Of a stretch of DNA of 64,000 nucleotides, positions 1 to 64,000 are shown in pieces (within the stretch, counting starts at the first letter, position 1; each line of letters begins with the position of its first letter). The stretch comes from an uncultured Cellvibrionales bacterium. Its GTDB lineage: Bacteria; Pseudomonadota; Gammaproteobacteria; Pseudomonadales; GM7GCV1. The translations under genes and the position numbers were made by a program. The notes below the pieces were generated by a model. That model was not told the DNA's origin, ran no database searches, and worked only from the letters and a program-made list of their open reading frames with translations. The stretch lies in the NCBI GenBank assembly GCA_913063225.1, contig CAJXYP010000015.1:1-64000 (forward strand), given 5' to 3'.

Positions 1-337
1 ATTCAATATCATCCACAAAGTGGAAGAAGCCGCTTGTCTGGGTGAAGTGGAGATAGTCTTCAGTTTCTTCGACTAATTTGACCCTTGGTAGTGATGCCAT
101 AACTTCCGCTATTAGATGCCACTTACTGCCTTCTGTATCTTCAATAGCTTCAATTTGAAATCGCTCTTGCGGGTCATCGCTATTCCGGCAGTTTTGACGA
201 TCTGGACAAGGTTTTAGCCGGCCGCCTTCTATTCCCAAGTTTTTAGCCAAAGCGGTTTCTCCATTAGATTTCAAAACTATTGTCGTTATCCCAAGCGCTG
301 CAGCCATCAAGAGCGCCACTAGTATCTTTTTTTTCAA
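1..337 (-). CDS. DUF1499 family exported protein (partial, runs off the left edge)
   Basis: I translated this from the complement. A TTG start at 337-335 gives MKKKILVALLMAAALG, a typical signal peptide or N-terminal anchor. It is followed by a CPDRQNCRNSDD segment and then a stretch ending in TSGFFHFVDDIE, which match the DUF1499 pattern (PCPxxPNCVSS near the N-terminus, YLHxxxTSxxFxFVDDxE later). The C-terminal part lies outside the window. It starts only five bases after the stop of the upstream membrane-protein gene, so it is probably the last or next gene of the imu transcript. The family has no established biochemical function. The TTG start is inferred from the signal peptide; an in-frame ATG ten codons later would shorten the signal peptide. 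Confidence 0.7.
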   Translation of the reverse strand, partial: MKKKILVALLMAAALGITTIVLKSNGETALAKNLGIEGGRLKPCPDRQNCRNSDDPQERFQIEAIEDTEGSKWHLIAEVMASLPRVKLVEETEDYLHFTQTSGFFHFVDDIE

Positions 338-342
338 TTGAC

Positions 343-633
343 CTAACTCTGCCCAGCGTCTCTTACAGCCCATTCGATAATCAGCCCTTCACAGACCTTC
401 CATGCGCTGTAGAAGAACACGCTGCATAGGGCACTTAGCATTACCGAAATAAATTGTATGGCGGCACCATCAGCTAAAGCACGCCATCCGAATCGATTAA
501 TTAGATCGATATTTGCCTCAAGGATCACAAAGATATTTATCGAAAAATAACCAAATGACAGAAAACAAAGAGTCATGACCACCAGGGTGGCACTTGGATG
601 TCGTGCCAAAAATTTGATTATAGGTTTTCGCAT
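343..633 (-). CDS. Small two-helix membrane protein of unknown function
   Basis: About 97 residues with two clear hydrophobic segments: one near residues 15-38 (TLVVMTLCFLSFGYFSINIF) and one near 60-78. The N-terminus is basic (MRKPIIKFLARH), suggesting an inner-membrane protein with a cytoplasmic N-terminus. A GTG two codons upstream (639) is an alternative start. I prefer ATG 633 because an AAGG sits about seven bases before it. It lies 22 bases after imuC on the same strand and five bases before the DUF1499 gene, so it is probably co-transcribed with the SOS cassette. I do not recognise the family. Importantly, it is not the missing OB-fold domain of ImuC. Confidence 0.6.
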   Translation of the reverse strand: MRKPIIKFLARHPSATLVVMTLCFLSFGYFSINIFVILEANIDLINRFGWRALADGAAIQFISVMLSALCSVFFYSAWKVCEGLIIEWAVRDAGQS

Positions 634-655
634 GCTCACCCTTATATCCAGTTTT

Positions 656-3298
656 TTAGTTTAGCTGGGAGTCATTATTAAGCAGTGGCCGTTCTGGTTC
701 CACTCCTGCCGCCTGCCAGCGGGCCTGATATCGGTGGCCCGCAATACTGTTTAAGGCATCTGCAGAGGCCAATCGTTCCAAATCAGCTTTACTCAGTTTT
801 GCTCGCCGTGCCAACTCTTCAGTTGAAGCATAGGGCCTATCCCCCCTAGCCCGCTCAACTCGGGTGCCAATTTCTTCGGATAGCCCTTTAATTCTAGATA
901 AGCCCAAACGAAAACCTGAGGGATTTTGGTTGCCCTGGACATTTATCTCAAGGCGGTTTTCCCAAGCGCTGCTTTGTACATCCACGGGCAGTACCTTGAT
1001 GCCGTGCCTTTGGGCGTCCTGCACCAGCTGCGATACGGAATAGAACCCCATAGGCAGGCTGTTCAACAAAGCGCAGTAGAAGGCCGCTGGGTGGTGACAT
1101 TTAAGCCAGGAAGAAACATAGCAAAGCAATGCAAAACTTGCGGAGTGCGCTTCGGGAAAACCGTAACCACCAAACCCTTTTATTTGCTCAAATATACGAC
1201 TGGCGTACTCCTGCGAATAACCTCTTTCCAACATGCCATGGATAAGTTTTTGTTCAAACTTCATCAAATTACCGTTTTTACCCCAACTCGCCATTGCCCT
1301 CCTTAGCTGATCTGCGTCGCCACCGCTGAAGCCAGCAGCTACCATGGCCATGCGGATGACCTGTTCCTGAAAAATAGGCACACCCAGGGTTGGTTCCAAG
1401 ACCTCTCTTATGGCTTCACTGGGATAAGTTACTTTTTCTATGCCATCACGTCGGCGCAAAAATGGATGCACCATATCTCCCTGTATAGGACCGGGACGCA
1501 CAATGGCTATCTCTATTACCAGATCATAAAACGTCTTTGGCTTTAAGCGCGGCAGCATGGACATCTGGGCGCGAGATTCCACTTGAAATACACCTATGCT
1601 GTCACCGCGGCTAAGCATCGCGTAAGTTGCTGGATCTTCTTTAGGGATATCGGATAATCCGGAAATACTAGGCTGGTAGCTGGATACCAGCTCTAATGCT
1701 CTGCGTATGGCTGACAACATTCCTAAAGCCAATACATCGATCTTCAACAAGCCCATGGATTCAATATCTTCTTTATCCCACTGGATAAGGGTGCGATCAG
1801 GCATAGCCGCATTTTCCAAAGGTACTAAATCACTAATCTGACCTTGGGTAATAATAAAGCCGCCTACATGCTGCGAAAGATGGCGAGGAAACCCTAGTAT
1901 CTGGTGCACCAGATCAAAAAACAGCTGCATGATATGTTGCTGCGGCTGCATACCGATTTCAGCGATACGCGCCTGTAGATCTTTGGATCTATCCCACCAG
2001 GCTAGTGATTTAGCCAGTTCATCAACTAATAGCGGATCCATTCCCAAAGCCTTGCCAACATCACGAATAGCGCTACGAAACCTATAGGTAATCACCGTAG
2101 CGGCCAAAGCCGCACGTTTACGACTGTATTTTTTGTAAATATATTGAATAACCTCTTCGCGGCGCTGGTGTTCAAAATCGATATCTATGTCTGGTGGCTC
2201 GTCGCGCTCTTTGGAGATAAAACGCTCAAACAACATATTAATCATTTCCGGTGATATCTCTGTGACCTGCAGGCAATAACAAACCACCGAATTTGCCGCC
2301 GATCCCCGACCTTGGCAGAGAATACCGCGTCCTCGGGCAAAACGAACCAGATCGTGCACCGTTAAGAAGTAGTATTCGTAGCGCATCTCCTCAATAAGCT
2401 GAAGTTCATGTTCAAGGGTGCCTTTTACCTTTTCAGGAACACCCCGAGGCCAACGTACAGCAGCACCTTCTGCGGTTAACTGGCGTAAGTACTGAATAGG
2501 TGTATGGCCTTTGGGGACCAGCTCTTGCGGATACTGATACTTAAGCTCATCCAAACTGAAATTACATTGATCGGCTATACGCATGCTTTCTTGTAAAAGC
2601 TCTGGCGCATAACGTATTTTCAAAATACGTATCGACTTTAAACAGCATTCGGCATTCGCACTAAGCTGATTACCCAACTGCTGAATCGGATGCTTCAAAC
2701 GAATACCGGTTAAAACATCTAACAAAGGCTTACAGGAACGATGATGCATTCGTATTTGAGGGCAGGCCAAAAGGGGAATGCCGTAAATGGCAGCTAGTTT
2801 TTCGAGTTGACCTATATCTTCAGATTCACCGCTCTCAAGCTGCCTATTGCAACCTATCCAGAGTCGCTCCTGAAACATACGACCTAATTGATCTGCCCAG
2901 TTATTAGACTGCTCATCTCGAACATCCGCTAACCAGATCAATAAACAGTTTTTTAAGCGGAACGGCAGGTCCTTTAGTTCTAATTGATATTGGCCTTTAG
3001 GCATACGCCGCCGAGCTAGCGTAATTAGGCCAGAGAGTTCCTGATAAGCCTGGCGATTTGGCGCTAAAGCCACTACATGACAGCCATCACGCAAATAGAA
3101 CTCACTGCCGATAATTAGCTTTATACCTAATTCCTTGGCTCGCACATGGGCTTTAACAATACCAGCAAAGGAACACTCATCCGTTATGGCTATTGCCCTG
3201 TAACCAAGTAAGTAGGCTTGTTCAACGAGCTCTTGCGGGTGTGCGGTACTTCTTAGGAAGGAAAAATTACTAAGGCTATGGAGTTGGGCATATTGCAT
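656..3298 (-). CDS. imuC: Error-prone DNA polymerase ImuC/DnaE2, lacking its C-terminal OB-fold domain
   Basis: C-family translesion polymerase alpha subunit of the ImuA-ImuB-ImuC mutasome, acting in SOS-induced mutagenesis. The N-terminal PHP domain begins with LHSLSNFSFLRSTAHPQEL and ITDECSFAG, as is typical of DnaE2. The palm carries PDIDIDF near residue 370, the catalytic aspartate motif, followed by fingers (GFPEAHSASFALL) and the helix-hairpin-helix region (SRIKGLSEEIG). The protein ends after AGHRYQARWQAAGVEPERPL plus a short tail, at 880 residues. DnaE2 proteins usually run to about 1030-1080 residues, with an OB-fold domain following exactly this point. The sequence after the stop encodes an unrelated membrane protein in every frame I examined, so this is not a simple frameshift. 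A separate gene at 20621-21073 encodes what looks like the missing domain. The polymerase assignment is very secure; whether the truncated form is active alone is unknown. Confidence 0.95.
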   Translation of the reverse strand: MQYAQLHSLSNFSFLRSTAHPQELVEQAYLLGYRAIAITDECSFAGIVKAHVRAKELGIKLIIGSEFYLRDGCHVVALAPNRQAYQELSGLITLARRRMPKGQYQLELKDLPFRLKNCLLIWLADVRDEQSNNWADQLGRMFQERLWIGCNRQLESGESEDIGQLEKLAAIYGIPLLACPQIRMHHRSCKPLLDVLTGIRLKHPIQQLGNQLSANAECCLKSIRILKIRYAPELLQESMRIADQCNFSLDELKYQYPQELVPKGHTPIQYLRQLTAEGAAVRWPRGVPEKVKGTLEHELQLIEEMRYEYYFLTVHDLVRFARGRGILCQGRGSAANSVVCYCLQVTEISPEMINMLFERFISKERDEPPDIDIDFEHQRREEVIQYIYKKYSRKRAALAATVITYRFRSAIRDVGKALGMDPLLVDELAKSLAWWDRSKDLQARIAEIGMQPQQHIMQLFFDLVHQILGFPRHLSQHVGGFIITQGQISDLVPLENAAMPDRTLIQWDKEDIESMGLLKIDVLALGMLSAIRRALELVSSYQPSISGLSDIPKEDPATYAMLSRGDSIGVFQVESRAQMSMLPRLKPKTFYDLVIEIAIVRPGPIQGDMVHPFLRRRDGIEKVTYPSEAIREVLEPTLGVPIFQEQVIRMAMVAAGFSGGDADQLRRAMASWGKNGNLMKFEQKLIHGMLERGYSQEYASRIFEQIKGFGGYGFPEAHSASFALLCYVSSWLKCHHPAAFYCALLNSLPMGFYSVSQLVQDAQRHGIKVLPVDVQSSAWENRLEINVQGNQNPSGFRLGLSRIKGLSEEIGTRVERARGDRPYASTEELARRAKLSKADLERLASADALNSIAGHRYQARWQAAGVEPERPLLNNDSQLN

Positions 3299-3337
3299 GG
3301 AGTTGTTTTGCTGAGATTAAGCAAGGCCTTCTATTTT

Positions 3338-3532
3338 TTACTGTAGTTTTGATCCTAGCGTTAAGATGCCCCAACGCTGGGTTGGACGTCGCCATTGGCG
3401 AGGCTTTTTGCTTCGCATGCTATTTCTCTGTACACCCAATCCCCATAAATCACTTTCCAGTCGGCAATCTTCGACAGGGCCCAAATACAAATCCTGCTGT
3501 TTGTTATACCAAAATCGTATTAATCGTCGCAT
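3338..3532 (-). CDS. Possible small basic protein between imuB and imuC
   Basis: A 64-codon ORF in the direction of the imu operon. The start MRRLIRFWYNKQQDLYLG is preceded by GAGG about six bases upstream of the ATG, a good ribosome-binding site, and the stop is 39 bases before imuC. The product is rich in Arg, Lys and Trp towards its C-terminus. I do not recognise it. Two plus-strand ORFs overlap the same bases (3349-3645, 3366-3560) but have no comparable start signal or context. It may be a genuine operon member or simply open reading frame in a 400-base spacer. Confidence 0.4.
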   Translation of the reverse strand: MRRLIRFWYNKQQDLYLGPVEDCRLESDLWGLGVQRNSMRSKKPRQWRRPTQRWGILTLGSKLQ

Positions 3533-3559
3533 GGGAACCTCAAAATGGTCAGGGGGCTA

Positions 3560-3702
3560 GTCAGGGAGTTCTGACGATGGACAAGTATGGCCTGGGGATA
3601 GAGTGCAAGGCGTCCCGCAGGGTGTTTCGCAGGCATATCGAATAAGGTAGGCAAGGAACAACCGAGGACACAGCGCAGCAATCGGCCTCAGGGCGTGCTT
3701 GT
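3560..3702. repeat. Structured GC-richer element in the imuB-imuC spacer, possible dispersed repeat
   Basis: This stretch differs in look from its surroundings. It opens with the hairpin GTCAG-N6-CTGAC (3560-3575), contains CCCGCAGGG, a twice-repeated CGCAGG and two copies of GGCCT followed by a G-rich run, and ends next to CTTGT, which can pair with ACAAG near 3591. It overlaps the last bases of imuB. Short GC-rich palindromic elements like this are often dispersed intergenic repeats in gammaproteobacteria. I cannot see a second copy in this window, so the repeat nature is inference. Confidence 0.3.
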
Positions 3703-5168
3703 TACGCAAATACACCTTGGGCATACCAGTTCTGATGTTCATTCAATTCCCTATATACCCAGCAATGTACTGAATCATCACGCCGTGCAATAAAATAATC
3801 CCGGGCCTCTGGCTGACTCCACCAGTAACCTTCAATACGTTCCGGGCCATCAATAATCTTAAGCGTCTTATTAATCTGCTTATCATTCCAATAAAGTAGA
3901 TTGCCACTGCGTTTTAGCGGTTGCGGTTTGGGTAATAACCAACAAGGGCGAGCGCCGCGCGGAACAGCCTCTTCCACAGTTTCTTCCGTATCAAAGGGCA
4001 ACTCCATGGTCTGCGCCAGTTCGGGTAAGTGCTCTGCCCTAACCTGAACTTGGTAAAGTTGTTTACGCCCCATACGGGTTTGTAACCTAGCCACCAAGGA
4101 TTCGACATTGCCTTGAATTCGCGCCGACTCCCAGGCAAAGAGACTTTCGCTACCCAGATCTACCGGTGAGGTTTTAGGACACTCAAGCTCCAGCATCTCT
4201 ACTTCAAAATTCAATTGCAGTTGCTCAAGCCGGATGCGTGTTAGGTCAAACAATAGCTCCCAATGTCTATGTACCCGCTCACAGCCAATTTCAATACTGT
4301 GCTTTTCGCCTTGAGGCGAATAAAAATGCCAGTAAATTTCCTGACACTGCAGTTGTTGTCGTACCAAATAATCCACCAACTGCTGTAATAACTGCTTAGC
4401 AGGCAACTCCAATAAATCCGTACGTACTACCGGCCAAGCGAAAGGTATCTGGCGACAAAAATGTTCGTTAGCTTGATAAATTGTCGGCGGCTTCTCGCCT
4501 CCTCCCATCAACTCTTGCAGATATGCCTGAAAACCTGGACCAAACCGCTTACCTAAGGCCGCGCTGGGAAGATCCACCACTTCTCCCAACTTAGTTAATC
4601 CCATTTTTTGCAGACCAGAAACAGCCAGCTCTTGCTCAGTTAAAAGATCCAGTGGGGATTCCCGTAATCGAGAAACAAATACTGTATGGCTATCTTTATC
4701 GCGTAATTCATAATTCTGAAAAGACAATAGCCAAGCACCCTTTTCTGTATGCGCCATACCCAGCTGATAGCTATAGGGCATATGGTCCAAAGATTCGCTT
4801 AACTCTTGAATCAAATTTTCGACACTGCCAAATAATCGCAGGCAACGGGATACTTCCAATAAAAGCGTATCTTCCTGATAACGTTGGATATAAGGCGTAT
4901 GACTGTAGGCCCAAGAAGCTAAGCGTTTAAGCACTTCCGTTTCTTTTTCTAGATCTCGACTACGCAAGTCACATCCGCCATCCTCAGCGACCAAAGCCGG
5001 CACCATGGCAGATTTCATTCCCGGCTTAATGCCTAAAAATACGGCTTCTTTAGTCGCCATCAGAATTCTTTTATTCTGCTCCACAGCCAAGCAACCCTTA
5101 GTGTTTTTAGGGGTATCAAAAACCTCCAGGGGCAATCGGGAAAGCCTAATAGCAACCCAAAGCATCAA
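3702..5168 (-). CDS. imuB: ImuB, Y-family polymerase-like mutasome adaptor
   Basis: 488 residues, the normal length for ImuB. The N-terminus MLWVAIRLSRLPLEVF and the segments LGIKPGMKSAMVPAL and QRYQEDTLLLEVSRCLRLFG follow the DinB/UmuC fold but lack the acidic catalytic residues of active Y-family polymerases, as known for ImuB. ImuB is established as the hub that links ImuC to ImuA and the beta clamp. The C-terminus GPERIEGYWWSQ...ARDYFIARRDD...WYAQGVFA is the standard ImuB ending, so the gene is complete. A segment QTMELPF near residue 390 might act as a clamp-binding peptide, but this is uncertain. It overlaps imuA by four bases (ATGA), implying translational coupling. Confidence 0.93.
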   Translation of the reverse strand: MMLWVAIRLSRLPLEVFDTPKNTKGCLAVEQNKRILMATKEAVFLGIKPGMKSAMVPALVAEDGGCDLRSRDLEKETEVLKRLASWAYSHTPYIQRYQEDTLLLEVSRCLRLFGSVENLIQELSESLDHMPYSYQLGMAHTEKGAWLLSFQNYELRDKDSHTVFVSRLRESPLDLLTEQELAVSGLQKMGLTKLGEVVDLPSAALGKRFGPGFQAYLQELMGGGEKPPTIYQANEHFCRQIPFAWPVVRTDLLELPAKQLLQQLVDYLVRQQLQCQEIYWHFYSPQGEKHSIEIGCERVHRHWELLFDLTRIRLEQLQLNFEVEMLELECPKTSPVDLGSESLFAWESARIQGNVESLVARLQTRMGRKQLYQVQVRAEHLPELAQTMELPFDTEETVEEAVPRGARPCWLLPKPQPLKRSGNLLYWNDKQINKTLKIIDGPERIEGYWWSQPEARDYFIARRDDSVHCWVYRELNEHQNWYAQGVFA

Positions 5169-5962
5169 GCACTCCTGTTACATAAAAAAATATTATTAGC
5201 TCGCTCTTCTGAGGTGGATTTGTTATCCCCAAAATGCTGTAAGTAAGCAGGCCAAGGCAGAAGTACCTTGCCGCGTTGGTAGCTGCCTCGTTGTTTATCA
5301 ATATGTACTTCTAAGCCGGCCTCGTGATTTTGCAGTACCAACCTAAGCACTGCTGGTGATGCCGAATAGGCCCTGCCCTTTGCCTGGTTAGAGGTTTGAC
5401 TAGAAGGTGCTCTGAAGTTTTGTTTAAGGGTTAATTTAGGCGTTGAACGCAGTAAAAAACATAAGGTACCGCTCTGGCTAACCGCGAGCTGTATCTTTCG
5501 TAGCTCCGGATAAAGCAGGCGCTGCTGCGGCTCCCAGCAAAGTAGCGCTACACAGCAATTGGCGGCTAAAACCTCCCGTACGCTGACCAACCAATCTTTC
5601 TTCTGCTGTGGGTCTATAACCAGCACCCTGGTCAAATCAATACCTTGCTGTGTAAGTGCTGGCGCATAGGGTATAGCGGGGGGATTAATCAAGGCCAGAC
5701 AACCTGGTTCTTGTTGCAGAAGAGCGCGCAGTGAAGGCAGTAGCAAATGCCATTCACCGTTGCCAAAAACTTGCTGTTGAAACTCGATCAATCCCTTAAG
5801 AGGCCAGCCCTTATGCAGCAATTGCTCATCCAGCTTTTTATAACCCGTAGAAACAGAAGAATTGCGTACTACAGGCCCATTACGTCCTTTCCAGATATCT
5901 GGACGGCGCATGATTTTCTGCAGAGGTGCAGATTTTTTTAGTTTAGGATAAGCTGACAGCAT
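5165..5962 (-). CDS. imuA: ImuA, RecA/SulA-like mutasome protein
   Basis: First gene of the SOS mutagenesis cassette. Features typical of ImuA are IMRRPDIWKGR near the N-terminus, then TGYKKLDEQLLHKGWPLKGLIEF (a degenerate RecA-like core without an obvious Walker A) and GEWHLLLPSLRALLQ. In well-studied systems ImuA associates with ImuB and RecA. The longest frame starts at 5962, but that codon touches the LexA box, which would leave almost no leader. The internal ATG at 5911 (MRRPDIWKGR) gives 248 residues and is the more family-like start, although no clear ribosome-binding site precedes it. The end overlaps imuB by four bases. Confidence 0.9.
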   Translation of the reverse strand: MLSAYPKLKKSAPLQKIMRRPDIWKGRNGPVVRNSSVSTGYKKLDEQLLHKGWPLKGLIEFQQQVFGNGEWHLLLPSLRALLQQEPGCLALINPPAIPYAPALTQQGIDLTRVLVIDPQQKKDWLVSVREVLAANCCVALLCWEPQQRLLYPELRKIQLAVSQSGTLCFLLRSTPKLTLKQNFRAPSSQTSNQAKGRAYSASPAVLRLVLQNHEAGLEVHIDKQRGSYQRGKVLLPWPAYLQHFGDNKSTSEERANNIFLCNRSA

Positions 5963-5981
5963 ACTGTGTTTATATACAGTA
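5962..5981. promoter_or_regulatory. LexA (SOS) box controlling the imu operon
   Basis: The 20-base palindrome TACTGTGTTTATATACAGTA matches the gammaproteobacterial LexA consensus TACTGTATATATATACAGTA at nearly every position, including both CTGT/ACAG half sites. It sits immediately upstream of imuA. On the minus strand, TTGAGT followed at promoter-like spacing by a TATA-rich hexamer inside the box suggests LexA covers the -10 region. The divergent efflux genes begin about 130 bases away on the other side and might also be affected. Confidence 0.9.
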
Positions 5982-6107
5982 TTTTTTATCTAATCAACTC
6001 AATTTTTTTATCTGTGAGCTATTTGTACTCAAATGTCTAAGAATTGCTCCTATACAAGCCCTATAATGACGCCCCTAAATAACCCCTATTTCAATATTGG
6101 ATATGTA

Positions 6108-7115
6108 GTGAAAAAAATAAGCCTAACTGGCATCCTGCTAAGTAGTTTTGCAATCTCCGCTAACGCGCAAACTCAGGTATCTGTGATGCCATTATTGGAG
6201 CTGGCCGCCTACCCGGATCGTTTTGCTCCGGCAACAGTAATCAGCTTGAATCAGCCTTTATTGAGCGCACAAATTACCGCGCAAATTGAACAGGTACCAG
6301 TTCGTGTAGGCGACATGGTTGAAGCCGGTGAGATTTTGGCAAAGCTAGATTGCGCAGAATATGAACTCGGCAGAGAAGCCGCTGAAGCGCGTTTAGAAAG
6401 CACCGAAGCACGCTATGAACTAGCAAAATCAAACCTAGAAAGGGCTCAAACTTTAGTAATTAATCAGTTGATATCTATAGAGAATCTTGACTCTATACGC
6501 ACAGAGCTTAATGCTTTGGTAGCAGATTTAAAATCATCGCGCGCGAACCTAAATATTAATCGCCTGCAAGAATCTCGCTGCGATATCAAAGCGCCATTCG
6601 ATGCACTGGTATTGGACCGAATCGCTAGTGTTGGTCAGTTGGCCACACCCGGAACACCTGTTGCGAGCATACTGGATCTGCAATCATTGGAGATTAGCGC
6701 ACAGATTTTTGCTGATGATGCAGCCCAACTTTCCGATGAGCTGGAACTACAATTTGAATCCAACGGAAATTCGTATCCAGTGCAGCTAAATAACTTAGTT
6801 GAAGCCCTTAATAGCGCCACACGTAATCGCGAAGCTCGTCTCGAGTTTACTGGTCAAGTCGCACTACCCGGTTCATCTGGAAAAATCCGGTGGCAGGATC
6901 CTCGACCACATTTACCCTCTTCTTATTTGGTGGAGCGAAATGGCGACCTGGGTTACTTCGTAGCAAATCGAAACCGTGCTGAATTTGTAGCCATCGAAGG
7001 AGCGCAGCCAGGAAGAATGAATCCTGTTGCTGAGCCCATAGATATATTAGTAGTGACAGAGGGCTATGCCGGTCTCAGCGACGGTGACAGCCTGACTATC
7101 GAATCAGCGGAATAG
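6108..7115 (+). CDS. RND efflux periplasmic adaptor (membrane fusion protein, HlyD family)
   Basis: Periplasmic adaptor that would couple the adjacent RND pump to an outer-membrane channel. I chose GTG 6108 because it gives a clean signal peptide, MKKISLTGILLSSFAISANA, cleaved before Q; the frame is open back to an ATG at 6033. After cleavage come a barrel/lipoyl half (VPVRVGDMVEAGEILAKLDCAEYELG), an alpha-helical hairpin (residues about 75-140, rich in Glu/Ala/Leu), the second lipoyl half (IKAPFDALVLDRIASVGQLATPGTPV) and a beta-barrel/proximal domain. It is separated from the pump gene by two bases. No TolC-like gene is nearby, so the outer-membrane partner is probably encoded elsewhere. Confidence 0.85.
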   Translation: MKKISLTGILLSSFAISANAQTQVSVMPLLELAAYPDRFAPATVISLNQPLLSAQITAQIEQVPVRVGDMVEAGEILAKLDCAEYELGREAAEARLESTEARYELAKSNLERAQTLVINQLISIENLDSIRTELNALVADLKSSRANLNINRLQESRCDIKAPFDALVLDRIASVGQLATPGTPVASILDLQSLEISAQIFADDAAQLSDELELQFESNGNSYPVQLNNLVEALNSATRNREARLEFTGQVALPGSSGKIRWQDPRPHLPSSYLVERNGDLGYFVANRNRAEFVAIEGAQPGRMNPVAEPIDILVVTEGYAGLSDGDSLTIESAE

Positions 7116-7117
7116 CC

Positions 7118-10100
7118 ATGTTCCGCAAATTTCTCAGCAATCATGTCTTGGCCAACCTAGTATTTGGGCTAGTCCTAATAATTGGCACTATTATTTTTGC
7201 CCAACTGCCACGGGCAAAAGATCCACAGATGAATTTCAACTGGATAAATATCCTGACCGTACTGCCGGGGGCGTCTGCGACGGACATAGAAAAGCGGATT
7301 ACCGACCCCATAGAAGATGTCATCAATAGCAGAGTCAGCGATATTGATTTTGTCTCAAGCACGTCAAGAGAAAGCTTCTCCAACATTCTGGTCCGATTTA
7401 ACCAACTGGATGATAGAGAATTCGATAAACGTGTTGCTGATCTGCGCCGCGAAGTACAGAACGTATACACCGATCAACTTCCAGACGATGCGGATGATCC
7501 AAATATTCTGGAAATCACCAGTTCCAATAGTTTCCCGACCGCCACAATCGTTTTGCGGGGATTAGGAAGCGATGAAGGTTTCCGCCGAGCTGCACGAAAT
7601 ATCCGTGACGAATTAGAACGTATTAAGGGTGTAGACACTGCCGATGCCCTGGGATTGTATGAACCTGAACTGCACGTAGAGTTTTACCCAGATCGCTTAT
7701 CTGGCTTGGGCATCTCTCCGGGAGACATTGCCGATACTGTACGCAGCTACTTCCGGGATGTATCTGTGGGTGACTTGGAAACCCAGAATGGTAAGTGGGT
7801 TATACGCTTGCAGGGTACAGACAGTGATCCCAGTATTTTAGCTGATTACCCAGTGGTTACCGCTCAGGGAGTTATTCCGCTCAGCGCTATTGCAGATATC
7901 GTATTAACAACCGAAGAACCTTCGATACTAGTCCGCTACGACGGAGAACCTGCCGTTAATGTGACCATCACCAAAACTGCAGACGCCAATGTTCTGGATT
8001 TAATTGAAACACTGAAAGCATTTGTGGAACGCAAAAATGAGCTTTCGACCGTAACCGGTATCGAAGTTATTTTACTTGACGATCAGACTACCTCTATCCG
8101 CGAAGCACTGAGCCTGATGCAGAATAACGCCTTGATCGGATTGATCTTCGTACTTCTGGTTACCTGGCTTTTTCTCGGGACTCGCATCGCGATTTTTACC
8201 AGCATCGGTATTCCCTTCACCATGGCCGGTACTTTTATCATCCTCTATCTTATGGGTATGACGCTGAACAACTCTGTACTGCTCGGCGTAGTGATCGCTC
8301 TGGGCATGATCGTTGATGACGCCGTAGTAGTAGTTGAAGCGATTCACTATCGAATGTCTCGAGGTGCGCAAGCATTAGACGCCGCGATCGATTCTCTAAA
8401 GGAGGTCTTTGCCCCGGTTACTACCTCGGTGCTAACTACCGTCGCTGCATTTCTTCCTTTAACCCTGTTGCCAGGAATCCTCGGCGATTTTATGCGAGTC
8501 ATTCCATTAACAGTCTGTGTCGCTCTGTTATTTAGCTTGCTGGAAGCCTACTGGATGTTACCTGTCCACACTTCTAGTATGAAAAATACTGCCCATAACC
8601 CCGGCCGTATTGCCCTCAAGCGCGCGAAATTAACTCAGCTGGTGCGTATCAAATATACTCAGGCACTGGTTAAAACTATCCGACATCCCTGGATAGCCTT
8701 TGCTTCTGTTGCGGCGATCCTAGCCTTCTCCTTCAGTATATTGATTTGGAGTGTTATTGGCGGACAGGGCCCAATACGAATAAATTTCTTTGCTGCTGAC
8801 GCCATCAGGCTTTTTTATGTCAATGTTGAAATGCCTCGAGATGCAACTCTCGAAGACACCCTAGAAGTTGTATTAGAAGCAGAACAAAAGACCTTAACCC
8901 TGCTTCAAGACAACGAATTACAGGGGAGCTCCAGCTATGCTGGACAAATGTTCACCCAAACAGAACCTCTCTTCGGTGACAACGTCGGTCAGGTAATGAT
9001 CAGCCTCAAGCCTGCGGATCAGGGCGGCCGAGACGTATTAGCCATTGCTGACATAATTGAAACGGCGTTAAACCAAGGTTATCAAGGCCCCGCAACCATT
9101 TCTATTTTACGCTTGGAAGATGGTCCCCCTGTGGAACGGCCAGTGGCTGTAAAAGTGATTGGGGATGAGTTCGAGGAAATTCAAAGGGCTGCCAAGGTAA
9201 TCGAAGAATATATGCGCGGAACCGGTTTATATACCGGTATCACCCAGGATTACCGGGCCGGAAATGCAGAGCTTGTCTTGAAGCATAACGGCGAGGCAAT
9301 CCAACGCGCTGGCATATCCCCTTCCACCGTAACTAGAGCACTGCAAGCCTATGTAGATGGAGAACTGGTTAGCCAGTTCCAGAGTAATGGCGAAGAAATA
9401 GTGGTGCGCGTTAAAGCTAAGCAGGAAGTGCATTCCGATATTGACCAGCTGTTGCGGCAAACCATTGCGCTTCCAAATGGTCAGGCTGTCGCTCTGGGTG
9501 ACTTAGTGGAAGTTACGTACACCCAAGGCCTACAAAATATTCGCCACTACAATTTCAGACGAACTATCACTCTAGAGTCCGACATTGTTACAGAAGAAAT
9601 TAATACGGTTACTGCCAATCAAATGATTGTCGATTTTTGGGAAACGGTACGTACCGATTACCCCACTATCACTTTGGATTTTTCCGGTGAACTCGACGAT
9701 ATAGAGGAATCTCTGAGCGCTTTGGTTGGGTTATTCTTGATGGGTATTGGTATTATCTACGTCATTCTAGGTACTCAATTCAGAAGCTATTGGCAACCCT
9801 TTATCATCATTTTTGGCACCTTACCCTTGGCTATGACCGGAGTAATCATTGGTCTATTGATTACCCGTAATGCCGTAAGCCTTTATACCCTCTACGGTAT
9901 TGTCGCCTTGATGGGAATTGCGGTGAACGCTGCTATTGTTTTGATTTCTGCGGCAAATGACCGACTAGCTCAGGGTATGAGCTTGGATCACGCAATTCTA
10001 TACGCTGCACGACGCAGGGTAATTCCTATCATCATCACTTCTTTAACTACCGTAGCAGGCCTCTTTTCTCTAGCGGTAGGTCTTGCTGGCGAATCATTAA

Positions 10101-10237
10101 TCTGGGGGCCTGTCGCCATGGCGATTGTTAGCGGCTTGAGTATCTCTACACTACTAACACTCTTCGTAATCCCGCTTGTTTACCGAATAACTATGGGTTT
10201 TGCCATGAGAAAATCTATACCTAGCCACGGGCAATAG
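7118..10237 (+). CDS. RND superfamily multidrug efflux permease (AcrB/MexB-like)
   Basis: 1039 residues, full length for an inner-membrane RND transporter with 12 transmembrane helices and two large periplasmic loops. TM1 follows FLSNHVLANLVFGLVLIIG. The first loop includes DRLSGLGISPGDIADTVR. The TM4 segment GVVIALGMIVDDAVVVVEAI holds the two aspartates of the proton relay, and the second half repeats the architecture (GIIYVILGTQFRSYWQPFII, GIVALMGIAVNAAIVLISAA). In the second copy the region of the relay reads NAAIV, as is usual. Substrate cannot be told from sequence. It is encoded directly after its adaptor and forms a two-gene operon. Confidence 0.9.
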   Translation: MFRKFLSNHVLANLVFGLVLIIGTIIFAQLPRAKDPQMNFNWINILTVLPGASATDIEKRITDPIEDVINSRVSDIDFVSSTSRESFSNILVRFNQLDDREFDKRVADLRREVQNVYTDQLPDDADDPNILEITSSNSFPTATIVLRGLGSDEGFRRAARNIRDELERIKGVDTADALGLYEPELHVEFYPDRLSGLGISPGDIADTVRSYFRDVSVGDLETQNGKWVIRLQGTDSDPSILADYPVVTAQGVIPLSAIADIVLTTEEPSILVRYDGEPAVNVTITKTADANVLDLIETLKAFVERKNELSTVTGIEVILLDDQTTSIREALSLMQNNALIGLIFVLLVTWLFLGTRIAIFTSIGIPFTMAGTFIILYLMGMTLNNSVLLGVVIALGMIVDDAVVVVEAIHYRMSRGAQALDAAIDSLKEVFAPVTTSVLTTVAAFLPLTLLPGILGDFMRVIPLTVCVALLFSLLEAYWMLPVHTSSMKNTAHNPGRIALKRAKLTQLVRIKYTQALVKTIRHPWIAFASVAAILAFSFSILIWSVIGGQGPIRINFFAADAIRLFYVNVEMPRDATLEDTLEVVLEAEQKTLTLLQDNELQGSSSYAGQMFTQTEPLFGDNVGQVMISLKPADQGGRDVLAIADIIETALNQGYQGPATISILRLEDGPPVERPVAVKVIGDEFEEIQRAAKVIEEYMRGTGLYTGITQDYRAGNAELVLKHNGEAIQRAGISPSTVTRALQAYVDGELVSQFQSNGEEIVVRVKAKQEVHSDIDQLLRQTIALPNGQAVALGDLVEVTYTQGLQNIRHYNFRRTITLESDIVTEEINTVTANQMIVDFWETVRTDYPTITLDFSGELDDIEESLSALVGLFLMGIGIIYVILGTQFRSYWQPFIIIFGTLPLAMTGVIIGLLITRNAVSLYTLYGIVALMGIAVNAAIVLISAANDRLAQGMSLDHAILYAARRRVIPIIITSLTTVAGLFSLAVGLAGESLIWGPVAMAIVSGLSISTLLTLFVIPLVYRITMGFAMRKSIPSHGQ

Positions 10238-10285
10238 GTATAGAGGCAGGCATAATAGCTAAATGAAATTCGCTCAAACAAAAAG

Positions 10286-11269
10286 ATGACAGGTCTAATA
10301 GATCCTTTCGGCCGCCAGATCACCTATTTACGGCTATCGGTTACTGATCGTTGCAATTTACGTTGTACTTATTGCATGGCGGAAGAGATGGAATTCCTGC
10401 CTAAATCAAGTGTGCTTAGCCTTGAAGAGATGCAGCGAATCGCCACTGCGTTTGTTGGACTAGGCGTCAGCAAAATCCGTTTAACCGGAGGCGAACCCTT
10501 AGTAAGAAAAGGCATCGCCGAACTTGCATCTTCAATCAGCGGTTTAGATGGTTTAAATGAGCTGACTATGACCACTAATGCCGTACTGCTAAATAAATTC
10601 GCTAAACCTTTAGCTGAAGCCGGTGTTAAACGCCTAAACATCAGTATCGATAGCTTAAAGCCTGAGCGTTTTAAGTCGATGACAAGAGTTGGAAAACTGA
10701 GCGACGTTCTTACTGGTATTGAAGCAGCTCAAGCTGAGGATTTTCAGGCCATCAAATTGAATGCTGTCATTCTGGCTGGTCAAAATGACGACGAAGTCAT
10801 GAATCTAGCCCAGTTTGCGGTTGAACGAGGCCTAGATATTTCATATATCGAAGAGATGCCTCTTGGACATATTTCTTCTCACAAGCGAGAAGACACACAG
10901 CATACTAGTGTCGATATTAGGGAAACCCTGAAACAAGGCTTTGATATTACGCCCTCCACAGAAACAACTGGGGGCCCCTCTCGCTACTATAGAGTTTCTG
11001 GTAGCGAGTCGAAGATCGGCTTTATTTCTCCCATGTCAGACAACTTCTGTACAAGCTGTAATCGGGTACGCCTAACAACTGAAGGACGACTTCTACTCTG
11101 CCTTGGTAACGAGCACTCTGTTGATCTGCGCACACCGCTGCGCGATGGGATATCTGACCTGGAATTAAAAACCATTATAGAAAAGGCTATCGGCATCAAA
11201 CCTGAACGCCATTATTTCGATCCTGAAGACACTCAGATTTTGCGTTTTATGAGCGCTACCGGCGGATAA
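10286..11269 (+). CDS. moaA: GTP 3',8-cyclase MoaA (molybdenum cofactor biosynthesis)
   Basis: Radical SAM enzyme that converts GTP to 3',8-cyclo-GTP, the first step of molybdopterin synthesis. The N-terminal cluster motif reads CNLRCTYC (CxxxCxxC) near residue 22. The C-terminal second cluster site is CTSCNRVRLTTEGRLLLC. The protein ends in Gly-Gly (SATGG), as MoaA proteins do; the GG tail is needed for activity in characterised homologues. The length of 327 residues is normal. No other moa gene is in the window, so the rest of the pathway must lie elsewhere. Confidence 0.95.
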   Translation: MTGLIDPFGRQITYLRLSVTDRCNLRCTYCMAEEMEFLPKSSVLSLEEMQRIATAFVGLGVSKIRLTGGEPLVRKGIAELASSISGLDGLNELTMTTNAVLLNKFAKPLAEAGVKRLNISIDSLKPERFKSMTRVGKLSDVLTGIEAAQAEDFQAIKLNAVILAGQNDDEVMNLAQFAVERGLDISYIEEMPLGHISSHKREDTQHTSVDIRETLKQGFDITPSTETTGGPSRYYRVSGSESKIGFISPMSDNFCTSCNRVRLTTEGRLLLCLGNEHSVDLRTPLRDGISDLELKTIIEKAIGIKPERHYFDPEDTQILRFMSATGG

Positions 11270-11397
11270 AATGATGCGACTAGCCCATCAGCAGATTTGG
11301 TATTTTATGCTGTATTAGTTTAGCTATATGTTGCACCCCTTACCTACTTGCTCAACCTCAGCCTTATGAATATATTTCCGAGGCCGACAATTTCAAA

Positions 11398-12135
11398 ATG
11401 ACTTTACCGCAACCTCTTTTCCCCGCGGCCCTGACATACGAGCAAGAGTTAGCCACTGGCCGAGCTGCTATTAAAAATTATTCTTTTCAATCTAACATTG
11501 GGAAATTTGTGCTTCAGTTAGTGGACTACCCCATTTCTGATCAACGCTCTGCTGCCAATCGTATGGAAGCTGGTATCGATCAGATGTCGCGTAATCCCAG
11601 TCTTATTATCGAGTCAGTTGAAGATATTTCAAACGACATTGTCTCCGGAATATTCATAGAATCTTGGGATCGCGATCTAAAGCAGGTGCACGCCATCTTC
11701 GTGGATGGTCAGCGTGAGTACCATCTAAGCTCTGAAAGCTATGATGCAAGTAATCTAGACCTGGTTCTCGAGCAGTCGGAAATAATTATTAGGTCTTTTG
11801 GCCTTGCAACAGCCAACGCACTTTATTATCAGCTTTACGAGTCTCGCAAAATCTATTCATCGCTAGCTAAAGGGCTCAATGCAGATTATGTTCAAGAAAC
11901 TGCAGCGCTCCTTAGCTTGAATGCAGCGGAAAGTATTGAAAACTGCTATCAACTGAGAGGCCGGACGCCCGCTGAACTTATTCTTATAATAGATAACAAC
12001 GGTATGGTCGAAAATACTTTTAGCTCTCCGAGATCTGCATTTGGCCGGTGCCTAGAACTAGCCTATATCGGGCTCACAATCGACGCCCCTCCCATTAGCG
12101 AAATGCATATCCTGATTGGCGAGCATCTGCAATAA
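11398..12135 (+). CDS. Unknown protein, probably exported, with a disrupted signal-peptide region
   Basis: 245 residues from the ATG; I do not recognise the family. It is acidic, with no transmembrane helix in the main body and mixed alpha/beta character. The reading frame is open upstream of the ATG back to 11284, and there encodes a hydrophobic run (CCISLAICCTPYLLAQPQPY) that looks like a signal peptide without a usable start codon. In another frame an ATG-ATG at 11271 reads MMRLAHQQIWYF, an ideal signal-peptide n-region. Removing one T from the TTTT at about 11303-11306 joins the two. The true gene may therefore be 11271-12135 with a one-base indel. It is convergent with the next gene, 15 bases away. 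Confidence 0.6.
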   Translation: MTLPQPLFPAALTYEQELATGRAAIKNYSFQSNIGKFVLQLVDYPISDQRSAANRMEAGIDQMSRNPSLIIESVEDISNDIVSGIFIESWDRDLKQVHAIFVDGQREYHLSSESYDASNLDLVLEQSEIIIRSFGLATANALYYQLYESRKIYSSLAKGLNADYVQETAALLSLNAAESIENCYQLRGRTPAELILIIDNNGMVENTFSSPRSAFGRCLELAYIGLTIDAPPISEMHILIGEHLQ

Positions 12136-12150
12136 CTAAAGCTTTGCTAT

Positions 12151-12975
12151 TTATTCGAAAAGAGACCATATCGGCTCAATATTTTCTGGTAGTGACGCCA
12201 CCTTGCCAACAACTGCCCAGGGCTGGCCCGGCTTGTGAAAGTCAGAGCCCACAGAACCCAACAAACCCAGTTTTTGAGCAATATCGGACACCGTTTTAGT
12301 TTGTGTTGGATTTTGCTGGCCAGAAATTATTTCTATGCCGACACCACCTTCCTCTTTGAAATCGGTGCACAACTCAATAAGTTTGGTTCTGGTTAGTCGG
12401 TACTTCATCGGGTGAGCCAGGACGGCTACTCCGCCCGCCTGCCGAACCCATTCGATAGCCTGCGACACATCTGGCCAACACTCTTTGACATCGCCTATCT
12501 TGCCCTGCCCCAAATATTTATCAAAAGCCTGAGTTTCTGATTTTACCTGTCCTGTTTCGTGCAGATATCGAGCTATATGGGGTCGTCCAGGACAGGAGCC
12601 ACCAAGCTCTATAAGCCGCTCTGTATCAATATACAATCCGACTTTAGTCAGGCGCTGCAATATCATCTCAAACCGCTGTGATCGCGCCTGACCCTGCTTG
12701 CTTTCGGCTTCCTGCATAGAGGCAGCATTGGCATCTAAGTTCAAACCAATCATATGGATGGTCATTCGCCGCCAAGTGCAGGATAGCTCTATGCCAACCA
12801 ACAGCTTCATTTCTGCTGGCGGCGACATGCTCAGCTGTCTGTAGGCAGCCAAAGTATCGTGATCAGTAATAGAAAATAACTGAACGCCATTTTTAGAGGC
12901 TTCGGCAAGAAGTTGATCTGGAGTCAGCTGCCCGTCAGAACAGTTTGTATGGGTATGTAGGTCTACGCTTAACAA
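12151..12975 (-). CDS. rnm: PHP-domain 5'-3' exoribonuclease, RNase AM (YciV-like)
   Basis: 274 residues starting at TTG (12975), directly giving the PHP motif I VDLHTHTNCSDG. Motif II is ITDHDTLAAY, motif III around VGIELSC, and the later metal ligands lie in GGVAVLAHPMKY and VGSDFHKPGQPW. This order and the length match YciV/RNase AM, a Mn-dependent nuclease that degrades short RNAs and trims the 5' end of 23S rRNA in E. coli, where it lies beside the trp operon. Here trp is about 10 kb away. The metal-binding residues all look intact. A histidinol-phosphatase-like role is the less likely alternative. Confidence 0.85.
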   Translation of the reverse strand: MLSVDLHTHTNCSDGQLTPDQLLAEASKNGVQLFSITDHDTLAAYRQLSMSPPAEMKLLVGIELSCTWRRMTIHMIGLNLDANAASMQEAESKQGQARSQRFEMILQRLTKVGLYIDTERLIELGGSCPGRPHIARYLHETGQVKSETQAFDKYLGQGKIGDVKECWPDVSQAIEWVRQAGGVAVLAHPMKYRLTRTKLIELCTDFKEEGGVGIEIISGQQNPTQTKTVSDIAQKLGLLGSVGSDFHKPGQPWAVVGKVASLPENIEPIWSLFE

Positions 12976-13051
12976 AATAATTCACTGTAATATTTTGCAC
13001 TCAAGGTACGGCCTGAAATGCTACCCGTCAACACAGCTTTTCTCTCTAGTG

Positions 13052-14803
13052 CTAAATAGTTTGAACCTGCTCATCCCCATCGGCATTGCTAATCCATACT
13101 GTTTGATAGGGTTGAATTTCAATATCACAAAGTCGGTCTGGTATTGGCTTACCCGAAATTAAATCCATCCACTCGGAAGTAGATATTAGATTTATTTGCG
13201 CCAAAGACAGCTTGGTAGTCTTGTCGGTTACATTCGATATGGAGAAAATACTCTGCCGACGACCAACGGACTGCCGCCATACACCAAACATTCCCTTTTC
13301 AAGCTGCAAGGTAAATTGCACTGCATTCGGATGAAACGCCGGTTGTTTTTTACGGGTACGGATAAGCGCTCCAAGCTGCCCAAATAAATCGGCATGGTGA
13401 CTAGATTCGTCATCCAAAATCGCTTCCAACTCATCCAATACCCAGTTATGTCTATTTATTGCTCGGCTCTGACCCAGACGCTCGAGTTTTTCCATGTCAT
13501 TGGTAGTCCCCAGTAAGCTGTGTATATAAAAAGCGGGAATCCCTTCCAAGGACATCATGATTGCGTGGGCACAGAGCATTCTTTCAATACCCCATTTATC
13601 CTTGCCCTTATGTGTTCCACTGAAAGCATCAAATAGACTTATATTAATTTCATACGGTTTTAACTTATTGTCTTCTAATGCCCGCCAGGAAATCTGCCCA
13701 CCGAATTTTTGCGCAGTCTTAACCAGGGCCTTCTGCTCTTTTTCACCAAGTAGCTCTTCAATGGGCCGCAATCCAATGCCATCGTGAGAAGCAATAAAGT
13801 TAAAATAGGTCGTGCCATCCTGTGCTGGCGGCAAGCTCATAATCCAACGATTTAGGGCTGAGCAATCGGCGGTCCAAAGCGTGTTTAATAGCAGCGGTGG
13901 TAGGGGGAAGTTGTAGACCATATGGGCCTCATTCCCATTGCCGAAGTAGGTCAGATTTTCCCGATCGGGAATATTGGTTTCCGTAATCAGTATTACGCGC
14001 GGGTCATACTGGTCTACCAGGGACCTAAACAGACGCACAATTTCGTGAGCTTGCGGAAGGTTTAGACAGCTGGTACCCAGTTGCTTCCAAATAAAGGCTA
14101 TGGCATCCAGTCTAAATACACTAATACCCTGCGCGAGATAGAATCGAATGATTCGAACAAATTCTAGTAGTAAATCTGGATTGGCAAAATTCAAATCCAT
14201 TTGGTCATGACTGAAAGTACACCAGACATACTTCAGGCCTGAGGCCGTCTCAACAGGGTAAAGTAAGTCTGTAGCCCGGGGCCGAACTACGTCCGATAAG
14301 TCATCAGCTGGACTGGCCAACTGAAAATAGCCTTCACCGGGGTGGGCTCCATTTTTAAAATTCTCAAACCACTGGCTTCTTCTAGAGCAATGATTGATAA
14401 CCAGATCAGCCATCAACTTATAATCTTGGCTGATAGATTCGATATCATCCCAGCTACCAAACTGATCATTAACTTGCATATAGTCAATCACCGAAAAACC
14501 GTCATCGGCGCAGTAGGGGTAGAACGGCAATATATGGACTATAGAAACCAGGTCTTTAAAGTTTTTATTCAAAAACTTATGCAGCGTAGTAAGGGGTACC
14601 TGACCTTTAGAATATATAGAGTTGGCGTAGGTTATTAACACTACGTCGTCAGCACTCCAGGGGTTTAGGTCCTCGAGCGCCGCGGTACTTTGATGCGGAT
14701 AGGCCATTGTCTCAACCAAGGTTGACGCATATTCCTTTGCATCAATCTGTGGATATATTTTTACGATATGAGCAATTAGCCGGCTCTCGAACTCCTGGTC
14801 CAT
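13052..14803 (-). CDS. Glucosylglycerate phosphorylase (GH13 subfamily 18)
   Basis: Sucrose-phosphorylase-like glycosidase. It has the GH13 TIM barrel with DLVINHCSRRSQWF, the nucleophile region VFRLDAIAFIWK, the acid/base region VILITETNIPDRE and the stabilising Asp in ASHDGIG. GH13_18 members include sucrose, sucrose-6-phosphate and glucosylglycerate phosphorylases. The neighbouring gpgS and gpgP make the glucosylglycerate reading the most likely: reversible cleavage of 2-O-glucosylglycerate with phosphate into glucose-1-phosphate and glycerate. I place the start at ATG 14803 (MDQEFESRLIAHIVKIYP, 583 residues) because AGGA lies ten bases upstream. The frame is open to 14878, which would overlap gpgS by 62 bases. 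It is the last gene of the operon. Confidence 0.8.
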   Translation of the reverse strand: MDQEFESRLIAHIVKIYPQIDAKEYASTLVETMAYPHQSTAALEDLNPWSADDVVLITYANSIYSKGQVPLTTLHKFLNKNFKDLVSIVHILPFYPYCADDGFSVIDYMQVNDQFGSWDDIESISQDYKLMADLVINHCSRRSQWFENFKNGAHPGEGYFQLASPADDLSDVVRPRATDLLYPVETASGLKYVWCTFSHDQMDLNFANPDLLLEFVRIIRFYLAQGISVFRLDAIAFIWKQLGTSCLNLPQAHEIVRLFRSLVDQYDPRVILITETNIPDRENLTYFGNGNEAHMVYNFPLPPLLLNTLWTADCSALNRWIMSLPPAQDGTTYFNFIASHDGIGLRPIEELLGEKEQKALVKTAQKFGGQISWRALEDNKLKPYEINISLFDAFSGTHKGKDKWGIERMLCAHAIMMSLEGIPAFYIHSLLGTTNDMEKLERLGQSRAINRHNWVLDELEAILDDESSHHADLFGQLGALIRTRKKQPAFHPNAVQFTLQLEKGMFGVWRQSVGRRQSIFSISNVTDKTTKLSLAQINLISTSEWMDLISGKPIPDRLCDIEIQPYQTVWISNADGDEQVQTI

Positions 14804-14816
14804 TGTTACTTTAATC

Positions 14817-16076
14817 CTATGCTTTCGCCGCAACAGATGAAGCGGACAAGCCGTTGGAAAACTCCAGGTGGTCTTCATCTACCGCCGCGCGCAATTCTGT
14901 CAATATTTCAGGTTCTGCACTGATAACCCGATTCCAGCTTGGTACAAAAGGAGTGTCCATAGGGTTTTCCAGAAAATGATGCCCGGCGGTCATTATGTTC
15001 TGTGCAAACATCTCAACAGAGCGCTCTTCCTCGTGCACATCGTAGCCAAGCCCGTTGATTAGTGCATCATTGCGATAGGTTTCAACAAAATCTAGTGCCA
15101 CCCGAAAGTATGTCGCTTTAATAGATCGAATAATTTCAGGAGTAAATACGGCTCCGTTTGTGGCTAGTTTGCGGAAAATTGATTTAGAAATATCAATCGA
15201 CATTTTGGACAGGCCTTTGTCCGTATCAGTTTCTGATAGTTCCTGATGTTTATGATCGTAAACGTCGGCAATATCCACTTGGCAAATACGATTATTTGCG
15301 AAATTTCGTTTCATTTCCAGGAGTAGCCCGACCTCTAGACCCCAATCACTGGGAATGCGTACGTCGTTCACAACATCCCGCCGCATGGCAAATTCACCCG
15401 CTAACGGATACCGGAAGCTATCCAGATAATCGAGCCACTCGGAATGCCCAATAACTTTCATTAGCGCGCGGATCAACGGAGTAACCAATAGCCGCGTTAC
15501 TCGCCCACGCATTTTCTGATCACCAATTCGAGCGTAGAAACCCTTGGCGTATTCATAGTTGAAATTCGGATTTGCAATGGGGTAAAGCAGTCGAGCCAGC
15601 ATTTCTCGTTTATAGGTAACAATATCGCAATCATGTAAACCGATCGCTTCACCGCGTCCAGACGCCAACATATAGCCCATGCAATACCAGACATTTCGCC
15701 CCTTACCCAGTTCAGTAGGGGCTAGATTTTGTGCATCCAGTTTTTTATGGATTTCCTGTAGCCGGGGTCCATCATTCCAGAGAATTCTCACATTGGATTG
15801 AGGCAATCGGCTAAAAAACTCGTGGGCATGTTGATACTGATCTCTATCGGCCTGGTCGAGCCCAATAACTATCTCCGAAAGATAGGGAACATCACAAAGT
15901 TCATCTACGATATTCGCCAATGCGGGCCTTTCAAGCTCTGAATAGAGTGACGGGAGCACTAAGGACATTGGCCGCACCTTGGAAAAGCTGATTAACTCTC
16001 TCTCGAGATCTTCTAAGGATCGACTCCTCAAATTGTGCAAAGTAGTTACTATGCCGTTCTGATAAAAATCGCCCAT
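14817..16076 (-). CDS. gpgS: Glucosyl-3-phosphoglycerate synthase (GT81)
   Basis: 419 residues. GT-A glycosyltransferase that joins glucose from an NDP-sugar to 3-phosphoglycerate, the committed step of glucosylglycerate synthesis. Motifs visible are LVLPSLYSE at the nucleotide-binding N-terminus, GKGRNVWYCMGY, and GLHDCDIVTY containing the metal-binding DxD-type motif, followed by a conserved NPNFNYEYAKGFYAR region. This is the bacterial GpgS pattern. It stops 13 bases before the phosphorylase start and begins 39 bases after gpgP. In this operon the synthase and the recycling phosphorylase are co-transcribed, so control of the solute must operate on enzyme activity or on the shared promoter. 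Confidence 0.88.
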   Translation of the reverse strand: MGDFYQNGIVTTLHNLRSRSLEDLERELISFSKVRPMSLVLPSLYSELERPALANIVDELCDVPYLSEIVIGLDQADRDQYQHAHEFFSRLPQSNVRILWNDGPRLQEIHKKLDAQNLAPTELGKGRNVWYCMGYMLASGRGEAIGLHDCDIVTYKREMLARLLYPIANPNFNYEYAKGFYARIGDQKMRGRVTRLLVTPLIRALMKVIGHSEWLDYLDSFRYPLAGEFAMRRDVVNDVRIPSDWGLEVGLLLEMKRNFANNRICQVDIADVYDHKHQELSETDTDKGLSKMSIDISKSIFRKLATNGAVFTPEIIRSIKATYFRVALDFVETYRNDALINGLGYDVHEEERSVEMFAQNIMTAGHHFLENPMDTPFVPSWNRVISAEPEILTELRAAVDEDHLEFSNGLSASSVAAKA

Positions 16077-16115
16077 TTTGTCTCTCTGCTAGCTGGTTTG
16101 AAAAGGTATTTCCTT

Positions 16116-16958
16116 TTAACCATTTAACAGAGCAATAATCGCGCCAGCCCAGCCAGCGGGTCCAATATCCTTGGAAACAATGCATCGTGGTGCGGTGCAG
16201 GGACCTGGCGGTTCATGCCGGGGCGACCGCACAACAACGGCGATATCCGCTGCATTTAGCATGGATAGATCATTTTCTCCGTCGCCCAAGGCTATTGTTT
16301 GAGCTTGTGATCCTGAGAAGATCTGAGAAACGACCCATTTTAGTGCAGTACCCTTGTCCACCTTGCCCATTATGTGTGCGAATCGGCCTCCTCTAACGCA
16401 TTGAAGCCCTAGCTGCCCCAGCCGCTCATCAAACGCCATAAAGGCAGAATCGCTGTCCAACCACAGACAGGGCTCCGTATACTCACGATCTAAGCTCTGC
16501 TTCGCTTTATCTATGGACAACCCGGTAAGGGTCACCAGTTTATTAGCCGTCATTTCGCTATAAGAGAGGAAACGGAAATCACGTTTTAATTCTGCCAGAA
16601 GAGGTAAAAACCTCTCTCGCTCATAACCCAAAGAATAGAAGCGGAAGCCATCGCGAACTTGAATCATATCGGCGGGATAATTCGGAATCCCCGAAAATAC
16701 TTTTGCACACTGATCGTTGTCTGGAACCGCAATACCTCCGCCATTTTCAACGATCATCGGCCAAGGATTTTCCATCTCCAAGCTAATCATTTGAAGTTCA
16801 GAAAAAGTCTTACTGGTATTAAACATCCAAGGGATACTGCGCTGTCGCAATAGCTCTATTGCTGGAGTGGCTTTGTCCCAGGAATAACTATGATGATCCA
16901 GTAATGTTCCATCTAGATCCGTGAATACCAGCCAAGCAGAGAGATGCAAAGCATTCAC
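16116..16958 (-). CDS. Glucosyl-3-phosphoglycerate phosphatase (HAD-IIB, MPGP family)
   Basis: 280 residues. HAD phosphatase with motif I FTDLDGTLLDHH (two catalytic Asp), motif II FNTSKTFSEL (Thr/Ser), and the motif III/IV region ALGDGENDLSML. The overall pattern, including NGGGIAVPD and YERERFLPLLAEL, is that of mannosyl-3-phosphoglycerate phosphatase (YedP). Next to gpgS it should dephosphorylate glucosyl-3-phosphoglycerate to glucosylglycerate. It starts three bases after the kinase gene ends. Preference for the glucosyl over the mannosyl substrate is inferred from context, since no mannosyl synthase is present. Confidence 0.8.
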   Translation of the reverse strand: MNALHLSAWLVFTDLDGTLLDHHSYSWDKATPAIELLRQRSIPWMFNTSKTFSELQMISLEMENPWPMIVENGGGIAVPDNDQCAKVFSGIPNYPADMIQVRDGFRFYSLGYERERFLPLLAELKRDFRFLSYSEMTANKLVTLTGLSIDKAKQSLDREYTEPCLWLDSDSAFMAFDERLGQLGLQCVRGGRFAHIMGKVDKGTALKWVVSQIFSGSQAQTIALGDGENDLSMLNAADIAVVVRSPRHEPPGPCTAPRCIVSKDIGPAGWAGAIIALLNG

Positions 16959-16961
16959 CCT

Positions 16962-17867
16962 TTAACCCCGCTGCTCTGACTTCGCGCGACCCAGAATACT
17001 AGGATGCATGGCGAATACCGAATGATCGAGATCTAGCTCCATCAGCACGTCAGTGGAGCTACCCAGGTTATTTAACATGTGTCTAGTTAACCGCTCATAG
17101 TGTGAAATAAATCGTTTCAATTTAATCGGATCCGTCAATTCTGTCTGCTTGCCGAGGGCCTCTACCAACTTTGCTTCCTGCTCACTGCGCCACTCATATA
17201 CCTGCTCAAAAGAAGGCACCTTTAACATCGCAAATAAATTGAGTTTACTCCAGAGGCGCTCTTCGTATTCGACGAGTTTCTGATTTACATAGGCTCGCCA
17301 CGCCCCATCAGTGTCCTCTTTAGATTCCAAGGAATTAACAGCTATATCCAGCTCTTCTGGTAACTGCGGTAGACAACCTACACACCAGCCTTCAAAAATA
17401 ACCAGGTCCTGCTGACCCGTTACCAAGTCCCATTTGGACTTAGGAAACTGGTCATCAGAGGCTTTATCAAAACGGGGTACAAGCAAAGATTCGCCTGCTT
17501 GTAGCTGGCACAATCGGTCCAGAGTCTGTTCCCCCAAACCCAGATCATGAGTACCAGGAACACCCCTGGTTCGCAATAAAGGATGTACTTCCTTTGCGAG
17601 AACTTCGCGAGCGCTTTTGGTTAGATAAATGTCATCAAGAGAGAGGCAAGTAACCTGCCATCCGTGCAGAACGGATGCCGCATTCGCCAAAAACTCCGCA
17701 AGCGTTGATTTACCCGAACCTTGTGCGCCATTTACGCCTAAAATAAGCGTGCCTGAGAGCTTATTCTCTACTAAATAGCTTATTAACGGCAGATAATAGG
17801 TCTCAGCCGTATCGTAAAATGATTGACCTAAACCTTTCACCTGACAAAAGTCTTTGATTAATTTCAT
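16962..17867 (-). CDS. P-loop glycerate kinase (YggC/plant D-glycerate 3-kinase-like)
   Basis: I use ATG 17867 (MKLIKDFCQVKGLGQSFYD, 301 residues); the frame is open to 18041 but that part is not protein-like and runs through the promoter region. The Walker A motif is GVNGAQGSGKST, followed by TCLSLDDIYLTKSAR, RGVPGTHDLGLGEQTL and LVIFEGWCVGC. This is the GLYK/YggC group of P-loop kinases that phosphorylate D-glycerate. In this operon it would rephosphorylate glycerate released by the phosphorylase, giving 3-phosphoglycerate for glycolysis or for a new round of GpgS. First gene of the glucosylglycerate operon, divergent from pyk. Confidence 0.78.
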   Translation of the reverse strand: MKLIKDFCQVKGLGQSFYDTAETYYLPLISYLVENKLSGTLILGVNGAQGSGKSTLAEFLANAASVLHGWQVTCLSLDDIYLTKSAREVLAKEVHPLLRTRGVPGTHDLGLGEQTLDRLCQLQAGESLLVPRFDKASDDQFPKSKWDLVTGQQDLVIFEGWCVGCLPQLPEELDIAVNSLESKEDTDGAWRAYVNQKLVEYEERLWSKLNLFAMLKVPSFEQVYEWRSEQEAKLVEALGKQTELTDPIKLKRFISHYERLTRHMLNNLGSSTDVLMELDLDHSVFAMHPSILGRAKSEQRG

Positions 17868-17891
17868 TGTGCTCGACTCAATTGAGATAAT

Positions 17892-17953
17892 CCGTAATAT
17901 TAATACATACTTACGGGCATTATGTAACAAAAGAACATATAATTGCCCGGTAA
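17892..17953. promoter_or_regulatory. Divergent promoter region between the glucosylglycerate operon and pyk, with operator-like dyads
   Basis: The spacer between the two divergent start codons (17868-18041) holds two overlapping palindromes. CCGTAA at 17892-17897 pairs perfectly with TTACGG at 17911-17916. TTACGGGCA at 17911-17919 pairs with TGCCCGGTAA at 17944-17953, with one unpaired base. Dyads of this type in a divergent promoter suggest binding of a dimeric regulator acting on both sides. No regulator gene is adjacent, so the protein is unknown. Confidence 0.4.
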
Positions 17954-18041
17954 GAAATCTGTCATTCAGACAACTATACTTGAAGGCCTGAACGCATAGT
18001 CTTTGACTAAATAAAGCAATTCTCGTACCAAAGGAACACAC

Positions 18042-19478
18042 ATGTCGCGCCGCACCAAGATAATCGCCACCCTAGGCCCCGCCAGCTCGTCGCCGCAGCA
18101 GATCAAAGATTTGATTCTGGCCGGCGCGAATGTATTCAGGCTGAATTTTTCTCACGGTAGCTGGGAAGAGCAAAGCGAGCGGGCGGAGCTTGTTCGATCG
18201 ATTGCAGCGGAGTGTGACGAGCATATTGCCTTGATGGCGGATTTGCAGGGCCCGAAAATTCGAGTACATCGCTTCAAAGATGGTTCCGTTGAGCTGGAGC
18301 TAGGACAAACTTTCTATCTGGATACCGAGCTCGACGCAAAAGCGGGAGATTCAACTCAGGTTGGTGTTCTCTATAAAGACCTTCCCACAGATTGCAAACC
18401 CGGTGACCGACTGCTGCTTGACGACGGCCGTATTGAACTCGATATCGAAGAAATTTCTGGTTCGCGTATTCGCACGACTGTATCGACCGCCGGTAAGCTA
18501 TCTAACAACAAGGGGATTAACTTAGCGGGAGGCGGACTATCTGCCCCTGCACTCACTGAAAAAGATTTAGCAGACTTGGAATGCGTGGCTAAATTGCAAA
18601 TCGATTACTTGGCTATATCCTTCCCTAAATCGGCTAAAGATATGGAATATGCGCGAGCCCAGGCAGGCAAGGCAGGCTTCCATGGCCATCTAGTCGCCAA
18701 AATTGAGCGCAGTGAGTCCGTGGCTAATGCGGAAGCTATGGATGCCATTATTCTAGCCTCAGATGCAGTAATGGTCGCTCGAGGAGACCTCGGCGTAGAA
18801 ATTGGCGATGCGCAGCTAGTAGGAGTTCAGAAGCGTCTTATATTGCGCGCAAGACAACTAGATAAGGTGGTAATCACGGCGACGCAAATGATGGAGTCGA
18901 TGATTGAAAGCCCCCTACCCACTCGCGCAGAAGTTTTTGATGTGGCTAATGCAGTTTTGGATGGAACCGATGCGGTAATGCTGTCAGCAGAAACGGCGGT
19001 GGGTAAACATCCTCACCTTGTTGTTGCAGCAATGGCTCGCGTTATCCGTGGGGCCGAAAAAGAAAGCGTCAATGTTATTTCCCAGCATCGGCGGGACAGG
19101 AAGTTCGTTGGAACCGATGAAACTATCGCAATGGCCGCCATGTATGCGGCAAATCATATGGAAAACATGAAGGCGATTGTATGTCATACCGAGTCGGGCA
19201 CAACGCCGCTATTGATGTCGAGAATTCGCTCAGGAATACCTATTTATGCGCTGTCACCTAATATTTCAACACTGCGTCGCATGGCAATGGTTCGAGGCGT
19301 AACGCCTGTACTGTTCGACGAAGAAATTGGTAATGTTGCCGATACGGTTAAATCATCTCTTCGTAAGCTGAAATCCGATGGCCTATTGGAAAGCGATGAC
19401 CAGCTTATCCTTACCATTGGCGATAGCATTGGCACCAGCGGAACCACCAATACCCTTAAAGTCCTTACGTTGGATTGA
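18042..19478 (+). CDS. pyk: Pyruvate kinase (type II)
   Basis: 478 residues, complete. Catalyses phosphoenolpyruvate plus ADP to pyruvate plus ATP. The N-terminus RRTKIIATLGPASSSPQQI, the FRLNFSHGSWEEQ segment, the catalytic lysine region LVAKIERSESV, VMVARGDLGVEIG and ATQMMESMIESPLPTRAEV are all diagnostic. An AGGA precedes the ATG by about eight bases. It is divergent from the glucosylglycerate operon, whose kinase and phosphorylase products (phosphoglycerate, glucose-1-phosphate) feed lower glycolysis, so shared control of the two sides is plausible. Confidence 0.96.
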   Translation: MSRRTKIIATLGPASSSPQQIKDLILAGANVFRLNFSHGSWEEQSERAELVRSIAAECDEHIALMADLQGPKIRVHRFKDGSVELELGQTFYLDTELDAKAGDSTQVGVLYKDLPTDCKPGDRLLLDDGRIELDIEEISGSRIRTTVSTAGKLSNNKGINLAGGGLSAPALTEKDLADLECVAKLQIDYLAISFPKSAKDMEYARAQAGKAGFHGHLVAKIERSESVANAEAMDAIILASDAVMVARGDLGVEIGDAQLVGVQKRLILRARQLDKVVITATQMMESMIESPLPTRAEVFDVANAVLDGTDAVMLSAETAVGKHPHLVVAAMARVIRGAEKESVNVISQHRRDRKFVGTDETIAMAAMYAANHMENMKAIVCHTESGTTPLLMSRIRSGIPIYALSPNISTLRRMAMVRGVTPVLFDEEIGNVADTVKSSLRKLKSDGLLESDDQLILTIGDSIGTSGTTNTLKVLTLD

Positions 19479-19665
19479 GGCATTTGCACGGAAGAATATT
19501 TTAATTTCAGGCACCAGAAGTAGACGCTTTGAACCGAGAGCAAAAACACGCGCAAAGAGAGAGTTTATGTTTATAAACGACCGATTGAGCCTGTTTTTAC
19601 CAGCAGTAGGCGCCCCTAAGCGACGCCGCATGGGAGTGAAATAGCTTTCGTGAAAAAGTCTCAGA

Positions 19666-20577
19666 TTAGAGGTCTTCGAGAATGGTGGAAAGTCGGCCTG
19701 CTGCCAACATAAGCCGGGTATGCGCAATGTGTTGCCCATCACTGACGTAGATATCATCCGGTGTGTAATCTTCTCTTAGGGTGTAAATAAAACGTGCCTC
19801 ACCGAACCCTTCTTCTAACCACAGATTAGGATCCAATTCTTCCGCTGCCGCGCCGGTGACCTGCTTACCCCGAACACTTTGGTACAGCTCTGGATAAGTA
19901 TCGTACCGTGCAAATAGGCCGACCGCCTCGTCCCACAATCCGTGAAGTGTTGTATCGCATCGGCCGGCAAAGCCCGGTTCAGAAGCACAGAATAAGTTAC
20001 CTCCCAAATCATGATCACATTGTCGATCCACACTCGTGGCGGCATGAAGAGGCTGATGCGCGTCAGCTTCCATATGTATTATGAAAGCTAGCAATATTGC
20101 TTTACTTACATCCTCGGTCGCCAGCTCATAACTTTCGAGAAGCAAAGGAAATACGCTAGCCAGATTAACTTCATTTTCGATCTGACATTGAGGGGCTTCG
20201 TCTCCCCCAATGTAGTGCGGTTGATTACGATAGTGCCAGGTACTAGTATCCGCATCGGACAAATGACTGAGTGGCTCGGGCACTTCTTGATTCCATTGCG
20301 CAAAAAGTTCTCCAAGAGGTATATTCCGAACGCGATCAGGGAAAGAGGCAATCTTGCCTAGATCTTCTGCGGAGCCGTAATTCTTCAGCAAAAAAAGCCG
20401 TTCATCTGTCTCAAATGTAGTTTCGAGCGTACGGGCTATTCGGTTTACTTCCCTACTTTGCTCTGGAGATAATGCTTTAACCGCTAAATCCACTATTAAA
20501 ACGTGCCCGTCGGTATTCCAAGCAAGTGCCGATGGAGCAACCAAACTAAGTAATAAAATAAACAGTAATTTTTTCAT
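19666..20577 (-). CDS. Secreted S1/P1-type nuclease
   Basis: 303 residues with the signal peptide MKKLLFILLLSLVAPSALA, cleaved to expose WNTDGH. In S1/P1 nucleases the mature N-terminal Trp and the following His bind the zinc trinuclear cluster. Further ligands are visible in FIIHMEADAHQPLHAA (HxxxDxHQPLH) and CDHDLGGN (D...GGN). The enzyme would be a periplasmic or secreted zinc-dependent nuclease acting on single-stranded nucleic acid and 3'-nucleotides, useful for phosphate or nucleoside scavenging. Family members mostly have WGxxGH; here the second position is Asn. It lies 43 bases after the OB-fold gene on the same strand. Confidence 0.88.
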   Translation of the reverse strand: MKKLLFILLLSLVAPSALAWNTDGHVLIVDLAVKALSPEQSREVNRIARTLETTFETDERLFLLKNYGSAEDLGKIASFPDRVRNIPLGELFAQWNQEVPEPLSHLSDADTSTWHYRNQPHYIGGDEAPQCQIENEVNLASVFPLLLESYELATEDVSKAILLAFIIHMEADAHQPLHAATSVDRQCDHDLGGNLFCASEPGFAGRCDTTLHGLWDEAVGLFARYDTYPELYQSVRGKQVTGAAAEELDPNLWLEEGFGEARFIYTLREDYTPDDIYVSDGQHIAHTRLMLAAGRLSTILEDL

Positions 20578-20620
20578 AAGTTCTCTAATATTTTTCCTAA
20601 TGAGCTCTCTAGTGCACTCT

Positions 20621-21073
20621 CTAATGAAAATCTCTTGATTTCACTGATAGGTTTTCAATTTCCTGAGAGTGATCTTCTAGTGATCCAGCAATAACATGAG
20701 TAACCCCCTGCGCTGTTTCAACACTACCTTTGATCAACAACAGGCTAGACGTCATTAGCTCCTTTCGGAAATTTTCTTGTACCTTCGGCCAGACAATAAC
20801 ATTTATGTTTCCGGTTTCATCTTCTAGTGTTAAAAACACCGTACCTTTGGCCGTGCCTGGACGTTGTCGACCCGTCACCAATCCCGCCACCTGAACAAAC
20901 CTGACAGAGTTTGTTTCTCCCAGCCGATTGGCAGGGCAACAGCGATCAAATGGTGGTTGCTTGCGTATCAATGACATTAAGTGTGGTCGAAGAGATACAC
21001 CTGTAGTCGCATAGTCCGAAATAATTTCCGAGAGTATTTCTGGCTTGGCAAGGAAAACACCATCATCGCTCAC
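20621..21073 (-). CDS. Stand-alone C-terminal OB-fold domain of DnaE2/ImuC
   Basis: 150 residues that read as the C-terminal end of DnaE2: ISDYATTGVSLRPHLMSLIR (the usual YxxTGLSLxxHPxxLLR linker-helix), VRFVQVAGLVTGRQRPGTA, GTVFLTLEDETGNINVIVWP, and LLIKGSVETAQGVTHVIAGSLEDHS. In ordinary DnaE2 this follows directly after the point where the window's ImuC stops. 880 plus 150 residues equals a normal DnaE2 length. The start is GTG with GGAG eight bases upstream, so it is built to be translated alone. It follows the OsmC gene by 30 bases and has no LexA box of its own that I can find. It could supply the missing domain in trans or be a leftover of another dnaE2 copy. Confidence 0.88.
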   Translation of the reverse strand: MSDDGVFLAKPEILSEIISDYATTGVSLRPHLMSLIRKQPPFDRCCPANRLGETNSVRFVQVAGLVTGRQRPGTAKGTVFLTLEDETGNINVIVWPKVQENFRKELMTSSLLLIKGSVETAQGVTHVIAGSLEDHSQEIENLSVKSRDFH

Positions 21074-21103
21074 AACTACTACTCCATCTCTAATCTATTT
21101 CGC

Positions 21104-21517
21104 TTATACGATTTCATAACTATGAGAGATTTCCACACCGCCTCTTTCCAAAATTATGGAAGCAGAACAGTATTTTTCGGCGGATAACTTTACCGCTCTT
21201 TTCACCATAGCTTGTTTTAGGTTAGTGCCACTTACGAAGAAGTGGAGATTGATCTTAGTAAATACCGCGGGCACTGCATCAGCCCGTTCGGCCTGAACTT
21301 CACAGCGACAATCTGTAACTTCCTGACGGCTTTTCTTCAATATATCGACCACATCAAAGGTGGAACAGCCTCCTACCCCTAACAGCAACATTTCCATAGG
21401 CCGTGGCCCTTGGTTTTTACCGCCATATTCCGGCGGTCCATCCATTATTAAACTATGACCACTGCCGCTATTAGCCTCAAAGCTAGCGTCTCCACGCCAG
21501 GTTATTTCTGCTTGCAA
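21104..21517 (-). CDS. OsmC/YhfA family protein
   Basis: 137 residues from a TTG at 21517 (M-QAEITWRGDASFEANSGSGH), chosen because GGAGAG lies five bases upstream and YhfA proteins begin at this position. The frame itself is open to 21562. Conserved features are a MDGPPEYGGKNQGPRPMEML region, the cysteine in LGVGGCSTFDVVDIL, and a second cysteine in SAEKYCSASIIL, the pair that forms the redox site in OsmC/Ohr peroxidases. The gene is adjacent and divergent to crp/vfr, as yhfA is to crp in E. coli and Pseudomonas. The precise substrate of the YhfA branch is unsettled. Confidence 0.85.
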   Translation of the reverse strand: MQAEITWRGDASFEANSGSGHSLIMDGPPEYGGKNQGPRPMEMLLLGVGGCSTFDVVDILKKSRQEVTDCRCEVQAERADAVPAVFTKINLHFFVSGTNLKQAMVKRAVKLSAEKYCSASIILERGGVEISHSYEIV

Positions 21518-21657
21518 ATGACTCTCCGTATAACTTTTATTATGCTCTAAACAGACTATCACAAGTCACTAAAATTCTTGGGGAAATATAGGCTTACGCA
21601 TCTCTGTAACGCGGATATAACTCTTTGACTTTGACACCTGCAAAGAATATTGTGAAT

Positions 21658-22356
21658 ATGAAAGCCAAAAAAATTCTTGCTCAAAAGATACTGCCACCAG
21701 GGGGTGCTGGTGGAACTCTAAACCCTCTATTGCGCCCAAGTAGTGCACCTAGCCTGCCAGCTTTTTTGGAGCACTGCCAAAGACGCAGGTATCCGGCTAA
21801 ATCCACCATCATATTCGCCGGTGAAAAAGGCGAATCGCTCTATTTCATTATTCGTGGGACCGTCACCGTTGTTATCGAAGACGACGAAGGCCGCAAAATG
21901 ATCATTGCATATATCAACGACGGTGAATTTTTTGGTGAGTTGGGCATCTTCAACGAAGGTGACAGAACTCGAAGCGCTTGGATTCGCGCAAAAACCGATT
22001 GCGAAGTTGCTGAAATTAGCTACGCAGGCTTTTTAGAGCTCTGGCGTGTCTATCCCGACATTCTATTTTCTATTGGCTCACAAATTGCCAACAGATTGAA
22101 AAAGACTACCCGTAAAGTAGGCGACCTTGCATTTATGGATGTAACCGGTCGTGTAGCGGGTTGCTTACTTGAGTTATGTAAACAACCCGATGCCATGACC
22201 CATCCAGACGGTATGCAGATTAAGGTTACTCGCCAATAAATCGGCCGTATTGTTGGCTGTTCAAGAGAGATGGTTGGGCGGGTACTTAAAGACCTTGAAG
22301 AACAAGGATTAGTCGAAGTTAAAGGTAAAAATATGGTCGTGTACGGGACTCGCTAG
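21658..22356 (+). pseudogene. vfr: CRP/Vfr orthologue interrupted by an in-frame stop in the helix-turn-helix
   Basis: cAMP receptor protein. The N-terminal cyclic-nucleotide domain is intact: [29 protein letters not shown] and [17 protein letters not shown] (Glu, Arg and Ser of the cAMP pocket), then the dimer helix and [20 protein letters not shown]. At 22237-22239 a TAA replaces the Glu codon expected in [14 protein letters not shown]. Beyond it the same frame continues for 38 codons ([19 protein letters not shown] ... MVVYGTR) to the normal stop at 22354-22356. Translation as written gives 193 residues without a DNA-binding domain. Everything else matches Vfr so well that the mutation must be recent, a sequencing error, or read through. 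The start is ATG 21658; a TTG at 21625 is an alternative. Confidence 0.9.
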
Positions 22357-22435
22357 CTATAGCGACTACTCCCGAGACCAAGCTTGATATACAAAATCTG
22401 GCGAGGCCATGGGGGAAAAACAAACAAAAAAAAGC

Positions 22436-22464
22436 AAAAAAAACACCACCTATCGATGGTGGTG
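22436..22464 (-). terminator. Minus-strand intrinsic-terminator-like hairpin upstream of the second crp gene
   Basis: CACCACC (22444-22450), loop TATCGAT, GGTGGTG (22458-22464) is a perfect seven-base-pair stem. On the minus strand it is followed by a run of eight T, the classical Rho-independent arrangement. No minus-strand gene ends here, so it would stop antisense transcripts entering from the trpC side. On the plus strand the same hairpin lies in the leader of the second crp gene, 36 bases before its start, without a T tract. Confidence 0.5.
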
Positions 22465-22499
22465 GATTTGCCGAGTGGCACTATTGTTGGAGAGATAAG

Positions 22500-23201
22500 T
22501 TGGCAGCATCAGTTTCAGAAAGACGAGAAATTCCAAATATTGATCGCTACTTATCTTATTGCGATGTTAATAAATATCCTGCAAAAAGCACCATTATCTC
22601 CACTGGCGAAGATGGCGATACGCTCTACTACATTATTAAAGGCACCATTACGGTTCTTGTAGAGGACGACAATGGTCGAGAAATTATTTTGGCCTACCTT
22701 TCCGAAGGCGATTTCTTTGGAGAATTAGGTATTTATAGCGAAGATGCACAAACACGCAGCGCTTGCATTAAAGCGCGTACAGATTGCGAAGTCGGTGAAC
22801 TTAAATATAAGCGCTTTCACGAGCTAGCAAAAATATATCCAAGCCTGATGCAAGCTGTCGATTCACAGGTAGCTGACCGACTAAGAATGACCACCAGAAA
22901 GGTGTTGGATCTGGCCTTTTTAGACGTGACAGGCCGTGTGGCTAGTTGCTTAATGGACTTGTGCCGTCTGGCAGAAGCCATCGAAGTCGAAGATGGCGTG
23001 CAAATTAAGGTTTCACGTCCGGAAATTGCCCGGATCATCGGCTGCTCACGGGAAATGGCAGGAAGAATAATGAAAGACATGCAAGACATGGGCCTGATCG
23101 AGGCGCATGGCATGACGGTAGTAGTATTTGGCGCCAGTAAAAACCCACCTACTTGGCAGCAACCAGCTGAAGACGACCCAAAACCCGACTCAATAAACTA
23201 G
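22500..23201 (+). CDS. CRP/Vfr-like transcription regulator, second tandem copy
   Basis: 233 residues. The TTG start at 22500 has GGAGAG about seven bases upstream. The cyclic-nucleotide domain retains GDFFGELGIYSED and the Arg-Ser pair in TRSACIKARTDCEVGEL, so cAMP binding is expected. The helix-turn-helix VSRPEIARIIGCSREMAGRIMKD is intact, with SRPE in place of the TRQE of the first copy. After the usual end (VVVFGAS) it carries about twenty extra residues rich in Pro, Asp and Lys. It is clearly a paralogue of the interrupted gene immediately upstream and may now do its job. The change of recognition-helix residues near the N-side could alter operator preference. Confidence 0.88.
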   Translation: MAASVSERREIPNIDRYLSYCDVNKYPAKSTIISTGEDGDTLYYIIKGTITVLVEDDNGREIILAYLSEGDFFGELGIYSEDAQTRSACIKARTDCEVGELKYKRFHELAKIYPSLMQAVDSQVADRLRMTTRKVLDLAFLDVTGRVASCLMDLCRLAEAIEVEDGVQIKVSRPEIARIIGCSREMAGRIMKDMQDMGLIEAHGMTVVVFGASKNPPTWQQPAEDDPKPDSIN

Positions 23202-23212
23202 AGCATCCCGCT

Positions 23213-23302
23213 CGGTTAAAAACCACAGCCCTGAGCGCATAGAGAACACATACTTGGGCCAAAGGGCGCGAACGCGTCCGGTTAAAGAGCATAGCCTTGA
23301 GC
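23213..23302. repeat. Imperfect direct repeat between crp2 and trpC
   Basis: Two 24-base segments, at 23213-23236 (beginning CGGTTAAAAACCACAGCC) and 23279-23302 (beginning CGGTTAAAGAGCATAGCC), agree at 20 of 24 positions and start 66 bases apart. They lie in the 109-base convergent spacer between the second crp gene and trpC. No function is evident. Confidence 0.4.
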
Positions 23303-23310
23303 CAAGGAAA

Positions 23311-24105
23311 TTAAGCCCGATTAAAAAGTCTTTGTAACTCAGCACCTGGGTCTTCGGCCCGCATAAATGCCTCTCCGACCAAAAACGCCTGAATTCCAGC
23401 GTTCAGCATTTTCTGCACATCTTCAGAACTATGTATTCCGCTTTCGGTAACCACTAAAGGCCCTTCGGGAATATTTGAAAGCAAGTCCACGCTAGTTTGT
23501 AGATTGGTTTCAAAATTATGTAAATTGCGATTATTAATTCCGAGAATGGCGTCATCTATTTTCAACGCAAGATCAAGCTCCTGGGCATCATGTACTTCAA
23601 TCAATACATCCATAGTCAAGGCTCTGGCGCAGGCATGCAGATCGATTAACTGATGCTGATCGAGAGAAGCCACAATCAAAAGCACGCAATCCGCACCGAG
23701 GCTTCTCGCCTCAGCTATTTGATAAGTATCGATTAGAAAATCTTTGCGTATCACCGGCAGACTGGTGGCAGCTCGAGCTTGTACTAGGAAGTCTTCGCCT
23801 CCCTGAAAAAAGTCTTTGTCCGTAAGCACTGACAGACAGGCAGCTCCACCCTCCTCATAACTTCTGGCAATCTCTGCAGGATGAAAATCCGGTCGAATGA
23901 TGCCTTTGCTGGGTGAAGCTTTTTTTATTTCGGCTATTACACCGGCTTTTCCATCGGTAATCTTATTTCTGAGTGCTCGCTCAAAGCCACGACAGGCGTC
24001 GACTTCGGAAAGACCTGCAAGAATTTCGGCTTCGCTTCGTTGCTTTTTACGCTCGGCAACTTCCTCTTTTTTGCGAGAATTAATCTGATCGAGAATTGTG
24101 CTCAT
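23311..24105 (-). CDS. trpC: Indole-3-glycerol-phosphate synthase
   Basis: 264 residues. Converts CdRP to indole-3-glycerol phosphate in tryptophan synthesis. The (beta/alpha)8 barrel shows AEIKKASPSKGIIRPDF with the catalytic lysine and Ser, YEEGGAACLSVLTD, VIRKDFLIDTYQI, GINNRNLHNFET and VTESGIHSSEDV. Monofunctional, without a fused TrpF domain. It is last of four leftward genes, three bases after trpD. Order trpE-G-D-C with this downstream crp matches the Pseudomonas-type arrangement, except that trpE is attached here. Confidence 0.96.
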   Translation of the reverse strand: MSTILDQINSRKKEEVAERKKQRSEAEILAGLSEVDACRGFERALRNKITDGKAGVIAEIKKASPSKGIIRPDFHPAEIARSYEEGGAACLSVLTDKDFFQGGEDFLVQARAATSLPVIRKDFLIDTYQIAEARSLGADCVLLIVASLDQHQLIDLHACARALTMDVLIEVHDAQELDLALKIDDAILGINNRNLHNFETNLQTSVDLLSNIPEGPLVVTESGIHSSEDVQKMLNAGIQAFLVGEAFMRAEDPGAELQRLFNRA

Positions 24106-24108
24106 TTG

Positions 24109-25137
24109 CTATTCAACATCCTTCAGACAGCGGCTAAAACTAACCAACTCTGCCAATTTATTTTTGCCTAACCCACTACCAATAGCGTCTTGCGCCATAG
24201 AGACACCCTCGGCCAAGCTATCTGCCACACCACTTACATAGAGGGTGGCACCGGCATTTAGACTTACAATATTTGCTGCTCCAGTGTGCAGATCAGATAT
24301 ACCCATCTTTACCAGTTCCAGACTCGATTCCGGGTCCACGGCGCTTAGAGAGCTAAGTTCAACCGGCTCTAAGCCAAAGTCCTGGGGAGATATCTGGTAT
24401 TCGCTTATCTCTCCGTCCTTAAGCTCACAAATATTGGTGGGAGCCGAGGCACTAATTTCATCTAATCCATCTGTTGAATGGACTACCAATACGTGATTGC
24501 TGCCCAACCCCTTCAATACTTCGGCTATTGGCCTCAACCAAGCATCGTCAAAAACGCCCAGGAGTTGATTTGGCGCCGACGCCGGATTAGTAAGCGGCCC
24601 CAAAAGGTTAAAGATAGTTCGCGTGGCCAACTCTTTACGAGGCCCAATGGCATGCTTCATGGCTCCGTGATGTGCTGGCGCAAACATAAAACCTATGCCA
24701 ATTTCGTCAATGCACTTGGATACCTGATCTGCGTTTAGGTCAAGATGTACTCCAGCCGCTTCCAAAAGGTCGGCACTGCCACTTTTACTACTTACCGAGC
24801 GATTCCCATGCTTTGCAACTCGGGCTCCCGCTGCAGCGGCTACAAAGGCCGAAGCGGTCGAAACATTAAACAATTGGGATCCGTCACCACCGGTTCCACA
24901 GGTATCCACTAAATTAGCGGTATCCGCATCTACCTTGGTAGACAACTCCCGCATTATTTGTGCTCCACCCTGAATCTCCTCCACAGACTCACCTTTCATG
25001 CGAAGCGCAATCAGAAACCCAGCTATCTGCGCATCAGTGGCCTCCCCGGTCATGATTTGCCGCATCACCTGCTGCATCTCATCCAGAGTTAAATTAGTTC
25101 CGCCAATTGCTCGTGAGATAGCTAGTTGAATATTCAT
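24109..25137 (-). CDS. trpD: Anthranilate phosphoribosyltransferase
   Basis: 342 residues. Transfers phosphoribosyl from PRPP to anthranilate. Diagnostic motifs are DTCGTGGDGSQLFNVSTA (PRPP-binding glycine loop), HGNRSVSSKSGSADLLEA and the metal-binding DELDE-type loop represented by DGLDEIS. It is separated from trpG by six bases and from trpC by three, so the three are translated as a unit. Full length and apparently intact. Confidence 0.96.
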   Translation of the reverse strand: MNIQLAISRAIGGTNLTLDEMQQVMRQIMTGEATDAQIAGFLIALRMKGESVEEIQGGAQIMRELSTKVDADTANLVDTCGTGGDGSQLFNVSTASAFVAAAAGARVAKHGNRSVSSKSGSADLLEAAGVHLDLNADQVSKCIDEIGIGFMFAPAHHGAMKHAIGPRKELATRTIFNLLGPLTNPASAPNQLLGVFDDAWLRPIAEVLKGLGSNHVLVVHSTDGLDEISASAPTNICELKDGEISEYQISPQDFGLEPVELSSLSAVDPESSLELVKMGISDLHTGAANIVSLNAGATLYVSGVADSLAEGVSMAQDAIGSGLGKNKLAELVSFSRCLKDVE

Positions 25138-25143
25138 TTTTAC

Positions 25144-25722
25144 CTACCTCTTTAGAAAGTTATCAAGCAGGTCGTGACCTTGCTGAGTAAGAATGGATTC
25201 TGGATGAAACTGCACACCTTCAACATCATATTCTCGGTGCCGTACGCCCATAATCTCATCCATTGCACCATTCTCATCTTGAGTCCACGCGGTTACTTCC
25301 AAGCATTCTGGCAACGTAGCAGCCTCTATTACCAAAGAGTGATACCTGGTCGCCGTAAAGGGGTTATTTAGCCCCTTAAAAACACCCAGATTATTATGGT
25401 AAATGTCTGAAACCTTGCCGTGCATAACCTTTTTGGCGCGCACAATATTGCCGCCGAAGGCTTGGCCAATGCTCTGGTGACCTAAACAGATCCCCATAAG
25501 TGGAATTTGTCCAATAGCAGCCTTAATCAAAGGCATGGAAATACCCGCCTCATTGGGAGTGCAAGGCCCGGGCGAAATAACAATTTTTTCTGGCTGCATT
25601 TGTAAAACTTCTTCGACAGACAATTCGTCATTGCGCATAACTTTCACGTCCGCACCGAGTTCCGCCAGATAGTGCACCACGTTATAGGTGAAGGAATCGT
25701 AGTTATCGATCATCAAAATCAT
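25144..25722 (-). CDS. trpG: Anthranilate synthase component II (glutamine amidotransferase)
   Basis: 192 residues. Class I amidotransferase that provides ammonia from glutamine to TrpE. It begins [19 protein letters not shown], holds the nucleophile in [16 protein letters not shown], and the His-Glu pair in [11 protein letters not shown]. It overlaps the end of trpE by four bases, so the two subunits are translationally coupled. The same protein may also serve the p-aminobenzoate synthase, since no pabA is in the window. Confidence 0.95.
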
Positions 25723-27215
25723 TGCTTTGACTCCTTAGAACTAGTATCCCCGAGCACTAAACTAACCGCCCGCAATAAGGCCCGAGCTTTGTTCATAGTC
25801 TCTTTCCATTCTAATTCAGGCTGGGAATCTGCAACTACACCGGCACCGGCTTGAATATGGACTTTTTGATCCTTTATAAGTGCAGTACGAATTGCAATTG
25901 CCGTATCCATATCACCATTCCAACCGATATAACCTACGGCGCCGCCGTAGAGCCCACGCTTGGTGGGTTCTAACTCGTCAATAATTTCCATAGCGCGTAT
26001 TTTGGGAGCGCCACTTAGGGTGCCGGCCGGATGGATCGCGCTAAGTACATCCAAAGCGTCGCAACCTTCCTTAATCTGCCCCTCTACATTTGAGGTCATA
26101 TGCATTACATGGGAGAAGCGCTCAACAATCATCTTCTCGGTGACTTCCACCGTTCCGGTTTGTGAAACTTTCCCGCAATCATTACGCCCTAAGTCAATCA
26201 GCATGAGATGCTCAGCAACTTCCTTGGGGTCATTTTTCATCTCTTTTTCGAGGACGATATCTTCTTCCGGGTTACGGCCTCGTCTCCGAGTACCCGCAAT
26301 AGGACGCACCGTTACGCATTCTTGGTCCAAGCGCGCCAATAGCTCAGGAGAAGCTCCAGCTACCTGAAAATCGCCAAAGTTAAAGAAATACATATAGGGC
26401 GAAGGATTAACCGTTCTCAAAGCTCTATACAAGCTCAGGGAATCCGCCTCATACGGCATGCTCATTCGATGCCCAAGCACGACCTGCATGGTATCGCCGT
26501 CCAATACATATTCACGAATACGCTCGACCGCAGCCATGTAAGCTTCTTTGCCCATACCTGACTGCAATACTGATTCGTCTAAGGTTTCTGAATGCATATG
26601 CAGTGGCGACAAACTGACCTTGGTATCGGAGAGCTGAGCCTCAAGCTCATCTAAGCGCTGTTGTGATCTCGCGTAGGCGTCTTCCTGATTAGGGTCAGCG
26701 TGCACAACCAAATCGATAGTGCCGGAAAAATTATCAAAAATTGCCAACTCTTCCGAACGAAGCAAATAAATATCAGGTATTCCCATATCATCTTTAGGCT
26801 GATTCGCCGCCAGACGTGGCTCTACATATCGCGCAACGTCATATCCGAAATAGCCTACTACGCCACCTGCATATTTCGGCAGGGACTCTAATTCGGGGAT
26901 ATTGAACGCTTGTATATATTCACGCACATACTGAAGTGGGTCGGCATGCTCAAGCTCTTCCACAACTTGTCCAGCGAGACTCCGGCAAATTCTATTACCG
27001 TATACCTGAATGGTTTCTTCCGAAGGCAAACCGATAATCGAATAACGACCCCAGTTCTCGACATTCTCAACGGATTCAAGCAAATAGGTGCCGGGCACAT
27101 TGGCAAGCTTCGCGTAGACGCTCAGAGGAGTATCCAAGTCGGCAAGCAGACGGCGAGCTACTGGAATACGGTTGTAGTTTTCGGTTTGGTATTTTGCAAA
27201 TTGTTCAGGTGACAT
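25719..27215 (-). CDS. trpE: Anthranilate synthase component I
   Basis: 498 residues. Converts chorismate to anthranilate with ammonia from TrpG. The N-terminal half has [18 protein letters not shown] (the LLES motif of the tryptophan feedback site), the catalytic half has [42 protein letters not shown] and AGAGVVADS. First gene of the trpEGDC unit. The 220-base region upstream contains a possible leader peptide with a tryptophan codon. Feedback inhibition by tryptophan is expected from the intact LLES motif. Confidence 0.96.
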
Positions 27216-27242
27216 CTCGGTTTCTCGTTGGCGATAGGGCTA

Positions 27243-27354
27243 GCAAAAAGGAAGGACAAAAAAAGTCCGCAACAAGCTAGCCGCGCCAGCGACAACCGCT
27301 GAAAAGGAGAAGACTCAATGAATTGAGCAATGATGATGTCGAATAGTCTTTCAT
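27243..27354 (-). promoter_or_regulatory. Possible trp leader: short ORF with one Trp codon and stem-loops
   Basis: On the minus strand upstream of trpE an ATG at 27354 opens a 25-codon ORF ending RWRG-stop at 27277, so a Trp codon lies close to the stop. Around it are the dyads CTCAAT-TC-ATTGAG and CAGCG-GTTGT-CGCTG, then GGCTAGC...GCTAGCC enclosing GGAC-T7-GTCC. This resembles an attenuator layout. However there is only one Trp codon, no good ribosome-binding site precedes the ORF, and the T run lies inside a loop rather than after a stem. Confidence 0.25.
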
Positions 27355-27438
27355 GGCGCGCGATTCTAGCCTAAGGCATGCTCAAGTGGAAGAACAAGGC
27401 CAAGAGAGATATTACGTATCGTATTAGAGGATATGTTT

Positions 27439-29166
27439 CTAGCTGGAGGTATAGGCTTTGACCATTAATTGTGCGGTCTCCATACCTCTATATCTATTTA
27501 CCTGAAGTTGATACAAAAACCGGCCGCTATCACCGGCTCTAAGGTTGAGATATTCGGTTGGTGTGCCGAACCATATGGCGTCTGATGCAGTGCCTGTTCC
27601 CTTAAGTTGCAAGCGCATCTTCAGATGAGTTTCGCCAAGTATCCGGGAGGATTCCAAAACAAATTCGCCCTCGAAGATGGGTTCTGCAAAGGCCTGCCCC
27701 CAAGGCGCAATTTGTTCCAGTAACTTTGCTGTTTCAAGATTTAAAGCCTCGGCAGGTAATTCTCCATCCGTAAGCAGGGTCTCGATTAACTCATCCTCGC
27801 CCAATCGAATTTTTACTTCCTGATCAAAAGCTTGGCTTATCTCCCGATAACGATCCGACTTAATACTCAATCCAGCCGCCATGGCATGGCCACCATACTG
27901 TTCTATTAAATCCGGATTCTTAGTCGCAATTGCCTCTAAAGCGTCGCGCAAGTGGAAGCCTTTTATGGACCGCCCCGACCCCTTCAATCGATCCTTGCCC
28001 TCTGCTGCAAATACCAATGTCGGCCGGTGCCATTTATCTTTAATTCGTGAAGCAATTAGTCCCACCACACCTGCATGCCAATCTTTCTGATACAGGCACA
28101 AACCCCAGGGAATATCCTTTTCATCCAAATCGAGAGAGTCAATTGCCGCTTCTGCTTCCTGTCGCATCTGCTGTTCAATTGCCCGGCGGTCTTGGTTGAT
28201 CTCGTGTAATTGCATGGCCAATCGTCGTGCTTCGTCTTCATCATCGGTGAGCAGGCACTGGACGCCCAATGAGATATCTTGTAGACGACCGGCCGCATTT
28301 ATTCGCGGTCCTACAACAAAGCCTAAATCCATGCTGCGCGCCAAATAGAATTGTTTTCCAGCTACCTCAAACAAAGCGCGAATTCCCGGGCAACCCTTTC
28401 CAGATCGAATCCGCTTAACGCCGGCACTTACTAGCAGTCTGTTGTTACCATCCAAGGCAACCAAATCAGCCACAGTTCCCAAAGCGACTATATCTAGCCA
28501 ACGACCCATATTTGGTTCGGAAATACCCTGTTCGTTAAACCAGCCACCTTCTCGAAGGGAAGCGCGCAATGCTAGCAACAGACTAAAGAGCACCCCTACT
28601 CCCGCTAGGTTTTTGCTCGGAAAGTCACACCCAACTTGATTCGGGTTAACAATTGCGTCAGCCGCAGGAAGCTGGCTCCCAGGCAGATGATGGTCAGTAA
28701 TTAGAACGCCAATGTTTAGCGCTTTGGCCCGCTCAACACCTTCAATGCTAGATATACCGTTATCAACGGTAACCAAAAGATCGGGGGACTGCTGGCTCGC
28801 AACCTCAACAATTTCCGGTGATAGTCCATAACCAAATTTGAATCTATCAGGAACCAGAAAATCAACGGAGCTGGCTCCCATCGCGCGAAGAGCGCGCACG
28901 GCAAGAGCACAGCTAGTCGCACCGTCTGCGTCGTAGTCGCCCATGATAAGAATTTTTTGATTATTTCGAATTGCGCTTTCAAGCAGCGCAACGGCTTTGT
29001 TCATCTGCAACATCAACTGAGGGGAATGCAGTTGCGACAAGTCGGTATTTAGTTGCTGAAGGTCGTCAACTCCACGAACCAGCAGAACCCGCTTAAGCCA
29101 ATCGGGTGCTTCGCCCTGAAAGCTTTCAAGCGGAGTATTTAGGACTCTTTGTTTGATCTCGGCCAA
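27439..29166 (-). CDS. recJ: Single-stranded-DNA-specific exonuclease RecJ
   Basis: 575 residues, normal length. DHH-family 5'-3' exonuclease acting in RecF recombination, mismatch and base-excision repair. Motifs: ILIMGDYDADGATSCALAV (motif I), LLVTVDNGISS, VLITDHHLPGS (the DHH of motif III), VALGTVADLVALDGNNR, and the DHHA1 part GSGRSIKGFHL and QYGGHAMAAGLSI. It follows thrC on the same strand with a 79-base gap. In relatives recJ accompanies xerD-dsbC; here hom and thrC are placed between them. Confidence 0.96.
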   Translation of the reverse strand: MAEIKQRVLNTPLESFQGEAPDWLKRVLLVRGVDDLQQLNTDLSQLHSPQLMLQMNKAVALLESAIRNNQKILIMGDYDADGATSCALAVRALRAMGASSVDFLVPDRFKFGYGLSPEIVEVASQQSPDLLVTVDNGISSIEGVERAKALNIGVLITDHHLPGSQLPAADAIVNPNQVGCDFPSKNLAGVGVLFSLLLALRASLREGGWFNEQGISEPNMGRWLDIVALGTVADLVALDGNNRLLVSAGVKRIRSGKGCPGIRALFEVAGKQFYLARSMDLGFVVGPRINAAGRLQDISLGVQCLLTDDEDEARRLAMQLHEINQDRRAIEQQMRQEAEAAIDSLDLDEKDIPWGLCLYQKDWHAGVVGLIASRIKDKWHRPTLVFAAEGKDRLKGSGRSIKGFHLRDALEAIATKNPDLIEQYGGHAMAAGLSIKSDRYREISQAFDQEVKIRLGEDELIETLLTDGELPAEALNLETAKLLEQIAPWGQAFAEPIFEGEFVLESSRILGETHLKMRLQLKGTGTASDAIWFGTPTEYLNLRAGDSGRFLYQLQVNRYRGMETAQLMVKAYTSS

Positions 29167-29245
29167 AATCTATCTATTTAGCCAGCCAGCTATCGCGCTC
29201 AACATATCTGATTGTCCTATGTTCCTAATTATTCTATGCCTCGAA

Positions 29246-30646
29246 TTAGAGAGACCGCTGAATTAATTCCTGAACACAGGCCAAGCTATTATCAATCACT
29301 TCGTAGTGCTCTGGTCGCTCCATAAGGTCACTCAAGTGGTGAGGTAGATCAGCCTTGCTATCAACACCAGAGCGCTCAACAGCCTCAGCAAACTTAGCGG
29401 GATGCGCCGTAGACAAACAGACCATGGGACCTGACACATACTTCTGTGCTAGCCGTCCTGCCTCAAACCCGATAGCGGTGTGAGGGTCCATCAGATACTC
29501 AGTGTTTTCGAATTGCTCTGTGATCGCAGCAATAGTCTGATCGTCGTCAATACGGGCGCTCAGGAATAGTTCTCTTGCTCGGGCAAGCGCCTGTTCTGGT
29601 AACTGGATTGCTGCACCTTTGTTGAAGTCCTGCATTATCGCCTTCAACTTTGAACCGTCTCTGTCGTAAAGATCGAACAGCAGCCGTTCGTAGTTGCTGG
29701 AAATCATAATATCCATGCTTGGGCTAAGACTTTGTATTAGCTCACCTTTTGAATAGTCATTGGAGCTTAAACTGCGGTGCAAGATATCGTTTGAGTTGGT
29801 TGCTATTACCAAACGTTCGATCGGCAGACCCATATTCTTTGCCAGATAACCGGCGAATACATCTCCAAAGTTGCCAGTAGGAACAGCGAATGACACCTTC
29901 TTACCGGGCGCACCCAAAGCAAGCGCGGAATAAAAGTAGTAGACAATCTGAGCCATAATTCGAGCCCAATTGATGGAGTTAACAGCCACCAACTGTCGGC
30001 CTTCCGGAAGAAAGGATTGGTCAGCAAAAGCCGCTTTGACGATATTTTGGCAATCATCAAAGTTACCCTCTATCGCAATATTAAAAACATTGTCTTCAAT
30101 GACAGTTGTCATCTGGCGGCGCTGTACATCCGATACCCGATTGTGAGGATGCAGAATAAATATATCCACATTTGCGCAGTGTCTGCAGCCTTCAATTGCC
30201 GCTGACCCGGTATCACCAGAAGTAGCGCCTAAGATAACTACTTTCTGTCCACGTTTTTCCAAAATGTGCTCAAGCAGCCGCCCCAAGAATTGCAGCGCAA
30301 AATCTTTAAAGGCTAATGTAGGTCCGTGGAAAAGCTCAAGAATCCATAGTTCATGGTCCATCTGTACCAGTGGGGCAATCGCAGTATGACGAAACTCAGC
30401 GTAGGTCTCATCGATAAGCCGTTTTTGTTCATCCACTGGCAAAGCATCACCAATAAAGGGATGCATGATTTCAAAGGCCAATTCGGGATAACTTAACCCT
30501 GACCAAGAGGCGATCTGCGCGACATCAAACTTAGGTAAGTGCTCTGGCACATATAAGCCACCGTCGCTAGCCAAGCCAGTCAAAACAGCTTCTTCAAAAT
30601 CCAATACCGGCGCGTCGCCTCTAGTACTAATATATTTCATCTTCAA
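29246..30646 (-). CDS. thrC: Threonine synthase
   Basis: 466 residues, the long bacterial class. PLP enzyme that converts O-phosphohomoserine to threonine. The N-terminus KYISTRGDAPVLDFEEAVL is typical. The PLP lysine is in GPTLAFKDFALQFLG, and the phosphate-binding loop is in GATSGDTGSAAIEG and VPTGNFGDVFAGYLA. It lies 39 bases after hom and so is co-transcribed with it; homoserine kinase is not in the window. Complete. Confidence 0.96.
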   Translation of the reverse strand: MKMKYISTRGDAPVLDFEEAVLTGLASDGGLYVPEHLPKFDVAQIASWSGLSYPELAFEIMHPFIGDALPVDEQKRLIDETYAEFRHTAIAPLVQMDHELWILELFHGPTLAFKDFALQFLGRLLEHILEKRGQKVVILGATSGDTGSAAIEGCRHCANVDIFILHPHNRVSDVQRRQMTTVIEDNVFNIAIEGNFDDCQNIVKAAFADQSFLPEGRQLVAVNSINWARIMAQIVYYFYSALALGAPGKKVSFAVPTGNFGDVFAGYLAKNMGLPIERLVIATNSNDILHRSLSSNDYSKGELIQSLSPSMDIMISSNYERLLFDLYDRDGSKLKAIMQDFNKGAAIQLPEQALARARELFLSARIDDDQTIAAITEQFENTEYLMDPHTAIGFEAGRLAQKYVSGPMVCLSTAHPAKFAEAVERSGVDSKADLPHHLSDLMERPEHYEVIDNSLACVQELIQRSL

Positions 30647-30685
30647 TATTCTCTTTACTCAAGCCTTATGAAAGCTGAGCAGCTA

Positions 30686-31993
30686 CTAGGCTTCAAGAGC
30701 CTCAACACGGAATCTGACTAGAGGTTTAACAATTTCCTCCAGAGCTTCAATCTTTTCTACCGCACTATTTAACACGGACTCGAGGGCTACGGAAGTAACT
30801 AGCGCTATCGGTACATGGTTAGAGCCCGGTTCCGCTTCCTTCTGAATCATTGCATCTATGCTAACTCCCGCTTCGGTCAGTACCTTAGTAATTGCTAGCA
30901 TTACACCAGATTTGTTTGCCGCGGTTATGTGCATAAAGAAGGCGGTTTTACATTCGCCAATCGGCAGCACAGGTAAGTTTTTCTGGTTCGCTAAGTCCAC
31001 TCCTAAGGGAGGAACCGACACAGCGAAACCGGCTTGACGGCTTCGTGCAATTTCAACGATGTCAGAAACTATTGAAGAAGCGGTAGGCAATGCCCCGGCA
31101 CCAGCGCCGTAATAAAGCGTTGGGCCAGAGGCATCGCCATCAATCCAAACCGCATTCATTACGCCCTCAACTTTAGATAATAGTACCTCTTCAGGTATCA
31201 GGGTTGGATGAACCCGCACTTCTATACCCTTATCTGTTCGCTTGGCGATACCGAGATGCTTAATTCTGTAGCCCAGTTCTTCCGCAAAAAGCACATCACT
31301 TTTCTGAATCTTGCTTATACCTTCGGTATACACTTCATCGAAAGCCAACGGAATTCCATAGGCGATTGAAGCCAAAATGCAAAGTTTGTGCGCGGCATCA
31401 ATCCCTTCAACATCAAAGGTTGGATCGGCTTCGGCATAGCCTAATTCTTGAGCCTCCTGCAGGACATCCTCGTAAGCTCGACCATGATCGCGCATTTCAG
31501 TAAGTATGAAGTTACCTGTGCCATTGATAATGCCGGCAAGCTCTTTGATTTGATTGCCGGACAGTCCATCTCGCAAGGCTCGAATAACAGGTATCGCACC
31601 AGCGACTGCAGCTTCGAATGAAAGAGTGACGCCCGCTTTTTCTGCGGCTTCAAGCAACTCATTGCCGTGCTCAGCGATAAGCGCCTTATTGGCAGTCACT
31701 ACATCTTTACCATTGGCAATAGCCTGCAGAACCAGCGACTTCGCTGGCTCGATTCCGCCAATAGTTTCAACCAGAACATCCACGTCCGGATCATTGGCAA
31801 CTTCAAATATATCCTGACTTATGCGGATACCTGAAAGATCATAATCAGGCTTTTCTCGGCGTGCACCGATATGCACAACCTGAACTTGAGTTCGGGTTCT
31901 TGCACTGATTTCTGAACTACTTTCCTGGAGCACCTGCAAAGTGCCTCCACCTACAGTACCTAACCCACAAATTCCTACTCTAACTATGTCCAC
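30686..31993 (-). CDS. hom: Homoserine dehydrogenase with C-terminal ACT domain
   Basis: 435 residues. Reduces aspartate semialdehyde to homoserine with NAD(P)H. The Rossmann fingerprint is GICGLGTVGGGTLQVL. The catalytic region shows ANKALIAEHG, GIINGTGNFILTEM and EADPTFDVEGIDAAHKL with the substrate-binding and catalytic acidic and lysine residues. The last 90 residues (FFMHITAANKSGVMLAITKV onward) form an ACT domain, implying allosteric control by threonine. A monofunctional enzyme, not fused to aspartokinase. First gene of hom-thrC, preceded by an intrinsic terminator for dsbC. Confidence 0.96.
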   Translation of the reverse strand: MDIVRVGICGLGTVGGGTLQVLQESSSEISARTRTQVQVVHIGARREKPDYDLSGIRISQDIFEVANDPDVDVLVETIGGIEPAKSLVLQAIANGKDVVTANKALIAEHGNELLEAAEKAGVTLSFEAAVAGAIPVIRALRDGLSGNQIKELAGIINGTGNFILTEMRDHGRAYEDVLQEAQELGYAEADPTFDVEGIDAAHKLCILASIAYGIPLAFDEVYTEGISKIQKSDVLFAEELGYRIKHLGIAKRTDKGIEVRVHPTLIPEEVLLSKVEGVMNAVWIDGDASGPTLYYGAGAGALPTASSIVSDIVEIARSRQAGFAVSVPPLGVDLANQKNLPVLPIGECKTAFFMHITAANKSGVMLAITKVLTEAGVSIDAMIQKEAEPGSNHVPIALVTSVALESVLNSAVEKIEALEEIVKPLVRFRVEALEA

Positions 31994-32065
31994 TTCTAGT
32001 TCCGCGCGTATATTGGCTTTATCAAATATCTGGAAATTAGGAGTTGTTTAAACTCATCGAATCCC

Positions 32066-32094
32066 AAAAAAAGGCCGCGCATTGTAGCACGGCC
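32066..32094 (-). terminator. Rho-independent terminator downstream of dsbC
   Basis: On the minus strand GGCCGTGC, loop TACAAT, GCGCGGCC forms an eight-pair stem with one G-U, followed by seven T (plus-strand A run 32066-32072). It separates the dsbC transcript from hom, whose own promoter must lie between 31994 and the hairpin. Confidence 0.8.
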
Positions 32095-32171
32095 TCTTGA
32101 ACAATTAGCCCCTGTTCATGGCATCAAATCAGGGCGTTAGGATCGCGAAGTTAGGGGCTATCTCTGGACTA

Positions 32172-32939
32172 TTATTCAATACCAAGAAGAGCCAAAAAGT
32201 CCGATGTAGTTCTATAGCCCGGATTTAAACTTCCGTCGGGCAAGACGATCGCCGGGGTACCAGTCACACCAAATTCTCTGCCAAGCGCATAGTGATCTGC
32301 AACCGGATTATCTTCACAGATATCTCCGGCAACCGCTTGACCTGCTTTTAAATTCGTCATCGCTGTGTTGCGATCTTCGGCACACCAAGCTTTAGCCGTT
32401 TCGGTATATTCGTTAGTAAAAACGCCGTCGCGCTCTATACCTGAACGCGGGTAGGCCAAATAGTGAACCTCAATGCCGGCCTCATTCATCTCTGCCATTT
32501 GCTCATGAAGCTTGCGGCAGTATCCGCAGGTCACATCGGTAAATACCGTGAGAATGCCTTTGGATTCACCAACGGCAGGAAAGATGATCATACTTTCTTC
32601 GTCGACATCAGCTAGAAGCTGTTTTCGCTCCGAGGTGCGCTGAGCTTCTGTAGCGTTCACAAAAGCGCCGGGTTCGACGTGATAAAGCTCACCGGCAAAG
32701 AAATGGGAGCCATCTTCAGATACATATAGAAGCGTTCCACCAGATATGACCATTTGATAGTAGCCAGGGATAGGTGCGGCGGTGATTTCGGTATATTCCA
32801 AATCAGGACGTACCGATTTTAATTTCTCTACAATCTGCGCTTCAATCACATCAATTGCGACGTCTTCTTGGGCTTCGCTAATTAGCGAAAAAAAGGCCAA
32901 AGAAGCGGCAATAGTTAATACGGGATTTATAAGTTTCAT
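32172..32939 (-). CDS. dsbC: Periplasmic disulfide isomerase DsbC
   Basis: 255 residues from ATG 32939, which gives the signal peptide MKLINPVLTIAASLAFFSLISEA; the open frame extends to 32990 without a signal-like start. An N-terminal dimerisation domain (IEAQIVEKLKSVRP, GYYQMVISGGTLLYVSEDG) is followed by a thioredoxin fold with the active site FTDVTCGYCRKLHEQM (CGYC, as in E. coli DsbC) and the cis-proline in VTGTPAIVLPDG. It isomerises wrong disulfides in the periplasm. Upstream, an 11-base sequence is tandemly repeated and duplicates the GAGGG ribosome-binding site. Neighbour xerD matches the conserved xerD-dsbC order. Confidence 0.94.
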   Translation of the reverse strand: MKLINPVLTIAASLAFFSLISEAQEDVAIDVIEAQIVEKLKSVRPDLEYTEITAAPIPGYYQMVISGGTLLYVSEDGSHFFAGELYHVEPGAFVNATEAQRTSERKQLLADVDEESMIIFPAVGESKGILTVFTDVTCGYCRKLHEQMAEMNEAGIEVHYLAYPRSGIERDGVFTNEYTETAKAWCAEDRNTAMTNLKAGQAVAGDICEDNPVADHYALGREFGVTGTPAIVLPDGSLNPGYRTTSDFLALLGIE

Positions 32940-33105
32940 GGCATGGCCCTCTGATGGCCCTCTGATGGCACTTTGGCTAGACTCTAACAACGAGTTAATT
33001 GTAGCCCAGTTGCACTCTAGTTCCGACCCAATAAGACCTCCAACAGGCTAGGTTTTAGGTAAAGAAATGCAAAACTTAGGGCTGGTTCACACCTTAAGCT
33101 GGTAA

Positions 33106-34020
33106 TTAGCCTCTTGGATGGTGTTGTGAGTGCAATGATTTCATGCGTTCACGGGCAATATGGGTATATATCTGGGTAGTAGAAAGATCACTATGGCCCA
33201 GTAATAACTGCACAACTCGTAAATCTGCCCCGTGGTTAAGTAAATGTGTGGCAAATGCATGCCGCAGTAAATGGGGTGAAACCGCGTAAGGAATACCCGC
33301 TCTTCTGGCATATAGGCCAATACGATGCCAAAAAGCCTGCCTTGTCATTACGCGCCCTCGCCGACTTGGAAAAAGGGTATCGCTAGCGCCCGGTGGCAAC
33401 AGCTGAGGCCGGGCTTCTTGTAAGTATTGCTGAAGCCATTCCAAAGCGGTTTCTCCAACAGGGACCAACCGCTCTTTGCTGCCTTTACCAAAGGTTCTTA
33501 CCACTCCCTGCCGTTGATTAACCTGGCTCATGGTTAGGCTAATAAGTTCTGAAACTCTAAGCCCGGTGGCGTAAAGCAGCTCTAGCATCGCCTTATCACG
33601 CAACTCCAAGACAATACTGGCATCAGGCTCATCAAGTAGCTTCTCTACATCGGATTCAGCCATGCTTTTAGGTAGGGGCCTACCAAGCTTCATACTGTCA
33701 ATTAACTCGGTTGGATTTACTCGTATGCGTGATTCGCGAACTAGCCAGGAATAGAAGCCCCGAAAACAGGAAAGGTGTCGCGCGGTAGAGCGAGGTGAAT
33801 GCTGCAAGGCATATCTATGGCCCAAATAGCCCTGAATATCGGCAGAACCAGCTTGTTTTAGTTCCTTAGCGCTGGTCTCCAGCCAAAGTGCCAGTGTAGT
33901 CAAATCTCTGCGGTAGGCCGAAATAGTGTGAGCACTAAGCCCCTTCTCAGCCCAAACATGGTCTAAGTACTCTTCAATAATTATTGGTTTCTTGTTTGAG
34001 AGGGGCTGGGTTTCAGTCAT
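33106..34020 (-). CDS. xerD: Site-specific tyrosine recombinase XerD
   Basis: 304 residues from ATG 34020 (MTETQPLSNKKPIIIEEYLD); ten more upstream codons are open. With XerC it resolves chromosome dimers at dif under FtsK control. The SAM-like N-terminal domain (DHVWAEKGLSAHTISAYRRD) precedes the catalytic domain with Arg in YATGLRVSELISL, the Lys near FGKGSKERLVPV, HLLRHAFATHLL (HxxR) and the nucleophile Tyr in LSTTQIYTHI. It is the chromosomal housekeeping enzyme rather than a mobile-element integrase, as shown by its dsbC neighbour. Confidence 0.94.
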   Translation of the reverse strand: MTETQPLSNKKPIIIEEYLDHVWAEKGLSAHTISAYRRDLTTLALWLETSAKELKQAGSADIQGYLGHRYALQHSPRSTARHLSCFRGFYSWLVRESRIRVNPTELIDSMKLGRPLPKSMAESDVEKLLDEPDASIVLELRDKAMLELLYATGLRVSELISLTMSQVNQRQGVVRTFGKGSKERLVPVGETALEWLQQYLQEARPQLLPPGASDTLFPSRRGRVMTRQAFWHRIGLYARRAGIPYAVSPHLLRHAFATHLLNHGADLRVVQLLLGHSDLSTTQIYTHIARERMKSLHSQHHPRG

Positions 34021-34062
34021 GGTGAAATCATGCCAGAAAATGGGCGTCAAAATTGGGCTAAT

Positions 34063-34089
34063 AAAAAAGGCGTCCGAAGACGCCTTTTT
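34063..34089. terminator. Bidirectional intrinsic terminator after rplS
   Basis: GGCGTC (34069-34074), tetraloop CGAA, GACGCC (34079-34084), with six A on the left and five T on the right. Read leftward it ends the rpsP-rimM-trmD-rplS transcript 34 bases after rplS, so xerD needs its own promoter. Confidence 0.85.
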
Positions 34090-34122
34090 ATAAAGATACT
34101 CAGCTGTTAAAAGCCAAAGGCC

Positions 34123-34479
34123 TTAGGCGAGCTTCTCCTTAATTCGTGCAGCCTTACCAGAAAGCTCACGTAAGTAATAAAGCTTAGCTTGGCGCACGTC
34201 CCCGCGACGCTTAACTGTAATGCTATCAATCAGCTTGCTGTAAGTTTGGAATGTACGTTCTACGCCTACACCGTGAGATATCTTGCGAACGACAAAAGCC
34301 GATCCCAGACCACGACTCTTAATCGATAGAACTACACCTTCATAAGCCTGAAGACGCTCACGAGTACCCTCTTTAACTTTAACCTGGACAACAATGGTGT
34401 CGCCGGGTGAAAATTCAGGGAAATCCCGATCCATCTGCTCTTTTTCAAGCTCCGCAATAATACTGTTGCTGCCGCTCAC
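34123..34479 (-). CDS. rplS: 50S ribosomal protein L19
   Basis: 118 residues. Sequence shows the L19 hallmarks [31 protein letters not shown], here seen as [14 protein letters not shown] and [10 protein letters not shown], then [20 protein letters not shown] and the ending [18 protein letters not shown]. Last gene of the conserved rpsP-rimM-trmD-rplS operon, 44 bases after trmD, and followed by a strong terminator. It sits at the 30S-50S interface. Confidence 0.97.
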
Positions 34480-34523
34480 GTTATCTCTCCAATATAAAGG
34501 CGCTATCTATATTCAAGCGCAAA

Positions 34524-35228
34524 TTAATTTTTTCGGTTCAGAATCAAATCTGGCCGCATTTTTCGAGTCTTGGCTGTCGCCTGCTGGCTACGCCATTTCT
34601 CTATCAATTTGTGGTCTCCACTGAGCAATACCTTCGGCACAGTCTGACCTTCAAAAACTTCTGGTCGCGTATAATGTGGCCAATCCAACCCGCCTTCTAA
34701 TGCTTCCTCGCTAAAGGAATCCTGTCCGGCAGATTCAGCGTGCCCCAAAACTCCGGGTACATGCCGCAAAATAGCGTCTATCAATACTAAGGCTGGCAAC
34801 TCACCACCGCTTAGCACGTAGTCTCCAATCGAAATCTCTTCATCTACTAGATTGTCGATTGCGCGCTGATCGATACCTTCATATCTACCAGCGATCAAAA
34901 TCAAATTCTGCTCTTCAACAGCCAGCTCTTCGGTTCGTGCTTGCACCAACCTTTTGCCTTGGGGAGAAAGGTAGACAACGAGTGCCTCGTCCTTCATCCA
35001 GTCTCTGGCTGCTTGTACCGCTGCGATTAAAGGCTCGCAACGCATCACCATGCCAGGTCCACCACCGTAGGGTCGATCATCAACCGTTCGGTGTTTATCT
35101 GTAGCGTAATCCCTAGGATTAAAACTCTGCAGATCAATCTTGTTCTCGGCTACCGCTCTTCCAGTAACACCGTATGCTTTGAAGTTCTCGATCACATCGG
35201 GAAAGAGGGTTATCAGTGCTAATTTCAA
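34524..35228 (-). CDS. trmD: tRNA (guanine37-N1)-methyltransferase
   Basis: 234 residues. SPOUT methyltransferase that makes m1G37 in tRNAs reading CNN codons and so prevents frameshifting. Motifs: LITLFPDVIENFKAYGVTGRA, DDRPYGGGPGMVMRCEPL, IAGRYEGIDQRAIDN (trefoil-knot AdoMet site) and GDYVLSGGELPALVLIDA. The catalytic Asp lies in the VLGHAESAGQDSF region. Third gene of the rpsP operon, 65 bases after rimM. Confidence 0.97.
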   Translation of the reverse strand: MKLALITLFPDVIENFKAYGVTGRAVAENKIDLQSFNPRDYATDKHRTVDDRPYGGGPGMVMRCEPLIAAVQAARDWMKDEALVVYLSPQGKRLVQARTEELAVEEQNLILIAGRYEGIDQRAIDNLVDEEISIGDYVLSGGELPALVLIDAILRHVPGVLGHAESAGQDSFSEEALEGGLDWPHYTRPEVFEGQTVPKVLLSGDHKLIEKWRSQQATAKTRKMRPDLILNRKN

Positions 35229-35293
35229 TTCAACACCCCTCTTCTAGTTCAAACCTTACTTTCTAGTCTTGCGATTCAGATCCGGCTTTCGAT

Positions 35294-35842
35294 TTAAAAG
35301 TCTGGATCCCAATCTACGTCTATTTCACCGGCGTCCAAATCAATTCGAAGCACATGCTGACCCGGTGTCCAGGGCACTAAGCGTTCTTGCCCTTCTTGTG
35401 ACCGAACCACCAATACATCGTTGGCTCCGGTTTCCATCAGTTTCTCTACTACGCCAAGAATTTGCTTGTTGCCTTCGTAAAGGCTAATTACCGTCAAACC
35501 CTGAAGCTGAAACCAATAGTAATCATCTTCATTAAGTGTTTCGAACAGCTCGACACTTACTTCAATCACCGATCCAATCAGCGCAACGGCTTGATCTCGA
35601 TCTTCAACTGCTTCTTGTTCTCCAACCTTTTTCAGTCGGGCTATTAACCCTTTACTGTTCGGCTTCCACTCAACAGGTTGATAGTTTGTCTCACCCTGAT
35701 CCGTTTTAACCTGCCAGGGCAAATACTCAAATATCTTTTCTTTTGGTGCAGTCTCCGAGTAAATCTTTACCCAGCCCTTCACGCCATGGACCCCCGAAAT
35801 CTCACCGATACGGACAGTCTTTTTATTCAAACCCGCATTCAA
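35294..35842 (-). CDS. rimM: Ribosome maturation factor RimM
   Basis: 182 residues. Binds S19 and assists 30S head assembly. The N-terminal RimM barrel begins RIGEISGVHGVKGWVKIYS and includes RLKKVGEQEAVEDRDQA; the PRC-barrel half holds DDYYWFQLQGLTVIS and ENGANDVLVV-like ETGANDVLVVRS and ends DIDWDPDF-like IDVDWDPDF. It is 36 bases after rpsP. Normal length and complete. Confidence 0.96.
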   Translation of the reverse strand: MNAGLNKKTVRIGEISGVHGVKGWVKIYSETAPKEKIFEYLPWQVKTDQGETNYQPVEWKPNSKGLIARLKKVGEQEAVEDRDQAVALIGSVIEVSVELFETLNEDDYYWFQLQGLTVISLYEGNKQILGVVEKLMETGANDVLVVRSQEGQERLVPWTPGQHVLRIDLDAGEIDVDWDPDF

Positions 35843-35878
35843 ACCTAGTATTCACAATTAGCTATTAGCTAAAGAGAA

Positions 35879-36139
35879 TTAAGCAGCAGTAGTTTGAGCT
35901 TCGCGTGCCTCGGCAACCAAAGCAGCAACACGATCAGAAAGACCAGTACCCTTAGAAACCCAAAAATCAACACGTTCCAAATCAACGCGCAAACGCTCTT
36001 CGTTGCCACGTGCACCTGGGTTAAAAAAGCCCACGCGCTCAAGGTAACGGCCATCACGAGAAGTACGGCTGTCGCTTACTGAAAAATGATAAAAAGGTCG
36101 CTTTTTAGCGCCACCACGAGAAAGTCGAATAGTAACCAT
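35879..36139 (-). CDS. rpsP: 30S ribosomal protein S16
   Basis: 86 residues. Begins [19 protein letters not shown] with the conserved [18 protein letters not shown] segment of S16. First gene of the operon; the 188 bases up to ffh hold its promoter and the end of the ffh transcript, with no clear intrinsic terminator for ffh. Confidence 0.97.
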
Positions 36140-36327
36140 TTAAAAAATGCTCAATTTGTATGCCATGAGATCGCTAAGATATTGAAAAACCTATCAATTA
36201 TCTTAGCTGCTCGAAAGGGCGCGTATTTTACGCAAAGACGACTCGGATTTAAACCGGTTTTTCACTCTTACGCCGTTATTTTTCGCCGGACCCGGCAATA
36301 GCCGAAATTAACTCGCTAGCAGCCGCT

Positions 36328-37767
36328 TTATGAGAAGGGATTCTTCTTGGGTGCAAAGGGGAGCCCAGGGGACCCAGGAAGACCGGGTGCTTGCCCCTGC
36401 ATACCTGGAGCTTGCCCTCCAGAAGCGCCTTCCATCGCCTTCATCATGCGCCCCATACCTTTGGCTGAACCCATTTTTTTCATCATTTTCTGCATCTGCT
36501 TATGCTGTTTGAGCAACCGACCCAAATCCTGAATTGATGTGCCCGACCCTTGGGTGATACGACGTTTTCTAGAACCGTTCAATATATCGGGGTTACCGCG
36601 CTCTTTAGGCGTCATGGAGTTAATGATGGACTCCATACGTTTAAACTGACTTTGGGTATCTTTTTGTTCGAGCATCTGTGACATATTTCCCACGCCAGGA
36701 AGCTTATCTGCAAGCGCTCCCATACCACCCATATTGCGCATCTGAACGAACTGATCGCGCATATCTTCTAAATCAAACCCCTTACCCTTGCTGCGCGTAA
36801 TTTTCTTTGCGAGTTTTTGTGCTTTGTCATGATCAACATTGCGCTCAATCTCCTCGACCAGAGAGAGAACATCTCCCATACCAAGAATTCGCGAGGCAAT
36901 ACGATCTGGATGATAGGGTTCTAAGGCGTCAGTTTTTTCACCAACACCAATAAATTTGATCGGCTTACCCGTTATCTGACGAACTGATAACGCAGCACCG
37001 CCACGGGCATCACCATCAGCTTTAGTGAGAATTACGCCGGTTAAGTCTAGAACTTCGTTGAATGCCTGTGCGGTATTTGCCGCGTCCTGCCCCGTCATCG
37101 CATCGACGACAAAGAGTGTTTCGGTTGGACTCACTCCTCTTTGTAAGGATTCAATCTCCGCCATCATGTCTTGATCGATTGCCAATCGGCCGGCGGTATC
37201 AACCAAGACCACATCAATAAACTGCTTCTTGGCGTGGTCAATAGCGCTTTTGGCTATTGCGAGAGGTTTTTGGCTGATATCACTGGCGAAAAACTCCACC
37301 TGTACTTCAGCGGCCAAGGTTTCTAATTGCTTAATAGCGGCTGGGCGATAAACGTCTGCACTTACCACCAGAACCTTTTTCTTCTCTCTTTCTCTTAGAT
37401 ATAGCGCTAGTTTGGCGGTCGACGTGGTCTTACCAACACCCTGCAGGCCCGCCATCAAAATAACTACCGGTGGTTTAGCCGCCAAATTCAATCCTTCGAA
37501 GGAATTACCAAGGATATCTACTAATTCGGATTGAACAATTTTAAGGAATTGCTGCCCTGGCGATAGGCTGGTGCTAACTTCTTGACCAGTAGCTCTTTCG
37601 CGCACTCGATCAATAAATATCTTAACTACCGGCAGGGCAACATCAGCTTCCAATAGCGACAGGCGCACTTCACGAAGCGTGTCTTTTATATTGTCTTCAG
37701 TGATCTTAGATTGACCACTAATTTTTTTCAGGCTGCGCGATAAACGCTCTTGAAGATTATCAAACAT
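36328..37767 (-). CDS. ffh: Signal recognition particle protein Ffh
   Basis: 479 residues. SRP54 GTPase that, with 4.5S RNA, targets membrane proteins to FtsY. The N domain begins MFDNLQERLSRSLKKISGQ. G domain motifs are GLQGVGKTTSTAKLA (G1), VDTAGRLAIDQDMM (G3), TKADGDARGGAAL (G4) and the following DARGG. The methionine-rich M domain carries the RNA-binding SGTSIQDLGRLLKQH and a Met/Gly/Pro-rich tail. Divergent from ypjD, a conserved neighbour pair. Confidence 0.97.
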   Translation of the reverse strand: MFDNLQERLSRSLKKISGQSKITEDNIKDTLREVRLSLLEADVALPVVKIFIDRVRERATGQEVSTSLSPGQQFLKIVQSELVDILGNSFEGLNLAAKPPVVILMAGLQGVGKTTSTAKLALYLREREKKKVLVVSADVYRPAAIKQLETLAAEVQVEFFASDISQKPLAIAKSAIDHAKKQFIDVVLVDTAGRLAIDQDMMAEIESLQRGVSPTETLFVVDAMTGQDAANTAQAFNEVLDLTGVILTKADGDARGGAALSVRQITGKPIKFIGVGEKTDALEPYHPDRIASRILGMGDVLSLVEEIERNVDHDKAQKLAKKITRSKGKGFDLEDMRDQFVQMRNMGGMGALADKLPGVGNMSQMLEQKDTQSQFKRMESIINSMTPKERGNPDILNGSRKRRITQGSGTSIQDLGRLLKQHKQMQKMMKKMGSAKGMGRMMKAMEGASGGQAPGMQGQAPGLPGSPGLPFAPKKNPFS

Positions 37768-37888
37768 TTTTAACTAATTCGAAGTTCAATTTGGGCGAGC
37801 AAGTATAACGGTTTTGAGCCTTCCATGGCGAAGGTGCTTGTGACAAACTGGCTTAATTCAAAGCCATCAAATAGCTGACTGGAACACA

Positions 37889-38686
37889 TTGCTTACTAAT
37901 CTGCTGATATTCGTTAGTCTTGTTGCGTATTCCACCGCATGCACGCGTTTGGTAATGGCACTTCGCTACGACCTGCCCATTGATCCTCGTGTTCAATTTG
38001 CTACCGGTTTGGTTGGAAGTATTGCGCAGATAGGCCTCATGGCTACACTGATGATCCATGATGGCGGCATTGATTTCAGCCTACTCAAGTCGATCTCCTT
38101 AGTGCTCGCAACTGCAGTACTCTTTGTGACCCTTAGTAGTCAGCGCTTTGCCATTCAGGCATTGCAACTCGCACTAATGCCGATCGCCGGGTTGTTTGCA
38201 ATCTGCAGTGTAATTGCACCCAGTTCTCGAGAATTACTTCAGCTATCCGCCGGGACCGGCCTGCATATATCCACCTCAATATTGGCCTATGGCACATTTA
38301 CCGTAGCAGCAGTAATGGCATTATTATTAGGCTATAGCAGCCTTCGGCTTCGACATCACAAGCTAACCCCGCTAGTGAAGCATGTACCCCCGGTAGAAGC
38401 TCTGGAATCAATCCTCTACGAATTATTAGCCTGGGGCACAGTTTTACTCGGGCTCTCTATTCTTACGGGCTTTATATTTGTGGGCGACTTCTTTGCTCAA
38501 CACCTAATCCATAAGACAGCTTTATCCATTCTCGCTTTCGTCATATACAGTTTTATTTGCATCGGTCATTGGCGGAGAGGCTGGCGCGGTCGCCGCGTTA
38601 TGCGCTGGGTATTTGGAGCCTACGCATCTCTTACTTTGGCTTACGTCGGCAGCAAGCTCGTGCTGGAATGGGTCCTTCGCTCTTAA
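37889..38686 (+). CDS. ypjD: YpjD/CcsA-like cytochrome c assembly family membrane protein
   Basis: 265 residues with about eight predicted membrane helices. The family resembles CcsA/CcmC haem-handling proteins: segments such as LHISTSILAYGTFTVAAVMALLLG and a His-bearing GTGLHIS are typical. The start is TTG at 37889. The order ffh (divergent), ypjD, corB is conserved across gammaproteobacteria. The exact function is not well established; a role in haem or metal handling with CorB has been suggested on context only. No Ccm genes are nearby. Confidence 0.85.
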   Translation: MLTNLLIFVSLVAYSTACTRLVMALRYDLPIDPRVQFATGLVGSIAQIGLMATLMIHDGGIDFSLLKSISLVLATAVLFVTLSSQRFAIQALQLALMPIAGLFAICSVIAPSSRELLQLSAGTGLHISTSILAYGTFTVAAVMALLLGYSSLRLRHHKLTPLVKHVPPVEALESILYELLAWGTVLLGLSILTGFIFVGDFFAQHLIHKTALSILAFVIYSFICIGHWRRGWRGRRVMRWVFGAYASLTLAYVGSKLVLEWVLRS

Positions 38687-38801
38687 GCTGAAGACTTTGG
38701 CCTTTAAGTTTCGTCTTCTAAATTTTGTACAAGCAAGTACTTGCCAGCCGAAAAAAACTACTTCAACATGGCTAACCAATATCCACTGAGGTCGCGATGC
38801 G

Positions 38802-40097
38802 TTGAATGACGCTTCCACCGGGGCTTTATTAGCCCTTTTAGCTTTTCTAGTAATACTCTCTGCGTTTTTCTCGAGCTCCGAAACGGCGATGCTCTCGCTA
38901 AACCGTTTTCGACTGAAACACCTAGCAAAACAACATTCTGGTGCCAAGCGTGCAGCGCGTCTATTAGAGCGACCTGACCGCTTAATCGGTCTAATACTAA
39001 TAGGCAACAACGCGGTCAATATTCTGGCTGCGCTGATTGCCGGTATCGTATTCGGCCGTTGGTTCGGCCAAGAAGCAGGCATATGGTTAACCACTATTCT
39101 GTTAACACTGATAATGCTGATACTTGCCGAGGTAACGCCAAAAACACTAGCAGCACTGCACCCGGAACGCTTAGCTTTTCCATATAGCGTCGTTCTGTCC
39201 GCACTTCTGCACCCACTCTCACCCGCCTTTTGGCTTGTATTGGGGGTGAACTGGATTACCAACAGCATAGTGCGACGCTTTGGCGTCGACCCAACTAAAC
39301 TCAGCAAAGAACAAATCAGCCCCGATGAGCTCCGCACGGTGGTAGATGAAGCCGGCCAGCTAATCCCTGACGAACATCAGGACATGTTAATAAATATTCT
39401 CGACCTGGAAAAAATGACGGTCGACGACATTATGGTTCCGCGTAACGAGATTTTCGGATTGGATTTGGATAAAGATATTCAAACCCTAGTTCAAACCATT
39501 CTCGAGAGCGATCACACACGCTTGCCGGTATACGAGGGTGACATAAATAACATCATCGGCACGCTGCATTTACGCCGTGTGAATAGATTAATGAAAGCCG
39601 GCGAAGATCAGATTACTAAGGAAGCCATAAAACGCTTCAGTAAGAAGCCATACTTCATTCCTGAAAACACGGTTCTATCCGTGCAACTGCTTAACTTTAG
39701 AAAATTTCGGCATCGAATTGGCTTTGTGGTAAACGAGTATGGCGAGGTGGAAGGCTTAGCCACCCTTGACGATCTTCTCGAAGAAATAGTTGGTGATTAC
39801 ACAACATCTGTGGCAGATGACGAAGACGAGATACATAAGGTATCCGAGGATTTGTACCTTCTGCAAGGAGGTGCCAACCTGCGAGATTTAAATAAAATCG
39901 CAACCTGGCAATTACCGACCGATGGCCCAAGGACGGTAAGCGGTTTTGTGGTGGAAATGCTGCAGGCGATTCCGGATGGGCCCGTTAGCTTCGAACACAA
40001 AAATATTCGCTTTGAAATCACCGAATTCAGCGACAAACTAATTGAAAGCTGCAAAGCATGGAGGTTTGGCCCTCGAGCACCGGGCCCCGACCAATAG
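38802..40097 (+). CDS. corB: CorB/YfjD-type transporter-associated protein (DUF21, CBS pair, CorC_HlyC)
   Basis: 431 residues from TTG 38802, with GAGG ten bases upstream. An N-terminal CNNM/DUF21 domain with four helices (LLALLAFLVILSAFFSSSETAML at the start) is followed by a CBS pair (MTVDDIMVPRNEIFGLDLD, LESDHTRLPVYEGDINNIIG) and a C-terminal CorC_HlyC domain (VVNEYGEVEGLATLDDLLEEIVGD). CorB/CNNM proteins are linked to Mg2+ and Co2+ export. The gene order behind ypjD supports the CorB name. Confidence 0.9.
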   Translation: MNDASTGALLALLAFLVILSAFFSSSETAMLSLNRFRLKHLAKQHSGAKRAARLLERPDRLIGLILIGNNAVNILAALIAGIVFGRWFGQEAGIWLTTILLTLIMLILAEVTPKTLAALHPERLAFPYSVVLSALLHPLSPAFWLVLGVNWITNSIVRRFGVDPTKLSKEQISPDELRTVVDEAGQLIPDEHQDMLINILDLEKMTVDDIMVPRNEIFGLDLDKDIQTLVQTILESDHTRLPVYEGDINNIIGTLHLRRVNRLMKAGEDQITKEAIKRFSKKPYFIPENTVLSVQLLNFRKFRHRIGFVVNEYGEVEGLATLDDLLEEIVGDYTTSVADDEDEIHKVSEDLYLLQGGANLRDLNKIATWQLPTDGPRTVSGFVVEMLQAIPDGPVSFEHKNIRFEITEFSDKLIESCKAWRFGPRAPGPDQ

Positions 40098-40098
40098 C

Positions 40099-40302
40099 CT
40101 ATTTAGGCTGAGTATCCTGCAATGGCTGACGACTCTCCAGCCTAACCGCGACCCTCTGCAGCGCTTGCTCACGCTCTTCTGGGGTGTATATTCGCCAATA
40201 GGTGATTTCTTCCGATTTGCGAAAACAACCGATGCAAACTTTTTGGCTGTCCAGCTGACAAATGCCTACGCAGGGACTAGATATGACTTCAGGGCTTGGC
40301 AA
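40099..40302 (-). CDS. DUF1289 family small protein
   Basis: 67 residues. The conserved signature is SSPCVGICQLDSQKVCIGCFRKSEEITYWR with four cysteines in a CxxxCx(n)CxGC pattern that probably binds a metal; seen here as SPCVGICQLD and CIGCFRKSEEI. The function is unknown. It ends one base after corB on the opposite strand, and starts six bases after the Nudix gene, forming a leftward pair with it. Confidence 0.85.
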   Translation of the reverse strand: MPSPEVISSPCVGICQLDSQKVCIGCFRKSEEITYWRIYTPEEREQALQRVAVRLESRQPLQDTQPK

Positions 40303-40308
40303 TTTTGT

Positions 40309-40890
40309 TTATCTCAAAGGTTCTATCATTTCATCAATAATCATAGCGGTTAAACCCCAGATTTCTTGATCTTCAAAATGCCAGCTCGGCATTGTTAATT
40401 TCTGACCACCACGCTCTCTATAATCGATTCGCCTCGGTTCTTGCTCCATGAAGAAGGTCAGAGGAACTGAGATTATTTTATCGGTTTCATCAACGGAAGG
40501 TATTAGTTCCACTGTACTGGGAATTATTCCAAGAAAGGGTGTTACCTGCACGCCAAATCGAGATTTCCGCGCGGCAAATCTCGCCACAATATCTACTTCT
40601 TCTCGCACTAACCCAACCTCTTCCCAAGACTCACGCAATGCGGTATCGGACAGACCGTTGTCCTCCGGTTCCCACATACCACCGGGAAAGGAAATTTGTC
40701 CGGCATGGCTAGTAAGGTGCTTAGCCCTGCGAGTAAGAATTATCTCGGGAGCATGCCCTACATTTGTCACTGGAATGAGCACGGCCGCAGATCGGCTACC
40801 TGCATCTAGTTTGTTGTCTAGTGGACTATTCAACTCTGACAATGCATGTTGTGATGAATAGTGATCTAGTAGACTGATTAGCAAACTCAT
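40309..40890 (-). CDS. Nudix hydrolase, CoA pyrophosphatase (NudL/YeaB-like)
   Basis: 193 residues. The Nudix box runs GGMWEPEDNGLSDTALRESWEEVG, visible as GGMWEPEDNGLSDTALRES followed by WEEVGL. Upstream LTRRAKHLTSHAGQISFPGG is the NudL/PCD1 signature (UPF0035: LTxRSxxLxxHxGQIxFPGG). It would hydrolyse CoA and oxidised CoA to 3',5'-ADP and phosphopantetheine. Divergent from the second Nudix gene by 50 bases. Confidence 0.87.
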   Translation of the reverse strand: MSLLISLLDHYSSQHALSELNSPLDNKLDAGSRSAAVLIPVTNVGHAPEIILTRRAKHLTSHAGQISFPGGMWEPEDNGLSDTALRESWEEVGLVREEVDIVARFAARKSRFGVQVTPFLGIIPSTVELIPSVDETDKIISVPLTFFMEQEPRRIDYRERGGQKLTMPSWHFEDQEIWGLTAMIIDEMIEPLR

Positions 40891-40940
40891 GCGGTAGAAT
40901 TCTACGTTACTTCTCTTCTTATAATGAGCAAGATTTTATT

Positions 40941-41462
40941 ATGATGAATTTTTGCAATCTTTGCGGCGGCACTTTGTCCACACTCGTGCCCGAGGGTGAC
41001 AACCGAATACGCCACGTCTGTGGTCAATGCGAACACATACACTATCAAAATCCGAGAGTTATCGTCGGATGCATACCTATCTGGCAGAACAAGATACTTC
41101 TCTGTAAACGCAACATCGAACCCAGACTTGGTTACTGGACAGTCCCCGCCGGCTTTCTTGAACTGGAAGAAACTATGGCCGAGGGCGCACAAAGAGAAAC
41201 CTACGAAGAATCCCTCGCGAGGGTCAATATCACCTATTTACACGGACTTTACGATATCCCTCATATAGGCCAAGTCTACTCACTTTATATGGCAGAAATG
41301 GAAAATGCTGAATTTGGAATTACTCCAGAATCATCCGAAGTCGCACTATTTGATGCGGCTGATATTCCCTGGGAAGATATCGCTTTTAAAGTGGTGAAAC
41401 TCGCATTAGAACAGTATTTGCAGGAAGGACGACGCAAAGACGGCCAACCATTTGGGCTATAG
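40941..41462 (+). CDS. Nudix hydrolase with N-terminal zinc ribbon
   Basis: 173 residues. An N-terminal zinc ribbon (CNLCGG...HVCGQCEHIHYQNP) is followed by a Nudix box GFLELEETMAEGAQRETYEES. The arrangement of zinc ribbon plus Nudix domain recalls NudC (NADH pyrophosphatase) but the protein is much shorter and lacks the SQPWPFPxS motif, so substrate is unknown. Proteins of this short type are common in Pseudomonas relatives. Convergent with the ZIP gene. Confidence 0.82.
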   Translation: MMNFCNLCGGTLSTLVPEGDNRIRHVCGQCEHIHYQNPRVIVGCIPIWQNKILLCKRNIEPRLGYWTVPAGFLELEETMAEGAQRETYEESLARVNITYLHGLYDIPHIGQVYSLYMAEMENAEFGITPESSEVALFDAADIPWEDIAFKVVKLALEQYLQEGRRKDGQPFGL

Positions 41463-41478
41463 GGTTTCTTAACAGACC

Positions 41479-42309
41479 CTAGTGGATATCTAAAACGGCG
41501 TGAGCAAAAATCGTTAACAATAAGATAGCCAAAACCCCAGCAAGCACTAAACCCGCGACTCGTCTTGAGCGCGAGCGGACATGCATGGCAGGCAACACAT
41601 CAACCGTTGCTATATATAGAAAGGTGCCCGCGGAGAAAAGCACCGCTAATCCACGCATCATAGAACTGACATCCTGAAACAGATTCCAGAAAATTAAAAT
41701 CGCGACAGGTGTGGCCGCGGCAAAGACGAGTAAGTCCAATTTGGAACGGTTTCGGTCAGAACGCTCATGCAAGCTAAACGCACTAACACTAAAAGCGGCC
41801 GGGAACTTGTGCATCATTATTACCAGCACCATAGTCAGCGTCAGAGCGGCAGACTGTTCAGCCATGGCAGCACCGATGACCATGCCATCGATAAAAGCGT
41901 GCACCGTCAAACCCACGATTGCGGGCATAACACTTTTGGTGGGGTGGTTTACATGATCGTGTCCATGAGCAACGGAATGATCATGATGCTCTTCGTGTAT
42001 ATCATGACCAAAGCCAAAAGCCTCCAGAATCATCATAAACAAGAAGCCTGTCGTCAATGCTATGCCAACGGCAAAAACATCTATCTCGTGAAGACCCGCA
42101 TCTTCTGCCGCATGGCCGAGCATTTCAATGCCTTCTGGAATGGCCACTAACATAGCCGCGCCGATCAGAAACCCTGCAGCCAAACCCGTCATATCTTCCA
42201 ATCGGCTCATAAAACCGTTGGCGGAGCGCATAAAGGGAATTGCGCCCATAGCTATAGCTCCGGTAAAAGTGGCTAGGCAAACCAATAGCAACTGAAGTAT
42301 AGGATCCAT
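41479..42309 (-). CDS. ZIP family divalent metal transporter
   Basis: 276 residues with eight predicted helices. TM4/TM5 carry the metal path residues in VGLTVHAFIDGMVIGAAM and VLVIMMHKFPAAFSVSAFSL (HxxxD/HKxPA). A long loop is His-rich: DIHEEHHDHSVAHGHDHV, a likely zinc-sensing or zinc-binding loop. It probably imports or equilibrates Zn2+ across the inner membrane. It is 15 bases after purL on the same strand but functionally unrelated. Confidence 0.88.
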   Translation of the reverse strand: MDPILQLLLVCLATFTGAIAMGAIPFMRSANGFMSRLEDMTGLAAGFLIGAAMLVAIPEGIEMLGHAAEDAGLHEIDVFAVGIALTTGFLFMMILEAFGFGHDIHEEHHDHSVAHGHDHVNHPTKSVMPAIVGLTVHAFIDGMVIGAAMAEQSAALTLTMVLVIMMHKFPAAFSVSAFSLHERSDRNRSKLDLLVFAAATPVAILIFWNLFQDVSSMMRGLAVLFSAGTFLYIATVDVLPAMHVRSRSRRVAGLVLAGVLAILLLTIFAHAVLDIH

Positions 42310-42324
42310 TAGCTCTGCCTCTCT

Positions 42325-45300
42325 CTAACCAACCCAGTGACGAGCGTTACGAAAAATTCTCATCCAAGGACTCTCTTCCGGCCAATCTGCCGGATACCAA
42401 GAATTGGTAACTGACCTGAATACCCGCTCTGGATGAGGCATCATGATAGTTACACGGCCATCGTCGTTGGTAAGGCTGGTAATTCCCTGCGGCGAACCAT
42501 TTGGATTCGCTGGATAGGCCTCTGTGGTTTTATACACATTATCTACAAAAGACAGGGCAACCTGATTTGAACTAATCAGATCGGAAAGACTATCTTGAGA
42601 AGCGAATAGCGCGTTACCTTCACCATGTGCAACGGCAACCGGTATTACCGATCCCTGCATACCCCTAAGTATTATTGATGGTGATTCTTCCACTTTTACC
42701 AAAGCGACCCTAGCCTCAAATTGCTCTGATTGATTTTGTACAAATTCTGGCCACTGCGCAGCACCGGGAATCAACTCAGCTAGGGCAGACATCATCTGGC
42801 AACCATTGCATACGCCAAGAGCAAAGGCGTCTTGACGGACAAAAAATTCGGAAAACTGATCTCGCATTGCTGTGTTAAAGAGTATGGATTTGCCCCAGCC
42901 TCTGCCAGCGCCTAGAACGTCTCCATAGGAGAACCCACCGCAAGCCACTAAGCCCTTAAATTGATCCAATGAGTATCGACCGGATAGTAAATCTGACATA
43001 TGCACATCCACTGCATCAAATCCAGCGGAGTCAAAGGCTGCGGCCATCTCCAACTGGCCGTTAACGCCCTGCTCTCGCAATATGGCCATCGACGGTCGAG
43101 CATCGAGACTCAAATAAGGTGCTGAGATGTTTTCTGCAGGATCAAACTTCAGGACACTACTCAAACCCGGACCTTCTGCGGTTATTCGCTCAAACTCCTG
43201 ATCAGCACATCCCGAATTATCGCGTTCAGCCTGCAAACGGTAACTAGTTTCAGCCCATACCTGCTGCAATTCGCCGCGAGAGCTTGAGAATACTTTTTCA
43301 CCCTTCCAGGCTAAATCAATACGTTGTTCTGTGATCGGCTTACCTACTAAATGCAGGCTATCCTCTAATCCCTGTTCGGAAAAAATCGATCGTACCCTTT
43401 GCAGGTTAGCTTCACTTATCTGCAAAACGGCGCCCAGCTCTTCATTGAAGAAACTCGCCAGAAGGCTTTCTCCTTCAACGTTGACTTCGAGACCACAATG
43501 TCCCGCGAAAGCCATTTCTAGCAGGGTAGTTACTAAGCCACCATCGCTTCGATCGTGATAGGCCGAAATCAAATCATCCTGCAAAGATTGCTGCATGGCT
43601 CTAAAAAAGCCATTCAATTTATCTGCTGAGTCCAAATTCGGGCTGGTGCCTTTCATCTGGCCGTAAACCTGCCCTAGTATCGAGCCACCTAAACGATTGT
43701 TGCCACCGCCCAAGTCTACTAACCATAGGCCAGATTCAAGCTCAGGGGCTAACTCGGGCGTCAAGGTTTTGCGCACATCCAAAACCGGCGCAAACGCAGA
43801 AATAATTAGGCTGGTCGGAGACGTAACCGCCCTGTCACCCTCTCGATCCTGCCAAGTACTGCGCATAGACATGGAATCTTTGCCGACAGGCACCGTAATA
43901 TTCAACTGAGGGCATAGCTCCATGCCAACCGCTTCAACTGTTTTATAAAGTTTTTCGTCCTCACCCGCATGCCCCGTGGCACACATCCAATTTGCTGATA
44001 GCCGAACCTTATTCAAATCGCCAATCAATGTGCCGGCAATATTGGTAATCGCTTCACCGATGGCCATACGGCCAGATGCCGGCGCATCTATAAGCGCTAA
44101 GGGAGTACGCTCTCCCATAGACATCGCTTCGCCTAAAAAACCTTGGAAGCTGGTAGTGGTTACCGCAACATCTGAAACGGGAACCTGCCAAGGTCCAACC
44201 ATCTGGTCACGCGCAACCATGCCGGTAATTGATCTATCACCTATAGTGATTAAAAATGATTTACTGGCAACGGCAGGATTTTGCAGCACGCGTTTAATAG
44301 CTTCATCAAGCTCAATGCCCGCGGTATCAAACTCCGTCACTTGCACTGCGATCGATTCGACCGTTCTGTGCATTTTTGGTGGTTTTCCAAAAAGTACCGA
44401 CATCGGAATATCTACCGGCTGATTCCCAAACTCTTTATCCGAGACTTCAAGTTTTTCCTCTTCCGCAGATATACCGACAATGGCATACGGCGCCCGTTCA
44501 CGCTTACAGATTGATTCGAACTTTGCTAAGTCTTTGTCGCGAACCGCCATAACATAGCGTTCTTGGGCCTCATTGCACCAAATTTCCATCGGCGACATTC
44601 CGGGCTCAGCACTATTTATCGATCGCAGTTCAAAACTTCCGCCCGTGCCACCGTCTTTAACTAACTCAGGCAGCGCATTGGATAATCCGCCGGCGCCAAC
44701 ATCGTGAATAAACGCGATAGGATTCTTATTGCCCAAGGCCCAACAGGAATCGATGGCTTCTTGGCAGCGGCGCTGCATCTCCGGATTCTGCCTCTGCACT
44801 GAAGCAAAATCCAAATCTTCAGATGAGCTACCTGACGTCATTGATGAAGCGGCACCACCGCCAAGACCAATAAGCATTGCCGGGCCGCCCAATACAATTA
44901 GATTGCAGCCAGCTTCAAATGGAGGTTTATCGACATGGTCTTCACGGATATTCCCGTACCCACCGGCAATCATAATCGGTTTGTGATAGCCCCTTCTCTG
45001 GCCTTCGTGATCCATTTCGAATGACCGAAAATAGCCGCAAAGATTGGGCCGCCCAAATTCATTATTAAAGGCCGCAGCTCCTATAGGCCCTTCCAACATT
45101 ATCGTATACGCATTGACGATTCGATCTGGCTTGCCGTAATCCTCAGTTTCCCAGGGTTGGATATACCCGGGTATACGCAAGTTGGAAACGCTAAATCCGC
45201 TGAGCCCGGCCTTAGGTTTTGAGCCCCGGCCTACAGCCCCTTCATCGCGAATTTCTCCACCGCTGCCAGTACCTGCGCCGGCGAATGGCGAAATCGCCGT

Positions 45301-46185
45301 GGGGTGATTATGGGTTTCGACCTTCATGAGAAGATGAACCGGTTCGTTCGAAAAACCGTATTTTCCGGTTTCACCATCAACATAGAAACGCTCGGCCTGA
45401 TGCCCTTCAACCACAGCGGCATTATCAGAATAAGCGGATAAAACACCCTGACCGCCCAGCACATTAGTATTCCGAATCATGGCAAACAAAGAGTTCGCCT
45501 GATCTATACCGTCAATTGTCCAGCTAGCATTGAATATTTTATGCCTGCAGTGCTCAGAATTAGCCTGAGCAAACATCATTAATTCAATATCTGTAGGCTC
45601 GCGGCCCAATTCTCTATAGCTATCAAGCAAATAAAGCATTTCATCATCCGCAAGCGCCAAGCCAAGCTTTTGATCCACCTCGCGCATTGCTTCGAGGCCT
45701 TCACCAAGAACTTTAAGATCGCTCAAGGGTTTGGGCTCAGCATGGCTAAACATTCCGCCCAAATCCACAGGATCTCGTACCAGAGATTCTGTCATTCGAT
45801 CATGCAGGTGAGCCGCCGTATTGGGCGTAATATGCGATACGCTTGAGGCGTGATAGATAATCCCGCGCTCAACCCGTTCGACCTCTTCCAGGCCACAACG
45901 CTGCAATATCTCAGTGGCTTTAGATGACCATGGAGAGATCGTACCTAATCGAGGTACAACCAAGATTTGATTTGTACTGAGCTGAGTAAGCTCAACCGCT
46001 TGTCCCTCAAGGATCGCAGACAGTTTTTGCTGTTGATCTAAATCGGCTATAGGGCTAATTGTCTCTACAAAGTAGACAAATTGTGCGTCAATATCATCCA
46101 TGCGAGATTCTATACCTGCCAATTCAGTAAGTAATTTTGTTTTTCGGGAATCGGATAGTGCGGTCGCACCTTTAAGAATCAGCAT
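42325..46185 (-). CDS. purL: Phosphoribosylformylglycinamidine synthase
   Basis: 1286 residues, the large single-chain gammaproteobacterial type. It converts FGAR to FGAM with glutamine in purine synthesis. The FGAM synthase core has [70 protein letters not shown] and CHDRSDGGL-like [20 protein letters not shown]. The C-terminal glutaminase has the nucleophile in [12 protein letters not shown] and the His-Glu in MPHPERVF. Complete. Divergent from mltF, a conserved pairing. Confidence 0.97.
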
Positions 46186-46269
46186 GACAATGAGAATTCA
46201 GAGCTCTAAAGAAGGAGGCGAGATTGTACTCAAAAAAACCCTCTACCCACAGCTAGATTTGCAACTCGA

Positions 46270-47838
46270 ATGAGACCTTCGTATTGGCGCCATAAAACCC
46301 GATCCACTCTGGACCGAATGGTGCGGTATTCGCACGGTCCTAAGGGTCTACTTGTTCGCAAGCGAAATGTTTTTCGAGTGGTTCTAATAGTTACCATAAT
46401 TTTTGTAGCCCTATTGCGAACCGAGCAATATGAATCCGAAAGGCTTCAACAAATTTTGGATAGTGGCGAAATTAACGTCGGCTTTAGGCTGGGACCGCTT
46501 ATCTATTACGAAAGAGACAATGTGGCCGGAGGCCTTGACTACTATATCTTGCAAGCTTTCGCAGATAGTTTGGGATTAGTGCTCAACCTGAGTGTAATTG
46601 ATGAAATCCCAGATATGCTGTCTCAGGTTCAATCTGGCAATATTGATATTGCCGCCGCAAACCTGACGGTTACTTCCGAAAGAAGTGAAGAGGTAAGCTT
46701 TAGCCTGCCCTACATGGATGTCTCCCCAATACTTATTCAGCACAGCTCTCGACGGCCTAAAGGCTCCCTCGATGAAATACTAGGCTCTAGTCTTGTGGCT
46801 ATACAAGGCAGCTCACATTCCGAGTTACTGCGATCACTTCAGGCCCAGCATCCAGAGTTAACCTGGACAGAAGAAGCAGGCACCTTAATGTTCGAACTAA
46901 TGGGACGAGTACAAGATCAAAGTTTAGATTACGCGATCGTGGATTCGAGTATTTTCGAACTCGAGCGCCCCTATTTCCCTCGAGTCGAAAAAGCGATGGA
47001 GCTGAATCAGCCTTCTCCACTGGCTTTTGCGCTGCAAAAATCTGCCGACAACAGCTTTACTAGTTCACTAAACAGTTTTCTAGCTGAGTATAAAAGTTCA
47101 GGCAATCTCGACTCTCTAGTTGATGAGATGTATAGCAACAATGAAAATTTTGATGTTGCCAGCTCTCTTGTATTACGAGAACGAATTCAATCCAGGCTGC
47201 CTGAATACGAAACGCTCTTTCGCAACGTAGGCGAGCAATTTGATATAGATTGGGTCATGTTGGCAGCTGTCTCTTACCAGGAGTCTCACTGGAGCGCGTC
47301 TGCCCGCAGCTACACTGGTGTTCGTGGCCTTATGATGCTGACGCTACCTACGGCAAGTCAGTACGGCGTCACCAACCGCCTGGACGCAGAACAAAGCTTA
47401 GTGGCAGGCACCAAATATTTGATCAGCTTGAAAAGCCGATTGCCTGAGCGCATTGGTGAACCCGACAGAACTCAGATGGCATTGGCGGCATACAATATGG
47501 GTATGGGCCATTTGGAAGATGCACGAATTTTGACCCAGCGTGCAGGAAAAAACCCTGATTACTGGAGCCAGGTTAGGGAGCAACTTCCCCTTCTGCAGCA
47601 AAGTGTGCACTACAGAACTGTCACCTATGGCTACGCTCGCGGACTTGAAGCAGATTCATATGTAGAAAACATTTTCCACTTTTACAATATTTTGGAATCC
47701 TATGCTTGGCAGAAAGAACTGGAGGCAATGGAAATCGAAATGCGGTACGAGGAAGATATATTTGGCGAAGAAATTTATAACTCAGAAGGGCGACGCGACT
47801 TTCCTAGCATTCTGGAAAACCCACCATCGCCGATGTAA
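46270..47838 (+). CDS. mltF: Membrane-bound lytic murein transglycosylase F
   Basis: 522 residues. A basic N-terminus and one hydrophobic anchor (VFRVVLIVTIIFVALL, about residues 35-50) precede a periplasmic SBP_bac_3 regulatory domain (INVGFRLGPLIYYE, VQSGNIDIAAANLTVTSERS) and a C-terminal SLT domain with the catalytic Glu in AAVSYQESHWSASARSYTG and GLMMLTLPTA. It cleaves peptidoglycan to 1,6-anhydro products. Standard MltF carries a signal sequence instead of so long an N-terminal extension, so translation may start at an internal codon such as residue 17 or later. Divergent from purL and convergent with tadA. Confidence 0.93.
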   Translation: MRPSYWRHKTRSTLDRMVRYSHGPKGLLVRKRNVFRVVLIVTIIFVALLRTEQYESERLQQILDSGEINVGFRLGPLIYYERDNVAGGLDYYILQAFADSLGLVLNLSVIDEIPDMLSQVQSGNIDIAAANLTVTSERSEEVSFSLPYMDVSPILIQHSSRRPKGSLDEILGSSLVAIQGSSHSELLRSLQAQHPELTWTEEAGTLMFELMGRVQDQSLDYAIVDSSIFELERPYFPRVEKAMELNQPSPLAFALQKSADNSFTSSLNSFLAEYKSSGNLDSLVDEMYSNNENFDVASSLVLRERIQSRLPEYETLFRNVGEQFDIDWVMLAAVSYQESHWSASARSYTGVRGLMMLTLPTASQYGVTNRLDAEQSLVAGTKYLISLKSRLPERIGEPDRTQMALAAYNMGMGHLEDARILTQRAGKNPDYWSQVREQLPLLQQSVHYRTVTYGYARGLEADSYVENIFHFYNILESYAWQKELEAMEIEMRYEEDIFGEEIYNSEGRRDFPSILENPPSPM

Positions 47839-47841
47839 GCG

Positions 47842-48306
47842 CTAATTGACTCTGCGCTCTCGAAAGAAGTCTCGAAGCATCTTTCCGCATTCGTCCGCAA
47901 GAATACCGCCCTGCACTTCTACTTTGTGATTTAGCCAATCAGCGCTTAGCAACTGGGCTTGGGAAACTGCAACACCGGCCCGTGGTTCGAAAGCTCCAAA
48001 GACCATCCGCCGAATTCGGGCATGAACCATGGCGCCCGCACACATAGCGCAGGGTTCGAGAGTAACGTACAGATCGCAACCGGGAATACGGTAGTTGTCC
48101 AGCTTTTTAGTGGCCTGGCGCAAACAGTTTATTTCGGCATGTTCGGTGGGGTCCGAAGTGGAAATCGGCTGATTCCAGCCTGCTGCTATGAGCTCTCCGT
48201 CTTTAACCAGTACGGCGCCAACGGGTACTTCGTGAGCCAGCTTTGCGTTTTCAGACTGCTCCAGCGCTAGCCGCATCCAGTATTCATCTTCTTCTAATTC
48301 AGACAT
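47842..48306 (-). CDS. tadA: tRNA-specific adenosine deaminase
   Basis: 154 residues from ATG 48306 (MSELEEDEYWMRLALEQ); the frame is open for seven more codons. Converts A34 to inosine in tRNA-Arg(ACG). The zinc site is complete: DPTEHAEINCLRQA (HAE) and TLEPCAMCAGAMVHARI (PCxxC). It is convergent with mltF, with three bases between the stops. Confidence 0.95.
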   Translation of the reverse strand: MSELEEDEYWMRLALEQSENAKLAHEVPVGAVLVKDGELIAAGWNQPISTSDPTEHAEINCLRQATKKLDNYRIPGCDLYVTLEPCAMCAGAMVHARIRRMVFGAFEPRAGVAVSQAQLLSADWLNHKVEVQGGILADECGKMLRDFFRERRVN

Positions 48307-48416
48307 CGCGCGAGCATACCTCATCAACCATACGAAAAGATTCTGTAAAGATTAGATAAATTTTGCTTTTGGTTCTCTATAATTAGCCTAACAATCATCA
48401 AATCTAAAGATTTTCT

Positions 48417-49037
48417 ATGGCCGCTGTAAGTTTAGAAATTACCGATGAGTTTTTGAAGCTGCTAAAAGCTCAAGATCAAGACGCCTTCAGCGAATTGGTT
48501 CGGCACCATCACCGGCAGATGATTTATGTAGCGCGTGGAATCATCGGCGAAGCACAGGCTGAAGAAGTTGTGCAAGAAGCCTGGGTATCTATCTACCGGA
48601 ATCTAATAAAATTTGAAGGACGGTCTTCCCTAAAAACCTGGATGCTAACTATTGTGTCCAATGGCGCAAAAACCCGGCTGCGAAAAGAGTCTCGTCAGGT
48701 TTCCTTCGCGGATGTTGAAGCCAGCCTTTCCGGACTTTCCGAAGACCTGTTCAATCCTGACGGCCACTGGTCAAAGCCACCACCTGAATGGGATATCAGC
48801 AGCCCCGACCGATTGCTTGAAGAATCCCAGTTAAAAGATTGCATCGAGAAAACGACGAACAGTTTGCCAGAGCAACAAAGGGCTGTATTTGTACTACGTG
48901 AAATAGAACAACAAGCGCTAGAAGACGTGCGTAACATTCTCGGTCTAACTGACTCTAACGTAAGAGTGTTATTACACCGCGCCAGACTTAAGTTGATGCA
49001 AGTTATCGACCGTTATCAGGAAACAGGATCATGTTGA
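48417..49037 (+). CDS. ECF-type RNA polymerase sigma factor
   Basis: 206 residues. Sigma-70 region 2 is FSELVRHHHRQMIYVARGII followed by EEVVQEAWVSIYRN and RSSLKTWMLTIVSNGAKTRL; region 4 is LPEQQRAVFVLREIEQQALE and TDSNVRVLLHRARLKL. Between them is an unusually long linker of about 40 residues (FADVEASLSGLSEDLFNPDG, then a Pro/Trp/Ser-rich stretch). It overlaps the downstream small zinc protein by seven bases, the usual arrangement of a sigma factor and its anti-sigma factor. The regulon is unknown; bufferin operons in other bacteria are often ECF-controlled, but the operon here is 9 kb away. Confidence 0.92.
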   Translation: MAAVSLEITDEFLKLLKAQDQDAFSELVRHHHRQMIYVARGIIGEAQAEEVVQEAWVSIYRNLIKFEGRSSLKTWMLTIVSNGAKTRLRKESRQVSFADVEASLSGLSEDLFNPDGHWSKPPPEWDISSPDRLLEESQLKDCIEKTTNSLPEQQRAVFVLREIEQQALEDVRNILGLTDSNVRVLLHRARLKLMQVIDRYQETGSC

Positions 49038-49255
49038 GTTGTAAACATATAGCCGAAAACGCAACGGACTATATGGAAGGTAGAATGAATTTTTTTCAAC
49101 GGCTTAAATTTAGATCGCATTTGCGCGCATGCGTGCATTGCGGACGATTCCTCAGGCATATTGGATTAACCTGCATTGTCTCAGGCAGCTGCACTCATCA
49201 AACCGCTACAGATCAAGAAGTAGAGGCTATTTTGGAAATGGTTAAAGCAGCCTAA
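49031..49255 (+). CDS. Small zinc-binding anti-sigma factor
   Basis: 74 residues. An N-terminal CKHIAENATDYMEGRM and the HLRACVHC motif (HxxxCxxC) define the zinc-binding anti-sigma (ZAS) domain. It lacks a transmembrane segment and any periplasmic sensor domain, so it is probably a soluble, redox- or metal-responsive anti-sigma factor rather than a membrane-spanning RseA/ChrR-type sensor. Start overlaps the sigma gene; an intrinsic terminator follows. Confidence 0.85.
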   Translation: MLSCKHIAENATDYMEGRMNFFQRLKFRSHLRACVHCGRFLRHIGLTCIVSGSCTHQTATDQEVEAILEMVKAA

Positions 49256-49282
49256 TTCCCAACCAATAAATACCTCCTAGAA

Positions 49283-49310
49283 AGACCCTCTCTGCGAGAG
49301 GTCTTTTTTT
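49283..49310 (+). terminator. Intrinsic terminator of the ECF sigma/anti-sigma operon
   Basis: AGAC and CTCTC pair with GAGAG and GTCT around a TGC loop, with one bulged C, followed by seven T. It lies 28 bases after the anti-sigma stop. Confidence 0.85.
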
Positions 49311-49354
49311 GTCAAAAACATCTTACCCTCCAATTTATGGTCAATTCGGCAAAT

Positions 49355-49369
49355 TGGCTCGATTATTGC
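49355..49369 (+). promoter_or_regulatory. Sigma-54-type promoter upstream of the glutamine synthetase gene
   Basis: TGGCTCGATTATTGC matches the sigma-54 consensus TGGCACGNNNNTTGC at all but one fixed position and has the required ten-base spacing between the GG and GC elements. It is 62 bases upstream of the ATG, leaving a leader of about 50 bases. This fits nitrogen control of a glutamine synthetase. I do not see a clear NtrC dyad in the short space between the terminator and the promoter. Confidence 0.65.
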
Positions 49370-49430
49370 CTCCAGCATGTAGATAATTAGCTTTTACCTA
49401 ATTCAACCGTAGCTATCAGAGGAAAATTAA

Positions 49431-51605
49431 ATGAGCGGAAATGAAGCAAGAGTCCAGGCGATATTCCAAATCACCAATCGTGAACCGATGGAAGTCGCAA
49501 CGCCTGACCCTTTGAGCAAGATTTGGGCTTGTAACGTATTTAACTTGGCAAAAATGGAAGAATCCCTGTCAAAAAATGCGTTCAAAGAAATCAAAAAAAC
49601 CGTTCAAACAGGGGTGCCCCTTGATCCCGCTACGGCTGATCTAGTCGCTGCAGCTATGAAGGAATGGGCGCTATCCAAAGGCGTGAAATTTTTCTCCCAC
49701 ATCTTCTTCCCACTTACCAATATCACAGCCGAAAAACACGACGGCTTTATTATCACTAATCCCGATGGAGCGGCAATTACTGAGTTCACCGGCAGCTTAC
49801 TTATTAAAGGCGAACCTGACGGCTCTTCTTTCCCGAATGGCAGCCTACGCATGACAAATGCGGCCCGAGGCTACACGGCCTGGGATCCCACTAGTCCGGT
49901 CTATGTAATGGAAACGGCAAACGGCTCAACCCTTATGATACCTAGTGTTTTCATGTCTTGGACGGGTGAGTCTCTGGATAAGAAAATCCCTCTCTTACGC
50001 TCTAATGCGGCCATGGATGAAGCGGCGCAGAAAGTCCTTTCATTAATGGGCGAAACTGACATTGCACCGCTGAACAGCAGTTGCGGTGCTGAACAAGAGT
50101 ACTTTTTGGTCGACTCAAACTTTGCTAACGCGCGCCCGGATTTACTACTTGCGGGCCGCAGCTTATTTGGTGCAGCCCCAGCCAAAGGTCAGGAATTTGA
50201 TGACCACTATTTTGGTGCCATCCCAGAGCGGGTTCAGGTCTTTATGCAAGACTTCGAAGATCAGCTATACAAACTCGGGATTCCTGCAAAAACCCACCAC
50301 AATGAAGTTGCGCCAGGGCAGTTCGAAATAGCACCATACTTCGAAGCCGCAAATGTGGCTGCTGATCATCAACAACTGATGATGACAATTATAAAAACCA
50401 CGGCCAAAAAGCACGGTTTTCACGCACTTTTGCACGAAAAACCATTCGCTGGAATTAACGGATCAGGCAAACACGTTAACTGGTCTGTAGGAAACTCCAC
50501 GCAAGGAAACCTATTAGACCCCGGTAATACGCCTCACAAAAATCTTAACTTCTTGCTCTTTTGTGGTGCGGTAATTCGTGGAGTGCACCTTTATGGACCA
50601 TTATTGCGAGCGGTAATCGCCTCTGCTGCCAATGACCATCGCCTCGGAGCAAACGAAGCGCCTCCTGCGATCCTTTCGGTATACCTTGGTGATCAACTTG
50701 AAGCGGTATATGAAGATATTAAAGCTGGCAAGCTAACCAGCTCCAATAGCGGCGGCATAATGGATTCAGGCTTGTCGCAGATTTTAACCTTTTCAAGAGA
50801 TCCTGGTGATCGTAACCGCACTTCACCCTTCGCTTTTACCGGTAACCGTTTTGAATTCAGAGCAGTAGGCTCCTCTCAGTCCGTATCCGGTCCACTAGTA
50901 GCTATGAACACCATGCTCGCAGATTCCCTCAATTGGATTGCTGAAAAACTGGAAGTTGAACTAGGTAAAGGCGCAGACCAAGCTAATGCAGTTATTACCG
51001 TCCTCAAGGAGTTGATGGAACTCCATGGCAACGTAGTATTCGGTGGAGACGGCTATTCAACCGATTGGCACAAAGCGGCAGTTGAGGAGCGCGGCCTCAA
51101 AAACATACCAACTACTGCAGATGCGCTTCCGGCTCTAAACGAAGACTATATTGTCAAACTTTTTGAATCGACTGGCGTGCTTAGCCCCGTTGAATTAGCT
51201 AGCCGATATGAAGTCTATTCCGAGCAGTACGTGCTATCTATAGAAGTTGAAGCCAAGCTGGTTGTGGATATGGCTACTACGCTAATCTATCCGGCTGCTA
51301 TCACCTACCTTTCAGACCTGTCGGTAACCAACGCTGGTATGGCGGATATGGATATTGAACTTGATAACTCCGTTGCTAAGACCGTCGCTGCTGAAGCTAA
51401 CGCAATGATGGCTGGAGTCTCGAAGCTTAGTGTCGCATTAGAGAAACATGACTTTGCTTCTACCGATGAGCATATGAGTTTCTTGGCGGATACGGTGCGC
51501 GGACTTATGGATGAAGTGAGAGTTCACGCAGATGAACTCGAAGGCAAAGTAGCTGATGACCTATGGCCATTGCCCAAGTATCAGGAAATGTTATTCATTA
51601 AATAG
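49431..51605 (+). CDS. glnN: Type III glutamine synthetase
   Basis: 724 residues, the length of GSIII and far longer than GSI (about 470). It condenses ammonium, glutamate and ATP into glutamine. Features of the GSIII family are a long N-terminal region (FNLAKMEESLSKNAFKEIKK, VKFFSHIFFPLTNITAEKHD), SSCGAEQEYFLVD, AKTHHNEVAPGQFEIAPYFE, FAGINGSGKHVNWSVG and RTSPFAFTGNRFEFRAVGSS. An AGAGGA ribosome-binding site precedes the ATG. A sigma-54-like promoter lies upstream and a strong terminator downstream, so it is monocistronic. GSIII is typically an additional enzyme induced in nitrogen limitation. Confidence 0.94.
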   Translation: MSGNEARVQAIFQITNREPMEVATPDPLSKIWACNVFNLAKMEESLSKNAFKEIKKTVQTGVPLDPATADLVAAAMKEWALSKGVKFFSHIFFPLTNITAEKHDGFIITNPDGAAITEFTGSLLIKGEPDGSSFPNGSLRMTNAARGYTAWDPTSPVYVMETANGSTLMIPSVFMSWTGESLDKKIPLLRSNAAMDEAAQKVLSLMGETDIAPLNSSCGAEQEYFLVDSNFANARPDLLLAGRSLFGAAPAKGQEFDDHYFGAIPERVQVFMQDFEDQLYKLGIPAKTHHNEVAPGQFEIAPYFEAANVAADHQQLMMTIIKTTAKKHGFHALLHEKPFAGINGSGKHVNWSVGNSTQGNLLDPGNTPHKNLNFLLFCGAVIRGVHLYGPLLRAVIASAANDHRLGANEAPPAILSVYLGDQLEAVYEDIKAGKLTSSNSGGIMDSGLSQILTFSRDPGDRNRTSPFAFTGNRFEFRAVGSSQSVSGPLVAMNTMLADSLNWIAEKLEVELGKGADQANAVITVLKELMELHGNVVFGGDGYSTDWHKAAVEERGLKNIPTTADALPALNEDYIVKLFESTGVLSPVELASRYEVYSEQYVLSIEVEAKLVVDMATTLIYPAAITYLSDLSVTNAGMADMDIELDNSVAKTVAAEANAMMAGVSKLSVALEKHDFASTDEHMSFLADTVRGLMDEVRVHADELEGKVADDLWPLPKYQEMLFIK

Positions 51606-51624
51606 TCCTGAAGAATCAGAAAAG

Positions 51625-51649
51625 GCCCTCATATTTGAGGGCTTTTTTT
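51625..51649 (+). terminator. Intrinsic terminator after glnN
   Basis: GCCCTC, loop ATATTT, GAGGGC (perfect six-pair stem, 51625-51642) and seven T, 19 bases after the glnN stop. Confidence 0.9.
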
Positions 51650-51831
51650 GTCCCAAAAGAACTGCTGGAAAATCCACCAATTCGGCTATACAAAAGCAAT
51701 TGAGTTGATAGTTTCATCTAGGGAGTTCTCGTAAACAATTGTTAAAACCCGCGACAACTCACATTCATACAAGCATACTTCAAATCATTAACTTTCAGTA
51801 ACTTTTCACTTATCCACTTCTTGGGGAAAGG

Positions 51832-52977
51832 ATGAAAAATTTCAGCTTAGTAGCTTTATCTTCAGTATTGGCATTGGGGGCTATATCTACTGCATATGCT
51901 CACCATTCAAATGCTCCACATTTCGATAATAATGTTGAAATCATTGTCGATGCCGTCGTAACCAAGTGGGCTTTCGTAAACCCCCACGCTTACATATTTT
52001 TTGAAGGTACCAACGAAGATGGAGAAACCGCTGAATGGCGATGTGAAGCTTCATCCGCTACGGGCATGGGAAGATTGGGTTTTGACGAAGATACTTTCTA
52101 TGCTGGGCAAAATCTAACTATTGTGGGTAACCCCGCACGTCGAGAAGACAACGTCTGCTTTGTGAGAAATTGGGTCTTTGGAGATGGGGTTTCAATAGGT
52201 AGCCGCGATACCCTGCCCGAAGACAAAAGGTCCGGTGCGATTCAGGAAACAATCGCCGAAGCGGATATGGTTAGGCCGGAATATCTAAGAAATGGGCAAC
52301 CAAATATAAGCGGCGCCTGGGTTCGAGCTGGACGCGGCGGTGCCCCCGCAGGCGCATCTGGACGCGGAGCCCCAGGAGCCGGTGGTCCGGGAGTCGGAGG
52401 CCCACCGGCTAGAGGCGGCGATCGCCCTCAAATTGGACTCACCTATGCCGGTAAGGTAGCTCAGGACGCCTATGTGCAAATCTATGATGACCCGGGAATA
52501 CATTGTGATATTGGCAATATTTTCTTTGGCTGGACTCACGACAGTCACGTAAACGAAGTCACACAATATGATGATCGCATTGTTCTGCAATTCGGCTACA
52601 TGGATTTTGTGCGTACTATCCACTTGGATATGGATGAACATCCAGAAAATGTTATTCCCAGCCGAAGCGGCCATTCCATTGGCCACTGGGAGGACGACAC
52701 TCTAGTCGTTGACACCATCGGCTTTACTCAGGGTATATTATCTGCCTTGGGTAGCATCCCCAACAGTGACCAGATGACTTCTACAGAAAGGTTCTGGATC
52801 GACAAACAGAATCAAACGCTAAACAACTCATACATCGCTGTTGATCCGGGCTTCCTCATTGAGCCCTATACCGGTCAAGCCAGCATGAATCTTAGTGCTG
52901 TTGGCTACGAGCCCTATAACTGCACCGAATTCAGTGGTGACAACAACAAACGCCCAGAAGATCGAGTCGGCAGTTAA
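51832..52977 (+). CDS. Exported DUF6152-family protein with Gly-rich linker
   Basis: 381 residues with the signal peptide MKNFSLVALSSVLALGAISTAYA, cleaved before HHSNAPHFD. The N-terminal 100 residues (VTKWAFVNPHAYIFFEG, WRCEASSATGMGRLGF, GQNLTIVGNPARRED) match DUF6152, a periplasmic family of unknown role common in marine and soil proteobacteria. A Gly/Ala/Pro/Arg-rich linker near residues 165-200 leads into a second domain with IHCDIGNIFFGWTHD, GHSIGHWEDDTLVVDTIGF and a C-terminal cysteine. The His-rich mature N-terminus could bind a metal; this is only a guess. Monocistronic, with its own terminator. Confidence 0.75.
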   Translation: MKNFSLVALSSVLALGAISTAYAHHSNAPHFDNNVEIIVDAVVTKWAFVNPHAYIFFEGTNEDGETAEWRCEASSATGMGRLGFDEDTFYAGQNLTIVGNPARREDNVCFVRNWVFGDGVSIGSRDTLPEDKRSGAIQETIAEADMVRPEYLRNGQPNISGAWVRAGRGGAPAGASGRGAPGAGGPGVGGPPARGGDRPQIGLTYAGKVAQDAYVQIYDDPGIHCDIGNIFFGWTHDSHVNEVTQYDDRIVLQFGYMDFVRTIHLDMDEHPENVIPSRSGHSIGHWEDDTLVVDTIGFTQGILSALGSIPNSDQMTSTERFWIDKQNQTLNNSYIAVDPGFLIEPYTGQASMNLSAVGYEPYNCTEFSGDNNKRPEDRVGS

Positions 52978-52999
52978 CTCTTAGCTAAAGGTGAAACCG

Positions 53000-53035
53000 C
53001 AAAGGCAGATCAAATTGATCGGCCTTTGTTTTATT
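53000..53035 (+). terminator. Intrinsic terminator after the DUF6152 gene
   Basis: CAAAGGC pairs with GCCTTTG (53022-53028) and the inner GATCAA with TTGATC, followed by TTTTATT. It starts 22 bases after the stop codon. Confidence 0.75.
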
Positions 53036-53093
53036 GGGAGTGGTATTAGGCCTAGCCAAAAACTTATATAGTTCTGGCGAAGGGGAACTGAAA

Positions 53094-53990
53094 ATGAATT
53101 CCGATATATCTGAGCGTTTAGGCTGGTGCCTATTTATTTGCCGGCTTGCAGTGTTTATTATTTTTTCGGTCTGGGGATACGACAAATTAGTCCGGCCGGA
53201 TCACGGCGTCAACATGATGGCCAACTACTACTTTGTTTCTGGCGTACCGGAAGCGCTAATAACCTGGTTTGGGGTTGCTGAGATAGTTTTAGCTTTGTTA
53301 GTCCTCTTGGGGCTTTTCAAAGGCCTGGTTCGTGGGCTCTTCCTCTTTCTAAGCATTCTGGCCGTATCTGTGCCCGAAGTACTCAAAGGCTATGTAACCG
53401 CCATTGTAGAGGTGCCCCACCCCACTATTCTTTTCTTTACTGGCTTTTGTTTACTGGCCTGTAGCTTTGCTATTTTCTTTTTGCGAGATCAGGACACTAA
53501 GTTTTCCTTGGGTCGCAAAAACATGACTTCGAACCCGGAGCTAACTGAAGATACAGAGAAGAACCTGGGTCTTTGCCTCGCCCTGTGTCGCTTTGGGGTA
53601 TTTATCGTATTTTTTGTCTGGACTCTCGCCAAGTTCCTTCACCCCGAGCACGGCGTAAATATTATGCGTGGGCACTATTTAATTGATGGCGTAACCGAGG
53701 CCGCAGTGACCATATTTGGTCTATTTGAAATGGCGCTTTGCATCGCCCTAATTTTGGGTTTTTATAAGCGATTTACTCGAGGTTTCTTTCTGCTTATCAG
53801 TATTTACTCAGTTATTACACCACGGGTTCTGAACGGCTATAAGATATTTATATTCGAGAATTCCGAACCTCAGATCTTCCTATTCTCAGGTTTCACCATG
53901 CTTGCCTGTGCCATCGCCATATATTGGCTTAGGGATTACGACACGCGATTCTCCCTACCGAAGGCCGATAGAGCGAGGTGGGGAGACTGA
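53094..53990 (+). CDS. Membrane protein made of two tandem DoxX-like domains
   Basis: 298 residues from ATG 53094 (MNSDISERLGWCLFICRL), which has GGGGA nine bases upstream; the frame is open to 53034. The protein is an internal duplication. Copy 1 has LGWCLFICRLAVFIIFSVWG, then RPDHGVNMMANYYFVSGVPEA, and ends LRDQDTKFSLGR. Copy 2 has LGLCLALCRFGVFIVFFVWT, then HPEHGVNIMRGHYLIDGVTEA, and ends LRDYDTRFSLPK. Each copy holds about four membrane helices, giving eight. The fold resembles DoxX/SURF4 four-helix proteins. Function unknown. Surrounded by three more DoxX-like genes. Confidence 0.75.
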   Translation: MNSDISERLGWCLFICRLAVFIIFSVWGYDKLVRPDHGVNMMANYYFVSGVPEALITWFGVAEIVLALLVLLGLFKGLVRGLFLFLSILAVSVPEVLKGYVTAIVEVPHPTILFFTGFCLLACSFAIFFLRDQDTKFSLGRKNMTSNPELTEDTEKNLGLCLALCRFGVFIVFFVWTLAKFLHPEHGVNIMRGHYLIDGVTEAAVTIFGLFEMALCIALILGFYKRFTRGFFLLISIYSVITPRVLNGYKIFIFENSEPQIFLFSGFTMLACAIAIYWLRDYDTRFSLPKADRARWGD

Positions 53991-54008
53991 ATTACTTACT
54001 AGCGAGTT

Positions 54009-54425
54009 CTACGCTTTACCGCGTTTATGGTCCAATGACAAAGTGTCGAACTCTCTGAAGGCTATCATTACTAGGCTGGCGACTATCAAAGTAGTAGAAG
54101 GAAAGAAGCTCAGCCTGCCCGGCTCTTCAACTAGATACATGGCTAGCGGATCAAGAATGTATTTGATAATGGGCACTATACCTGTCGCGTACCAAATCAC
54201 TTGTCCCCAATAGGCATAAGTTCGAAACAGGCCCAACACAACCATTGCACCGAGAACGAGTTGAAGACTACCGATGCCCAAGCTGATTGTTGGATCACTT
54301 ATTACCCCGCCGTAGTACCTATCCGACAGATCCGCAGCTTGTACTGCATTAAACTTTAAAACGCCAAAAATAATCAGATAGGTTCCCGTCGTAAACCTCA
54401 GCAATAAAAGAGTGATCGCTTGCAT
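54009..54425 (-). CDS. DoxX-like four-helix membrane protein
   Basis: 138 residues with four hydrophobic segments. It begins MQAITLLLLRFTTGTYLIIF and contains GIGSLQLVLGAMVVLGLFRT, FRTYAYWGQVIWYATGIVP and a C-terminal LDHKRGKA. It is a close paralogue of the next gene upstream, sharing the RTYAYWGQV and DHKRGK blocks. Function unknown. An intrinsic terminator separates the two copies, so each may be transcribed from its own promoter. Confidence 0.7.
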   Translation of the reverse strand: MQAITLLLLRFTTGTYLIIFGVLKFNAVQAADLSDRYYGGVISDPTISLGIGSLQLVLGAMVVLGLFRTYAYWGQVIWYATGIVPIIKYILDPLAMYLVEEPGRLSFFPSTTLIVASLVMIAFREFDTLSLDHKRGKA

Positions 54426-54510
54426 ATTTGTCCCCTCGAATGCGAATTTAACTATAGCTACAAAAAGATTGAATCAAAGATAGCAGAAATCTAAGCTGGG
54501 TACAGCCATT

Positions 54511-54539
54511 AAAAAAGGCCGCTCTAGAGCGGCCTTTTT
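54511..54539. terminator. Strong bidirectional intrinsic terminator between the DoxX-like paralogues
   Basis: GGCCGCTCTAGAGCGGCC (54517-54534) is a perfect palindrome flanked by six A on the left and five T on the right. Read leftward it ends the transcript of the 54577-54990 gene. Confidence 0.88.
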
Positions 54540-54576
54540 ATTCCAATTTGAATACACTGCAGAGCTAATGTAGTTA

Positions 54577-54990
54577 CTATTCTTTCCCACGCTTATGATC
54601 GACGGACAGCGTATCGTCCGCTTTGAAGGCCACAAGAACCAGGCTGGCAAATAATAAGGTCCAAGACGGGAACCAAGTTAATCGGCTTTGCTCAACAAGA
54701 AACAGAGCAAGCGGATCAAGAAGAAAACCAATGATGGGTATTATCCCGACTGCGTACCAAGCGACCTGCCCCCAATAGGCATAAGTCCGAAAAATACCCA
54801 ATACAACTATAACGCCAAGTAACATCTGAAGACTGCCTATCCCAAGATTGAGCGTCGCATCACTTACTAAACCGCCGTAGAAATTGTCCGACATTCTCGC
54901 CGCGCCTTCGGCATTGAATTTCCTAGTACCCCAAAGAATTAAATAAATTCCTGTTGCACACCTTAGTAATAAAAGACTAATTGATTTCAT
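54577..54990 (-). CDS. DoxX-like four-helix membrane protein, paralogue
   Basis: 137 residues from ATG 54990 (MKSISLLLLRCATGIYLILW); eight further codons are open upstream. Contains GIGSLQMLLGVIVVLGIFRT, TYAYWGQVAWYAVGIIPIIG and a C-terminal VDHKRGKE. Compared by eye with the neighbouring gene, more than half of the residues are identical, so this is a tandem duplication that has begun to diverge. Function unknown. Confidence 0.72.
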   Translation of the reverse strand: MKSISLLLLRCATGIYLILWGTRKFNAEGAARMSDNFYGGLVSDATLNLGIGSLQMLLGVIVVLGIFRTYAYWGQVAWYAVGIIPIIGFLLDPLALFLVEQSRLTWFPSWTLLFASLVLVAFKADDTLSVDHKRGKE

Positions 54991-55089
54991 ACATTCCCCT
55001 AAGATTAATGCCAAAAAAAATGGCGCTATCGAACATAGCAGAACACCGAGGGAGGTTCCGTTAATTAATCTTACTTTTAAAGGTACTAC

Positions 55090-55746
55090 TTAACTTTCGC
55101 TCAGAGTAAACCGACACAAAATTGTATTGTCGACTTCCAAATCTTCGCCCCAGATAATCTGGGCTTCCGGCTGCCAAGAATAGTCGTCATATCCACCATG
55201 AGGCCGAACCGCCTGATACGAATGAACTACTGCTGCAGGCCATGCAGAGTCGTCAAAGGCCGCTGAAGTCCAACCAGCTGGCATGGGTAATATGTTTGCC
55301 TGACAGCTGCTAGTGTCGCCAGCGCAGCTTGCATCTAATGGTGCTTGATGGATAACTTTGCATGTCCAGTCGCTACCTGTAACGGCTATCAAATCGCCAC
55401 CTGCATTTCTAAACTCAGCAAGGAAGCCGCCGTCGCCCATCTGCTGGCGACGATTGCCAATATATTCGTAACCGCTATCGTCTTCTTTGTAATCCATGAC
55501 GTGGACAGCAACCTGAGTCGGAAGCACTGCGTCAAAACTAAAAACTTCCGCGTTAAAAGAGCGTTCTGTCGTAACGGCAATGGGGTCTGTCATAACGACA
55601 TTGCCATCCACATGAAACTCAAACCAATTATCAGCCCAAACTTGCGCTTGAACCGTCGTTTCTTGTGCAAAAGTATTGGCTGACCCAAAGGTCAGTAGAA
55701 GCAATAAACCAAGGGCATTGAGATTAGCAGGGAAAACACTTTTCAT
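55090..55746 (-). CDS. Exported protein of unknown function
   Basis: 218 residues from ATG 55746 with a signal peptide (MKSVFPANLNALGLLLLLTF...NTFAQ). The mature part is rich in aromatic and acidic residues and beta-prone: VWADNWFEFHVDGNVVMTD, FDAVLPTQVAVHVMDYKED, DWTCKVIHQAPLDASC. It has four cysteines in the second half, which may form two disulfides (CKVI, DASC, TSSC, ILCRF). The layout recalls galactose-binding-like beta-sandwich domains found at the N-terminus of secreted glycosidases, but I do not recognise a specific family. It lies 99 bases upstream of the DoxX-like pair. Confidence 0.6.
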   Translation of the reverse strand: MKSVFPANLNALGLLLLLTFGSANTFAQETTVQAQVWADNWFEFHVDGNVVMTDPIAVTTERSFNAEVFSFDAVLPTQVAVHVMDYKEDDSGYEYIGNRRQQMGDGGFLAEFRNAGGDLIAVTGSDWTCKVIHQAPLDASCAGDTSSCQANILPMPAGWTSAAFDDSAWPAAVVHSYQAVRPHGGYDDYSWQPEAQIIWGEDLEVDNTILCRFTLSES

Positions 55747-55928
55747 TGAAACGGTCACAGATTCAGAATGTGGCCGAATTGTAATGACTAGAGCCGAACT
55801 TGCCTTACTAAATAAGCTGTTGTCTTGTTAACGATCGTAAAGAGTATGAAGCCTAGGCTGGGTAAATAATATCTCCTAGCAGACTAGTCAGAAGGCCTAC
55901 CGGGAGATATATCTTAGATCGAAGTTAC

Positions 55929-56393
55929 CTAGCTCTTTTCGCGAGTAAGCAAATAGTCGAGCGAAATTCGACCACCGCCTTGCCGAAGAATAATGAACAG
56001 TAACGCCGCCCAATACATGTGCGAGCCAAGCCATGCATCTGGGTAGACAAAAAATTGAATTACAGCCGTTACGCCGAGTAGCCCGAATGCGCCAACTCTG
56101 GTGAACAGGCCGAATAACAACATAAGGGGAAAGAAGAACTCGGCAAGAGTTCCTGCATATATTAGAAAATCGTTAGAAATACCATATTCGTACTGGAAGA
56201 CAATTTTTGTGCTGCCGCCCAGATTCCAAAAAGCCAAATGCTGGTCAAATACCGTCAACCCAACAATCTTGGTCTGAACCGATTTCCAAAATACCGTAAA
56301 AATAACCAGCCGGGCACCCAACAAAGGCAAATCTTCTGGGATCATCTTCGCGTACTTTTCAATCATTTGAATTAATTTTTTGATCAGATTCAT
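55929..56393 (-). CDS. DoxX family membrane protein of the bufferin operon
   Basis: 154 residues with four helices. Family signature segments are LGARLVIFTVFWKSVQTKI, NDFLIYAGTLAEFFFPLMLL, FGLFTRVGAFGLLGVTAVI and a C-terminal GGGRISLDYLL. DoxX genes are regular members of bufferin (DUF2282-DUF692-DUF2063) operons, and this one follows bufC by six bases. It may act in membrane-linked redox or metal handling; the role is not established. Last gene of the operon. Confidence 0.85.
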   Translation of the reverse strand: MNLIKKLIQMIEKYAKMIPEDLPLLGARLVIFTVFWKSVQTKIVGLTVFDQHLAFWNLGGSTKIVFQYEYGISNDFLIYAGTLAEFFFPLMLLFGLFTRVGAFGLLGVTAVIQFFVYPDAWLGSHMYWAALLFIILRQGGGRISLDYLLTREKS

Positions 56394-56399
56394 GGGGTT

Positions 56400-57179
56400 T
56401 TAGTCCTGTTGGATATCAATGCCAGTAAAAAAGCCGTTCCCGAACCCTAAGGCAAGTGCCTGGGGTACATCAAGCTCGGGGTGTTGTTCTAGTGTGTTTT
56501 CAATTGCCGCTTCCAGCTTGGCACCTTCAGAAATGGCACTAATCAATGCCAAGGTTGCCGCATCTACCGCGCATACCATTACCTCATATGCAGGCCGGAT
56601 CAAGATGCTTTGCTGACTATCCTGAAGGTCTATGTCCTCCAATCTAGGCTGACCAGTCTTATGAGCCTGCCAAATGCTTCTGGCAGCCCATTTTGAATCC
56701 AGTATTTGCAGGGACGGATGCAAGGACAAGCAACTACTCAACAAGCGCTCTACACCTATCTCCTGCATAGCCTGGGGCGAAAGAGACTCAACATCCGCTG
56801 CATGGTAAGCGCGCTGTCGAGCAAGTTCAAAGCGAGCAACATCAGGCAGATAGAGTAAATCAGTACAGGCTTTGTCCTGTGCCAAAAACACAGGGAAATC
56901 TTGCCCAAAATAGACCATAGCTGCCTGGGCTGGTGGATGTTTGCGCACATAGCGATTTGCCAGGGCTCGGAAAAACTCCTCACCTACCAATTTCTGAACC
57001 ACTGGATAAAGGTCTGCCAGCGCATTGGCAAGGCTATAAAAAATATTGTTCCGGTATACAGATATTCGAGCAGTTAAATCTTCTTGATCGCCGTTAAAAA
57101 AACCTTCTAGCTCTTCATTTTTGTGATGCAAAAGGCCTTTAGCCATAGCACTCTGTATATCTGCCAATGATGCACTCAT
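56400..57179 (-). CDS. bufC: BufC/HvfC-like RiPP recognition protein (DUF2063)
   Basis: 259 residues. Begins SLADIQSAMAKGLLHHKNE and continues with YRNNIFYSLANALADLYPVVQKLVGEEFF, seen as FYSLANALADLYPVVQKLV, the DUF2063 signature, then PPAQAAMVYFGQDFP and LPDVARFELARQRAYHA. DUF2063 proteins partner DUF692 enzymes and are thought to present the precursor peptide. It overlaps bufB by four bases (ATGA), so the two are translationally coupled as expected for a complex. Confidence 0.88.
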   Translation of the reverse strand: MSASLADIQSAMAKGLLHHKNEELEGFFNGDQEDLTARISVYRNNIFYSLANALADLYPVVQKLVGEEFFRALANRYVRKHPPAQAAMVYFGQDFPVFLAQDKACTDLLYLPDVARFELARQRAYHAADVESLSPQAMQEIGVERLLSSCLSLHPSLQILDSKWAARSIWQAHKTGQPRLEDIDLQDSQQSILIRPAYEVMVCAVDAATLALISAISEGAKLEAAIENTLEQHPELDVPQALALGFGNGFFTGIDIQQD

Positions 57180-58033
57180 GCGGCAGTATCCAAATCCAGT
57201 GCGCTGGTCATAGCCTGATTCGCTTTTTTCGCTTCTTGACTCATTATGGAAAAGTCAGGCGTATCCGTATCCCATTCAATCAAAGTGGGTACTGCATCTC
57301 CCAGCCTTCGAACCAAGCTTTGATAGAGCCACCACACCTCATCGCAGACACTAGAGCCATGGTCGTCTATCAAAAGCTCAGAACCGTTGGCGAGAATCTC
57401 AACGGAATGTCCCGCTAGATGCACCTCACCTATATTTTCGATACGCAATTCATCAAGGTGCTCTTGAGCGTTGAGCCCCAGATTGTTCGCGCATACATAA
57501 AGATTGTTTACATCGAACAGCAGGCCGCAGCCTGTTTGCTCTGCGAGCAAGTTAAAAAACCCTGCCTCGCTAAATTCGTTGCCCTCAAACTGCAAATAAA
57601 GCGAAGGGTTCTCTACCAAAATAGTCCGCTGTAATGCCTCCTGAACGCTGTTTACGTTAGTTGCCACGACACTCAAGGATTCTGCCGTATAGGGCATCGG
57701 CAACAAATCATTCAGAAACGTCTGATTCCAATGACTCCAGGCCAAATGCTCCGAAACCTGGGTCGGTTGGTAGCGCTCTACTAAGGCGGTTAATCTCTTT
57801 AAATGGTCTTGATCGACTCCATCTGCGGAGCCCAATGACATACCTACACCGTGCATAGATAGCGGCATAGACTCTCGAATTCTGGTCAAATTCTGGTGGG
57901 GCAGACCGCCATCACCCATATAATTTTCTGGATGTACTTCTAGCCAACTAACATCGAAACGTCCAGATAACACATCTTCAAAGTGTTTCGGTTTGAAACC
58001 AATTCCCGCCGATTTGGGTAATAAGGTATTCAT
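57176..58033 (-). CDS. bufB: BufB/HvfB-like MNIO enzyme (DUF692)
   Basis: 285 residues. Multinuclear non-haem iron-dependent oxidative enzyme that modifies cysteines of bufferin-type precursors. DUF692 signature: AGIGFKPKHFEDVL, WLEVHPENYMGDGG, LSMHGVGMSLGSADG, VSEHLAWSHWN, VENPSLYLQFEG, LLFDVNNLYVCANNLG, GEVHLAGHS and DDHGSSVCDEVWWLY. His, Asp and Glu residues of the iron site are in place. It lies between the precursor gene and bufC. A stem-loop in the 84-base gap after bufA1 may set the ratio of peptide to enzyme. Confidence 0.9.
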   Translation of the reverse strand: MNTLLPKSAGIGFKPKHFEDVLSGRFDVSWLEVHPENYMGDGGLPHQNLTRIRESMPLSMHGVGMSLGSADGVDQDHLKRLTALVERYQPTQVSEHLAWSHWNQTFLNDLLPMPYTAESLSVVATNVNSVQEALQRTILVENPSLYLQFEGNEFSEAGFFNLLAEQTGCGLLFDVNNLYVCANNLGLNAQEHLDELRIENIGEVHLAGHSVEILANGSELLIDDHGSSVCDEVWWLYQSLVRRLGDAVPTLIEWDTDTPDFSIMSQEAKKANQAMTSALDLDTAA

Positions 58034-58051
58034 AAATTAGCCTAAATGCAC

Positions 58052-58102
58052 GGCAGGGGTGCATGGGTCGCCCTTGGGGAGGAAACGCCACATGCACCTG
58101 CC
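58052..58102 (-). promoter_or_regulatory. Intercistronic stem-loop between bufA1 and bufB
   Basis: GGCAGGGGTGCATG (58052-58065) pairs with CATGCACCTGCC (58091-58102) as a 12-pair stem with a two-base bulge and a 25-base loop. On the transcribed minus strand it is not followed by a T run, so it is not a classical terminator. It could stabilise the short bufA1 message or attenuate transcription so that precursor exceeds enzyme. Confidence 0.5.
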
Positions 58103-58117
58103 ATGCCAGAGCAACTT

Positions 58118-58399
58118 TTAGCCAGGAAGGTTCAGGTCAGTTGCACCAAGCGAACCGTGAACTAATTTTTCACATGTACCCTGTGGAACATAGATCCAAG
58201 CATTTCCTTGACCATCTACAGTGCTGGTACCTGCACAGCTTGTACCTGGTCCTGCGGCACAGTCGTTTTTACCTGATTCAGAAACACCGAAACATTTCTC
58301 AGGTACAAAATCTTGTGCAACCGCTTGGTGAGAGGTAGCCATCATCAAAGCGGCAGAAACTGCACCCGCTGTTGCCATTACTTTTGCTGCGTTTTTCAT
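58118..58399 (-). CDS. bufA1: Bufferin precursor BufA1 (DUF2282)
   Basis: 93 residues. Signal peptide [20 protein letters not shown]...AVAQ, then a short mature part with four cysteines: [32 protein letters not shown] and [11 protein letters not shown]. The spacing [22 protein letters not shown]...VPxGTCEKL is the DUF2282/BufA1 pattern. In characterised bufferins the central cysteines are modified by the DUF692 enzyme and the exported peptide binds copper. Good ribosome-binding site GGAGATAG just before the ATG. First gene of the bufA1-B-C-doxX operon. Confidence 0.9.
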
Positions 58400-58543
58400 A
58401 TCTATCTCCGATAAATTCGTAAATCAAAATCAAAACTCAAAGAATTTTGTTAATCTTGCTGATAGGCTTATTGCTGTCAGTCCTATATGAGACACGCCAA
58501 ATAGCGATCCGTTACAACACCAACAGGTGATAATATTACAAAC

Positions 58544-58705
58544 ATGCAATCTTTAGACAGCCCAAACCCGGCCTGCCCAAACTGCCAATCAAAAGATGTC
58601 TTTGAAATAGTGCACGATCTCGCCGCCGCACAGGAGATTGCGAGTTTCGCTGGTATCCGAGGGAAATTGTTGAGCGGGATTTGGATTTTCTTACTTGGCA
58701 ACTAG
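58544..58705 (+). CDS. Possible 53-residue zinc-finger-like small protein
   Basis: An ATG at 58544 opens MQSLDSPNPACPNCQSKDVF, with a CPNC knuckle, then EIVHDLAAAQEIASFAGIRG and a hydrophobic end LLSGIWIFLLGN. AGGTGA lies about 12 bases upstream. A single CxxC without a partner pair is weak. It overlaps the next small ORF in another frame. I do not recognise it; it may be a real small protein or a remnant of a frameshifted gene. Confidence 0.3.
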   Translation: MQSLDSPNPACPNCQSKDVFEIVHDLAAAQEIASFAGIRGKLLSGIWIFLLGN

Positions 58706-58803
58706 ATCATCAAGAAGATGAAACTGTGAAAACGTCTATTCGTAATAGATTGTCAGTTTTACGGACAGTGATTACTATTTTGGCGAATGCAGGTAAGCAA
58801 TAA
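58681..58803 (+). CDS. Possible 40-residue ORF coupled to the FKBP gene
   Basis: A TTG at 58681 (the frame is open from 58606) opens a frame that reads MDFLTWQLDHQEDETVKTS, then a basic amphipathic end, and stops at TAA 58801-58803, directly abutting the ATG of the FKBP lipoprotein gene (TAAATG). Such stop/start contact suggests translational coupling. The upstream open part also looks protein-like (CEFRWYPREIVERDLDFLTW) but has no usable start, so this could be the second half of a gene broken by a frameshift with the preceding ORF. Confidence 0.3.
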   Translation: MDFLTWQLDHQEDETVKTSIRNRLSVLRTVITILANAGKQ

Positions 58804-59400
58804 ATGGATTTCTTCTGCCGACCTAACACGCTCACCTCCAATGCCAAAGTGGGTGCTCCCTCTATTCTAATATGCGTGGTTTTGCTGAGTTCATGTGGAT
58901 CGACTGAAAGTCGACCGGTAGCTCAAGTAAACACTTCATCCCAAATTACCAGTGAAAGCATTTGCCCTAAATATACTGACTTGGATGAGGACCAGTGGTT
59001 AGCCCGGTCTGGAAGCTACGAGGCTCATGAAGAGCGAAGATTTTTAAATGAAAATAGGTCTCGCTCTGGAGTGGTCGAGCTCGGCAATGGCCTGCAGTAC
59101 AAAGTGCTTAAAAATGGCTGCGGCGACAGACCCCTGAACAACAGCCAGACGATAGTGCGCTACCACGCGACTTTGTTAGACGGCACAGTATTTGACAGTA
59201 GCTTCCTCCGCAATGAAGCCAACCTAATACCCCTTAATCGAGTCATTTCTGGCTGGCGGCAAGCAGTAACCAGGATGCAACCCGGAGCCATCTGGGAGGT
59301 ATATATGCCTAGCAGGCTCGCATACGGTTCCATTACGTCAGGACCCATCCCAGCCAACTCAGCACTAATTTTCACGATCGAATTGATCTCATTTGAATAG
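58804..59400 (+). CDS. FKBP-type peptidyl-prolyl isomerase, predicted lipoprotein
   Basis: 198 residues. The N-terminal segment SILICVVLLSSCGSTESR carries a lipobox (LLSSC), though it sits about 20 residues in, so the true start may be downstream of 58804. A linker with YTDLDEDQWLARSGSYEAHE precedes the FKBP domain: SGVVELGNGLQYKVLKNGCG, VRYHATLLDGTVFDSSFLRN, VISGWRQAVTRMQPGAIWEV, PSRLAYGSI, IPANSALIFTIELIS. The usual FKBP catalytic-pocket Asp and Phe of GTVFDSS and the Trp region are kept. Probably an outer-membrane-anchored folding helper in the periplasm, Mip/FkpA-like. Confidence 0.87.
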   Translation: MDFFCRPNTLTSNAKVGAPSILICVVLLSSCGSTESRPVAQVNTSSQITSESICPKYTDLDEDQWLARSGSYEAHEERRFLNENRSRSGVVELGNGLQYKVLKNGCGDRPLNNSQTIVRYHATLLDGTVFDSSFLRNEANLIPLNRVISGWRQAVTRMQPGAIWEVYMPSRLAYGSITSGPIPANSALIFTIELISFE

Positions 59401-59539
59401 TTTGAAAGTAAAAGGCAGGTTTTAGTTTACAACTAGAGCGCTCCCCAAGGTTATTTGGCCGTCGAAATCGGTCCTGAGATAGTAATGTTAGTGGCCTTGA
59501 AATTTTCGTCGCCTCGTTGCTGATTTTTGGCACCCCAGT

Positions 59540-60406
59540 TTAAGACGCTTGAGACCGGAATCTCTCAACAATATTTTTCGTAATCAATATAAAACTACCC
59601 AGAATAAAACCTGCTGTAAGGTCGGCTACAACAGAAGGTAATGCTTCTAGCGCATGATGAACTGCATCAATGTAGTGAACCACTATTCCACCGCCCACTA
59701 AGAGCATCGCGATGGTTCCAACGATGCTCAGTAATTTGACTATTTTTGGCAGCAAGGCCACAAGCCCATTACCCATTAACTTAGAAACTTTTTTACCAAA
59801 TTCACTTGCCTGATCAGCTCGATCCAATAAGTAGAACCCCATATCATCCATACGCACTATCAGCGCAACTAGGCCATATACGCCCGCGGTAGCGAGCAGA
59901 GCTATACCACTAACGACGATGAGTTGAATGGCCAAAGGCTGCCCCATCACCGCAGCCAAAGTGATCACAACTATTTCGATGGAAAGAATAAAGTCGGTGC
60001 GTATAGCTGATTTAATTTTTGCCGGTTCACTTATCTTCGCGGGCTTGCGCTCCTCACCCTTATTCTCGTTGCGATGAAGCAACCAATGAATCACATGCTC
60101 CGCTCCTTCATAGCTGAGGTAGGAACCACCCACCAATAAAATAGGCACAAGCATCCAGGGCAAATAAGTATTTAGTAATAACGCACAGGGAAGAATAATG
60201 ATTTTGTTGAGAATTGAGCCTTTGGTTATGGCCCAGATAACCGGTAGCTCGCGAGAAGCGTGAAAGCCCGTAGCTTTCTCGGCGTTGACCGCAAGGTCAT
60301 CCCCTAACAAAGCGGCGGTTTTTTTGGCGGCAACCTTGCCCATCACCGCGGCATCATCGAGCAACATCGCAATATCATCGAGGATAGCTAGTATTCCGAT
60401 CGCCAT
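59540..60406 (-). CDS. DUF808 family inner-membrane protein (YedI-like)
   Basis: 288 residues with several membrane segments. The N-terminus AIGILAILDDIAMLLDDAAVMGKVAAKKTA is the DUF808 hallmark (seen as LDDIAMLLDDAAVMGKVA), followed by AALLGDDLAVNAEKATGF, ELPVIWAITKGSILNKIIIL and GGSYLSYEGAEHVIHWL. The family is widespread in proteobacteria and has no assigned function. Intact. The 139-base gap to the FKBP stop holds nothing that I can identify. Confidence 0.88.
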   Translation of the reverse strand: MAIGILAILDDIAMLLDDAAVMGKVAAKKTAALLGDDLAVNAEKATGFHASRELPVIWAITKGSILNKIIILPCALLLNTYLPWMLVPILLVGGSYLSYEGAEHVIHWLLHRNENKGEERKPAKISEPAKIKSAIRTDFILSIEIVVITLAAVMGQPLAIQLIVVSGIALLATAGVYGLVALIVRMDDMGFYLLDRADQASEFGKKVSKLMGNGLVALLPKIVKLLSIVGTIAMLLVGGGIVVHYIDAVHHALEALPSVVADLTAGFILGSFILITKNIVERFRSQAS

Positions 60407-60445
60407 AACTGTTTCCTAATTAGCTGTATCTAGCATCGGCGAGGA

Positions 60446-60976
60446 CTAACCGAACAGATCGTCTTGACCGCTATCTAATCGCCTTAATGCATCTTGCTGA
60501 CTCAACAACTTAGCATCTTCGTCGATATGCACAAGCTCAACACCACGTTCTTGCAGAGCTTCACCAACTAACTTAGCCCGGTGACATGTCTCCGGTCGAA
60601 GTTCCGCGCACATAAGCACTACTGAATGGCCTAACTCTCGTGCTTTAATCAGACGTTGTAAGCCTTCTTCAAACTTTGGTTTTTTGGCCATTTCCTTGTA
60701 GTCCACCCGGCCAAGCTCGTCCAACTCATCCTCATTTGGTTTGCCTCCGAGCTGCTCACCAAGATATAGGTATGTCACACCAAAACCTATAGCCGTGTCT
60801 TCCAGTGTCTCGCGGTTATATTCAGTGTGATATTTTGAATAAGGCATGCTTCGGACATCTATCAGATATACGCAACCATTAGATTTTACCAAATCAAACA
60901 GTTGTTCAGGAGTACGGTTGCCATAACCAACAGTGAATATTTGACCGGGACTTTCCGCAGGAGGGTTTGGTGACAT
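60446..60976 (-). CDS. DUF488 family protein
   Basis: 176 residues from ATG 60976 (MSPNPPAESPGQIFTVGYGN). The frame is open to 61204 but that part runs into the divergent gene and its promoter. Signature: FTVGYGNRTPEQLFDLVKSN, LIDVRSMPYSKYHTEYNRE, YLYLGEQLGG and VVLMCAELRPETCHRAKLVG (CxxRPxxCHR). DUF488 proteins are small, possibly nucleic-acid- or metal-linked, and of unknown activity. It is 39 bases upstream of DUF808 on the same strand, but the two are not known partners. Confidence 0.85.
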   Translation of the reverse strand: MSPNPPAESPGQIFTVGYGNRTPEQLFDLVKSNGCVYLIDVRSMPYSKYHTEYNRETLEDTAIGFGVTYLYLGEQLGGKPNEDELDELGRVDYKEMAKKPKFEEGLQRLIKARELGHSVVLMCAELRPETCHRAKLVGEALQERGVELVHIDEDAKLLSQQDALRRLDSGQDDLFG

Positions 60977-61115
60977 TATTCGAAGAAGTTTGTAATGGAA
61001 GACGCATTTTAGGCAGACCGATAGCACTTTGCTAGCTAAGCTATTGACTATTGACCTGTTTGGCAGCTGAATTAGACCCCTCTGTCTAAATTGGACTAGT
61101 GGAGTACATCTAAGT

Positions 61116-61433
61116 ATGAAAAAAATACTGACTAACGAAAACCTCTTTATCTTGGCTAATAACAAAGAAGTTTTAGAGCAAGCCGGTATAGCCTGCATTA
61201 TCAAAAATGAATTTATCGGCGGTGCCAGTGGTGAATTGCCTCATTTCGAACTCTGGCCCGAATTATGGGTAATGCGTGATGAGGATTTTGAGCGTGCTCA
61301 ATCCATAGTCACAGAAATTAGTGACAACGGCCCCATAAAAGAATGGGCCTGCAATTTTTGCCAAGAAAAGAATGCTGACTCTTTTGAATATTGCTGGAAT
61401 TGCCGCAACGAAAGAAGTACTTCGCAGCCCTAA
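61116..61433 (+). CDS. DUF2007-domain protein with C-terminal zinc ribbon
   Basis: 105 residues. The N-terminal 65 residues (NLFILANNKEVLEQAGIACIIKNEFIGG and LWPELWVMRDEDFERAQSIV) match DUF2007, a ferredoxin-like putative signal-transducing domain. A C-terminal zinc ribbon follows: WACNFCQEKNADSFEYCWNC (CxxC...CxxC), similar to RanBP2-type fingers. It probably binds a small ligand or partner; function unknown. Small proteins of this architecture are common in gammaproteobacteria. Confidence 0.82.
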   Translation: MKKILTNENLFILANNKEVLEQAGIACIIKNEFIGGASGELPHFELWPELWVMRDEDFERAQSIVTEISDNGPIKEWACNFCQEKNADSFEYCWNCRNERSTSQP

Positions 61434-61558
61434 GTAACTCTGATCTAAATCAAACAGGATCGTTTCGGAACTAGCGAGCACCTGTCTCTTTGCCTACAAT
61501 ACGCGCCTAATTTGATAGCAAGCACTGGATTTACGTTCCAGTTAGCCGAGGAAATAAA

Positions 61559-62554
61559 ATGTCACAACATTTAGTAATCGTTTGTGCTCTGTATAAATTT
61601 GTCCGTCTGGAGTATTTCGAATCTCTGCGCCAACCCCTTATTGATTTAATGCTCGCTGAGCGCGTGCGAGGCACACTCTTGCTCGCCCAGGAAGGCATTA
61701 ACGGCACGGTTGCGGGCTCCCGCGAAGGCGTAGATAAAGTTCTAGCCCATCTGCAAAGCAATCCGGCACTTAATCCACTGGATACCAAAGAATCCTTTCA
61801 TCAGGAAATGCCCTTTCTGCGCTCCAAAGTTAAGCTTAAAAAGGAAATCGTTACTATGGGAGTTGAAGGAATCGACCCCAATCGATCTGCTGGTGCATAC
61901 GTAAAACCGGTAGATTGGAATGCGCTAATTTCAGATCCCGAAGTACTCTTGGTGGATACTCGCAACGACTACGAAGTTGAAATTGGCACCTTCGAAAATT
62001 CCCTAAACCCCAATACCACTAGCTTTAGGGACTTCCCCGCGTACGTAAAAAATAACCTCAATCCCGCAAAACATAAAAAAGTTGCGATGTTTTGCACAGG
62101 TGGCATTCGTTGCGAGAAATCCACTGCCTACCTAAAAGAACAGGGATTTGAAGAGGTATTCCACCTACAGGGTGGGATTCTTAAATATTTGGAAGAAGTT
62201 AAGGAATCTGACTCTCTTTGGCAGGGAGAATGTTTTGTATTCGATGATCGGGTGGCAGTAAATCATAGTCTCGAAAAAGGTCAGTATGATCAGTGCCACG
62301 CCTGCCGGTACCCGATCACCGAAGTAGACAAGTTTCATCAGGACTATCTGCAAGGTGTTAGCTGCCATCGGTGTTATGACAAAGTCACTCCAGAACAGCG
62401 CGAGCGCTTTGCGGAACGAGAGAAACAAATCCGCCTTGCCGAATCTCGGGGTGAGGCCCATCTGGGAACCGAATCTTTAGAAACAATGGAAAAGAATCGT
62501 GTACAGAAAGAACAGGATCGAGAAAGGCAACGCCACACTAACCACAAAGATTAA
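61559..62554 (+). CDS. trhO: tRNA uridine-34 hydroxylase TrhO (rhodanese-like, YceA)
   Basis: 331 residues. Oxygen-dependent hydroxylation of U34 in certain tRNAs, giving 5-hydroxyuridine. N-terminal domain [20 protein letters not shown] and a central rhodanese domain with [16 protein letters not shown] and the active-site loop [22 protein letters not shown]-terminal Cys-rich segment ([19 protein letters not shown]) is typical of this family. It is preceded by a GAGGAAA ribosome-binding site. Complete. Confidence 0.94.
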
Positions 62555-62715
62555 GCGCAAAATATCAGTCTATGCAAAGGTCCTCTGCGATCTCTGCAGA
62601 AATTCTTAGCCTAAAGAAATCTCCACACAGTCCGATCTATACAAGAATACGGGTGCTTATCTGCGTCCAAATTATTGTGTTTTGTACATTGATTTAATTA
62701 ATTTGGGAATCTGGT

Positions 62716-64000
62716 GTGGGTCAAGACAAGGATTTAGTGCAAGAAAGCAGCCTCACTTTTTCTAATGATTCGGAGACAAAAGTCGTTGTTCCAGAGTCCC
62801 AGAAGCTGGAAGATTTAATAACAGAGCAGATGCTAAACAACGAATCAATCTCGGCTACGCAAGCTAAGCACGCAAGACGAATCAAAGCGAAATTACCAGC
62901 GGAGAAGTCGCTTCTGGCGATCTACCAAGAACTGGAGTTCACCGATCGGGCTTCAATACTTAAAGCACTCCGAAAAGTTCCCGTTAGAAGCAGTATTGGT
63001 ACGTTACTTGTCGAGCTAGGCTATATAAAGGAAATAGATCTTCGTAACGCGGTAAACATCCAACGGCAAAAAACCCCTGACAAGAATCTTGGAAGAGTAC
63101 TAATAGACAATCACTTTCTTTCTGAAGATCTAGTACTAGATGTCTTGTCGATACAGATGAAACTTCCCAAACTAGATCCGGAATTCTCGAAAAATAGATC
63201 CTAAGTTGCTAGAGACCGTCTCACCAAAATGGTGTAGCGAAAATAACCTAATACCTGTCGGGCGCATTGAAGACCGCGTAGTTATTGCCTGCACTGACCC
63301 CGACAACCAAGAAGTTAAGCGCAAAGCCAAAGAAGCCTTCGGCGACAAAGTGATAATTGGCATTGCCAATTCGAAATCGGTAGCAGAAACCATACATGTA
63401 TTTGAACTCAGCCGAAAAGCGCAAAAAACATCGCCGAAACCTCTCCAAAAAAATGACGCTAAGCAGGTGGTCGAAAAACTACCGGTGGAAGCAATTGAAG
63501 CAGGCGCTAGTGATATTCATCTGGAACCATTAAAAGACCAGATGAGAGTGCGTTTCAGATGTGACGGCGTAATGATGCCGCACTCAGTTATTGACAAAGA
63601 TAAAGTTGTCTCAGTAATAGGAAGATTAAAGGTACTTGCTGGAGCGGACATCTCCGAAAAACGTCAGCATCAAGATGGTCGAATTCTTTTTGAGAATCCG
63701 GTTACCGGTCAAAATGTAGATATGAGAGCTTCTTTTTATGTAACCATTTTTGGTGAAAAGCTGGTTCTTCGGGTTCTTAGCAACAAAGTAGAGATGCTGA
63801 GCGTAGACCAGTTGGGATTAACGCCAAAAGCAACAGAATCCTTCTACCATGATGTACTAGATACCCCAAGCGGCATCATATTAATTACCGGTCCGACGGG
63901 GTCAGGTAAAACTACCACTTTATACAGCTGTATCAACTATTTAAATAGTATTGAGCGCAGTATTATTACCGCAGAAGATCCGGTCGAATATCAGGTCGAG
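62716..64000 (+). CDS. GspE/PilB-type secretion or pilus assembly ATPase, frameshifted and partial
   Basis: GTG start at 62716. The first 162 residues hold two MshEN-type helical pieces (GTLLVELGYIKEIDLRNAVN, NLGRVLIDNHFLSEDLVLDV) and end at TAA 63202-63204. The rest continues in the next frame from about 63194: IDPKLLETVSPKWCSENNLI, then EAGASDIHLEPLKDQMRVRF, GADISEKRQHQDGRI, LITGPTGSGKTTTLYSCINY (Walker A) and ITAEDPVEYQVE (Asp box) up to the window edge. Dropping one A from the A5 run at 63190-63194 joins them perfectly as LDPEFSKIDPKLLE. So this is one gene with a one-base indel, a sequencing error or a real frameshift. It powers type II secretion or a type IV pilus; I cannot tell which without neighbours. 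Confidence 0.85.

What the first reader, a model, noticed from the sequence alone, without database searches (positions are those of the whole stretch)
20621..21073. Split translesion polymerase: the DnaE2/ImuC OB-fold domain is encoded as a separate gene 17 kb from imuC
Seen: the imuC product (656-3298) ends right after AGVEPERPL, where full-length DnaE2 proteins enter a linker and the C-terminal OB fold. The 150-residue protein here begins with the linker helix (YATTGVSLRPHLMSLIR) and contains the OB signature GLVTGRQRPGTA and VFLTLEDETG. Lengths add to 1030 residues, normal for DnaE2. Both halves are intact ORFs, and this one has its own GTG and GGAG ribosome-binding site. No intein motif is visible at either junction, and the sequence after imuC encodes an unrelated membrane protein. 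Inference: a polymerase that works as two chains, or an active polymerase that has shed an OB domain now used elsewhere. I do not know of a described example of DnaE2 split at this point. Only the catalytic half lies behind the LexA box, so the OB protein may be constitutive, which would be a new layer of control.
Basis: partly seen in the sequence, partly recalled or inferred. Interest (0 to 1): 0.9.

Follow-up and report, generated by a model that had tools for sequence, protein, structure and literature searches.

The report
Translesion polymerase split into two genes
In this marine bacterium, and independently in a large family of other marine bacteria, the mutation-prone DNA repair polymerase DnaE2 is made as two separate proteins, a catalytic chain and a small DNA-binding (OB-fold) chain, which suggests a bacterial polymerase can use its DNA-grip domain as a separate, separately regulated part.

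Summary
The 150-aa ORF at 20621-21073 matches the last 145 columns (903-1047) of the 1047-column DnaE2 model. The 880-aa imuC at 656-3298 matches columns 5-894. Together they make one complete DnaE2, cut in its variable, low-confidence linker. No other DnaE2 is present in the assembly.

All three held species of the genus share the split, with conserved synteny (osmC-OB-S1/P1 nuclease). Trees of the two halves place the genus identically beside fused Parahaliea/Teredinibacter enzymes. OB key residues and the DnaE2-specific SRDFH tail are kept. No intein is present. imuA (and imuC in one species) has perfect LexA boxes; the OB operon has none.

A survey found a second, independent split in an alphaproteobacterial family (almost certainly Rhodobacteraceae). 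About 61 of 149 genera carry a standalone OB gene. All 33 polymerases inspected there lack the OB. All 25 OB genes inspected carry a perfect GTTCN7GTTC LexA box at the start codon (0.22 expected).

Best reading: DnaE2 works as two chains, with the OB subunit added in trans; SOS-controlled in the alpha lineage, apparently not in this genus. Physical interaction is inferred, not shown. I found no published description in the literature I could search.

The parts
656..3298 (-). imuC/dnaE2 catalytic chain (PHP, Pol3, fingers, (HhH)2), 880 aa, ends in the linker (..GVEPERPLLNNDSQLN), no OB domain
   Evidence: copies in the two sister species (L034, L035) also end at 881 and 876 aa
20621..21073 (-). 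standalone DnaE2 OB-domain protein, 150 aa: linker helix, OB barrel, C-terminal SRDFH motif
3702..5168 (-). imuB (Y-family-like subunit), 488 aa
5165..5962 (-). imuA, first gene of imuA-imuB-imuC
5964..5979 (.). perfect LexA box CTGTGTTTATATACAG in front of imuA (18 of 20 to the extended consensus); also present in the two sister species
21104..21562 (-). OsmC-family gene 30 bp upstream of the OB gene, same strand (presumed operon); crp-osmC is ancestral in the order
19666..20577 (-). exported S1/P1-type nuclease directly downstream of the OB gene, same order in three species; probably only a neighbour
   Evidence: S1/P1 family assigned by eye, not by a profile search

Best explanation
A single ancestral imuC (dnaE2) was broken once in the linker between the (HhH)2 region and the OB domain. 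The catalytic chain stayed in the LexA-controlled imuA-imuB-imuC cassette. The OB domain, with its linker helix and the SRDFH tail, became a separate gene in the osmC operon. The OB protein most likely still serves the same polymerase in trans: it binds the single-stranded template ahead of the active site and docks non-covalently on the polymerase or ImuB, while the polymerase is brought to the clamp by ImuB through its PHP and (HhH)2 regions, both of which it keeps. Shown here: identity of the halves, one fission, co-inheritance, purifying selection on OB, no intein, promoter elements. Inferred: physical interaction, ssDNA binding, and that the OB is limiting or regulatory.
For: Complementary matches to one DnaE2 model. 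The split falls in the variable linker: residues 871-890 of a fused relative have pLDDT about 52-56. Conserved in three species with fixed synteny. Catalytic and OB trees both put the three species as one clade (100/100 and 98/94) beside Parahaliea and Teredinibacter/Porticoccaceae, with the same internal order. OB keeps 36-38 of 38 positions that are at least 90% conserved in fused enzymes (fused mean 36.9); the catalytic chain 283-287 of 297. SRDFH tail, the DnaE2-specific motif of PMC3919608, invariant. Sister genus lacks both parts. A second lineage did the same with a different cut: 33 of 33 inspected polymerases lack OB where a standalone OB gene exists, 25 of 25 OB genes carry a LexA box, and OB and polymerase distances correlate better (r 0.72-0.96) than OB does with genomic neighbours fdxB or degP in the same genome sets. 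OB-less DnaE2 keeps the regions that contact ImuB in published models (PMC12926913).
Against: No interaction evidence; complexes could not be modelled here. In the window genus the OB gene has no LexA box, which is odd for a subunit of an SOS enzyme. The split OB evolves somewhat faster relative to its polymerase than fused ones (57-60% at 71-72% catalytic identity; fused mean 67.5, sd 7.4), which allows some relaxed constraint. Only three genomes of the genus are held, and all are draft assemblies.
Confidence: 0.72

Rival explanations
1. The polymerase no longer needs an OB domain, and the freed OB protein has a new job, for example as a constitutive ssDNA-binding factor unrelated to translesion synthesis.
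For: OB gene has no LexA box in this genus; OB-less DnaE2 has been noted (PMC3919608); one alpha genome (G939) has the OB gene but no strong DnaE2 match.
Against: SRDFH tail and DnaE2-specific OB columns retained; the sister genus lacks both; in the second lineage the OB gene has a LexA box in 25 of 25 and co-occurs with DnaE2 in 41 of 42 genomes, OB-less wherever inspected, and evolves in step with it.
Confidence: 0.17
2. A decaying polymerase: both pieces are remnants on the way to loss.
For: Slightly faster OB divergence; the sister genus has no DnaE2.
Against: Both ORFs intact in three species that differ by 20-29% in the catalytic chain; nonsynonymous change far below synonymous change (OB pN 0.21-0.31 against pS 0.71-0.85); conserved catalytic and OB positions kept.
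Confidence: 0.04
3. The two products are joined after synthesis by an unrecognised trans-splicing mechanism.
For: The related replicative DnaE of cyanobacteria is split and rejoined by a split intein (own knowledge).
Against: Only a few residues follow the conserved end of ImuC and about 10 precede the conserved start of OB in the window, so there is no room for intein halves; no known RNA family (such as an intron) in the window.
Confidence: 0.02
4. Assembly artefact or misjoin.
For: The genomes are fragmented assemblies, possibly metagenome-assembled.
Against: Same split and same OB synteny in three separate assemblies, and a comparable split in a second lineage that includes single-contig genomes such as G1025 and G933.
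Confidence: 0.01

Closest known systems
[quoted passage not shown]
   Same: Domains, order, SRDFH tail, imuAB neighbours, LexA box on the catalytic cassette
   Different: OB domain is in the same chain there; here it is a separate gene 17 kb away in another operon
Split DnaE2 of an alphaproteobacterial family, almost certainly Rhodobacteraceae
   Same: OB-less catalytic DnaE2 plus standalone OB gene in fixed synteny
   Different: Cut lies after the linker helix, which stays on the polymerase; SRDFH is lost; OB gene has its own LexA box; independent origin
OB-less DnaE2 noted by Timinskas et al. 2013 (PMC3919608)
   Same: Catalytic chain without OB
   Different: The passages read do not mention a separate OB gene
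Cyanobacterial split DnaE (own knowledge)
   Same: A C-family polymerase encoded by two distant genes
   Different: Replicative DnaE, cut in another place and rejoined by a split intein; no intein here

Membership tests
DnaE2 / ImuC error-prone C-family polymerase | PHP, Pol3, fingers and (HhH)2 core with catalytic aspartates | tested here: met
   Pfam hits above cut-off and 1230 bits to NF004225; PDIDID and KID motifs present in the sequence, at conserved columns D375, D377, D526 of A3
DnaE2 / ImuC error-prone C-family polymerase | No tau-binding C-terminal domain | tested here: met
   The two chains together end at the OB plus SRDFH tail
DnaE2 / ImuC error-prone C-family polymerase | SRDF[H/R] C-terminal motif (about 77% of DnaE2, PMC3919608) | tested here: met
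   SRDFH invariant in the three standalone OB proteins
DnaE2 / ImuC error-prone C-family polymerase | OB domain in the same chain (typical but not defining: some DnaE2 lack it, PMC3919608) | tested here: not met
   OB is a separate gene in all three species
ImuA-ImuB-DnaE2 mutasome cassette | imuA and imuB present, LexA box in front | tested here: met
   imuA and imuB in all three genomes; perfect LexA boxes
ImuA-ImuB-DnaE2 mutasome cassette | Physical complex including the OB chain | not testable with these tools
   No complex prediction or wet assay available
C-family Pol III alpha OB domain | Fold match to a polymerase OB domain | tested here: met
   VIA-align to M. tuberculosis DNA polymerase 7pu7 residues 964-1099, Z 13.1, rmsd 4.2, 131 aligned; tRNA-synthetase OB folds score equally over about 95 residues, so the family call rests on sequence
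Split-intein DnaE (cyanobacterial type) | Intein halves at the junction | tested here: not met
   No space and no intein domain
SOS (LexA) regulon membership of the OB gene in this genus | CTGTN8ACAG upstream of OB or of its operon | tested here: not met
   Best site 11-12 of 20, same as shuffles, in three species

The most novel reading that the evidence does not exclude
Detaching the OB domain is a recurrent regulatory solution: DnaE2 is a two-chain polymerase in a large part of one alphaproteobacterial family (almost certainly Rhodobacteraceae) and in this gammaproteobacterial genus, and supply of the OB subunit in trans gates or tunes error-prone synthesis independently of the catalytic chain.
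Probability: 0.4. Interest if true: 0.85.

Novelty: new variant of a known kind. Interest (0 to 1): 0.75.

Why it matters
What the OB domain does in DnaE2 is unsettled. Two independent natural separations, one with a LexA box at the OB gene and one without, give ready-made systems in which OB can be deleted, titrated or swapped without touching the catalytic chain. They also point to a so far unnoticed candidate SOS gene in a large bacterial family and a missing component for anyone reconstituting that family's mutasome.

Tried and rejected
Other short OB frames in the surveys were checked: G065, G299 and G411 are frameshifts with the catalytic part adjacent; G422, G425, G449 and one G562 copy sit at contig ends; the other G562 copies look degenerate. 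Eighty named genome loci showed no other standalone OB; those that did not run off a contig were all fused. Remnant of a second dnaE2: rejected. Intein or RNA-level joining: rejected. The PDB sequence search gave only weak matches to the archaeal PolD small subunit (E 0.04); the structure comparison gave polymerase and aminoacyl-tRNA-synthetase OB folds, so fold alone does not decide the family and sequence does. OB insertion site: in the two sister-genus genomes osmC is followed by a coq7-like gene (L127, L132), so OB looks like a newcomer there. dN/dS could mostly not be computed because dS is saturated. Names for genomes with G handles are not available.

Full report
CHECK. The window holds imuA, imuB and imuC on the minus strand near its start and, 17 kb away on the same strand, a 150-aa ORF. 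Against NCBIfam the imuC product matches columns 5-894 of the 1047-column error-prone polymerase model, and the small ORF matches columns 903-1047. Pfam gives the same division. A whole-genome search finds one other C-family polymerase, taken to be the replicative DnaE1, and no other DnaE2.

WHERE THE CUT LIES. Comparing fused DnaE2 proteins with the three split pairs shows that imuC ends in the variable linker after PERPLL and that the OB protein begins in the same linker (DDGVxL), before the helix DYxxTGLSLRxHxxSLLR. In a predicted model of a fused relative (L043, mean pLDDT 84) the linker at 871-890 has pLDDT 52-56 between confident domains. Nothing conserved is lost. The OB model (pLDDT 83) matches the M. 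tuberculosis DNA polymerase 7pu7 at residues 964-1099 with Z 13.1 over 131 residues, including the helix part.

CONSERVATION IN THE GENUS. Both other held species have the same arrangement: imuC of 881 and 876 aa without OB, and a separate OB gene in the order pykA, S1/P1 nuclease, OB, osmC, crp, trpC. What follows imuC differs in each. In G001 imuC is no longer beside imuAB and has its own perfect LexA box. The two genomes of the sister genus have neither DnaE2 nor its OB. Elsewhere in the order fused genes are the rule, and the short frames that were checked are frameshifts or contig ends. Trees of the catalytic part and of the OB part both place the three species as one clade beside Parahaliea and a Teredinibacter/Porticoccaceae pair, with the same internal branching. 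One fission followed by joint inheritance is the simple reading. The OB proteins of G000, G001 and G002 keep 36, 38 and 37 of 38 positions conserved in fused enzymes, and SRDFH. OB identity between species is somewhat lower than expected from the catalytic part.

REGULATION IN THE GENUS. Sites matching 18 of 20 letters of the extended LexA consensus lie in front of imuA in all three species, and one of 16 of 20 in front of imuC in G001. The best sites at the OB operon score 11-12, as in shuffled sequence. OB lies about 30 bp after osmC, so it is probably co-transcribed with a non-SOS gene. That OB is constitutive is an inference from the missing box.

A SECOND SPLIT. A phylum-wide search with the OB profile turned up short standalone OB genes in one alphaproteobacterial family. 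In a sample of one genome per genus, 129 of 149 have a match and about 61 of these are standalone; a few of the short frames may still be contig ends. Of 42 standalone-OB genomes searched, 41 have a DnaE2. All 33 polymerases inspected by sequence (28 of these and 5 earlier) end soon after the linker helix and have no OB nearby. The 16 fused genomes of the same search all have a DnaE2 match, and two genomes without OB have none. The split polymerases form one clade at 100/100. All 25 OB genes examined sit beside the same ferredoxin gene and have a perfect GTTCN7GTTC box close before the start codon, where 0.22 loci would be expected to have one. Here the helix stays on the polymerase and the SRDFH tail is gone, so the two events are independent and cut on either side of the helix. 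Pairwise distances of OB and polymerase correlate at r 0.96 (0.72 without one divergent genome), against 0.30-0.38 for OB with neighbours fdxB and degP without that genome. Shared species history explains part of this.

MECHANISM. Published models put the ImuB contacts of DnaE2 on its PHP and (HhH)2 regions (PMC12926913), which the short chain keeps. The OB domain of Pol III alpha is generally held to bind the single-stranded template (own knowledge). I therefore propose a two-chain enzyme in which the OB protein adds grip on the template in trans. That the cut can fall on either side of the helix suggests covalent linkage is not essential. Whether the OB binds the polymerase, ImuB or only the shared DNA is open, and nothing here proves interaction.

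COMPARISON AND NOVELTY. The catalytic chain is a DnaE2 by every tested core feature; only the OB in the same chain is missing. A published survey mentions several DnaE2 without OB (PMC3919608), and a 2026 survey does not discuss it in the passages found. Ten literature searches in the held open-access library returned no description of a separate DnaE2 OB gene in their hit lists; subscription papers are not covered. I rate it a new variant of a known kind, with the recurrence and the LexA box of the alpha OB gene as the most interesting part.

Noticed in passing
L153-L157 and L208-L227 (alphaproteobacterial family f245): A standalone OB gene beside a 2Fe-2S ferredoxin gene with a perfect LexA box close before its start codon, in 25 of 25 loci; apparently an unnoticed SOS gene. 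Most carry a new N-terminal WPRPP motif.
   Followed up: yes
G939 (L219): Has the standalone OB gene with LexA box but no DnaE2 match at E 1e-140; unexplained exception.
   Followed up: partly
L035 (G001), 1473-1488 and 1501-4131: imuC has separated from imuA-imuB and carries its own LexA box, so the cassette is broken in one species of the genus.
   Followed up: partly
21625-22362: The first of two tandem crp/vfr-like genes has a single in-frame stop (VTRQ*IGRIVG) before the helix-turn-helix; in G001 the same gene is internally deleted, so this paralogue seems to be decaying.
   Followed up: partly
19666-20577: Exported S1/P1-type nuclease gene directly downstream of the OB gene in all three species; evolves fast (46-57% identity).
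   Followed up: no
343-639: 98-aa membrane protein after imuC; no relative seen in the fetched sister-species loci.
   Followed up: no
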